Shown here piece by piece: positions 1 to 44,125 of a stretch of DNA of 44,125 bases. Position numbers and translations under genes: made by a program. Positions within the stretch are counted from its first letter, which is position 1. Each line of letters begins with the position of its first letter. Source of the DNA: an uncultured Selenomonadaceae bacterium (GTDB taxonomy: Bacteria > Bacillota > Negativicutes > Selenomonadales > Selenomonadaceae); assembly GCA_945873565.1 (NCBI GenBank), contig CAMCDL010000002.1, positions 1 through 44,125 on the forward strand. The letters run 5' to 3'. The notes under the pieces were generated by a model. The model was not told where the DNA came from. It worked only from the letters and a program-made list of their open reading frames with translations, and searched no databases.

Positions 1-1
1 A

Positions 2-211
2 GCCACTCCTACTAAATCACTTTCATTGAATGATGGCGACGCAATCTGCATTATTGATGTTGCAATGTTTGTCATTCGCGCAAAGATGGATAATCGTACC
101 GTAAAAAAAACTTTAACTATTCCGTGGCATCTTAACGAATTAGCTGAAGCAAAACGTATAAATTTTTCCCGTGTCCTGCGTGAAGCATTGCAAGCCAAGC
201 TTAGTTTATAA
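2..211 (+). CDS. HicB-family (RHH) antitoxin C-terminal fragment, truncated at window edge
   Basis: Frame is open from base 2 (ATPTKSLSLNDGDAICII...VKKTLTIPWHLNELAEAKRINFSRVLREALQAKLSL*); C-terminus resembles the HicB ribbon-helix-helix segment. Confidence 0.65.
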   Translation, partial: ATPTKSLSLNDGDAICIIDVAMFVIRAKMDNRTVKKTLTIPWHLNELAEAKRINFSRVLREALQAKLSL

Positions 212-288
212 ACGAATGGGCAACGTATTGATTGATGCAAAACGCACTGTGCAAGGAATTGAACATCACCTATTCTTGATTGTTACTT

Positions 289-317
289 AAAAAGCCGCCC
301 GGCATGGGTGGCTTTTT
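289..317. terminator. Bidirectional intrinsic terminator between hicB-like fragment and rmlA
   Basis: aaaaagccgccc-ggcat-gggtggcttttt inverted repeat with A/T tracts on both sides. Confidence 0.8.
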
Positions 318-361
318 AAAAAATATACATCTTATAACATTTAGTTTCCACAGCACCTTTT

Positions 362-1240
362 TTAGAATTCCTCATTTACCATTGCCATGAGATATTGACC
401 ATATTCATTTTTCATAAGAGGCTCTGCCAGCTTCATTACCTTCTCCTTGCTTATAAAGCCATTCTTATAAGCGATTTCCTCAAGACAAGCTATTTTCAAG
501 CCCTGACGATCCTGAATGGTCTGGACAAAGGCCGCTGCCTGCATAAGCGAGTCATGGGTTCCTGTATCCAGCCAAGCAAACCCGTTTTTCATACGTTCTA
601 CATGAAGCTTCTTCTTTTGCAGATAGATGTTGTTTACATCTGTTATTTCCAGTTCGCCACGATCAGAAGGCTTTATGGTTTTTGCAACCTCTACAATATC
701 CTTATCATAGAAGTATAATCCTGTAACGGCATAATTGGATTTAGGTTTTTTAGGCTTTTCTTCAAGGCTTATTGCATTGCCTTCTGAATCAAATTCTACT
801 ACACCATATCGCTCAGGATCCCTGACATAATACGCAAAAACAGTCGCACCGTCATCATTCTGGGCTGCTCGCCTCATCATATCTGAAAAGGCACTGCCAT
901 AAAATATGTTGTCACCCAATACCAGTGCACAGCCTTCTCCATTTATAAACTCTTCACCAATAATAAAGGCCTGCGCTAAGCCGTCAGGACTTGGCTGTAC
1001 AGCATATGATATGCTGATACCCCACTGACTGCCATCACCCAGAAGCTTTTTAAAGTTTTCATTATCCTCCGGAGTAGTTATTATAAGAATATCATTGATT
1101 CCTGCCAGCATCAGGGTGCTTAAAGGGTAGTATATCATCGGCTTATCATATATTGGCATGAGCTGCTTGCTGACTACCTTTGTCAGAGGATAAAGTCTTG
1201 TACCAGAACCGCCTGCCAGAATTATTCCTTTCCGTATCAA
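362..1240 (-). CDS. rmlA: Glucose-1-phosphate thymidylyltransferase
   Basis: [45 protein letters not shown] is the RmlA signature; TTG start at 1240 with upstream gggagag fits better than the ORF-track ATG at 1264. Confidence 0.93.
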
Positions 1241-1310
1241 ATAACCACTCTCCCATAAGAACACTTATAAGCTTTTCATGCTTTAGCTGATGCTAACAGA
1301 AATCAGCAAA

Positions 1311-2981
1311 TTACTTAAAGTCAACAAATTCGTTAATTTTAGCTCCGCCCTTAATCATTGGTTCTACGAAGCTTCTGTGAATATCCATAACAATGACATG
1401 AGGCTTGTTTTCAGTCATAGCCCTAAGGAAGCTTTCTGCAAAGCCTTCTGGAGTATCAACACGGTCTGCCTCTATTCCGAAGCTTCTTGCATATGCAGCA
1501 TAATCCATTGGGTAGTCAAGCTCACAGGCAATATAACGCTCCTTATAGTTTACCTTCTGAAGCTGCCTTATCATACCCAAGCTGGAATTGTTAACTATAA
1601 TGGAAATTATAGGCAAATTAAGCCTTGCAATAGTGTAATACTCATTTCCTGTCATCTTTATGCCGCCGTCGCCAGCAATATGAACCACCCGTCGCTTGCT
1701 GCCTTCTGCCAGATATGCACACTGGGCTCCCATAGCAGCTGGCAGGCCGAAACCCATGGTGCCAAGGCCGCCAGATGTGAACCATGTACGAGGTTCTTCA
1801 ACTCTCAAATGAAGCGCACACCACATCTGATGCTGCCCAACATCTGTAGCAAAAGCAAATTCCTTGCCTGAAGTTGCCTTAGCTACATGATTCATTGCCC
1901 ATGGCAGTGTCAGACGGGTTACGTTATAATCATAGGCATACTCGCTGCGCCAGCTGTCAATTTTCTTCCACCACTTATCAAGCTTCTGAGTTCTTTCACG
2001 AACCATCAGCATGGACAGTATTTTCTTCATATCGCCTGCAAGACCTATGGAACTGGCGATATTCTTATCAATCTCAGCTGGATCAATGTCTATATGAATA
2101 AACTTTGTATTTGCAGTATACTTATCCAGATTTCCTGTCTGTCTATCTGCAAAACGGCTTCCCAAGGATATTATCAGGTCAGCATTGGCTATAGCATTAT
2201 TAGCCGCTTTACGGCCGTGCATGCCTGCAAATCCCAGCACGTTTTCATGAGAACGAGGTACACCACCGATTCCCATAAGAGTGCAGGCAATTGGCAGATT
2301 AAAATGCTCTGCAAAATCCAGCACCTCTCTGGTTGCACCAGCAGATATTACACCACCACCGCAGATTACTACAGGCTGCTTTGCCTTGCAGATTACCTCA
2401 GCAGCTTCAGCTACACAAATTTTGAAGTCTACATCAGGCTCTTGATGCTCCTTGATTTCCTCCTCAGCTGCCCTGAATGGAGCAGGATTAAGCAGAATAT
2501 CTCTAGGAATATCAATCAGAACAGGACCTGGACGACCGCTCCTTGCAAGCTTAAATGCCTTGCGTATAGTTTCAGCCAGAGTCTTTGGATCCTTTATCTT
2601 ATAATTATGCTTGGTTATAGGCATGGTCACATCAAGGATATCAGTTTCCTGGAAGGAATCCCTGCCAGCCAAGCTTGTATCCACCTGTCCAGTAATGGCT
2701 ACGATGGGAATAGAATCCATAAATGCAGTAGCTATACCAGTAACCAGATTAGTTGCCCCAGGACCAGAGGTAGCAATGCAGACCCCCACCTTGCCGGTTG
2801 CTCTGGCATAGCCATCTGCTGCATGTGCAGCATTCTGCTCATGCGTTACCAAAATCTGATTAATATCATCAATATCATAAAGTGCATCATATAAAGGGAG
2901 AATCATACCCCCCGGATAACCAAAAATTGTATCAACCTGCTGCTCCTGCAGGCACTTTACAACAATTTGAGCGCCATTCAT
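1311..2981 (-). CDS. ilvB: Acetolactate synthase large subunit
   Basis: ThDP enzyme; HEQNAAHAADGYARATGKVGVCIATSGPGATNLVTGIATA; RBS aggagg upstream. Confidence 0.95.
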   Translation of the reverse strand: MNGAQIVVKCLQEQQVDTIFGYPGGMILPLYDALYDIDDINQILVTHEQNAAHAADGYARATGKVGVCIATSGPGATNLVTGIATAFMDSIPIVAITGQVDTSLAGRDSFQETDILDVTMPITKHNYKIKDPKTLAETIRKAFKLARSGRPGPVLIDIPRDILLNPAPFRAAEEEIKEHQEPDVDFKICVAEAAEVICKAKQPVVICGGGVISAGATREVLDFAEHFNLPIACTLMGIGGVPRSHENVLGFAGMHGRKAANNAIANADLIISLGSRFADRQTGNLDKYTANTKFIHIDIDPAEIDKNIASSIGLAGDMKKILSMLMVRERTQKLDKWWKKIDSWRSEYAYDYNVTRLTLPWAMNHVAKATSGKEFAFATDVGQHQMWCALHLRVEEPRTWFTSGGLGTMGFGLPAAMGAQCAYLAEGSKRRVVHIAGDGGIKMTGNEYYTIARLNLPIISIIVNNSSLGMIRQLQKVNYKERYIACELDYPMDYAAYARSFGIEADRVDTPEGFAESFLRAMTENKPHVIVMDIHRSFVEPMIKGGAKINEFVDFK

Positions 2982-3003
2982 CAGAATGCCTCCTGTATGT
3001 TAG

Positions 3004-4071
3004 TTAAAGGCAGTCAATTACAGCCTTGGTCATAGTAGCAGTATCAGCCTTCCTGAAGCCTTCACGCCACAGATCGGCAGTACGCCAGCCCTCCTCAAGA
3101 GCCTTGTCCACTGCTGCCTCAATAGCCTTAGCAGCCTCTTCCTCCTTCAGTGAATAACGCAGAAGCATTGCTGCAGAAAGAATAGTACCAATAGGATTAG
3201 CAATTCCCTTGCCAGCAATATCTGGTGCAGAACCATGAATTGGCTCATACAGGCTGGTCATTTCACCGATTGAAGCTGAAGGCATCATACCAATTGAACC
3301 GCCGATAACTGCTGCCTCATCAGAAAGAATATCACCAAAAAGATTACCAGTAAGTATGACATCAAACTGAGTAGGACGTACAGCCAGCTGCATAGCACAG
3401 TTATCTACATACAGGTTATTCAGCTCTACCTCTGGATAATCCTTAGCCATTTCTGCAACAGTACGGCGCCAGAGCCTTGAGGTAGCAAGAACATTTGCCT
3501 TATCTACGGAAGTGACTTTACCACGACGCAGCTTCGCAGTCTCAAAAGCCAGCTTTGCTATACGGTTAACCTCTGGTACTGAATAGTTTTCAAGATCCCA
3601 AGCACGCTCAGCACCATTGTGCTGCTCAGACTCACACTTTTCGCCAAAGTAAATTCCGCCAACCAGCTCGCGTACAATAACCATGTCAGAACCCTTAACC
3701 AGCTCAGGCTTTAAAGGAGAATACTCTACCAGAGCATCAGCAACCTTTACTGGACGAAGATTTGCATAAAGGCCAAGACCCTTTCTCAGTCCAAGGATTG
3801 CTTTTTCAGGGCGAAGAGCTGGATCAACATTATCCCACTTATCACCACCGACAGCTCCAAACAGAACGCCGTCAGCAGCCTTGCAGGCCTCCAGGGTATC
3901 ATCGGGAAGCGGCACACCAAACTTATCGTAGGCAGTACCACCAGCATCCTTATATTCATATTCAAGTTCAAGGGAGAATTTCTCAGCAGCTTTCTTTAAC
4001 ACCTCAACTGCTGAATCGGTAATCTCCTTGCCTATTCCATCACCAGGAATAACTACTATCTTCTTAGCCAT
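3004..4071 (-). CDS. leuB: 3-isopropylmalate dehydrogenase
   Basis: [21 protein letters not shown] ... [33 protein letters not shown]. Confidence 0.96.
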
Positions 4072-4091
4072 AGCTATCTCCTATACTTATA

Positions 4092-4592
4092 TTATTTACG
4101 ATTTTTGATATAGTTTATAAGTCCGCCAGCCTTGGCAATTTCCTGTACAAAGCCAGGAAGCGGCTGAGCATGGAATACATCACCGGTAGTAAGATTTTCG
4201 ATAGTACCTGTTGCGGTATCTACTCTAAGCTTATCACCATGAGAAATTTTCTCTACATCACTGCCGATTTCCAGAAGAGGAAGACCGATATTTATTCCAT
4301 TTCTATAAAAAATACGGGCAAAATCAGCTGCTATAACCACAGGTACCCCTGCAGCTTTGATAGCAATAGGTGCATGCTCACGGGAAGAGCCGCAACCAAA
4401 ATTTTTGCCTCCAACCATTATATCGCCCTCAACTACATTCTGAGCAAATGGAGCCTCAGTATGCTCATCACTATCCTCCATGCAGTGAGCTGCCAGATCC
4501 TTAGGATCAAAGGAGTTGAGATAACGCGCCGGAATAATTACGTCAGTATCAATATTATCGCCATAGCGCCATACCTTACCTTCATGTGCCAT
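4092..4592 (-). CDS. leuD: 3-isopropylmalate dehydratase small subunit
   Basis: [18 protein letters not shown] ... [23 protein letters not shown]. Confidence 0.96.
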
Positions 4593-4593
4593 G

Positions 4594-5853
4594 TTACTTT
4601 ACCTCCTCTGGTACTGCTATACGTCCGAGAATTGCGCTGGCTGCTGCCACATAAGGCCCTGCCAGATAAACCTCAGAATCAACATGACCCATGCGGCCAC
4701 GGAAATTTCTATTAGTGGTAGACACTGCCTTTTCACCAGCAGTCATTATGCCCATATGGGCACCAAGGCATGGTCCGCAGGTAGGAGTACTTACTGCACA
4801 GCCAGCATTTATGAAGGTCTCAACATAGCCAGCCTTGATTGCATCCATGTAAACCTGCTGAGAGCCTGGAATAATAATGCAACGGACATCTGGATGAACA
4901 GTATGTCCCTTAAGAACCTCTGCAGCCTGCTGAAGGTCTTCAAGTCGTCCGTTTGTGCAGGAACCGATTACTACCTGATCAATCTTGATTTCACCAATCT
5001 CAGATACTGGATGTGTGTTGCCAGGAAGATGAGGGAATGCTACAACAGGAGTAAGCTCAGAAAGATTAATCTCTACAACCTTCTCATAGCTTGCATCTGC
5101 ATCAGCCTCCACCGGCTCATATGGATAATCTACGCGCTCTGCAACATATTCCTTGCAGATGTCATCGTAAGGGAAAATACCATTTTTACCGCCAGCCTCA
5201 ATTGCCATATTAGCAATAGTCAGACGGTCCGTCATGGTCAGCTCAGCTACGCCCTCACCTGCAAATTCCAAAGACTGATAGAGGGCACCATCAACGCCAA
5301 TCATGCCAATAAGAGTCAGGATAACATCCTTGCCGCAGATATTGACAGGCTTCTTGCCTGTGAGATTAACCTTGATAGTCTTTGGAACCTTGAACCATGC
5401 CTCACCGGTAGCTATGGCAACGCCAAGATCGGTTGAGCCTACACCAGTAGAAAATGCATTTACTGCACCATAGGTACAGGTATGGGAATCTGCGCCGATA
5501 ATGCACATGCCTGGAGCAACAATACCCTTTTCTGGCAGGATAACGTGCTCAATGCCAACCCGGCCAACCTCAAAATAATTCTTGATGTGATGCTTCTTAG
5601 CAAAGTCCCTTACAGTCTTTGCCAGGCCAGCAGCCTTGATATCCTTATTTGGGGTAAAATGGTCAGGCACCAGAGCAACCTTGGTATTATCGAATACTGG
5701 ACGGCCAATCTTCTCAAATTCCTTAATTGCTGGTGGAGCTGTAACATCATTAGCCAATACCATATCCAGCTTACAGGTAATAAGCTGTCCTGGTACTACC
5801 GACTCAAGACCAGCATGCTTTGCCAGTATCTTTTCGGTCATATTCATACCCAT
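4594..5853 (-). CDS. leuC: 3-isopropylmalate dehydratase large subunit
   Basis: [55 protein letters not shown]; start moved to 5853 because ggaggtacttttATG precedes it. Confidence 0.95.
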
Positions 5854-5882
5854 AAAAGTACCTCCTAAAATATGCACCAAAT

Positions 5883-5908
5883 CGGAGCTGCCAAAAATGA
5901 CAGCCCCG
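5883..5908 (-). other. Intercistronic RNA hairpin between ilvC and leuC
   Basis: cggagctg..cagccccg, 8-10 bp stem with one or two G-U pairs and A-rich loop; no U-tract. Confidence 0.5.
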
Positions 5909-5957
5909 ACTGTGTTTTAAAGAATATACGTATTGTAAAAAATACTATAAGACTAGA

Positions 5958-6974
5958 TTAGTCCTTGGACAGATCTGCGCCATCCTTCAGCCAGCTCATC
6001 ATGCCACGAAGCTTAGCACCAACCTGCTCGATCTGATGGTCAGCATTGATGCGGCGCATAGCGTAGAAGTTTGCCCAGCCTGCTGCGCGATTTTCAGTGA
6101 GGAACTTGTTTGCAAAGGTACCATCCTGGATTTCCTTCAGTACCTGTTCCATTGCCTTACGGCTGGTCTCACCTACTACACGAGGACCGGAAACATAGTC
6201 ACCATACTCAGCAGTATTGGAGATGGACTTTCTCATCTTAGCCATACCGCCCTCATACATGAGGTCAACGATGAGCTTCATCTCATGGAAGCACTCGAAG
6301 TATGCAATCTCTGGCTGATAGCCAGCAGCTACCAGAGTCTCAAAACCGTTCTTAATCAGGGAGCATACGCCACCGCAGAGAACTGCCTGCTCACCAAAGA
6401 GGTCAGTCTCAGTCTCTTCCTTGAAGGTAGTCTGGATGCAGCCAGCGCGGGTGCCGCCAATGCCACGAGCGTAAGCCAGAGCCAGCTCGAAAGCGTGACC
6501 AGTAGCATCCTGCTGAACTGCAAATACGTCAGGAACACCGCCACCCTCAGTGAAGGTACGGCGAACCAGATGACCAGGGCCCTTTGGAGCAACCATGAAT
6601 ACATCTACGTCTGCAGGTGGGATAATCTGCTGGAAATGAATGTTGAAGCCATGAGCGAATGCCAGAGCAGCGCCGGACTTCAGATTTGGAGCAATCTCCT
6701 TCTTATATACATCTGCCTGCTTCTCATCTGGAATCAGGATCATAACAATATCAGCTGCAGCGGTAGCCTCGCCAACTGGCAGAACCTTCAGGCCCTTGCT
6801 CTCTGCTACTGGCTTGGACTTGGAACCATCATACAGACCTACAATAACATTCAGGCCGCTCTCCTTCAGGTTCAGTGCGTGTGCGTGACCCTGGGAACCA
6901 TAACCGATAATTGCAACGGTCTTGTCCTTAATAACTTCCCAGTTAACGTCCTGATCATAAAAGATTTTTGCCAT
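5958..6974 (-). CDS. ilvC: Ketol-acid reductoisomerase
   Basis: [36 protein letters not shown]; start MAKIFYDQD at 6974 after aggagagag. Confidence 0.96.
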
Positions 6975-7485
6975 AATACTCTCTCTCCTCACAATGTTCT
7001 TGAATTGTGTGCTCCCCACGCTCAAGGCCGATAAGACCGGTCCTTATTATTTCGAGGATACCATATGGTGAAAGAATCCTGGTGAAGGCCGTAACCTTCT
7101 CATCATCACCGGTAATCTCAAAGATAAGCGTAGTAGGCTGCACATCTATGACTCGAGCCCTGAAGAGCTCTGCCATTTTTAATACATCCAGACGATTTGT
7201 ATCGTCTGCCTTTACCTTGATCATAGTCATGCCACGATATACAGCTGCCCCGTCATCAAGACGCTGCACTGCCTCTACATCAGGCATTTTTTCCAGCTGC
7301 TTCATCATCTGGTTGACGAGATACTCATCACCGTGAACCACAACTGTTATACGCGAAAAGTCTGGTGACTGTGTCACACCTACCGATAAGCTATCGATAT
7401 TAAACTCCCTGCGTGAAAACATGCTGGCAACTCTTACCAGCACGCCAGGCTGATTCTGTACAAATACAGATAAAACGTGTCTCAT
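6955..7485 (-). CDS. ilvN: Acetolactate synthase small subunit
   Basis: ACT domain [39 protein letters not shown] ggaggc; overlaps the ilvC start. Confidence 0.94.
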
Positions 7486-7516
7486 TAGATAAGAGCCTCC
7501 TAGAAAACATAAACTA

Positions 7517-7545
7517 ATTATCGTATCAAAAAGAACATTTGTCAA
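7517..7545 (-). promoter_or_regulatory. Sigma-A type promoter for the ilvN-ilvC-leuCDB-ilvB operon
   Basis: TTGACA (7540-7545) - 17 nt - GATAAT (7517-7522); implies a very short 5' UTR. Confidence 0.75.
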
Positions 7546-7587
7546 TAAAAAATTGTGATTATTTTAAAATTTTAACGAATTAAAACG

Positions 7588-8052
7588 TTACCATGTCAAA
7601 AACGGTTTTTTGATAAGCGAGGAATTAGCATATCTGAAATCCTCGGAGACCTCCTTGCGGGTCCATGATGGCAGTGCAAGGCAGGTTCCTTCTTCAGGAA
7701 TCTCCACCTCAGCTATTACCAGACCTTCATTATCTCCAAAGAATACATCTATTTCCCATATAAACCCGTCATGCATTTCAGTATAGCGTTTTTTCTCTAT
7801 CAGAGGCTTCAGGCAAAGCTCATCCAGAAGCTTGTCTGCCTCGCTGCGGGGAATTTCATATTCCATTTCCAGGCGGCTTATGCCATGATTCTTCCCCTTT
7901 ATGGTCAGGTACCCCTTCTCGCCCTTAGTACGGACCCTAACTGTACGTTCCGGCTCAGCTGAAAGGTACCCCTGGCGTATTTCTACGCCATCACCTGCCG
8001 GCTTCCATAGGCTCATATCCACCAGGAACCGGCGTTCTATTTCCAGGCCCAT
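7588..8052 (-). CDS. CYTH domain protein (triphosphate-tunnel enzyme family)
   Basis: GLEIERRFLVD...IRQGYLSAEPERTVRVRTKGEKGYLTIKGK...EMEYEIP. Confidence 0.88.
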   Translation of the reverse strand: MGLEIERRFLVDMSLWKPAGDGVEIRQGYLSAEPERTVRVRTKGEKGYLTIKGKNHGISRLEMEYEIPRSEADKLLDELCLKPLIEKKRYTEMHDGFIWEIDVFFGDNEGLVIAEVEIPEEGTCLALPSWTRKEVSEDFRYANSSLIKKPFLTW

Positions 8053-8054
8053 TA

Positions 8055-8969
8055 TTATTCACCTATTATACGTACCTCAGGATGCAGGCGTACACCATTT
8101 TTTCTATATACCTCATCCTGAACAGCTTTGATAAGATCAAGAACATCCTTGGCAGTTGCATTACCGGAATTTACCACAAAGCCAGCGTGCTTGGTAGATA
8201 TCTGTGCACCGCCTACTGAAAGGCCTTTCAGGCCAGTCTGATCGATAAGGGTGCCAGCATAATAGCCTTGAGGTCGCTTAAAGGTACTGCCAGCACTTGG
8301 AAGCTCCAGCGGCTGCTTGCTTTCACGGCGCTGATTAAAGTCATCCATCTTAGCCTGTATCTGGTTCTTATCCCCAGTCTGAAGCTCTATGGTAATCTCT
8401 GCAATAGCCTGTCCATTATCCTGGAATACACTATGACGATAGCCAAAATCAAGCTGATCTGCCCCATAGGTCAGCACCTCGCCAGACTGAGTAACCGTCT
8501 TTACCTGGGTAACGATATTTTTCATCTCACCATCATAGGCACCAGCATTCATGAATACTGCACCGCCGAGGCTGCCTGGTATCCCGCAGGCAAATTCCAT
8601 GCCGGACAAGCCGCATTCCTGGGCAAACTGGCATACATGCTTCAGATAAGCACCAGCTCCAGCAATAATCTTATTTCCATCCTGACGTTTATAAGACATA
8701 GGGGCATGGAATTTAACTACAGCTCCCCTGATTCCATTATCAAGGACCAGTACATTAGAGCCATTACCAATAATAGTAAACGGCATATCAAACTCACGGA
8801 TTGTGTTAAAAACTGCTACAGTTTCTTCTATGTTAGCAGGAAAAATCAGATAATCAGCAGGACCGCCTATATTAAAGGTGGTGTGCTTGCTCATAGGCTC
8901 ATTAATGTAGAACTGTTCTGATTTGACTATGTTTCTTATGGCATTAATAAAATTATCATTTAGTGCCAT
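8055..8969 (-). CDS. murB: UDP-N-acetylenolpyruvoylglucosamine reductase
   Basis: TTFNIGGPADYLIFP; IIGNGSNVLVLDNGIRG; GIPGSLGGAVFMNAGAYDGEM; start placed at MALND (ATG 8969) from RBS spacing. Confidence 0.95.
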   Translation of the reverse strand: MALNDNFINAIRNIVKSEQFYINEPMSKHTTFNIGGPADYLIFPANIEETVAVFNTIREFDMPFTIIGNGSNVLVLDNGIRGAVVKFHAPMSYKRQDGNKIIAGAGAYLKHVCQFAQECGLSGMEFACGIPGSLGGAVFMNAGAYDGEMKNIVTQVKTVTQSGEVLTYGADQLDFGYRHSVFQDNGQAIAEITIELQTGDKNQIQAKMDDFNQRRESKQPLELPSAGSTFKRPQGYYAGTLIDQTGLKGLSVGGAQISTKHAGFVVNSGNATAKDVLDLIKAVQDEVYRKNGVRLHPEVRIIGE

Positions 8970-9057
8970 GGTTATCATTCCTCATTAAAAAAATATTACA
9001 CACTTACACGCTCTTTATTATACCGCAATACTGCTATTTATAAAAGGGGCGAATAAC

Positions 9058-9087
9058 AAAAAGTCCCCCGCTATAAAGCGGGGGACT
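9058..9087 (-). terminator. Intrinsic terminator downstream of aspS
   Basis: agtcccccgct-ata-aagcgggggact stem followed on the minus strand by U5. Confidence 0.9.
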
Positions 9088-9123
9088 ATATTTATTGGCT
9101 ATAGGAATGCCTGTCATCAGCTA

Positions 9124-10923
9124 TTACTGTTCAGCAGCCTTCTTCTTTACATGGGTACGGATGGAAAGCTCGCGAAGCTGCTTTTCGTCAACCTCAGACG
9201 GAGCCTGGGACATAACGTCAGATGCACTCTGAGTCTTAGGGAAAGCGATAACATCACGAATTGACTTGCGCTTTGCCATTATCATAATAAGACGGTCAAG
9301 ACCAAATGCCAGGCCACCATGTGGAGGTGCACCGAACTTGAAAGCGTCAAGCATGAAGCCGAACTTGTCATGGGCAGCCTCTGGGGTCAGGCCAATAGCC
9401 TCAAATACCTTCTCCTGCAGATCATTCTGATATATACGCAGGGAACCGCCGCCGATTTCGACGCCGTTGAGTACCATATCGTAAGCAATAGCCTTAACCT
9501 TGCCAGGATCAGTGGTAAGATACTGTATATCCTCATCACGTGGAGCAGTAAATGGATGATGCATAGCCTTCCAGCGCTTATCCTCTTCACTGTACTCAAA
9601 CATAGGGAAGTCAACAACCCAGAGGAAGCTGAGCTTGTCTGGATCAATAAGGCCACGGCGGCGTCCCATCTCCAGACGCAGCTCACCAAGAGCCTGAGCA
9701 ACAACCAGAGGCTTATCAGCAATTACCAGCAGCAGATCGCCAGTTTTTGCACCAGTTGCCTGCTTAATCTGCTCAAAGGTCTCATCAGAATAGAATTTCT
9801 TGAATGGAGATTTAATTCCTTCTTCAGAATACTGAATCCATGCCAGACCCTTTGCACCATAGCCCTGTACATACTGAACCAGTCCATCCAGCTCACGGCG
9901 TGGAATATTGGCATAGCCTTCAACATTGATAACCTTTACCTGTCCGCCAGCCTCAAGTACAGACTTGAACACCTTGAAATCAGAGCCCTTGACATACTCG
10001 GAAATATCCATCAGTTCCATGCCGAAACGAAGATCAGGCTTATCAGAACCGAAGCGTTCCATGGCCTCATCCCAGCTCATACGCTTGAATACATCAGGAA
10101 TCTTAATCCCCAGAGCCTTATCGAATATTTCTCCCATCATGCCTTCCATCATGGTCAGGATAGTTTCCTGATCAATGAATGACATCTCTATATCAAGCTG
10201 AGTAAACTCAGGCTGACGGTCTGCTCTCAGGTCCTCATCACGGAAGCAGCGTACAATCTGGAAATACTTCTCCAGACCGGACAGCATAAGAATCTGCTTA
10301 TAAATCTGTGGAGACTGTGGCAGAGCATAGAACTCGCCTGGATTCAGACGGCTTGGTACCAGGAAGTCACGGGCACCCTCTGGAGTAGACTTGCAGAGCA
10401 TCGGAGTCTCAATTTCCAGGAAGCCATTTCTATCAAAATAGTCACGCATAATCTTGGTTACGCGATGACGGAGCATCAGATTTTTCTGCATCTCTGGACG
10501 GCGAAGGTCAAGATAACGATACTTCAGGCGGAGCATCTCATCTACCTCGATACCATCCTGGATATAGAATGGAGGAGTCTTTGCCTTATTAAGAATACGG
10601 AGCTCCTCAACAGCAATCTCAATCTCACCAGTTGCCATGTGAGGGTTGATGGTCTCAGCATCGCGGGCACCTACCTTGCCGCGGATAGCCAATACAAACT
10701 CATTACGGATAGTTTCTGCCTTATGGAAAGCATCCTCGCCGATAGCGGCTTCATCAATAACTACCTGTACAAGACCGCTTCTATCACGCAGGTCAACAAA
10801 AATCAGTCCGCCATGGTCACGACGTCTGGAAACCCAGCCACAGAGTACAACCTCAGTGTCAACATGATCCTTGCGAAGCTCGCCGCAATGGTGAGTACGC
10901 TTAATTCCTTCTAAAGTATCCAT
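9124..10923 (-). CDS. aspS: Aspartyl-tRNA synthetase
   Basis: RRRDHGGLIFVDLRDRSGLVQVV; RCFRDEDLRADRQPEFTQLDIEMSF; GLAFGLDRLIMIMA. Confidence 0.97.
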   Translation of the reverse strand: MDTLEGIKRTHHCGELRKDHVDTEVVLCGWVSRRRDHGGLIFVDLRDRSGLVQVVIDEAAIGEDAFHKAETIRNEFVLAIRGKVGARDAETINPHMATGEIEIAVEELRILNKAKTPPFYIQDGIEVDEMLRLKYRYLDLRRPEMQKNLMLRHRVTKIMRDYFDRNGFLEIETPMLCKSTPEGARDFLVPSRLNPGEFYALPQSPQIYKQILMLSGLEKYFQIVRCFRDEDLRADRQPEFTQLDIEMSFIDQETILTMMEGMMGEIFDKALGIKIPDVFKRMSWDEAMERFGSDKPDLRFGMELMDISEYVKGSDFKVFKSVLEAGGQVKVINVEGYANIPRRELDGLVQYVQGYGAKGLAWIQYSEEGIKSPFKKFYSDETFEQIKQATGAKTGDLLLVIADKPLVVAQALGELRLEMGRRRGLIDPDKLSFLWVVDFPMFEYSEEDKRWKAMHHPFTAPRDEDIQYLTTDPGKVKAIAYDMVLNGVEIGGGSLRIYQNDLQEKVFEAIGLTPEAAHDKFGFMLDAFKFGAPPHGGLAFGLDRLIMIMAKRKSIRDVIAFPKTQSASDVMSQAPSEVDEKQLRELSIRTHVKKKAAEQ

Positions 10924-10965
10924 TAAAAATTCACCTCAAAATGTAATATCTTAATAAAATGGGTG

Positions 10966-12219
10966 TTAACCCTTTATTTTCTCAATAACGGCATCAAAAG
11001 CAACCTTCTCCTGGCTGCTGTCAGCCATGCTGCGGATTAAAGCTGCTCCCTCAGCGATTTCATCATCGCCAAGGATTACTGCATATTTTGCATTGAGCTT
11101 ATTAGCCTGCTTCATCTGAGCCTTCATACTGCGTCCTGCATAATCAATAGCTGCAGATAATCCGGCATCCCTTAAATCCATAACCAGCTTAAAGGCCTCA
11201 GCCTGAGCCTTTTCACCCAGAGCAACCACATAAGCATCAACAGAGCGGTTTTTATCAGGAAGCAGATTCTGGTTTTCAAGAGCCAGCAGCAGTCTCTCCA
11301 AGCCAGTTGCAAAACCAACTGCCGGAGTATGGTTGCCGCCCATTTCCTCTATAAGGCCATCATAACGACCACCACCAGCTACTGCACTCTGCGCCCCCAA
11401 TGGAGGGTACTTGATTTCGAAAGCAGTCTTGGTATAGTAATCCAATCCACGGACAAGCCTTGGATCATGCTTGAAGCCAACACCAGCCTTGGCAAGATGC
11501 TGCTTCAGTGCCTCAAAATGACTGCTGCACTCCTCACAGAGGCAATCAGTAATCTTTGGAGCATCAGCCATATAAGGCTTATCGCTATCCTTTTTGCAAT
11601 CAAGGATACGGAGCGGACTTCTATCGAACCTGCTCTTGCAATCCTCGCAGAGGTCCTCCAGCTTATCGCGGAAGAAATCCTGCAGCATTGTCCTGTACTG
11701 GCTGCGACATTCTGGACAGCCTACAGAGTTTATGCTAAGCTCCAGATCCTTAAGTCCTAATCCCTCAAGAAGCTTAATAGCAAGCAATATAACCTCAGCA
11801 TCCACAGCTGGATTAGACTCTCCCAGTGCCTCAATACCAAACTGATGGAATTCTCTCAAGCGGCCTGCCTGAGGACGGTCATAACGGAACATGGAGCCGA
11901 TATAAAACAGCTTCACAAGATCTGCTTCAGCATAAAGCTTGTTCTGGAGATATGCTCTTACTGCAGAGGCAGTATTCTCAGGGCGCAGGGTAACGCTCCG
12001 TCCTCCACGGTCAGTAAAGGTATACATCTCCTTATCAACTACATCTGTACCTTCGCCTATACCCCGCTGAAACAGCTCAGTATGCTCAAATACTGGAGTC
12101 CTTATTTCCTGATAACCAAATCTTTTGCAGAGATCACGGATTTCTTTTTCAATGTAGAGCCAATCCCCTACTGTATCTGGCAGAATATCCTTAGTTCCCC
12201 TTGGAGCATTTGTCAGCAT
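10966..12219 (-). CDS. hisS: Histidyl-tRNA synthetase
   Basis: APRGTKDILPD; GSMFRYDRPQAGRLREFHQFGIEALG; GGGRYDGLIEEMGG. Confidence 0.97.
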   Translation of the reverse strand: MLTNAPRGTKDILPDTVGDWLYIEKEIRDLCKRFGYQEIRTPVFEHTELFQRGIGEGTDVVDKEMYTFTDRGGRSVTLRPENTASAVRAYLQNKLYAEADLVKLFYIGSMFRYDRPQAGRLREFHQFGIEALGESNPAVDAEVILLAIKLLEGLGLKDLELSINSVGCPECRSQYRTMLQDFFRDKLEDLCEDCKSRFDRSPLRILDCKKDSDKPYMADAPKITDCLCEECSSHFEALKQHLAKAGVGFKHDPRLVRGLDYYTKTAFEIKYPPLGAQSAVAGGGRYDGLIEEMGGNHTPAVGFATGLERLLLALENQNLLPDKNRSVDAYVVALGEKAQAEAFKLVMDLRDAGLSAAIDYAGRSMKAQMKQANKLNAKYAVILGDDEIAEGAALIRSMADSSQEKVAFDAVIEKIKG

Positions 12220-12221
12220 TG

Positions 12222-13760
12222 CTAATCCTCCTGGTCTACAATCCCGTAAGCTTCCTTCAGAAGCTGGGACCTTTTTTCAATATATAAATCTATGTCACGA
12301 ATATAAGTGACTAGATCCTTGGCATTAAACGAAGACTTTAGTCTTCCCTCACGCTTGTTGATAATCTTGCTAGTGGCAGATCCGCCAATACCAAGTATTG
12401 TCTGATGCTCCTCCATTATCTGTATGTTATACATACTTTCAGCACCTGGATGAGCACAGCCCACATTCTCCATCTGCCCGCTCATATAGCCCTGACGGTA
12501 GAGATAATATGGTTTATAGCCATTTTCCCATATATAGCCCATTGCCACATCAAACATTTTGCGGCATGTGTCATCATCAGGAAGCTCATAATCCGAAAGA
12601 TTAAGCTTCAGCCTTGACCCTTTTTTCAATGCTAGAGAATGAATGGTTATATCATCTGGGCCAAGCGCAACAAGCTTTTTCATGGTATCATCCACATCCG
12701 CCACAGTCTCTCCAGGCAATCCAAGGATAATATCCATATTAATTTCAGGGATTCCCGCACTCCTGAGGCTTTTAAACATCTCTACCACAGCCTCTATTGT
12801 ATGGTTTCTCCCAATTCTTTTCAATGTTTTCTGCTGCATTGACTGCGGATTACAGCTCACCCTGGTAACACTGCAGTCAAGCATGGTTTTAAGCTTCGCC
12901 TCAGACATGCTGTCAGGACGGCCAGCCTCTACAGTAAATTCCACTACATCTTCATTATAAAAGGAGTCGTAGACAAGATTAAGCATCTCTTCAAAATAGT
13001 TGTCCGGCAGGCTGGTAGGAGTTCCTCCGCCTACATAGATAGACTGCACCTTGAAATTATAGCGCTCGACCTCCTGCTTAACGGCAGCAAGGTCCTTGCG
13101 GAAGGCCTCCATAAACTCATCTAAGCCCTTCCTTCCCGGCAAAACATTGGCTGGAAAGGAACAATAAAGACAGCGGCTAAGGCAGAATGGTATACCCACA
13201 TATACACTAATGGTACGGTCATCGGTTCGGGCAAGGAATGGAAGCTGACGAATAGCCATATCAGTTATTACTGAAGCCTTCTCATCATTTGCCTCATATT
13301 CCTCCTTGAGCCTCTTTACTATAGCATCCCTATCCATGCCGCTACTCAGGAAGCGGTGAACTATCTTAGTCGGACGTACACCATGCATTATCCCCCATGG
13401 AGCTGCCTCAAAACCAAGCTCCCTTCTGAGAAGCTGATACAGATTCAGCTTAATAAGACGATGGATTCCCGCCATATACCTTTCGTCACCAGTACCTGAA
13501 TTCTCCTGCCTGAAAACATTGCTTGTTCCATCAAGAGCAGTAAGGATAACCCTGGTATGAACCTCAGGGATTTCAGAGGCTTCTATGCTATTTTCAATAT
13601 CTATTGCCTCCCAGTCATAGGGGCCATCAACAGGCAGCGGTTTCTTGGTATCCGGATCCAGCAAAGGACCGATACTGATCTTGAAAAGATTCAAGACCTC
13701 CTTGACTACCTTTACGACAACCTCCTGATCACTGTTCAGCACCATTCGCTTTATACGCAA
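12222..13760 (-). CDS. hemZ: HemZ-like radical SAM coproporphyrinogen dehydrogenase
   Basis: Radical SAM motif CLSRCLYC (C-x3-C-x2-C) in VYVGIPFCLSRCLYCSFPANVLPGRK; YVGGGTPTSLPDNYFEEML. Confidence 0.88.
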   Translation of the reverse strand: MRIKRMVLNSDQEVVVKVVKEVLNLFKISIGPLLDPDTKKPLPVDGPYDWEAIDIENSIEASEIPEVHTRVILTALDGTSNVFRQENSGTGDERYMAGIHRLIKLNLYQLLRRELGFEAAPWGIMHGVRPTKIVHRFLSSGMDRDAIVKRLKEEYEANDEKASVITDMAIRQLPFLARTDDRTISVYVGIPFCLSRCLYCSFPANVLPGRKGLDEFMEAFRKDLAAVKQEVERYNFKVQSIYVGGGTPTSLPDNYFEEMLNLVYDSFYNEDVVEFTVEAGRPDSMSEAKLKTMLDCSVTRVSCNPQSMQQKTLKRIGRNHTIEAVVEMFKSLRSAGIPEINMDIILGLPGETVADVDDTMKKLVALGPDDITIHSLALKKGSRLKLNLSDYELPDDDTCRKMFDVAMGYIWENGYKPYYLYRQGYMSGQMENVGCAHPGAESMYNIQIMEEHQTILGIGGSATSKIINKREGRLKSSFNAKDLVTYIRDIDLYIEKRSQLLKEAYGIVDQED

Positions 13761-13763
13761 TGT

Positions 13764-14213
13764 TTACTGACACTCCTGGCAATAGCCAAAGAATTTTAGC
13801 TGATGATCAACAATCTTGAAGCCGCACTGCTTAGAAATACTTGATTCAAGACTTTCCAGAAGGTCATCGGAAAACTCAATAACCTTGTGGCATTTTTTAC
13901 AGATAAGATGATGATGCTGATGCGCATTCGGCTCACTCATATTAAGCTCATAAAATGCACAGCCATCATCAAACAGCTCCAGCCTGCGGAGGATATCAAT
14001 ATCACACATAAGCTCAAGAGTGCGGTATATAGTTGCCAAGCCGATATCAGATTCCTTATGCTCCTTTAGCTCCTTGTATATCTTCTCAGCATTGAGGTGT
14101 TCACCCTCATTGTTCAAGAAAACCTCAAGGACCTCACGGCGCTGAGGAGTCATCTTGCAATGATGCTCCCTTAGTCTTTGTTTCAGGTCTGCTATGCTAA
14201 ACTTAGGCTGCAT
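13764..14213 (-). CDS. fur: Fur-family transcriptional regulator
   Basis: MTPQRREVLEVFLNNEGEHLNAEKIYKEL...DIGLATIYRTLELM...HQHHHLICKKCHKVIEF...FFGYCQECQ. Confidence 0.92.
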   Translation of the reverse strand: MQPKFSIADLKQRLREHHCKMTPQRREVLEVFLNNEGEHLNAEKIYKELKEHKESDIGLATIYRTLELMCDIDILRRLELFDDGCAFYELNMSEPNAHQHHHLICKKCHKVIEFSDDLLESLESSISKQCGFKIVDHQLKFFGYCQECQ

Positions 14214-14286
14214 GCCATAATCCTCCCTTTATTTCCTGCAGGATGTGTCATCATGCTCTGAAAAAACATAGTATCACTAATAATTC

Positions 14287-14315
14287 ATTATAGCAAAAGA
14301 GTTTAGGCAAGGCAA
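14287..14315 (-). promoter_or_regulatory. Promoter upstream of fur
   Basis: TTGCCT (14310-14315) - 17 nt - TATAAT (14287-14292). Confidence 0.6.
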
Positions 14316-14316
14316 T

Positions 14317-14344
14317 AAAAAAGGCACCCATAGGATGCTTTTTT
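14317..14344 (-). terminator. Intrinsic terminator of the rel-MBL transcript
   Basis: Minus strand aaaaaagcatcc-tat-gggtgcctttttt. Confidence 0.7.
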
Positions 14345-14362
14345 ATACATTATATGGCTTTA

Positions 14363-14995
14363 TCACCCAAGAAAAGGATTGGTTTTCCTTTCATAGCCCA
14401 TCCCGGTCTCAGGTCCATGCCCTGGATACACGACAGTCTCATCCTTTACCTCTGCAAGTGCCTTAACAACAGATTCAATCAGCTGATAATGATCTCCGCC
14501 AGGAAAATCGGAACGGCCAACAGAGCCTGCAAAAAGAGTATCACCGCTGAACAGAACTTTCTCTCCATCATAAAGGCATATCCCGCCAGCTGTATGGCCT
14601 GGAGTATGTATTACCTTTAGAAAAGACTCTCCAAATCTGATTACGTCTCCATCCTTCAGAAGCCTCTCTGCAGGGCGGAAGCTGGCGTCAGTCCCCATAA
14701 ATATTGAAAGATTCTTTCTGGATTTAAGCAGCATTTCAGCATCCAGCTCATGTATAGAAGCCCCGCAGCCAACAGCATTACGCAGTTCATCCAAAGCCCC
14801 TATGTGATCAAAGTGACCATGGGTTATGATAATTTCAGCTATATCAGCCTTCATATCATTTATCAGCGACATGATGCGCTCAACATGACCGCCAGGATCT
14901 ATTACTGCACCCTTGCCTGTAGCCTTATCCTTCAGAACATAGCAATTCACATCTACAGGTCCAACCACCACAGATTTTATAGAAAAGCTGCTCAT
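14363..14995 (-). CDS. MBL-fold metallo-hydrolase (glyoxalase II-like)
   Basis: ITHGHFDHIGALDELR (HxHxDH-type motif); VIHTPGHTAGGICLY; LFSGDTLFAGSVGRSDFPGG. Confidence 0.92.
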   Translation of the reverse strand: MSSFSIKSVVVGPVDVNCYVLKDKATGKGAVIDPGGHVERIMSLINDMKADIAEIIITHGHFDHIGALDELRNAVGCGASIHELDAEMLLKSRKNLSIFMGTDASFRPAERLLKDGDVIRFGESFLKVIHTPGHTAGGICLYDGEKVLFSGDTLFAGSVGRSDFPGGDHYQLIESVVKALAEVKDETVVYPGHGPETGMGYERKTNPFLG

Positions 14996-17268
14996 GAATT
15001 ATTACCTCCGTTTGAACTCATGCTACGGGATACTGAATATACATCCTTGAGACGCCTGATATTTGCCATAACTCTTGATACCTGAGTAGCATTCTTGATT
15101 TCAAGTCCCAGAGTGACAGTAGATGTTCTGTTGGAGCGATTTTTCTTAGCGTTTACAGTAGCTATATTTATCCTCATTTCAGCTGGTACTGCCATAATCT
15201 GCGTAAGAAGACCAGTTGTATCATTGCAGGTAATCTCAATTTCTACAGTATAGGATGTATCCAGGCCGATATCCCAGGATACATCAATAACCCTTGTATA
15301 ATCGCCATCAGTAACCAGTACATTAGGACAGTCTGCTCGATGAACAGAAACGCCACGACCCTTAGTAATAAAGCCGGTTATAGGATCACCAGGAATAGGA
15401 TTACAGCAGCGGGCCAGGCGCACCATCATGCCACCCTCACCTTCTACCAGTATTCCGTGACTGGATTTGGATTTCTTGATGGCATTCTGTGAAGTCTTTA
15501 TCTTCTCCAGCATTTCCGAAACATCTGGCGGGGTCTGCTCCTTGATAGCCTTCTTATGATGCTCAATCAGCTTGGCAATTACGCCATGCACAGTTACTCC
15601 GCCATAGCCGATTGAAGCCAGAAGGTCTTCGTCACTCTGCAGATTAAATCTGAGGCATACTGAATTCAGCCACTCATCCCTTATAAGCTCCTTTGGATCA
15701 TAGCCAAGCTTCTTAGCTTCCTGAGCCAGCAGCTCATGCCCCCTCAGAATATTTTCCTCTCGGCGAGCCTTCTTGAACCATCCTCTGATCTTGGCCCTTG
15801 TGTCAGCTGCAGCAACAATATTCAGCCAATCACGGCTTGGTCCATCATTATTTTTATTGGTGATGATAGAAACAAGATCGCCATTCTTCAGCTTATACTC
15901 TAGAGGCACTATCTTGCCATTAACCTTTGCACCTACACAATGATGTCCTACATCAGTATGGATATGATATGCAAAGTCGATTGGCACTGCACCCTTCGGC
16001 AAAGAAATTACATCTCCGCGCGGCGTAAATACAAATACCTCATCAGAAAATATATCCATCTTCAGGGCTTCAACATACTCGCCGGAGTCCTTAAGATCCT
16101 GCTGCAGATTAAGAATCTGTCTCAGCCAGCTGAGCTTCTTGTCATAATCAGTCTCAGCCATGGAGCCCTTGCCGCTCTCCTTGTACTTCCAGTGAGCTGC
16201 AACACCATATTCAGATACCTTATGCATAGAAAAGGTTCTTATCTGTATTTCCAGCGGATAACCTCTGGCCATAACTGTTGTATGCAGGGACTGGTAGCCA
16301 TTAGACTTCGGCATTGCGATGTAATCCTTGAAACGTCCTGGTATTGGCTTCCACATTGCATGAATAACACCAAGTACCGCATAGCAGTCCCGAACATTAT
16401 GCACCAGGACACGGACAGCAGACAAATCGTATATTTCGCTTATATCCTTCTTGTCCCGTCTCATTTTGCGCCAGATGCTGTAAAAATGCTTAGCACGTCC
16501 ACTTATTTCAGCCTTCACAGAGCTTCTTATAAGCTTGGTATGAATTTGAAGTATTGCATCCTCAATAAATTTCTGACGCTCCTGCCTTTTCAGGTTTACT
16601 TTCTCAACCAGCTCATAATACTGCTCTGGTTCAAGATACCGCAAGCAAAGATCCTCCAGCTCCCACTTGATATTGGAAATACCCAGACGATTTGCCAGAG
16701 GAGCATAAACCTCTATAGTCTCAAGAGCAATTCTCTTCTGCTTTTCTTCACTGACAAATTTCAGTGTACGCATATTATGCAGACGATCCGCCAGCTTTAT
16801 AATAATTACCCTTATATCCTTGGCCATTGCCAGGAACAGCTTTCTGTAGTTCTCTGACTGCTGCTCGATTTTAGACTGAAATTTGATTTTACCCAGCTTA
16901 GTAACACCATCTATCAGCATAGCAACTTCCTTACCGAAGATTTCTGCCATCTGCTCCTCAGTATAGGTGGTATCCTCCACCACGTCATGAAGAAGAGCTG
17001 CACTTATAGTTGTAGCATCAATCATCAGCTCGGTAAGAATCTTTGCGACATTAAGCGGATGAATAATATATTCTTCGCCGGAGGCTCTTTTCTGTCCCGC
17101 ATGAGCTGCATTTGCCAGCTCATAGGCCCGGCGTATAAGCTCAACATTAGCATGAGGCTGATATTTCAGCACTGCCTCAATAATTTCATCAATAGTAACC
17201 TGAGCTGTGGCTGAGCCAGCCGCAGGGGTATAAATGGCTACGCCATTGGAGGTTGTCTCACTGTTCAT
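14992..17268 (-). CDS. rel: Bifunctional (p)ppGpp synthetase/hydrolase, RelA/SpoT family
   Basis: HD domain (HAGQKRASGEEYIIHPLNVAKILTEL..LLHDVVEDTTYT), synthetase (RVLVHNVRDCYAVLGVIHAMWKPIPGRFKDYIAMPKSNGYQSLHTTV), TGS and ACT domains. Confidence 0.96.
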   Translation of the reverse strand: MNSETTSNGVAIYTPAAGSATAQVTIDEIIEAVLKYQPHANVELIRRAYELANAAHAGQKRASGEEYIIHPLNVAKILTELMIDATTISAALLHDVVEDTTYTEEQMAEIFGKEVAMLIDGVTKLGKIKFQSKIEQQSENYRKLFLAMAKDIRVIIIKLADRLHNMRTLKFVSEEKQKRIALETIEVYAPLANRLGISNIKWELEDLCLRYLEPEQYYELVEKVNLKRQERQKFIEDAILQIHTKLIRSSVKAEISGRAKHFYSIWRKMRRDKKDISEIYDLSAVRVLVHNVRDCYAVLGVIHAMWKPIPGRFKDYIAMPKSNGYQSLHTTVMARGYPLEIQIRTFSMHKVSEYGVAAHWKYKESGKGSMAETDYDKKLSWLRQILNLQQDLKDSGEYVEALKMDIFSDEVFVFTPRGDVISLPKGAVPIDFAYHIHTDVGHHCVGAKVNGKIVPLEYKLKNGDLVSIITNKNNDGPSRDWLNIVAAADTRAKIRGWFKKARREENILRGHELLAQEAKKLGYDPKELIRDEWLNSVCLRFNLQSDEDLLASIGYGGVTVHGVIAKLIEHHKKAIKEQTPPDVSEMLEKIKTSQNAIKKSKSSHGILVEGEGGMMVRLARCCNPIPGDPITGFITKGRGVSVHRADCPNVLVTDGDYTRVIDVSWDIGLDTSYTVEIEITCNDTTGLLTQIMAVPAEMRINIATVNAKKNRSNRTSTVTLGLEIKNATQVSRVMANIRRLKDVYSVSRSMSSNGGNNS

Positions 17269-17378
17269 TAATATGCACCACCAAATATAAATGTATGCCT
17301 GGATAAAGTCCTTGCGCCAATACCCAAATTCACATAGTTATAATATACAACACAAATTCTGAAATTCCTTTTCTGCAT

Positions 17379-17412
17379 AAAAAAGCAGGTATTCTTTTTT
17401 GAAATACCTGCT
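17379..17412 (-). terminator. Intrinsic terminator downstream of tcdA
   Basis: agcaggtatt..aatacctgct stem with A6/T6 flanks. Confidence 0.85.
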
Positions 17413-17442
17413 AAAAATATACATTTCCCTGGAGAGACACTG

Positions 17443-18144
17443 TCAATCCCTGCAGATCAGATCCCTTATAACCTCACCAGCAATCATCAAGCCTGCTACT
17501 GACGGCACAAATGCTATGCTGGCTGTAATACGCTGCCCTTTTTCATCGCGTCCTGATTCTCTAGGCTGCTCCTCTGAATACAGCACCTTCAGCTTCCTTA
17601 TCCCACGCTTTTTCAACTCACGGCGCATAACCCTTGCCAGCGGACATACACTGGTTTTATATATATCTGCCACCTTGAAAAGCTCAGGATGCAGCTTATT
17701 GCCTGCTCCCATGGAGGATATCACAGGCACCCCGGCCTCAGATGCTCTTGCCGCCAGCTCCAGCTTAGCGGTTACATTATCAACCGCGTCAACTACATAG
17801 TCATAAGAGCTGAAATCAAAGCTATCTGCTGTCTCTGGCAAAAAGAAGCAATTATGTACATAAACCTCAGCGTCCGGATTGATATCCTTGATGCGGTCAC
17901 GCATGACCTCAGCCTTAAACCTGCCAATAGTACTATGAAGAGCTATAATCTGACGATTTATATTAGACAGTGAAACCTGATCCTTATCAATAAGCTCCAG
18001 ACAGCCAATTCCACTTCTGGCCAGAGCCTCAGCAACATAACCGCCTACTCCTCCAACACCAAAAACTGCCACCCTTGCCCTGGAAAGCCTATTAACAGCT
18101 TCCTTTCCCAGCAAAAGCTCCGTTCTTGAAAATATACTCTCCAT
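17443..18144 (-). CDS. tcdA: ThiF/E1-like protein, tRNA threonylcarbamoyladenosine dehydratase
   Basis: RVAVFGVGGVGGYVAEALARSGIGCLELIDKDQVSLSNINRQIIAL...GAGNKLHPELFKVADIYKTSVCPLARVMRRELKKRGI. Confidence 0.9.
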   Translation of the reverse strand: MESIFSRTELLLGKEAVNRLSRARVAVFGVGGVGGYVAEALARSGIGCLELIDKDQVSLSNINRQIIALHSTIGRFKAEVMRDRIKDINPDAEVYVHNCFFLPETADSFDFSSYDYVVDAVDNVTAKLELAARASEAGVPVISSMGAGNKLHPELFKVADIYKTSVCPLARVMRRELKKRGIRKLKVLYSEEQPRESGRDEKGQRITASIAFVPSVAGLMIAGEVIRDLICRD

Positions 18145-18169
18145 TTAAAGATAAAACCCCTTGAAACTA

Positions 18170-21169
18170 TTATGTTTCATCTGCAACAATCTCATAAACA
18201 AACACAAAATATACATCACCAATATGGCTGGTATGCACAAATCTGCCATAATCGCGGATATTCTTCACTCTGCCAGTCTTGGTTATAATACGATACTCTA
18301 CATAATCCACGTCCCGATCATTCTGAATCTGGCTGGAAATATCTCCAGAAACCTTTGAAAAATCATCCGGATGAACCATGCCACGGAATGAATTATCCAC
18401 GAGCTCAATAAACTCTTCCCTGTTTTCGCAGTCATAAAGCTTAACCAAATGCTCATTAAAGCTTATGAGCTCCTGTTTATCATCAGCATGGTAGATAAAG
18501 AAGCCACCTGGCATATAATCTGAAATTTCCGCTGCCTTATTAAGAATTTCCTCAGAAGAAGCGCCAACCACAGAGAGACGGTCCTGCATCTTAAGCTCGT
18601 AGAATTTACTCTTATCCTTGTACATGAGCTTATCAGCGAGGGCAATATGCTGCTCTATATCCGTAATCTCATCAACCCATACACTGCCGATAGCTGCAGA
18701 AGTACTACCATTGAGGCAACCCCTCAAGCGTACTATACGCTTATTGAAGGCATCTTCATTGTCATCGAAGGACAGGGCAACAAATTCATCGCCACCCAGT
18801 CTGTATATCTCGGCATCACTGAAAACAGTGCGGACTATTTTAGCTACATCTCCTATGAGACGGTCACCTGCCTCATGACCAAAATTATCATTTGTATACT
18901 TCAGGCTATTAATGTCAAGAAACATAATGCCAAGCTTTTTATTTTTCTTCTTGTTTATATCCTTAATATCTGAATAATAAACCTTACGGTTCTTGAAACC
19001 AGTAAGCGGATCAATCTCCAGCTCACTGATACGCTTCATAGACTCACGGTACTTTATGATATGACCCAGTCTTGCAATGATAAGAGCCGGATTATATGGC
19101 TTTGCCACAAACTCTACCGCACCCATTCTAAGGCAACGGTCCTCCTCCTGAGCACTATCCTTTATGGTAGTGATGATAATCGGAATCTCGGTAAATACAT
19201 GATCACGGCGTATCATCTCCATGAACTCATATCCGTTCATTACAGGCATCTGAAGATCAAGCAGGATAGCCGAAATATCCTTGTAATTATTTATGAGTAC
19301 ACCGAGGCCTTCCTTACCATCCCTTGCTTGAAGCACTTTATAGTGACCAGACAGTATGCGGCTTAAGGAATCACGATTAATCTCATTATCATCAATAATG
19401 AGTACAGTACGTTTCTCATTATCCGGAATACTGTTCAGCGGAGAAATGTACTCAGTACTTTCCATTCTGAATCTAGCACCAGCGTTAGGTATCTCAGAGA
19501 GATATCGCTGAACATAGTCCTCATACCTGTCTACAGGCATTGGAGATGAGAAAAGATACCCCTGGATATAGTCACAGCCCAATTCCTGCAGCACAGCCAG
19601 CTGACCAGCATTTTCAACACCCTCAGCAGTTGTTCTGAAGCCCATTCTGTGAGCAAGATTAATAATATTTTCTATTACTATACGGTTAATATCCAAGCGG
19701 TTTACAAAGCTGATATCCAGCTTGATTATATCAAGCGGGAATGTAGCCAGCATCCCCAAGGAGGAATATCCAGCACCGAAATCATCCATTTCAATCAAGA
19801 AGCCAAGATCCTGAGCCTTTTTTACCTGCTCAATGATAATTTCAGCATTGTTCGCATACAGGGACTCAGTAACCTCGACATGAATATAAGAATGATCAAT
19901 GCCATAGGAATCAATAACATTAATCATGCGATCGAACCATCCAGGCTCCAGATAATCCTTACGGGATACATTGATGGAAACAGGAGCAATCGGCACCCCA
20001 TCCATCTGCCAACGATTTATATCCTGACAGACTCTTTCCACCACAAAAGCATCCAGCTTAACGATAAAGCCATTCTTTTCAAACAGCGGTATAAACTCCC
20101 CAGGTGACATGAAGCCGAACTGCGGATGATGCCATCTAACCAATGCCTCGGCACCTACAACCCGCTTGGAAATACTGTCATGCTTGGGCTGATAGTATAC
20201 TGTAAACTGATCATTATAAAGGGCATCCTCCATACAATCAAGTATGCGCTGCTCATTGATAAGCTTCTGATCAAGCTTATCATCATAAAAAGCAAGATTT
20301 TTATCGTATATACCCTTTATCATGCGATTTGCCAGGAATGCATTATCGCAGTTTCGCATAATAGGCAAATTCTTGTCGATTGGTGCACATACACCCTTCT
20401 TTATTATCTGATGTGGTATAGGTGCTGGAAGCAGAGCTTCATCATAAATAAGCTTTGTTGGGAATGGATCCTTGGTATCCTTGACTTCAAAAAGGATAGC
20501 AAACTGGTCACCACCATAACGTCCTGCTATGCTGGTGGTAATCATATCATTTATGAGTTTACCTAAAAAAGCCAGATATTCATCGCACTTTTGCTCACCA
20601 TAAAGACTATTGGTAAGACGGAAATTTTCAATATCCAGTGCCAGGATGCCAAACTGCTTGTCAGGATTGCTGGCCACCCTTTCAGTTGCATGTCGAAGAA
20701 AGGCCTGCTTCGTGTAGAGGCCTGTAAGATCATCAAACTCCAGCTCATTAAGGGCATTTGCCGACTCTACCATTCTTATGATATTCTTCATCCTGGCCAA
20801 TGTCGCACGTGGATGATATGGCTTGCCTATAAAGTCATGGGCACCTAAGGCTAAACACCTTTCCTCCTCTTCTGAAGAAGAGTTTGCTGTTATTACAATG
20901 ATAGGAATCTTTCTTAGCTCAGAATCCTGTTCTACTATTTCCATGAATTCATAGCCGCTCATTACAGGCATACTGAGATCAAGTAATATGAGAGAAATAA
21001 CTGATAAATTTGCCTTAAGCATCTCAAGACCTTCAAGTCCATTAGCTGCCTGAAGCACATCATAATCTGAACGCAGTATTCCCTCAAGAAGCATACGATT
21101 TACTTCGCTATCTTCGACGACGAGCACAGTCCGTCTGACATCGTTTCCATCATAATAGCTTGCTGTCAT
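18170..21169 (-). CDS. Multidomain c-di-GMP signalling protein: REC - degenerate GGDEF (GGDQF) - EAL - REC - GGDEF - PAS-like
   Basis: REC (VLVVEDSEVNR..LLDLSMPVMSGYEF..GKPYHP); GRYGGDQFAIL; AEALVRWHHPQFGFMSPGEFIPLFE..DDFGAGYSSLGML..IIKLD..AEGVEN; REC2 (VLIIDDNEINR..LLDLQMPVMNGYEF..AKPYNP); YRLGGDEFVAL; C-terminal PAS-like with YRIITKTGRVKNIRDYGRFV. Confidence 0.92.
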   Translation of the reverse strand: MTASYYDGNDVRRTVLVVEDSEVNRMLLEGILRSDYDVLQAANGLEGLEMLKANLSVISLILLDLSMPVMSGYEFMEIVEQDSELRKIPIIVITANSSSEEEERCLALGAHDFIGKPYHPRATLARMKNIIRMVESANALNELEFDDLTGLYTKQAFLRHATERVASNPDKQFGILALDIENFRLTNSLYGEQKCDEYLAFLGKLINDMITTSIAGRYGGDQFAILFEVKDTKDPFPTKLIYDEALLPAPIPHQIIKKGVCAPIDKNLPIMRNCDNAFLANRMIKGIYDKNLAFYDDKLDQKLINEQRILDCMEDALYNDQFTVYYQPKHDSISKRVVGAEALVRWHHPQFGFMSPGEFIPLFEKNGFIVKLDAFVVERVCQDINRWQMDGVPIAPVSINVSRKDYLEPGWFDRMINVIDSYGIDHSYIHVEVTESLYANNAEIIIEQVKKAQDLGFLIEMDDFGAGYSSLGMLATFPLDIIKLDISFVNRLDINRIVIENIINLAHRMGFRTTAEGVENAGQLAVLQELGCDYIQGYLFSSPMPVDRYEDYVQRYLSEIPNAGARFRMESTEYISPLNSIPDNEKRTVLIIDDNEINRDSLSRILSGHYKVLQARDGKEGLGVLINNYKDISAILLDLQMPVMNGYEFMEMIRRDHVFTEIPIIITTIKDSAQEEDRCLRMGAVEFVAKPYNPALIIARLGHIIKYRESMKRISELEIDPLTGFKNRKVYYSDIKDINKKKNKKLGIMFLDINSLKYTNDNFGHEAGDRLIGDVAKIVRTVFSDAEIYRLGGDEFVALSFDDNEDAFNKRIVRLRGCLNGSTSAAIGSVWVDEITDIEQHIALADKLMYKDKSKFYELKMQDRLSVVGASSEEILNKAAEISDYMPGGFFIYHADDKQELISFNEHLVKLYDCENREEFIELVDNSFRGMVHPDDFSKVSGDISSQIQNDRDVDYVEYRIITKTGRVKNIRDYGRFVHTSHIGDVYFVFVYEIVADET

Positions 21170-21280
21170 AAATTTGAACCACCCAATTAAAATTTACATA
21201 ACAATCGACACTAATATTCTACCATAAATTGCTTTATATGCATATAGTGAAGACATCAAAAGCCAAATATGAAACAATCA

Positions 21281-21304
21281 GCCTATGTGCACATGCACAT
21301 AGGC
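21281..21304. repeat. Perfect 24-bp palindromic element (11-2-11)
   Basis: gcctatgtgca-ca-tgcacataggc between rpmB terminator and the REC/GGDEF/EAL gene. Confidence 0.85.
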
Positions 21305-21349
21305 AACAGTCCCTACTGATATTTAATTTCAAGCAACCATCTGTATATA

Positions 21350-21397
21350 AAAATAAGAAGGACCATCTAACTGACTAATGTTAGATGGCCCTTCTTA
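21350..21397 (-). terminator. Intrinsic terminator downstream of rpmB
   Basis: agaagg-a-ccatctaac..gttagatgg-c-ccttct long stem; U-rich on minus strand. Confidence 0.85.
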
Positions 21398-21431
21398 TGA
21401 TATATCAGCTTTTCTATTCCTTGCGCAAGAA

Positions 21432-21623
21432 TCAGATAGCACGTTCTACCTTACCGGTCCGCAGGCAGCGAGTGCAAACATTAACACGCTTCACATCGCC
21501 CTCTACGACAGCGCGAACACGCTGAATGTTTGGCTTCCAAGAACGCTTAGTCTTCAGATGAGAATGGCTGACATTATTGCCGCTGAGCTCACCCTTGCCG
21601 CATACTTCACATACATTTGCCAT
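21432..21623 (-). CDS. rpmB: 50S ribosomal protein L28
   Basis: CEVCGKGELSGNNVSHSHLKTKRSWKPNIQRVRAVVEG. Confidence 0.96.
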   Translation of the reverse strand: MANVCEVCGKGELSGNNVSHSHLKTKRSWKPNIQRVRAVVEGDVKRVNVCTRCLRTGKVERAI

Positions 21624-21725
21624 ATAGACACCTCCTACTCTATCGAATCAAGCTGTGCACAGTCAATACACAACATTGATATATTATCACAAACATCACT
21701 TCAATGCAAGCATTTTTTCAAAAAA

Positions 21726-22610
21726 TCATTTACCTGCCTCAAGGCCATCGACCAGCTTCAGAATATGAGCCAGCTCCTCACCGGTAAAGTGATATTTTTC
21801 ACCGCAGAAATGGCAGCATATTTCAGCCTGGCCATCGTCGACCAGGGTCTTAAGATCTGCACGGCTCAAGCTGAAAAGAACATCCTCTATACGCTCCTTT
21901 GAGCACTGGCAGCGGAAGGAAAGCTCTGTTGTGGATAAAAACTCCATCTCAAAGCCTTGCATAACTTCCTTTATAATAGCCTCAGCATCAAGGCCATCAG
22001 CAATCATAGATGTAACCGGACGCAGGCTTTTAAGATTTTCCTCCAGTCTGGAGACAGTTTCCTCATCAGCATCAGGCATCAGCTGTATCATAAAACCGCC
22101 GGCTGCTGAAACCTTGAAATCACTTTCAACAAGAACTCCAAGACCGATACTTGATGGTGTCTGCTCAGATGCAAACATATACTGAGTAAGATCCTCAGCA
22201 ATTTCACCAGTTACAATCTCAACACTTCCAGACATTGGCTCTTTCAGTCCAGTAAATCTTGTAACAGTTACCAGACCTTGACCCACAGCACCCCCCACGT
22301 CAAGCTTGCCGTTTTCATTCAAGGGAAGGTTGACGTGGGGATTGCCTGCATAGCCCCTGACATAGCCGTCAGCAGTAGCATCAGCAGTAATGGTACCAAT
22401 AGGACCATTCCCCCGGAAGCTTACAGTGATAGCCTCTTCATTTTTCAGATTGGCTGCCATCAGAAGAGCACCAGTCATGGTCCGTCCTACAGCAGCTGCT
22501 GCTATCGGATAGCAGTCATGACGTCTTACCGCTTCCCCCACCAGATCCGTGGTCACTGCAGCATACACCCTGACACCAGCCGTAATAGCCTTTACCAGAT
22601 AATCACTCAT
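21726..22610 (-). CDS. hslO: Hsp33 redox-regulated chaperone
   Basis: AAAVGRTMTGALLMAANLK; zinc motifs CQCSKERI and CHFCGEKYHF (CxC..CxxC). Confidence 0.95.
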   Translation of the reverse strand: MSDYLVKAITAGVRVYAAVTTDLVGEAVRRHDCYPIAAAAVGRTMTGALLMAANLKNEEAITVSFRGNGPIGTITADATADGYVRGYAGNPHVNLPLNENGKLDVGGAVGQGLVTVTRFTGLKEPMSGSVEIVTGEIAEDLTQYMFASEQTPSSIGLGVLVESDFKVSAAGGFMIQLMPDADEETVSRLEENLKSLRPVTSMIADGLDAEAIIKEVMQGFEMEFLSTTELSFRCQCSKERIEDVLFSLSRADLKTLVDDGQAEICCHFCGEKYHFTGEELAHILKLVDGLEAGK

Positions 22611-22629
22611 TTATACACACCTGTCAAAA

Positions 22630-23187
22630 TCAAAATTCTATGCTCATCAATACCTCTTCAGTATCAATATCATATATATTTATACCATCATCAGTAATAA
22701 CTGCACAGGTATTGCGTCCATCATCACGCTTGGACAAGGATGGAGAGCCAGGATTAAGGAATATTGTCTCACCGCGCTTTTCAAGTACAGTGGTATGAAT
22801 ATGACCAGTAATAAATACATCAGCCTTCATGTTTTTTGCTGCCTGGTCCTTAAGCTCATCTGATTCAACCATATGTCCATGAGTGGCTACTATACGCTTA
22901 CCTCCAGCGAAGGTGTAAGCATACGGAGCCTGAATAGGAGTCTCCAGGACCAGCTGATCAACCTCAGAATCACAATTTCCTCGGCAGATAATAACTGGCA
23001 CACTGCTGTCATTTATGCGCTGGGCCAGACCTGCTGGATTATAATCCTCCAGCATAGGATTTCTTGGTCCATGATACAGCACATCACCGGAATGGATAAT
23101 GAGATCTGCGTCCTGGAAAAACTTTTCATATGCGGCTGCCCAATGGAGCTCACAGCCATGGGTATCACTGATTACACCAATTTTCAT
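22630..23187 (-). CDS. YfcE/MJ0936-family metallophosphodiesterase
   Basis: IGVISDTHG..HSGDVLYHGPRNP..CRGNCDSE..THGHMVE..GHIHTTVLEKRGETIFLNPGSPSL. Confidence 0.92.
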   Translation of the reverse strand: MKIGVISDTHGCELHWAAAYEKFFQDADLIIHSGDVLYHGPRNPMLEDYNPAGLAQRINDSSVPVIICRGNCDSEVDQLVLETPIQAPYAYTFAGGKRIVATHGHMVESDELKDQAAKNMKADVFITGHIHTTVLEKRGETIFLNPGSPSLSKRDDGRNTCAVITDDGINIYDIDTEEVLMSIEF

Positions 23188-23216
23188 AGTTATAGCTCCT
23201 TTATCAGAGGCATCAA

Positions 23217-23681
23217 TTACAGCTGTCTTAAGAGATTTGCCATCTCAATCGCAGTCATAGCACCATCAGCACCCTTGTTGCCTGCTTTAGTACCAGAGCG
23301 CTCAATAGCCTGCTCAATATTCTCAGTGGTAACAACGCTGAAGGCAACAGGAACACCAGTAGACATGCTTGCCTGAGCAATCCCCTTGGCAGCCTCATTG
23401 CAGACATAATCATAATGAGTGGTAGACCCACGGATAACAGTGCCCAGGGCAATGATTGCATCATACTTGCCAGATTCTGCCATCTTCTTTGCAATGAAAG
23501 GAAGCTCGAAAGCTCCTGGAACCCAAGCAACAGTTACATCATCCTCTGCTGCTCCATGGCGCTTCAGGGTATCCAGAGCACCGCCCAAAAGCTTAGAGGT
23601 CAGAAACTCATTGAAACGTGAAACTACAACACCAAACTTCAGCCCTTCAGCTGTAAGCATTCCTTCAATAATCTTTGCCAT
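23217..23681 (-). CDS. ribH: 6,7-dimethyl-8-ribityllumazine synthase
   Basis: [68 protein letters not shown]. Confidence 0.97.
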
Positions 23682-23708
23682 GTCAAACCCTCCGAAATAA
23701 ATATAAAA

Positions 23709-24911
23709 TCAATCTTCATTTAAAATGTGACCCATCTTGGTCTTCTTAATCTTCATATAGCCTTTGTTATACTCATTGGACTCAACCTGCAGTGGAACGC
23801 GTTCAACAATCTTAAGTCCGTATCCCTCAAGTCCGGCTCTCTTTGCAGGATTGTTTGTCATGAGGCGGATAGTGGTCAGGCCCACATCTGCCAGAATCTG
23901 AGCTCCTATTCCATAATCGCGCTCATCTGGAGCAAAGCCCAGCAGCACATTAGCCTCAACAGTATCACGGCCGCCATCCTGAAGCTCATAGGCACGCATC
24001 TTGTTGCCAAGGCCGATACCACGGCCCTCCTGACGCATGTACAGGACAACCCCCTGGCCCTCCTTCTCAATCTTCTGCAGGGCAATAGCCAGCTGCTCAC
24101 CGCAGTCACAGCGCATAGAACCAAGAGCATCACCAGTAAGACACTCAGAATGAACACGAACCAGAACATTATCCTTATTCTTTACATCACCCTTGACAAT
24201 GGCCAGGTGGCACTTCTTGTCAAGCTTGCTCTCATATGCATGAATACGGAAATGGCCATACTTGCTTGGAAGATCAGCCTCAGCTATCTTCTCTACAAAA
24301 CATTCGGTACGCTTTCTGTACTCAATAAGGGCCTTTACAGTGATCATCTTCAGACCATGCTTCTTGGAAAATTCAATTAGCTTAGGAGTACGCATCATAT
24401 GACCGTCATCATCCATAATCTCGCAGCATAAGCCTGCAGGGGTCAAACCTGCCAGCTTTGCAAGATCAGTGGTAGTCTCGGTGTGACCAGCACGGCGTAG
24501 AACTCCGCCTGGTACAGAACGGAGCGGAAATACATGACCTGGACGACGGAAGGTCTCAGGCTTGGACTCTGGATCTATAAGACGCTTTACAGTCTCGCAG
24601 CGCTCATAGGCTGAAATCCCAGTTGTAGTAGAAATAGCATCTACAGATACAGTGAAGGCAGTCTCATGATTATCAGTATTATTAGTAACCATCTGAGTAA
24701 TCTTCAGACGATCAAGGGGTTCGGCCTCCATAGGAGTACAAATAAGACCCTTTGCATAGGTAGCCATAAAGTTTACATGCTCAGGAGTGAGCTTGTCTGC
24801 TGCCACGATAAGGTCACCCTCATTTTCGCGGTCCTCATCATCAACAACTACTACCATGTTACCTTTTCTGATTTCTTCAATTGCTTCTTCAACTGTTGCA
24901 AAATCTGACAT
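23709..24911 (-). CDS. ribBA: Bifunctional DHBP synthase / GTP cyclohydrolase II
   Basis: VVVVDDEDRENEGDLIVAADKLTPEHVNFMATYAKGLICTPM; RVHSECLTGDALGSMRCDCGEQL; RQEGRGIGLGNK; ATG at 24911 preferred by RBS spacing. Confidence 0.96.
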   Translation of the reverse strand: MSDFATVEEAIEEIRKGNMVVVVDDEDRENEGDLIVAADKLTPEHVNFMATYAKGLICTPMEAEPLDRLKITQMVTNNTDNHETAFTVSVDAISTTTGISAYERCETVKRLIDPESKPETFRRPGHVFPLRSVPGGVLRRAGHTETTTDLAKLAGLTPAGLCCEIMDDDGHMMRTPKLIEFSKKHGLKMITVKALIEYRKRTECFVEKIAEADLPSKYGHFRIHAYESKLDKKCHLAIVKGDVKNKDNVLVRVHSECLTGDALGSMRCDCGEQLAIALQKIEKEGQGVVLYMRQEGRGIGLGNKMRAYELQDGGRDTVEANVLLGFAPDERDYGIGAQILADVGLTTIRLMTNNPAKRAGLEGYGLKIVERVPLQVESNEYNKGYMKIKKTKMGHILNED

Positions 24912-24930
24912 TATATACAACTCCTTTGAG

Positions 24931-25566
24931 TTAGAATCCGTTTTTCAAGAGAAAATCCATCGTAATACGGCTTTCAGCCACTTCATTTTCCCTTGGCTTC
25001 ATCAGCTTTTCCACATACTTGCCAATGACATCATTTTCAATATTAATTAGTGAACCATCTTTCTTGGTATGAAGATTAGTTGCTTTTACAGTGTGCGGTA
25101 TAAGTGACACCACAAAATCAGTGTTGCTGACATAGGCCACCGTAAGACTTATGCCATCAAGAGCTACTGAGCCTTTTTCTACTATATGGCGAAGTATTTC
25201 GTCATCAGCTGAAATTCTCATCAAAACCGCGTTACCCTCTTCGGTCAAAGACACCACCTTGCCAACACCATCAATATGACCGCTGACTATATGACCGCCA
25301 AGACGGCTGCTCAAGGTCAGCGCCCGTTCAAGATTGACAACGCTTCCCGGCCCAAGTTCCTTAAGCGAAGTACGCCTGATAGTTTCTGGCATTACATCAG
25401 CACAGAAAGAAACCTTATCAAAACGAGTCACAGTCAGACAGATTCCGTTAACGGCAATGCTGTCTCCAATCTGAACATCCTCCAGCACCTTGCTTGCATT
25501 GATTTCAAGCCTGCCGCCAATCATGGAACGGATAGTGCCAGTTTCCTCAATAATTCCTGTAAACAC
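24931..25566 (-). CDS. ribE: Riboflavin synthase alpha chain
   Basis: MFTGIIEETGTI..GDSIAVNGICLTVTRF..SRLGGHIVSGHIDGVGKV; duplicated lumazine-binding domain. Confidence 0.95.
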   Translation of the reverse strand: MFTGIIEETGTIRSMIGGRLEINASKVLEDVQIGDSIAVNGICLTVTRFDKVSFCADVMPETIRRTSLKELGPGSVVNLERALTLSSRLGGHIVSGHIDGVGKVVSLTEEGNAVLMRISADDEILRHIVEKGSVALDGISLTVAYVSNTDFVVSLIPHTVKATNLHTKKDGSLINIENDVIGKYVEKLMKPRENEVAESRITMDFLLKNGF

Positions 25567-26654
25567 TATTCCACCACTCCTGTCACGAAAATATCATCAT
25601 CCAAAAGCTCAGTCTCAATTTCCTTTAAGCGCACCGCATCTGAAAGTCTTGCGAAGCCATCGCCTTCAACTGGAGTCAAGGCATTCTGTCCGCCTATAAG
25701 CATAGGAGCTATAAAGGCATAAACCCTGTCAACGGCCCCAGCCTTAAGGAATGCATTGTTTACCTGCCCGCCGCCTTCTACAAACAGCGAGGTGATATTC
25801 ATCCTGCCAAGCTCAGACAGAAGAATATCTATATCCACCCTTGGCCCATTTCCACAAGAAATTATTCTTACGCCCTTTGCCCTCAGTGCATTTACCCTAT
25901 CACAGGGAGCTTCCTCTGTTACAGCTACAATAAGAGGAGACTTCTCATCTGAAACCAGTTTAGAATCAAAAGGTATACGGCAGGAGCTATCCAGCACTAC
26001 ACGTACCGGATTCCTGCCATCATATGCTTCAAGCCTGGTTGTCAGGCTAGGATCATCCTTAAGTACAGTGTTAATGCCTACAAGAATTGCATCGTAAATA
26101 TCCCTTAGTTCGTGAACACGCCTTCTTGAGGAAGAATTGGTAATCCACTGTGATTCACCAGTGCAGGTGGCTATCTTTCCGTCCAGACTCATGGCCGTCT
26201 TCATAGCCACAAACGGACGTCTTGTGCTTATCCATTTCAGGAACACCTCGTTAAGCTTTACAGCCTCTGCCTCCAGTACGCCGCACTTAACTTCGATACC
26301 GGCCTCTTCCAGAATCCGTATGCCATTTCCAGCAACCTTTGGATTTGGATCCTTCATGGCTACCACAACCCTTGCTACACCGGCCTCAACAAGAGCCTTA
26401 GCACACGGGCCAGTACGCCCATAATGAGAGCACGGTTCAAGCGTCACATATACAGTAGCCCCCTTTGCAAGATCTCCAGCCATTTTAAGAGCATGAATCT
26501 CGGCATGAGGAGTACCAGCCTTACGGTGCCATCCCTCTGCTACAATGCGTCCATTCTTAACCACTACCGCCCCCACCATAGGATTAGGAGAGGTACGGCC
26601 TTTAGCATTAGATGCTATCCGCAGGGCCTCCCTCATAAAAAACTCGTCCTGCAT
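25566..26654 (-). CDS. ribD: Bifunctional riboflavin deaminase/reductase
   Basis: TSPNPMVGAVVVKNGRIVAEGWHRKAGTPHAEIHAL..VTLEPCSHYGRTGPC; C-terminal reductase domain. Confidence 0.96.
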   Translation of the reverse strand: MQDEFFMREALRIASNAKGRTSPNPMVGAVVVKNGRIVAEGWHRKAGTPHAEIHALKMAGDLAKGATVYVTLEPCSHYGRTGPCAKALVEAGVARVVVAMKDPNPKVAGNGIRILEEAGIEVKCGVLEAEAVKLNEVFLKWISTRRPFVAMKTAMSLDGKIATCTGESQWITNSSSRRRVHELRDIYDAILVGINTVLKDDPSLTTRLEAYDGRNPVRVVLDSSCRIPFDSKLVSDEKSPLIVAVTEEAPCDRVNALRAKGVRIISCGNGPRVDIDILLSELGRMNITSLFVEGGGQVNNAFLKAGAVDRVYAFIAPMLIGGQNALTPVEGDGFARLSDAVRLKEIETELLDDDIFVTGVVE

Positions 26655-26697
26655 TTCATCACCTCGACAAAAAATCTGAGAGACAATGCTTTATGAC

Positions 26698-26733
26698 AAA
26701 AAGAAAAAGACCGCTGTCCAAACAACAGTCTTT
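26698..26733 (-). terminator. Intrinsic terminator, expression platform of the FMN riboswitch
   Basis: Minus strand aaagactgttgt-ttgg-acagcggtcttttt with U-rich tail. Confidence 0.8.
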
Positions 26734-26767
26734 CAAAATGCACACAGCAAAAATGCACATAAGATGT

Positions 26768-26885
26768 CTTTTCTCATCCAGACTATACTGTCGGCTCCGG
26801 AATTGCACCGGATCGTGCCACAAGGGCTCGCGGGCTTTACCGCCGGTAGGGAATCTCACCCTGCCCCAAAGACTGTCTCTGTATT
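26768..26885 (-). ncRNA. FMN riboswitch (RFN element) upstream of ribD
   Basis: Minus strand: gggg-cagggtgagattccctaccggcggtaaagcccgcgagccc..gatccggtgcaattccggagccgacagtatagtctggatgagaaaag, the RFN consensus. Confidence 0.96.
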
Positions 26886-26897
26886 TAACCTACGACT

Positions 26898-26925
26898 ATA
26901 ATAGCATAAATAGCAAAAAAGTCAA
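26898..26925 (-). promoter_or_regulatory. Promoter of the FMN riboswitch/rib operon
   Basis: TTGACT (26920-26925) - 16 nt - TATTAT (26898-26903). Confidence 0.65.
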
Positions 26926-26934
26926 TATATCAGC

Positions 26935-27237
26935 CTATCTGGTGGCCTTGAGGACCCCCATGGGATCATTTTTAAAGAGAATGACCAGCCATACAAAGAG
27001 CCCCAGAGCAATTGCTGATATTCCTAAAAACGCATCATTTATCATAGCCTCTGCTGACGGATTAAAATACTCAGTGCCAAGCTCAGCATATTCAAAAATA
27101 GCATCTGTCATCCACATAATGGAGGCTCCCCAGTAGATATAGCAAAGATCTGATACCCTGCAGATCCTGGCTTTTTCGCTTATATACCATACAGCAGTTG
27201 CCACAACTGCCGCAATGAAGGTTATAAGGAGGGTCAT
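26935..27237 (-). CDS. Small membrane protein of unknown function (100 aa)
   Basis: Hydrophobic N-terminus and C-terminal hydrophobic helix (AFLGISAIALGLFVWLVILF); 4-bp overlap with upstream CDS. Confidence 0.75.
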   Translation of the reverse strand: MTLLITFIAAVVATAVWYISEKARICRVSDLCYIYWGASIMWMTDAIFEYAELGTEYFNPSAEAMINDAFLGISAIALGLFVWLVILFKNDPMGVLKATR

Positions 27238-27599
27238 TCCCTAGCCATCCCCTTCTTAGCAGACACCTTACCTGCTGCATAGGTAACAGCGCCCCAGAAG
27301 GCAGTAACCATCACAGCCATGGAAACACCAACAGTTGCCATCTCATGCAGCACCTCAGCAGTTCCGCCCGCAGTCTCTAACGCAGTAATAAATGGGAAAA
27401 ACGGCTGTATCTCACCATGCCACAGATGCTCGAAGGCAAGTAGAGCGGAACCGCCCCATAAAAGCCTGCTGAGGTTTCTAACCTTACCAGAAATACACTC
27501 ATGAGAAGGTGTCCCCTTAGCATTCTCCTTCTTCTTTAAAACCTTAGCAATAACAGTGGTAACTACCGCTTCAGCACCAGGAACTATAAAACATGCCAT
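27234..27599 (-). CDS. Small membrane protein of unknown function (121 aa)
   Basis: MACFIVPGAEAVVTTVIAK..LLWGGSALLAFEHLWHGEI..LHEMATVGVSMAVMVTAFWG; RBS aggaggtttttt. Confidence 0.8.
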   Translation of the reverse strand: MACFIVPGAEAVVTTVIAKVLKKKENAKGTPSHECISGKVRNLSRLLWGGSALLAFEHLWHGEIQPFFPFITALETAGGTAEVLHEMATVGVSMAVMVTAFWGAVTYAAGKVSAKKGMARE

Positions 27600-27644
27600 G
27601 TAAAAAACCTCCTATACATCTGCATATAATTCTATCAAATAAAG

Positions 27645-27668
27645 TACCAGACCTGGTAAAAAGGTCTG
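27645..27668 (-). promoter_or_regulatory. Operator-like inverted repeat / alternative hairpin in the leader of the membrane-protein pair
   Basis: TACCAG-AC-CTGGTA (27645-27658) overlapping CAGACC..GGTCTG (27648-27653/27663-27668), just downstream of the -10. Confidence 0.5.
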
Positions 27669-27677
27669 CACATATTC

Positions 27678-27706
27678 AATATATAAGCCAAAACACTTAT
27701 TGTCAA
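27678..27706 (-). promoter_or_regulatory. Promoter for the membrane-protein pair
   Basis: TTGACA (27701-27706) - 17 nt - TATATT (27678-27683). Confidence 0.75.
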
Positions 27707-27745
27707 GTAAAACTAGATATCTAACAGCGGCATATTTACATCCTC

Positions 27746-28591
27746 CTACAGAAGAATGGCCTTATCAATAAGCTCCTCAGCCGAAATAAGGCTAACCTCA
27801 TCCAGAAGTGCAGTATGATAGCTTCCAGCGCCTTTATTCATCAGCACCGGCTCTGCCTTCTCGCCACTTATCTCCAGCACAAGACACGCTAAAAGACAGG
27901 CATCTGATGGAAAAGCCTGCTCAATACTCTTAATGGCTGAAAGCGCTGCACCCGTAAGCACATTAAGCATACATCCAGTCCCTGTTACCCTGGATAGTGC
28001 TGGAGTACCATTTGCCACAAAATAGGATGTATTTCCATCTGTAATAAGATCTATTGGCCCGCTGGCAAGTATAGTGACACCATGAGCTTTAGCATAGCCG
28101 CCAAATACACCTGAATAGACAGCCTTATTCTCCTTATTTACCAGCTCAGCCTCTGAAGCATCTATACCATTCTGGACAGTTTCCAGGCTGCATACTGCTC
28201 TAAGCTCAGAAACATTTCCCTTTATGACCTCTGGCCTTATCTCGTCAATAAAGCTTCTGGCATACCTTAGTCGCATGCTGCTGCAGGCTGTTCCCACAAG
28301 ATCAATTACCACTGGAATACCCATCTCCTTAGCCTTTCTGCCAGCAATCAGCATCGATTCAAGCCGGGCATCGGTAATATTGCCAAGATTCAGGGCTAAA
28401 GCCTTAGAGGTGGCTGTAATTTCAGACACCTCTGAAGGATGCTCAGCCATAATAGGTCTTGCCCCTATGGCCAGCAGTATATTTGCACAATCATTTATTG
28501 ATATCGGATTAGTAATACAATGAATCAGTGGAGCAGCTTCTGCTATATTACTATGAAGCTGCTCCAGCCTGTTCTTAAGGTCAGATTCCAT
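27746..28591 (-). CDS. thiM: Hydroxyethylthiazole kinase
   Basis: PLIHCITNPISINDCANILLAIGARPIMAEHPSEV..LNLGNI..IPVVIDLVGTACSSMR..VIKGNVSE..VTGTGCMLN. Confidence 0.93.
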   Translation of the reverse strand: MESDLKNRLEQLHSNIAEAAPLIHCITNPISINDCANILLAIGARPIMAEHPSEVSEITATSKALALNLGNITDARLESMLIAGRKAKEMGIPVVIDLVGTACSSMRLRYARSFIDEIRPEVIKGNVSELRAVCSLETVQNGIDASEAELVNKENKAVYSGVFGGYAKAHGVTILASGPIDLITDGNTSYFVANGTPALSRVTGTGCMLNVLTGAALSAIKSIEQAFPSDACLLACLVLEISGEKAEPVLMNKGAGSYHTALLDEVSLISAEELIDKAILL

Positions 28592-28626
28592 AATTTCCCT
28601 CCAGCCGCTGTAATATAAGTAAAATA

Positions 28627-29193
28627 TTACAGTGTTTTCAGCCAGTTGTCCATCATTTCCCTGCCCATAGGTGTAAGAATTGACTCAGGATGGAACTGCA
28701 TTCCATTAATGTCATATTCCTTATGGCGTACTGCCATAATCATGCCACTTTCCAGCTCGGCAGTTACCTCAATGCAATCAGGAAGACCATCGCGGCTAAT
28801 AATCAAGGAATGATAGCGTCCTATCTCGACATTCTGAGGAATTCCCTCAAAGATTCCTTTGCCACAATGCTTTATAGGGGAAGTCTTGCCATGAACAATT
28901 TCACCTGCATTGACAATCATTCCGCCAAAAACCTCACCAATGGCCTGGTGGCCAAGGCAGATACCGAGAATAGGAACCTTTCCCTTCATATAATCAATAA
29001 GCTCCTCAGATATTCCGCCATCTGCCGGCACACCTGGACCAGGGGAGATTACAATGGCCTCATAGCCTCTTTTCTCAACCTCTTCACAGGTTATCATATC
29101 ATTTCTGACAACCTCGACTTCCTTACCAAGATCACATATCAGCTGATATACGTTATATGTAAAGGAGTCATAGTTATCTAAAAGCAATAACAT
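28627..29193 (-). CDS. trpG: Anthranilate synthase glutamine amidotransferase component
   Basis: LLLLDNYDSFTYNVYQ..ISPGPGVPADGG..PILGICLGHQAIGEVFGG..MQFHPESILT. Confidence 0.95.
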   Translation of the reverse strand: MLLLLDNYDSFTYNVYQLICDLGKEVEVVRNDMITCEEVEKRGYEAIVISPGPGVPADGGISEELIDYMKGKVPILGICLGHQAIGEVFGGMIVNAGEIVHGKTSPIKHCGKGIFEGIPQNVEIGRYHSLIISRDGLPDCIEVTAELESGMIMAVRHKEYDINGMQFHPESILTPMGREMMDNWLKTL

Positions 29194-30670
29194 CGTTTTC
29201 TACCTCCTCTACTACAGTGAACATAGCCTTTGATTTCTGCAGGATTTCATTGTATTCAAACTCTGCGACAGAATCATACACAATACCAGCACCAGATTGG
29301 ATGTAAGCATTATCTCCATCAATAATCATAGTACGAAGAGTAATACACATATCCATATTGCCATCAAAATCCATATAACCTACCGTACCGGAGTAGGAGC
29401 CTCTCTTAACAGGCTCCAGCTCGTGAATAATTTCCATTGCTCTAAGCTTTGGAGCACCACTTACAGTACCAGCTGGGAAGCAGGCCTTAAGTACATCCAT
29501 CGGAGTATAGCCCTTTTTCAGATCACCTACAACCTCGGATACCATGTGCATTACATGAGAGAACCGCTCAACTGCTCTCAGCTTTGTTACTCTTACAGTA
29601 CCGGGATCACTTATACGGCCGATATCATTTCTGGCAAGATCAACCAGCATTGAATGCTCTGCACACTCCTTGATATCAGCAGTCATTTCCTTTTCCAGAG
29701 CCATATCCTCGGCCTCGCTGGTGCCACGGCGCCTTGTACCTGCAATCGGATAAGTATATACATATTTTCCAGCCACCTTTACCAGCATCTCTGGTGAAGC
29801 AGCCACAAATTTCTTTTTACCAAAGTTCAGATAAAACATATATGGAGAAGGGTTTACCTGACGCAGACGGCGATAATAAAGGAAAGCCGGCTTGGTCAGC
29901 TTTTCCCTGAACTGCCGGGATGGCACCACCTGGAAAATATCACCAGAAATAATATAATCCTTGCACTTTTGGATAGCTGCCCGGAAATCCTCAGGCATCT
30001 TGCCATATTTCTTAAGAAAATCTACCTTTTCCTTTCTAGGCTTGGACTTAAGATTATGCTCAGGAACTGGTCCGCAAAGCTTATTAATCTGTTCTGATAC
30101 CCTTTCCTCAACATCGCTATATATCTGATCAAGATCATCATCAGTATTGGTCTCAGCCAGCACAATCAGCTGAGAAGCATTTTTCTGCTGATCAAATATC
30201 ATCAATGTGCGGCAGATCATGAACTGACCCAAAAGCTCATCATCAGCTACTTCCTGGCCACGGATACGATCAAATACAGAAGCTATCTCATAATTGAAAT
30301 AGCCTACTGCACCGCCATTTGCCAAAGGAAGATTTATATTGCCCATGGCACTCTTGAATTTATTCAGATAGGTATTCATGGAGGTAACAGGATCTCCATT
30401 AAATGCCCGCATTTTGTCATTCTCCTGTACCAGCAGCTTGTCCTTATAAATCTGCAGCATAATAAATGGATCTGCACCAATGAAGGAATAACGGCCAAAT
30501 TTCTGATGAGCATCAACAGATTCTAGCAGAAAGCCCTTATCATCATTTACCAGCTTATAAAAAGCTGAAACAGGAGTATCAAGGTCCGTAGACACATTGG
30601 CCGAAACAGCTACCAGTGTAGCATTTTTAGCCAGCTCCTTGAATTCCTCTCTTGATGGTGTGAGTTTCAT
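29174..30670 (-). CDS. trpE: Anthranilate synthase component I
   Basis: GDIFQVVPSRQF..YPIAGTRRRG..LVDLARNDIGRISDPGTVRV..FPAGTVSGAPKLRAMEII; start at MKLTPSR (30670) fits RBS. Confidence 0.95.
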   Translation of the reverse strand: MKLTPSREEFKELAKNATLVAVSANVSTDLDTPVSAFYKLVNDDKGFLLESVDAHQKFGRYSFIGADPFIMLQIYKDKLLVQENDKMRAFNGDPVTSMNTYLNKFKSAMGNINLPLANGGAVGYFNYEIASVFDRIRGQEVADDELLGQFMICRTLMIFDQQKNASQLIVLAETNTDDDLDQIYSDVEERVSEQINKLCGPVPEHNLKSKPRKEKVDFLKKYGKMPEDFRAAIQKCKDYIISGDIFQVVPSRQFREKLTKPAFLYYRRLRQVNPSPYMFYLNFGKKKFVAASPEMLVKVAGKYVYTYPIAGTRRRGTSEAEDMALEKEMTADIKECAEHSMLVDLARNDIGRISDPGTVRVTKLRAVERFSHVMHMVSEVVGDLKKGYTPMDVLKACFPAGTVSGAPKLRAMEIIHELEPVKRGSYSGTVGYMDFDGNMDMCITLRTMIIDGDNAYIQSGAGIVYDSVAEFEYNEILQKSKAMFTVVEEVENDVIAFR

Positions 30671-30681
30671 AAGCATCCCCC

Positions 30682-31467
30682 TTATTTATCCAGAGCAATT
30701 CTGATACTGGAAATCAGCTCACAGGCCTCTCCAAGCTTTCCGTCCATAATAAGCTTTACCACCGCAGAACCAACAATTACAGCATCTGAATTTTTTGCAG
30801 CGTCTACTGCAGCCTCTGGAGAACCGACACCGAAGCCTACAGCACATGGAGTGCTGGTCTGCTGCTTTACTCGCTCAATAACTTTGTTTATAGGAGAATA
30901 ATCAATCTTTCTTACACCAGTTACACCGTTAATTGATACACAATAAATAAAGCCATCCGCGCTGGTGCAGGTCTCGGAAATACGATTGTCAGTAGTACCT
31001 GGGGTTACAAACTCAACCAGGCTCAGTCCCTGCTGGCTGCAGGCCTTCTTCATATCACCAGACTCCTCATGAGGTACATCAGGAATTATAAGACCATCCA
31101 TGCCAGCCTCCTTGGCATCTGCTACAAATTTCTCAAAACCATAATTCAGCATATTATTAATATATCCCATGCCTACCAGCGGGATTTCAGAAACCTTGCG
31201 TATCTCCCTTACAATATCCAGAACCTTTGGCAGGGTCATACCCTTTTTGATTGCCTGGTAGGAAGCAGCCTGAATAACTGGACCATCTGCCATAGGATCA
31301 GAGAAGGGAATACCTATCTCAATAATATCTGCACCAGCCTTTTCAGCCTCCAGAACAGCCTTTAGTGTGCCAGCAGCATCAGGCAGACCAGCAGTAATAT
31401 AGATAACCAGGCCCTTCTTGCCTGCAGCCTTTAACTCGTTGAATTTATTATCAATGCGATTCATCAT
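30682..31467 (-). CDS. trpA: Tryptophan synthase alpha chain
   Basis: [48 protein letters not shown]. Confidence 0.96.
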
Positions 31468-32651
31468 TCAATCTCCTCTCCCAATACCTTTGCTACCTGC
31501 TGAACATCCTTATCTCCACGGCCGGAAAGGGTAACTACTACTACCTGGTCAGGAGTTGTCTGTGGCATCAGCTTCTCAAGATATGCCAATGCGTGTGAGC
31601 TCTCTACTGCTGGAATAATACCCTCCAGACGGCTGAGGAGCTGGAAGGCATCAAGTGCCTCCTTATCATCAATGCCAACATACTTTACAACACCCTGCTC
31701 GTGGAACATTGCATGCTCAGGTCCAACGCCTGGATAATCCAAGCCAGCTGAAATGGAGTATACCTCAATAACCTGTCCATCATCATCCTGAGCAAGGTAG
31801 CTATATGCACCGTGCAGAACGCCTGGACGGCTTGCAGGATTGGAAAGTGTCTGGGCATTATCACCAGCTGCTGGACCACGTCCTGCAGCCTCAACACCAA
31901 ATTTCTTAACCTGAGTATCATTTCTCCAATCATGGAAGGTACCGATGGCATTGGAGCCACCACCTACGCAGGCAATAAGATAATCCAGACGACCTCCGGT
32001 TTCCTTTTTAAGCTGCTGACGGATTTCTCTTCCTATACATGCTTGAAAATCACGAACCATAGTAGGATATGGATGAGGTCCTACAGCAGAACCGATAATG
32101 TAATGAGTATCATCAATGTGAGCTGCCCAATAACGTATTGCCTCGCTTGTAGCATCCTTAAGAGTAGCGGTACCAGTGGTAACAGGAATAACCTTGGTAC
32201 CAAGCAGCTTCATCTTGAATACATTAAGCTTCTGACGCTCAATATCAACTGCACCCATAAATACATGGCACTCCATGCCGAACAGAGCTGCTACAGTTGC
32301 GGTTGCTACACCATGCTGGCCTGCACCGGTTTCAGCAATTATACGTTTCTTGCCCATACGCTTAGCCAGAAGTACCTGACCTAAAGCATTATTAATCTTA
32401 TGTGCACCAGTATGCAGCAGGTCCTCGCGCTTCAGATATATCTTTGCGCCGCCATAATGCTTTGTGAGCTGCTCTGCATAGTACAGAAGAGTCGGACGTC
32501 CAGCATACTGTGTGTAATACTTGTTGAGCTCAGCAATAAAATCAGGATCCTCCTTATATTTTTCATAGGCTGCCTCAAGCTCAGTCAGCACTGGCATTAC
32601 GATTTCTGGTACATACTGTCCGCCATATTTTCCAAATCTACCCTTTGACAT
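31464..32651 (-). CDS. trpB: Tryptophan synthase beta chain
   Basis: [53 protein letters not shown]. Confidence 0.97.
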
Positions 32652-32670
32652 TTTTAATTCCTCCTAAATA

Positions 32671-33441
32671 TTACAGCTCTGCAAAAGCTCTTGTCTGTTT
32701 TTCTACATCAGGGGCTGTTGAAAGCCCCTCTCCAACTAATATGCCATCAAGGCCAGCATCACGAAGCAGCTTTGCTTCCTCTACAGTATGAATTCCGCTT
32801 TCGCTTATCAGCTTGCGGCTCCTATCTGCATATGGCAGCAGGTCTATCGTATTCTGTATTGTAGTCTTGAAAAGCTTAAGGTTACGATTATTAATTCCAA
32901 TAAACTGTCCAGGTGTAGCCAGAGCCTTTTCCATATCCTCCTGATCATGAACCTCAATCAGGGCATCCAGCCCCAGGCTTCTGGTAACATCATAGTATTC
33001 CTTCAGCTGAGTATCAGTAAGTATCCTGGCTATAAGAAGTACTGCATCTGCCTTCAGCATACTAGCTTCATAAATCTGATACTCGTCAATGATAAAATCC
33101 TTTCTGAGCACTGGCAGATTAACCAGCTTCTTAACCATCGGTATATCCTCATTCCGCCCAAGAAAGTGAGGATCTGTGTGAACTGACAGCATCTTTGCTC
33201 CGCTGTTTTCGTACATTCTGGCCAGGTCAGCAACTGAATAGGGATGACCGAAATTACCCTTGGATGGAGACTGCAGCTTACACTCTGCAATCAGGCTCCA
33301 TTTATTCTTGCTGAATACGTCCTCCATAGCAAATCTGCCGATATTTACTTGCTTTTTAAGCTTAGCCAGTGGAAGATCAAGCCTTGCCCTGTCAACTATA
33401 TCCTTTTTCTTGGCGACTATCTCCGCCAGCATATCTTTCAT
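32671..33441 (-). CDS. trpC: Indole-3-glycerol phosphate synthase
   Basis: LIAECKLQSPSKGNF..LSVHTDPHFLGR..LRKDFIIDEYQIYEA..GINNRNLKLF; start MKDMLAEI (33441) fits ggggga RBS. Confidence 0.94.
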   Translation of the reverse strand: MKDMLAEIVAKKKDIVDRARLDLPLAKLKKQVNIGRFAMEDVFSKNKWSLIAECKLQSPSKGNFGHPYSVADLARMYENSGAKMLSVHTDPHFLGRNEDIPMVKKLVNLPVLRKDFIIDEYQIYEASMLKADAVLLIARILTDTQLKEYYDVTRSLGLDALIEVHDQEDMEKALATPGQFIGINNRNLKLFKTTIQNTIDLLPYADRSRKLISESGIHTVEEAKLLRDAGLDGILVGEGLSTAPDVEKQTRAFAEL

Positions 33442-33453
33442 ATTATCCCCCAT

Positions 33454-34065
33454 TTATTGTTTTACTGCTTTAATAAATTCCTTTATCAGCTTCGGTGACT
33501 TATTTCCTTCTATTTCCATGGAACCTGAAGCATCTATGGCATACGGGTGAAAAAGCTCTATGGCCTCTCTTACATTCTGGCTATTGATGCCACCAGCAAT
33601 TATATATCGCTTCTTCAGCTTACATATTTTCTCGGCAGCTGTACGCCAGGCGAAAGATACTCCGCTCCCTCCAACCGTATTCCTGCTGTAGCTATCTATA
33701 AGCACCAGCTCTGCCGGATAAGCCTCAGCTGCCTCCAGCAAGAAATCATCACCATATCTAAAGGCCTTTATTACTGGCCTGTTGCAGCTAAGGGCATATT
33801 CTGCCGGCTCATGACCATGAAGCTGTATCATATCCAGCCCGCAAAACTCAGCCAGCCGATTCACCTCATCTATGGGCTGATCCACAAAAACCCCTACCTT
33901 TATAAGGTCCGGCACTGAAGAACATATTTCCTTTACCTGCTCTGGACTTATATATCTCCTGAACCTGGCATCCATTATAAAACCGATGTAATCAGCTCCA
34001 TCAGCTACAGCCTTCGCTGCTTCTATATCTCTGATACCGCATATCTTCAGTTTTATTACTACCAT
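33454..34065 (-). CDS. trpF: Phosphoribosylanthranilate isomerase
   Basis: LKICGIRDIEAAKAVADGADYIGFI..KVGVFVDQP..VQLHGHEP-like MIQLHGHEPAEY..AGGINSQNV. Confidence 0.93.
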   Translation of the reverse strand: MVVIKLKICGIRDIEAAKAVADGADYIGFIMDARFRRYISPEQVKEICSSVPDLIKVGVFVDQPIDEVNRLAEFCGLDMIQLHGHEPAEYALSCNRPVIKAFRYGDDFLLEAAEAYPAELVLIDSYSRNTVGGSGVSFAWRTAAEKICKLKKRYIIAGGINSQNVREAIELFHPYAIDASGSMEIEGNKSPKLIKEFIKAVKQ

Positions 34066-34079
34066 CTCCCAATAAAAAA

Positions 34080-34440
34080 GACCATCTCACTCCAATACAG
34101 CAGGCTATTATCCATGCTATATATTGGGGCGAAATGGTTTCCGCTGTGCCACCCACATTCAGTGTTTATGGTAAATAAAAAAGGTATTTCGTCTCTAAAG
34201 GGACGAAATACCTCGTTGTGCCACCCAATAAACACCCTTTCAGTACGGGAAATTACTCCGATACCTAAGCCATATAACGGTGGCAACCGTTCCAGCCTAC
34301 TAAAACTCATTCGGTGGACTCTCATGGGACCATTCACCTGACGCTTAACACTGATCATCACACCACCCTGTAAGGGTCATCAGCTCGCTGAGATAAGTAT
34401 GACAGGCTACTATTTCCCAATCAAAGATTTGTCATGTTTT
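34080..34440 (-). ncRNA. T-box leader with two T-box/terminator modules, upstream of the trp operon
   Basis: Minus strand: agcgagctgatgacc..ggtgtgatgatcag..agtaggctggaacggt (Stem I / Stem III-like), T-box1 gggtggcacaacgag (about 34213-34227) with terminator 34176-34213, T-box2 gggtggcacagcgg (about 34141-34154) with terminator about 34075-34138. Confidence 0.88.
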
Positions 34441-34450
34441 AATTTACTAA

Positions 34451-34479
34451 AGTATAAAACCTCAAAAGTGTCTTGTCAA
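34451..34479 (-). promoter_or_regulatory. Promoter of trp T-box leader
   Basis: TTGACA (34474-34479) - 17 nt - TATACT (34451-34456). Confidence 0.8.
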
Positions 34480-34496
34480 GAAGTATTTTAGTATTT

Positions 34497-35777
34497 TTAT
34501 TGCTGAAGCGCAGTAATTGCTGCTGCTTTTATCACACCATACATTTCCTGATAACACTTTCCATTGGCAATGCACAGCTTCTTGACACTTTCATACTCAG
34601 GATAAACCTTAAGCTTTTCAGGTGTACGGCATATTTTTACTTCAGCCTCACCATACTGAGTATTTACTGTCATTTCCATCCGCTCCAAAAGAGAACGCTG
34701 ATGAACTGACCTTCTTATTCCGATAGTAGTTGTTTCATTGAAGATGATGTGTTCAAGCCTTGACACATCATCAGCCGAACAAATAACAGAAAGCAGCTGG
34801 CCAGGACGATTCTTCTTCATAATGATTGGGGTAAAAAACACGTCTCTTGCGCCCTCATCCAAAAGGAGTTCCATAACATATCCAAGATTCTCACCGGTGC
34901 AATCATCTATATTGCTTTCCAGCTTTATAATAATGTCCTCTTCGAGCCCAGCAGAAGCCTCTACTGCCTCATTTCCGTCAATCAGCATGGCTCTTAAGAG
35001 GCTAGGCACAGCATAGCTGCGCTTTCCTGCACCATAGCCTGTCCTTAATACCTTAAAGCTATCAGGCAGACGGTCGCTGGTCCTGATTGCGGCTATCGCG
35101 GCCCCTGTAGGTGTGGTAAGCTCACCCTCCACATCTAAAATTTTAAGAGAAAGCTTCTGCTGCTGAACCAGATTTGCTACAGCAGGAACCGGGATAGGCA
35201 TAATGCCATGCTGACAGCGGATAGTGCCCTTACCGTCAGAAATCCCCTCAACTACAATACCATCAACACCAAGGTCATCAAGGCACACTGCTACAGTAAC
35301 TATATCAGCAATTGAGTCAACTGCACCCACCTCATGGAAATGCACTTCATCAGGATTCGTGCCATGAGCCTTGGCCTCCGCTAGAGACAATAAATCAAAA
35401 ATATGGATAGCAGTATCCTTCGCCTGCTGAGACATTGCCGCCTTGGAAATAATATCCCTTATCTCTTTCATGCCACGATGTTCGTGATGGTGCTCATGCT
35501 CATGATGGTGCTCATGCCCATGATGGTGCTCATGCCCATGCAGATATTCCATATCATGATCATGATTGTGATGCTCGTGATCAAGAATAACATTAAAATC
35601 ACAGGCATCTATACCAGCCTTCTTAACACGGCTGACAGCAATATCAAATCCCTGCAGCTGCAGACTTTCAATAGCAGTCTTTACCTTTTCATAATCTGCT
35701 CCAAGGTCTAATAAAGCACCTGCTGTCATATCACCGCTGATACCGAATTTTGTATCTAAATATAATAATCTGCTCAT
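34497..35777 (-). CDS. larC: Nickel pincer cofactor biosynthesis protein LarC
   Basis: LYLDTKFGISGDMTAGALLDLGA..EVHFHEVGAVDSIADIV..GAAIAAI; His-rich insert HEHHNHDHDMEYLHGHEHHHGHEHHHEHEHHHEH; single uninterrupted ORF. Confidence 0.92.
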   Translation of the reverse strand: MSRLLYLDTKFGISGDMTAGALLDLGADYEKVKTAIESLQLQGFDIAVSRVKKAGIDACDFNVILDHEHHNHDHDMEYLHGHEHHHGHEHHHEHEHHHEHRGMKEIRDIISKAAMSQQAKDTAIHIFDLLSLAEAKAHGTNPDEVHFHEVGAVDSIADIVTVAVCLDDLGVDGIVVEGISDGKGTIRCQHGIMPIPVPAVANLVQQQKLSLKILDVEGELTTPTGAAIAAIRTSDRLPDSFKVLRTGYGAGKRSYAVPSLLRAMLIDGNEAVEASAGLEEDIIIKLESNIDDCTGENLGYVMELLLDEGARDVFFTPIIMKKNRPGQLLSVICSADDVSRLEHIIFNETTTIGIRRSVHQRSLLERMEMTVNTQYGEAEVKICRTPEKLKVYPEYESVKKLCIANGKCYQEMYGVIKAAAITALQQ

Positions 35778-36520
35778 AACCTTACTCCCATTCTGTTTAT
35801 CTGTGCTGCAATATAGCCAGCACCATAGCCATTATCAATATTTACTACAGCTATGCCATTTGCACAGGAATTAAGCATAGACAGCAGGGCTGATATGCCA
35901 TGAAAATTTGCTCCATAGCCTACTGAGGTAGGCACAGCAATAACCGGCTTATCTACAAGACCGCCTACCACGCTTCCGAGAGCACCCTCCATACCGGCTA
36001 CAGCAATGACGCAATTTGCCCTTTGAATAACCTCCAGTGAGTCCAGGAGACGGTGCAGTCCGCACACTCCAGCATCATAAACTCGTTCAACCTGACAGCC
36101 GAAGTACTCCGCAGTCTGAGCAGCTTCTTCAGCTACTGGTATATCAGAGGTTCCAGCACTTATTACAGTAACCAGACCCTTTTTTTCACTAGAATCTGGC
36201 TGCAGCTTGATAATTCCAGCCTCTGATATGTATTCGGCCTCCGGGTACTCGTCAGCTATAAGCTCAAACTGATGCTGGCTAGCCCGGGTTGCAAGAACCT
36301 GTCCCTCTGTCTCAAAAAGCTTTCTGAATATGGCTGTAAAATACTGGTCCTGCTTTCCCTGGGAAAAAATAACCTCTGGAAAACCAGCTCTTATACCCCT
36401 ATGAGTATCCAGCCTGGCAAAGCCCATATCCTCGTATGGCTTGCGCCGCAATAGCAGCTCAGCATCATCAACAGTTATTTCATTATTTTTTACTTTCTCG
36501 AGAAGCTCTTTTATATCCAT
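35774..36520 (-). CDS. larB: Nickel pincer cofactor biosynthesis protein LarB
   Basis: AIRC/PurE-like: AGTSDIPVAEEAAQTAEYFG..YDAGVCGLHRLL..AVAGMEGALGSVVGGLVDKPVIAVPTSVGYGA. Confidence 0.92.
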   Translation of the reverse strand: MDIKELLEKVKNNEITVDDAELLLRRKPYEDMGFARLDTHRGIRAGFPEVIFSQGKQDQYFTAIFRKLFETEGQVLATRASQHQFELIADEYPEAEYISEAGIIKLQPDSSEKKGLVTVISAGTSDIPVAEEAAQTAEYFGCQVERVYDAGVCGLHRLLDSLEVIQRANCVIAVAGMEGALGSVVGGLVDKPVIAVPTSVGYGANFHGISALLSMLNSCANGIAVVNIDNGYGAGYIAAQINRMGVRL

Positions 36521-36523
36521 AAC

Positions 36524-37768
36524 TTACTTTCTCACATCAAGAACTGCCTGAGCCGCCCCCATGGCACCAATTACGGCGTGCTCAAAGGTAAGTCCGCCCT
36601 GCATATATACATTATATGGCTCCCGCAGTGGTCCATCTGCACTTAGCTCAATAGAGGCACCCTGCACAAAGGTACCAGCTGCCATAATAATTTTATCAGC
36701 GTAGCCTGGCATATCCCAAGGCTCTGGGGCTGCAAAGGAATCTACTGGCGAATATTTCTGAATACCACCGCAGAAGGCAATAAGATTCTCAGCTGTATCC
36801 AGCTGAATAGCCTGAATAATATCTCCCCTTACATCAGTTGGCAACGGAAGTGTCTTAAAGCCCAGCCTTGCAAAAAGGCCAGCTGTAAATACTGCTCCCT
36901 TAATAGCCTGAGCCACTACATGCGGAGCCATAAAAAGCCCCTGGAAAATCATACGGTTGTTAGCCAGGGATGCTCCAAGCTCATCTCCCATGCCTGGGGA
37001 TGTAAGACGATATGAAGCCAACTCAACCAGCTTGTCCCTGCCAGCGATATATCCGCCAGTGAGAGCGATTCCGCCGCCAGGGTTCTTTATAAGAGAACCA
37101 GCCATAATATCAGCACCAGCCTGAACAGGCTCCAGGGTATCAACAAATTCACCGTAGCAATTATCTACAAAGCATATGCAATCAGGTTTTACCCGCTTTA
37201 CTTCTGCACAGATACTGCGAATATCCTCAATGCTTAATGGATTACGCATGGAGTAGCCGCGAGAACGCTGAATCAGTACCATTTTGGTATCAGGAGTCAG
37301 CTTGCCAGCAATTCCAGCCATATCCACCTTGCCGTCAATCATTGCCAGCTCATCATACTTTATTCCAAACTCCCTTAAAGAACCCTTGCTTTCATTGGCA
37401 TAGCCGATAACGGTCTGCATGGTATCATATGGCTCGCCAGTAATAGATACCAGCTTATCACCTGGCCTTAAAATGCCAAAGAGAACAGTTGCCAGGGTGT
37501 GAGTACCAGAAACAAACTGTGTGCGTACAAGAGCCCGCTCTGCTCCAAAAACCTTTGCATACAGCTCATCTGCCTTCATACGCCCAATATCGCTATATGC
37601 ATAGCCTGAGGTAGTATTAAAGTGTGTCTCTGCCAGCTGGCATTCACGCATAGCATCCAATACCTTCAGAGTATTCTCCTCAGCTATACTATCAATTCTG
37701 TCCAGCATAGGCTTTATTTCTGCCATGACTTCCTTTTTTATGTTAACAAGCTCATCTGAAAAAACCAT
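36524..37768 (-). CDS. Methionine gamma-lyase-like PLP protein (aluminum resistance/YnbB family)
   Basis: TTSGYAYSDIGRMKADELYAKVFGAERALVRTQFVSGTHTLATVLFGILRPGDKL..CFVDNCYGEFVDTLEP..SLIKNPGGGIALTGGYIAG. Confidence 0.9.
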   Translation of the reverse strand: MVFSDELVNIKKEVMAEIKPMLDRIDSIAEENTLKVLDAMRECQLAETHFNTTSGYAYSDIGRMKADELYAKVFGAERALVRTQFVSGTHTLATVLFGILRPGDKLVSITGEPYDTMQTVIGYANESKGSLREFGIKYDELAMIDGKVDMAGIAGKLTPDTKMVLIQRSRGYSMRNPLSIEDIRSICAEVKRVKPDCICFVDNCYGEFVDTLEPVQAGADIMAGSLIKNPGGGIALTGGYIAGRDKLVELASYRLTSPGMGDELGASLANNRMIFQGLFMAPHVVAQAIKGAVFTAGLFARLGFKTLPLPTDVRGDIIQAIQLDTAENLIAFCGGIQKYSPVDSFAAPEPWDMPGYADKIIMAAGTFVQGASIELSADGPLREPYNVYMQGGLTFEHAVIGAMGAAQAVLDVRK

Positions 37769-37781
37769 AATTTCCTCCATA

Positions 37782-39596
37782 TCAAATAGAATACTTCATA
37801 AAGCTGTCTGCCTCTGATGCTGGCAGGCTAAGCTCCAGTATAGTTCCCTTTTCATCGTAATCAGTACTATGTATATCCGCCACTTCGTGCAGCCGTGTTA
37901 CCACAGCCCCCTCAGCATAAGGTATGCAAAGCTTCAGCTCAAGACGGCTTTCTGAGAAAAACTCATTAATCTTGTCCTTAAGCTCCGTTAATCCCTGCTG
38001 GCTCTTGGCAGATATAAATACCCCCTCACGTCCCTGAAGCATTCTAAGCTTATCAAAGCCGGTATCCTCATGGGGCAGGCAATCAGCCTTATTAAAAACA
38101 AACAGGGAAGGTTTATCCTGAGCGCCAATTTCCCTTAAAACCTCCATGACCGCCTTAATATGCAGCTCATAGTTTTCATTGCTGGCATCTACCACGTGAA
38201 TGAGAAGATCAGACTCTATCGTTTCCTCAAGTGTTGCCTGAAAAGCCTTTACCAGAGTATGAGGAAGTTTTTGAATAAACCCTACAGTATCTGTCAGAAG
38301 AATCTGCTGCTTATCAGTAATATCCACAAGCCTGGTGGTAGGATCAAGAGTAGCAAAAAGCTTATCCTCAGCCAACACATCAGCATCTGAAAGAGCATTC
38401 AGCAGGGTCGATTTGCCAGCATTGGTATAGCCCACAAGTGCTGCCATAGGCAAGCGGTTTTCCTTCCTCTGTGAACGCTGCACCTTTCTCTGTTTCTGCA
38501 GCTTATCAAGCTGCTCCTCAAGATCATGGATACGTCCTCTTATCCGCCGCCGATCCATTTCAAGCTTAGTCTCTCCTGGCCCACGGGTTCCTATGCCGCC
38601 GCCAAGTCTGGAAAGCACCAGGCCCTGTCCACCGATTCTTGGCAGATTGTACCTAAGCTGAGCCAGCTCAACCTGCAGCTTTCCAGCACTTGAACGTGCT
38701 CTCTGGGCAAAAATGTCCAATATAAGTGCTGTACGGTCTATGACCTTTAGGCCAGTAGCCATTTCAAGATTTCTTTGTTGGGAAGGCGATATTTCATCAT
38801 CAATTATAAGCAGATCTGCCTCAAGATTCTGAGCCTCCATGGCAATCTCATCAATTTTTCCCTTGCCCAGGAAAAATGCATTATCTGGCTTGTCCTTTTT
38901 CTGAAGTACCCTGGCAACAGTCAGTGCCCCGGCAGTCTCAGCCAGTCTTTCCAGCTCCTCAAGCGACTCCTCTGGGCTCCAGTCCCAACGGCTATTTACT
39001 CCGCTGAAGCCTACTCCAGCCAGAATTGCCTTTTCCTGTTTTTCCTCTGTATCCTTAAGCTGATGCTTGCCAAGCTCCTTATTTATGCTCATTACAAGCT
39101 GCACGAGATCAAGCTTATTCAGCTGGCTTAAAGGAAGCTCCTTGGTTCCATGAACGATGTAGGTTCCGTCCTCCGACTGCTCACCGCTTAAAAAGCCCAG
39201 GCTACCGTATATCCTTCCATCATCCTTGATGCCAATAGCTGCCATAACATCAAATTTCATACTGCGAAGAGATGAAATATCTGGATTTGACAGTCTGGTA
39301 TCAGAGCTTGGATGGGTATGCACACAGCGTATTCCCGACAGACGGCTTGCCGATGTACGTTGCCTTATTTCAGGCAGGTCAACAGTAGCATTATCACCTA
39401 CAGACACCTGCATAATCTTTCCCTGTCTGCTTATATATACTGCTACTTCGCGGCCTAGCTGGCCAGTTATATCCAGCATCTTCTCAGCCAGCTCAGCAGT
39501 AACCAGCTGACTGGCAGGAACCTCATAATCATAAAGGGAGTCAAGCTCCTGTATTATTCCTTTTTTAATATTATCAAGCTCTCCGACAACAGCCAT
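37782..39596 (-). CDS. hflX: GTPase HflX with N-terminal JAMM/JAB-like extension
   Basis: HflX core (GGGIGTRGPGETKLEMDRRRIRGRI..GYTNAGKSTLLNALS..LLTDTVGFIQKLPHTLVKAFQATLEE..NKAD); N-terminus has E50 and H93-T-H95-x7-S103-x2-D106. Confidence 0.94.
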   Translation of the reverse strand: MAVVGELDNIKKGIIQELDSLYDYEVPASQLVTAELAEKMLDITGQLGREVAVYISRQGKIMQVSVGDNATVDLPEIRQRTSASRLSGIRCVHTHPSSDTRLSNPDISSLRSMKFDVMAAIGIKDDGRIYGSLGFLSGEQSEDGTYIVHGTKELPLSQLNKLDLVQLVMSINKELGKHQLKDTEEKQEKAILAGVGFSGVNSRWDWSPEESLEELERLAETAGALTVARVLQKKDKPDNAFFLGKGKIDEIAMEAQNLEADLLIIDDEISPSQQRNLEMATGLKVIDRTALILDIFAQRARSSAGKLQVELAQLRYNLPRIGGQGLVLSRLGGGIGTRGPGETKLEMDRRRIRGRIHDLEEQLDKLQKQRKVQRSQRKENRLPMAALVGYTNAGKSTLLNALSDADVLAEDKLFATLDPTTRLVDITDKQQILLTDTVGFIQKLPHTLVKAFQATLEETIESDLLIHVVDASNENYELHIKAVMEVLREIGAQDKPSLFVFNKADCLPHEDTGFDKLRMLQGREGVFISAKSQQGLTELKDKINEFFSESRLELKLCIPYAEGAVVTRLHEVADIHSTDYDEKGTILELSLPASEADSFMKYSI

Positions 39597-39608
39597 AAAC
39601 TCTCCTTA

Positions 39609-40610
39609 TCAGCTCTTGTTGATTATATTCTGGATATGTTTCAGAGTAATAGAATAGCTACCATCATCATTCTGGCTGAATTCTATATACTCTGTATTTT
39701 CAAAATAATCGGTAGGTATAGTAAGCTCTATACCAGTATCAGTACTCAGCTTATGCCGGCTCATCTTCTTAAGGGTTGCCTCCTTATCTACCTTCACAGG
39801 TTCTACAGGTCCCTTGGAATTAAGCTCCTTGCTATAAGCCTCCTGCATAGAGATACTATCCCTGAATACCTCCTTGCCAGCCTCATTGGGATCAATAGCT
39901 GACATTTTCTCAGCATTTTCCGCAATAAAGGTCTTTACGGCGGCAGCAGCAGCCACCTGGTCCTGCCCAAAATCCTCGGCCACCTTCCTGACCACCTGCT
40001 GAACCTTTTTAATAGTCTCAGCTGGTGATGGGGCAGGAGCACATTCAAGAAGCAGCTCTGGAAGAAGCAGCACAGAGCTTCCATCAATAGTGTATTTCCT
40101 CGATTTTACCTTAATGTCCAGCTTTTCAAGATCAATATATGCAAATTCATCAATTTTCTGGGTCATGCCAGGCAAAATAGCATAATGGTTTGCCAGCTGC
40201 GTACCAAAACCAGTCTCCGTCTGATATATCTGATGTACAAAGCCCTGATGGCTATTGCACTTGAAAATAACCAGTAATGACCTGTCTTCAATACGTACCT
40301 GACACATGATAAAATCTGCCGGCTTAAGCTCAGCTGACTGAGATAACATCCTCTGAAGCTTTTTTGCTGTATCGGCTGATAAGCTGATAAAATCAATATT
40401 GCCCCGCTTATATTCCATCAGCTGGCTCTGAAAAACACTATCCTCGTAAAAAACACCATTTTTCGCTTCCTGGCTATTCATGGTTTTTTCAATATGCTTT
40501 ATAAGAAAATCCTTTGCGCCATCCTCAAGCGGCAGCAGGCTGTCAGAATATACTGCTGCAGCAGCATCAATGTCCAGCACATGCAGAACTGCTTTTTCTA
40601 TTACAATCAT
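39609..40610 (-). CDS. Nucleoid-associated protein, NdpA/YejK-like
   Basis: KAVLHVLDID..FLIKHIEKTMN..YAYIDLEKLDIK; overall layout of the NA37 (NdpA) family; call by pattern only. Confidence 0.7.
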   Translation of the reverse strand: MIVIEKAVLHVLDIDAAAAVYSDSLLPLEDGAKDFLIKHIEKTMNSQEAKNGVFYEDSVFQSQLMEYKRGNIDFISLSADTAKKLQRMLSQSAELKPADFIMCQVRIEDRSLLVIFKCNSHQGFVHQIYQTETGFGTQLANHYAILPGMTQKIDEFAYIDLEKLDIKVKSRKYTIDGSSVLLLPELLLECAPAPSPAETIKKVQQVVRKVAEDFGQDQVAAAAAVKTFIAENAEKMSAIDPNEAGKEVFRDSISMQEAYSKELNSKGPVEPVKVDKEATLKKMSRHKLSTDTGIELTIPTDYFENTEYIEFSQNDDGSYSITLKHIQNIINKS

Positions 40611-40611
40611 T

Positions 40612-41289
40612 TTATCTTGACCTCTCTCTGATTTCCCTTAGCCTTTCCACCAGATGCTCCCTCAGTCTTTCCTCAAGCTCCAGCAGAGAATCTGAATCAA
40701 AGGTATAATTCATTTCCGGAATATTCTTTATGCGGGCCTCACCGTAAAACTCGCTGCGGAACTCATTGTAGTAAATAATAAAATTGCTTTCTAGTGCAAA
40801 ATCCGAATAATCAAAAATAATATAAGATCCATTCAGCACCCTCACTGGCCTGTCCGGGGTTATAAACAGCTCAAAGCCCTCTAAAACTGGCGGAAGATGG
40901 GGTTTGTAATCCCAGGCTGTTATATTCTGTTCCCGCATAATATAGCTCAGTGTCTCTGGATTATATTGACCAAGATCGTGGATACTCTGCTCAAGATAAT
41001 GCCTCAGATATCCTTCAAAAACTTCCAGCTTATCAGTTATGTACTGCATCAGGCAGAATTCTGTTAGTCCAATCCTGATTTTAAACTTATACTCCCTGGT
41101 CTCCTCATGAAAATAAGCCAATGCGCTCCTATGGCATGATTCATTTTCATATGCAAAAAGCTCATAGCTATCACCATTTTCAGCATCAATATGCCTGAGC
41201 TTAAAACCATGCAGGTCCTCTGGCAGACCATCCTTGTATTCCCAGCCATCAGTTTCAGTTTTTATCTGTTCAACCAGTTCAGCCTTCAT
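40612..41289 (-). CDS. Uncharacterised protein with two internal repeats
   Basis: GWEYKDGLPEDLHGFKL repeated as AWDYKPHLPPVLEGFEL about 110 aa later, with similar C-terminal helices; start M at 41289. Confidence 0.8.
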   Translation of the reverse strand: MKAELVEQIKTETDGWEYKDGLPEDLHGFKLRHIDAENGDSYELFAYENESCHRSALAYFHEETREYKFKIRIGLTEFCLMQYITDKLEVFEGYLRHYLEQSIHDLGQYNPETLSYIMREQNITAWDYKPHLPPVLEGFELFITPDRPVRVLNGSYIIFDYSDFALESNFIIYYNEFRSEFYGEARIKNIPEMNYTFDSDSLLELEERLREHLVERLREIRERSR

Positions 41290-41349
41290 AATATTCCCCA
41301 CATAGAAAGAAGCTGCAGCATAGTTTGCAGCAGCCCCTATAATCACACA

Positions 41350-42315
41350 TTAATTGAAATATACAACAGCATCCTCAGGCTTTTCAGTCTGCTTGAAGGA
41401 TTCAACCTTCATTTTGAGACTTTCTACCTCACCGTTTGATTCATATTTCAAATACACAGTACCTACAATCTCACCCCATTTGCGCTGATTCTTGGAAGAG
41501 TCAAGCTGCTTAAAAGCAGGGCCAGTTGAAGGTATTCCGAGAAACATCATATCCTCTGCACAGCAGGCCATACCTACACGGCCAACTGCATAAAGGTCCT
41601 GTCCATTCTTGCGGGCTGAACATAAATAACCCTCAAAACGGATACGCTTTTTATCATAGTGCTCTGGATTGTCCTGCAAATCAACAAACCAGGCACCATA
41701 GTCCTCCTGAATGATCTCAATAGGATCAGCATCAAGAGAGAATGGAAGCTCAGGAGGCTCCTCCACAAAATCCTCAATATCGGACTCAAAAATAACCTGA
41801 GCTCCGCGATTAACCACGCGGATATTGCGACGGATATCCTGCTGACGGGTATTCTTATCACACCGATTAAAAATTATCAGCTCACAGAATCTGAACAGAT
41901 CAACAAATCGGTCCTTCATATTCTTCTGATAAACCTCAAAGGTATCAGCATTGACCATGCCAATAGTCTGGAACACAAACCATCTGTCTGGCAGAGCCAT
42001 ATTCATAAACTCATTGGTATTCCACATACCATTAAGCTCAATAATTACACTGCTAGGCTTATATTTATCATTTAGATTCTTGAAAAACTCAGCACTGAGC
42101 TCCTCCTCATCCTCAACAACTACCAGCTTGGAATGCTTTTCCTCCAGGAGTTCATCCTCAAGCTCCTCTTCGCCCTCCTCGCCCATAATAATAAGATTGC
42201 ATTCGTTCTGCGCAAATTGATTGTTCTCTAAAAAATCCTTCATGACTGTGGTCTTTCCGCTCTCCAGAAGGCCCATGAAGATATAAACTGGAATATCCGG
42301 TCTGTTATTTGCCAT
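41350..42315 (-). CDS. CobW-like GTPase fused to a DUF1980/TIGR03943-like C-terminal domain
   Basis: Walker A GLLESGKTT, FNRCDKN; C-terminal WFVDLQDNPEHYDKKRIRFEGYLCS..GRVGMACCAEDMMFLGI. Confidence 0.75.
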   Translation of the reverse strand: MANNRPDIPVYIFMGLLESGKTTVMKDFLENNQFAQNECNLIIMGEEGEEELEDELLEEKHSKLVVVEDEEELSAEFFKNLNDKYKPSSVIIELNGMWNTNEFMNMALPDRWFVFQTIGMVNADTFEVYQKNMKDRFVDLFRFCELIIFNRCDKNTRQQDIRRNIRVVNRGAQVIFESDIEDFVEEPPELPFSLDADPIEIIQEDYGAWFVDLQDNPEHYDKKRIRFEGYLCSARKNGQDLYAVGRVGMACCAEDMMFLGIPSTGPAFKQLDSSKNQRKWGEIVGTVYLKYESNGEVESLKMKVESFKQTEKPEDAVVYFN

Positions 42316-42317
42316 TT

Positions 42318-43355
42318 TTACTCTCCCAAAAACAGTTCCTTCAGACTATCCTCGTGCAGCTTGCTGCCAATTACACAGAAACGTCCAGTATAATCAGCTG
42401 CTCCGCATTCCACGCTGCTCTCACCAGGTACATAATTGAAATGCAGCCATTCGCCATCATTTACAGACCTTACAATACCCTTAGCACGCAGAATAACACC
42501 GTATTCATCAGCATTTACCAGATCCTGCATAATCTCCTTGAGCTCATCTGCAGAGAACTTTCTTGTAGTCTCCATACCCCAGCTGGTAAATACATCATCA
42601 GCATGATGATGGTGGTGATGATCATGATCATGGTCATGATGACAGCTGCACTCTGGGTCAGTGCACTCACCATCGTGATGATGGTGTTCGTGGTCATGAT
42701 GATGATGCTCATGCTCGTGGTCATGATGATGGTGCTCATGCTCCTCAGCCTCTACAGAAAGAAGCTCGCTATGACTCAGCGCATCAAGAATCTGTTCACC
42801 GCTGATTTCATCCCAAGGAGTTGTAACGATTGGAGCCTTTTCATTGAAGGAACGAATAATTTCAATAGTCTCAGCCAGCTTCTTTTCATTAGCATCCTGG
42901 CTACGGCTCAGAACGATGCAGTCAGCATGAGCAATCTGGTCTGTAAAGAACTCGCCATAGTTCCTAGCATACATCTTGCACTTCTTAGCATGAACAACTG
43001 CTATGCTTCCTTCTATAACTACATTCTCGTTGCATACCTTCGCAACAGCCTTCTTAACATCAGACAGCTTGCCTACACCAGATGGCTCGATAATGATGCG
43101 CTCAGGATGGTAGGTTTCCATTACCTGCTTCAGTGATTCTTCAAAATCACCAACCAGAGAGCAGCAGATACAGCCAGAGTTAATCTCCTTTATTTCAACG
43201 CCAGCATTCTTCATAAATCCGCCATCGATGGCAATTTCACCAAACTCATTCTCAATAAGACAAATCTTGTCCTTAAAACCGTCAGAAATCAGCTTCTGGA
43301 TAAGGGTAGTCTTGCCTGCGCCCAGAAAACCAGAAAAAATATTAATTTTAGTCAT
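42318..43355 (-). CDS. CobW/COG0523-family GTPase (metallochaperone type) with His-rich segment
   Basis: FSGFLGAGKTTLIQKL, INSGCICCSLVGDF (GCICC), IIEPSGVG; HEHHHHDHEHEHHHHDHEHHHHDGECTDPECSCHHDHDHDHHHHHH. Confidence 0.93.
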   Translation of the reverse strand: MTKINIFSGFLGAGKTTLIQKLISDGFKDKICLIENEFGEIAIDGGFMKNAGVEIKEINSGCICCSLVGDFEESLKQVMETYHPERIIIEPSGVGKLSDVKKAVAKVCNENVVIEGSIAVVHAKKCKMYARNYGEFFTDQIAHADCIVLSRSQDANEKKLAETIEIIRSFNEKAPIVTTPWDEISGEQILDALSHSELLSVEAEEHEHHHHDHEHEHHHHDHEHHHHDGECTDPECSCHHDHDHDHHHHHHADDVFTSWGMETTRKFSADELKEIMQDLVNADEYGVILRAKGIVRSVNDGEWLHFNYVPGESSVECGAADYTGRFCVIGSKLHEDSLKELFLGE

Positions 43356-43369
43356 TTATACTCTCTCCT

Positions 43370-43942
43370 TCAATCCATAAAAGTAATATTGCAATTTTCC
43401 AGCGACTTGATGCGTGCCAGTGATTCCAGTCTATAACCAGCATCTTTAAGCTTCTGAGCTCCTTGCTGGAATGATTTTTCAATCACTATACCTATACCAG
43501 CAATCTCACAGCCTGCCTGCTTAACAATGTCTATAAGTCCCAGCGCAGCATTTCCGTCAGCCAGGAAATCATCTATTATGAGAACACGTTCGCCCTTGTT
43601 CAGGAATTTCTTGAGAATATACACCTGCTTGCTTTCCTTCTTGGTAAAAGAAAAAACATCACAGGTATAAGCCTCCTCCTTCATCAGGACTGATTTATTC
43701 TTTCTAGCAAAAACCAGCTTAACCTCCAGTTCATGGGCTGCAGGCAGTGCCATAGCAATTCCGGATGATTCAATAGTTACTACCTTATCAATCTTTTCAT
43801 CAGCAAAACGCTGGGCAAACTCATGACCAATTGCATAAGTAAGCTTAGGATCAATCTGATGATTAACAAAAGAATCTACCTTCAGGATATTGCCTGGAAG
43901 GCAGAAGCCCTCTTTCAGAATGGTATCTTTTAAAAGCTGCAT
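43370..43942 (-). CDS. xpt: Xanthine phosphoribosyltransferase
   Basis: LKVDSFVNHQIDPKL..VVTIESSGIAMALPAA..VLIIDDFLADGNAALGLIDI. Confidence 0.95.
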   Translation of the reverse strand: MQLLKDTILKEGFCLPGNILKVDSFVNHQIDPKLTYAIGHEFAQRFADEKIDKVVTIESSGIAMALPAAHELEVKLVFARKNKSVLMKEEAYTCDVFSFTKKESKQVYILKKFLNKGERVLIIDDFLADGNAALGLIDIVKQAGCEIAGIGIVIEKSFQQGAQKLKDAGYRLESLARIKSLENCNITFMD

Positions 43943-43974
43943 TATGGTATCTCCTCAAATAAGTATGTTACATT

Positions 43975-44003
43975 ATTATATACCTTAGCGATAATATAAA
44001 CAA
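43975..44003 (-). promoter_or_regulatory. Promoter of the xpt-to-larC run
   Basis: TTGTTT (43998-44003) - 17 nt - TATAAT (43975-43980). Confidence 0.65.
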
Positions 44004-44088
44004 GTTTAAGAACAGCCTAGTTTTTTATTCAAAAATAATAATAAAATTGGTGTTATCATCTTGTAACGAATCTGCATAAGTGCTATAC

Positions 44089-44121
44089 CTGTCTCTTATA
44101 CACATCTGACGCTGCCGACGA
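44089..44121 (+). other. Nextera transposase mosaic end plus read-2 adapter, sequencing artefact
   Basis: CTGTCTCTTATACACATCTGACGCTGCCGACGA, identical to the known adapter sequence. Confidence 0.97.
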
Positions 44122-44125
44122 TATG

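Follow-up and report, generated by a model that had tools for sequence, protein, structure and literature searches.

Introduction

T-box leaders with a "duplicated terminator-antiterminator" are said to have been described as a structural class by Vitreschak et al. in 2008. Like the one analysed here, such leaders reportedly have one Stem I followed by two antiterminator/terminator units. The architecture of one sensor and two modules is, thus, not new, and the sequence-only reading that preceded this work was right to doubt the novelty of the class. It is, in any case, little studied, and the part that may be new is a Stem III strand shared by both modules.

The leader lies in a stretch of 44,125 nucleotides (the window) from an uncultured Selenomonadaceae bacterium (GenBank assembly GCA_945873565.1, contig CAMCDL010000002.1), and it is read on the minus strand. 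With the tRNA-Trp T-boxes covered by the Rfam family RF00230 it shares Stem I, the UGG specifier, Stem II, the F-box, Stem III, the T-box with its overlapping terminator and the trp genes downstream, but it differs from them in the insertion of a first module in the Stem III loop, which drags its score below the Rfam cut-off. Tandem complete trp T-boxes (Morales and Merino 2025, PMC12452182) likewise impose serial checks for the same ligand on the same operon; in them each unit has its own sensor, whereas our leader has a single sensor part and no Stem I before its second T-box.

A T-box review lists tandem T-boxes among the open topics of the field (PMC7583486). For tandem riboswitches with pseudo-cooperative or cooperative aptamers, the sections of the review considered here (PMC9481103) indicate that two serial platforms should steepen the response, as would be expected for this leader. 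Within those sections, and in PMC12452182, multiple platforms are assigned to multiple aptamers, whereas here one aptamer precedes several platforms.

Organization of the trp leader

The leader of trpF-trpC-trpB-trpA-trpE-trpG consists of a promoter-like site, a single Stem I, a single Stem II/IIA-B and, downstream, two modules, each with a T-box, an antiterminator and a terminator (Table 1). The spacing from module to module is 72 nt, and 59 nt separate the two T-box motifs. It is a T-box of the tRNA-Trp type, with the specifier, UGGC bulges, mutually exclusive antiterminators and terminators and, in module 2, a Stem III with its AA. The exclusion follows from the overlap of antiterminator and terminator, which is seen in each module both in the sequence and in the folds; folded alone, the antiterminators reach -5.2 (module 1) and -8.6 kcal/mol (module 2). 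In module 1, the T-box, both antiterminator helices and the terminator are intact and fully overlapping. The AA flank precedes T-box 2 only, and T-box 1 has neither this flank nor a canonical Stem III of its own.

Table 1. Features of the trp leader and its operon (window coordinates)
Feature	Position	Strand	Basis
Promoter-like site TTGACA-17-TATACT, directly 5′ of the leader	34451-34479	-	11/12 consensus positions
Single Stem I, including an AGTA-type motif in the specifier loop, the AG-bulge region and the distal loop	34320-34433	-	RF00230 alignment
UGG (Trp) specifier codon in GAATGGTCCC	34330-34332	-	Sequence and RF00230 alignment; host tRNA-Trp anticodon CCA
Stem II (S-turn AGTA / GAA) and Stem IIA/B with F-box CCGTTA	34275-34319	-	RF00230 alignment; names per PMC7583486
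Conserved hairpin GGUAUCGGAGUAAUUUCCCGUACU between F-box and Stem III	34242-34265	-	Fold; similar hairpin in trp leaders of relatives
Stem III 5′ strand GUGUUUAU, abutting T-box 1	34228-34235	-	RF00230 alignment; covariation
T-box 1 GGGTGGCACAACG, bulge UGGC for tRNA GCCA	34214-34226	-	Sequence; RF00230
Antiterminator 1: A1 GGG/CCC, bulge UGGCACA, A2 ACGA/UCGU	34200-34226	-	Sequence; fold; RF00230
Terminator 1 stem AGGUAUUUCGUC/GACGAAAUACCU and U tract, overlapping antiterminator 1	34177-34214	-	Fold, -17.6 kcal/mol (34214-34181)
Stem III 3′ strand AUAAACAC, then AA of the Stem III flank (34159-34158)	34162-34169	-	RF00230; covariation
T-box 2 GGGTGGCACAGCG, bulge UGGC	34142-34154	-	Sequence; RF00230
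Antiterminator 2: A1 GGG/CCC, bulge UGGCACA, A2 GCG/CGC	34126-34154	-	RF00230; fold
Terminator 2 long stem ACCAUUUCGCCCCAAU.../...AUUGGAGUGAGAUGGU and U6, overlapping antiterminator 2	34074-34138	-	Fold, -27.7 kcal/mol (34138-34081)
trpF, first gene of the operon, phosphoribosylanthranilate isomerase	33454-34065	-	Pfam PRAI 7.3e-43
trpC, trpB, trpA, trpE, trpG	28627-33453	-	ORFs; Pfam IGPS, PALP, Chorismate_bind, GATase; trpA named from sequence

Regarding the ligand, the UGG specifier and the assignment to tRNA-Trp that had been made from the letters alone hold in the RF00230 alignment and agree with the tRNA-Trp of the host, which has a CCA anticodon and ends in ...CCCCUGCCA, i.e., G73-CCA; with this end, G73 pairs with the C of the UGGC bulge in both modules. 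By contrast, the segment AGTAGG..ACGGT, previously taken for Stem III, corresponds in the same alignment to Stem II (the S-turn AGTA) and Stem IIA/B (the F-box CCGTTA), and the real Stem III, which is split around module 1, had been overlooked. The promoter proposed by the same reading is indeed matched by a site that adjoins the leader, but the match alone is not significant, as a single one was found in the region and shuffled sequences yield 3.4.

The hairpin GGUAUCGGAGUAAUUUCCCGUACU is an extra element, and it is present in the trp leaders of the family that were inspected. The order of the operon is F-C-B-A-E-G (28627-34065), where trpA is the ORF between trpB and trpE and was assigned by reading its sequence. 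trpD is found elsewhere, at the very start of another contig (G000:C107:25-954); since that contig begins at the gene, the trpD leader is unreadable there. In a relative from the same genus (L124), a trpD gene lies behind the same leader.

A single sensor part for two modules

The match of RF00230 spans the whole leader from one end to the other, from 34433 to 34122, with 85.9 bits and an E of 2.4e-19 that refers to the stretch searched. When the leader is cut after module 1, the match is still end to end (34433-34196, 81.6 bits), while module 2 without the upstream part is matched only by model positions 133-219, the last 87 of the model, with 19.4 bits. There is, therefore, no second Stem I, and the search of each half, a check proposed by the sequence-only reading, gives one Stem I that fits either module. 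Its main claim, a single Stem I feeding two T-box/terminator modules before trpF, is borne out by RF00230, the sequence and the folds, and so is its remark that the gap between modules is too short for another Stem I. Consequently, although two complete tandem T-boxes have been reported for trp operons of Bacillota (PMC12452182), that arrangement is refuted for this leader by the 59 nt between motifs and by the match of module 2 to the last part of the model alone.

The gathering cut-off of RF00230 is 93 bits, which is a database threshold and not a biological feature. With 85.9 bits the leader falls below it, as module 1 must be absorbed as an insert, and a default Rfam scan misses it; the insertion of module 1 in Stem III explains the absence of this leader from searches at the Rfam cut-off. 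The only element that such a scan reports in the window is an FMN riboswitch (RF00050, 113 bits, 26762-26877) upstream of a ribD-like gene.

Distribution of single-sensor leaders with several modules

One genome per species was scanned for GGGTGGNACNNCG, a T run and a further GGGTGGNACNNCG, with the two too close for a Stem I to fit in between. The pattern was found in at least 118 stretches, mainly from Negativicutes, Clostridia and Bacilli. Among the matches listed, Negativicutes are foremost, and Clostridium, Paenibacillus, Lysinibacillus, Priestia, Alicyclobacillus, Chloroflexi and Sumerlaeota are also represented; the chained sites in the retrieved loci comprise 118 doubles, 7 triples and 2 quadruples. 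Rfam searches of 18 such loci returned exactly one T-box above the cut-off at the site in 10 of them and a second Stem I at the site in none of the 18 (L008 has another, separate T-box). Nearly all of the 36 first genes tested code for amino-acid enzymes, aminoacyl-tRNA synthetases, or transporters or binding proteins of amino-acid type. Within the family of the window the strict pattern is present in 9 of 189 genomes; as only this family represents the order in the genome collection, the order-wide scan equals the family scan. The single-sensor, double-module design is, thus, common. Public genomes contain a single sensor feeding several platforms in at least 118 stretches, while the reviews, in the sections considered, sort tandem riboswitches as if each platform had its own sensor.

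These data also bear on whether the second GGGTGGCAC could have arisen by chance, or belong to a second terminator that is independent of tRNA. This explanation is strongly disfavoured and, in our opinion, very improbable: RF00230 prefers module 2 to module 1 (85.9 versus 81.6 bits), T-box 2 is invariant in the leaders of the family and at least 118 stretches, most of them preceding amino-acid genes, carry the pattern. The position that RF00230 gives to module 2, with which the fold agrees, places the second motif in an antiterminator.

Three or four modules behind one Stem I were seen in Lysinibacillus, Paenibacillus, Priestia and others (L107:420-597, the minus strand of L119, L114, L059, L016, L070, L074, L027 and L106), with a module spacing of about 86-93 nt; triples and quadruples, too, are found ahead of amino-acid genes. 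In the examples from Bacilli, each later T-box follows a near-identical Stem III 3′ strand (UCUUCAC-like).

Stem III in the trp clade

Stem III is an indispensable part of the discriminator that senses aminoacylation, with the motif 5′-RRRxG-Stem III-AA-3′ (PMC7583486; also PMC7778990). In the window, RF00230 pairs GUGUUUAU (34235-34228) with AUAAACAC (34169-34162) as the stem that precedes the antiterminator, so that module 1 becomes an insertion within the loop of this stem. In 15 trp leaders of the family, 90.9% of the cells of this stem are paired, and seven of its eight pairs have changed on both sides. Its covariation score is 0.700, compared with 0.228 ± 0.058 in shuffles (0/500 reached it) and at most 0.127 when the strands are slid; the manual placement of the arms in this test biases it towards the structure. 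When the alignment was left to MAFFT, without such a bias, 14 of the 15 rows fitted one register, which scores 0.357, and the other slides score 0.163 or less; the pair count is poor in the window's own register because the row of the window is shifted by one column, and the neighbouring register fits the other 14. A set of aligned arms with longer flanks was discarded, as MAFFT gapped the arm of the window.

These results suggest that, in the trp clade, module 1 sits inside the Stem III loop, and that both modules share one Stem III 5′ strand, with the 3′ strand before T-box 2 pairing back to the strand before T-box 1. Given that Stem III is essential for tRNA sensing, a shared strand would explain how the second module could work without a second sensor. 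If true, the shared strand makes a specific prediction, which can be checked by compensatory mutations.

Stem III beyond the trp clade

In a first test with 76 loci, the pairing of each strand with its own partner was stronger than with swapped ones (z -9.4). Three loci (L033, L080 and L089) were set aside because they are not convincing T-boxes. Over 73 non-redundant loci with double modules, pairing between the strand that precedes T-box 2 and the region ahead of T-box 1 reaches -14.5 kcal/mol, versus -10.7 kcal/mol in dinucleotide shuffles, energies being compared without loop costs. Own pairing beats the dinucleotide shuffles in 65 of the 73 loci (p 6e-12) and also beats GC-matched swaps (p 2e-10), and three displaced control segments gave no pairing signal in the 73 loci. 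Energy was used as the measure because own and swapped pairs differ only modestly in the length of the longest uninterrupted helix (8.2 versus 7.0 bp). In the double-module loci, the AA that flanks Stem III recurs upstream of both T-boxes, at -5/-4. The linker that leads to T-box 2, with a median length of 19 nt, forms no local hairpin beyond what shuffles form (p 0.17).

Two trivial sources of this complementarity were considered. GC bias was ruled out by the shuffles and the GC-matched swaps in the 73 loci, and recent duplication by the divergence of the strands upstream of the T-boxes, which are only 36% identical.

A broader possibility is that the modules carry out two independent serial checks, with a newly captured tRNA or with free tRNA ends, and that no strands are exchanged, so that the complementarity of Stem III would be a by-product of module duplication. 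Each module is indeed intact in itself according to the folds, and the usual treatment of tandem riboswitches is as units that act independently (PMC9481103; PMC12452182). However, the strands upstream of the two T-boxes are not copies of each other (identity of 0.36 versus 0.26 for random partners, with 75% or more in 1 of 73 loci), and the loop of the first hairpin is a further pairing partner of the second strand (3.5 versus 2.1 bp). Moreover, covariation is observed in the trp clade, whose module 1 lacks its own Stem III 3′ strand, and a review states that tRNA is not bound appreciably by an antiterminator that has no Stem III (PMC7583486). We consequently regard independent checks as unlikely.

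Conservation of the two modules

The fourth base of the UGGN bulge agrees between modules in 67 of 73 loci, when 43.1 would be expected, and differs in the other 6, as if one and the same tRNA were read by both. Helix A2 also keeps its first base pair, in 70 of 73 first modules and in 71 of 73 second modules; this pair is A-U, G-C or G-U and never A-C.

The two modules do not drift equally in the family of the window, in which 30 trpF loci were examined. Four of these loci have a single T-box, and the others include strict doubles. T-box 2 is canonical throughout. By contrast, in nine leaders from a sister genus (L167-L172 and L174-L176), T-box 1 is replaced by CCAGTGGC or CGAGTGGC, with UGGC and terminator 1 kept and the A1 helix apparently compensated by eye (CGAG/CUCG). 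In two others (L185 and L187), T-box 1 has a 2-nt deletion (GGGTGGCTGCG), and the surrounding Stem III is a helix of 11-12 bp, perfect in L185. As module 1 is degenerate in some leaders and module 2 is canonical in all, the former drifts more than the latter. Constrained folds of antiterminator 1 in relatives mostly returned the terminator and were uninformative on the antiterminator. The T-box 1 variants CCAGTGGC and CGAGTGGC escape consensus searches.

Given this drift, module 1 might be a decaying duplicate, with tRNA sensed by module 2 only and terminator 1 merely lowering expression. Such decay would fit the degenerate T-box 1 of the sister genera, next to a T-box 2 that is canonical in all, and the missing AA flank of T-box 1 in the window. 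Nevertheless, T-box 1, the antiterminator helices and terminator 1 of the window are intact and fully overlapping, the sister genera keep UGGC and terminator 1 and seem to compensate A1, and a strong terminator that could not be relieved would shut the operon off. Decay of module 1 is, hence, quite improbable. Still, module 1 has no AA flank or canonical Stem III of its own, and RF00230 pairs Stem III poorly for it; its sensing may, therefore, be weaker.

Proposed mechanism

We consider it rather likely that the leader combines one decoding part with two serial discriminator/terminator modules, and that the operon would be transcribed only if both checks are passed. In our model, an uncharged tRNA-Trp bound by Stem I would first pair its GCCA with the UGGC of T-box 1, stabilizing antiterminator 1, and the polymerase would then pass terminator 1. 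Since the Stem III 3′ strand lies beyond this terminator, it exists only after read-through. Once made, AUAAACAC would pair with GUGUUUAU, before T-box 1, forming Stem III around module 1. With respect to Stem III, T-box 2 would now have the position that a lone T-box usually occupies, and the tRNA end would be retested at terminator 2. A single tRNA would, in this order of events, which we infer, serve both checks, with an exchange of Stem III strands between them.

A more general form of this model is that modules share a single Stem III 5′ strand and that the 3′ strand of each new module displaces the earlier pairing and re-docks the same tRNA bound to Stem I. Through such an exchange of strands, one sensor would, thus, control from two to four termination decisions in succession, a proposal that we hold to be evenly balanced between right and wrong.

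As for its consequences, the two read-through probabilities would multiply, with less leak and a steeper response as the expected outcome; a sharper or two-step response is, hence, plausible.

Finally, an extension of Stem III in which GGUGG pairs with UUACC over the UGG of T-box 1 would free the tRNA end from module 1. In the fold of the window's leader, UUACC (34171-34175) can pair with the GGUGG of T-box 1 (34221-34225), which would extend Stem III and mask the UGG that binds the tRNA. The same extension is possible in G115 and G116, and it is visible only in some relatives.
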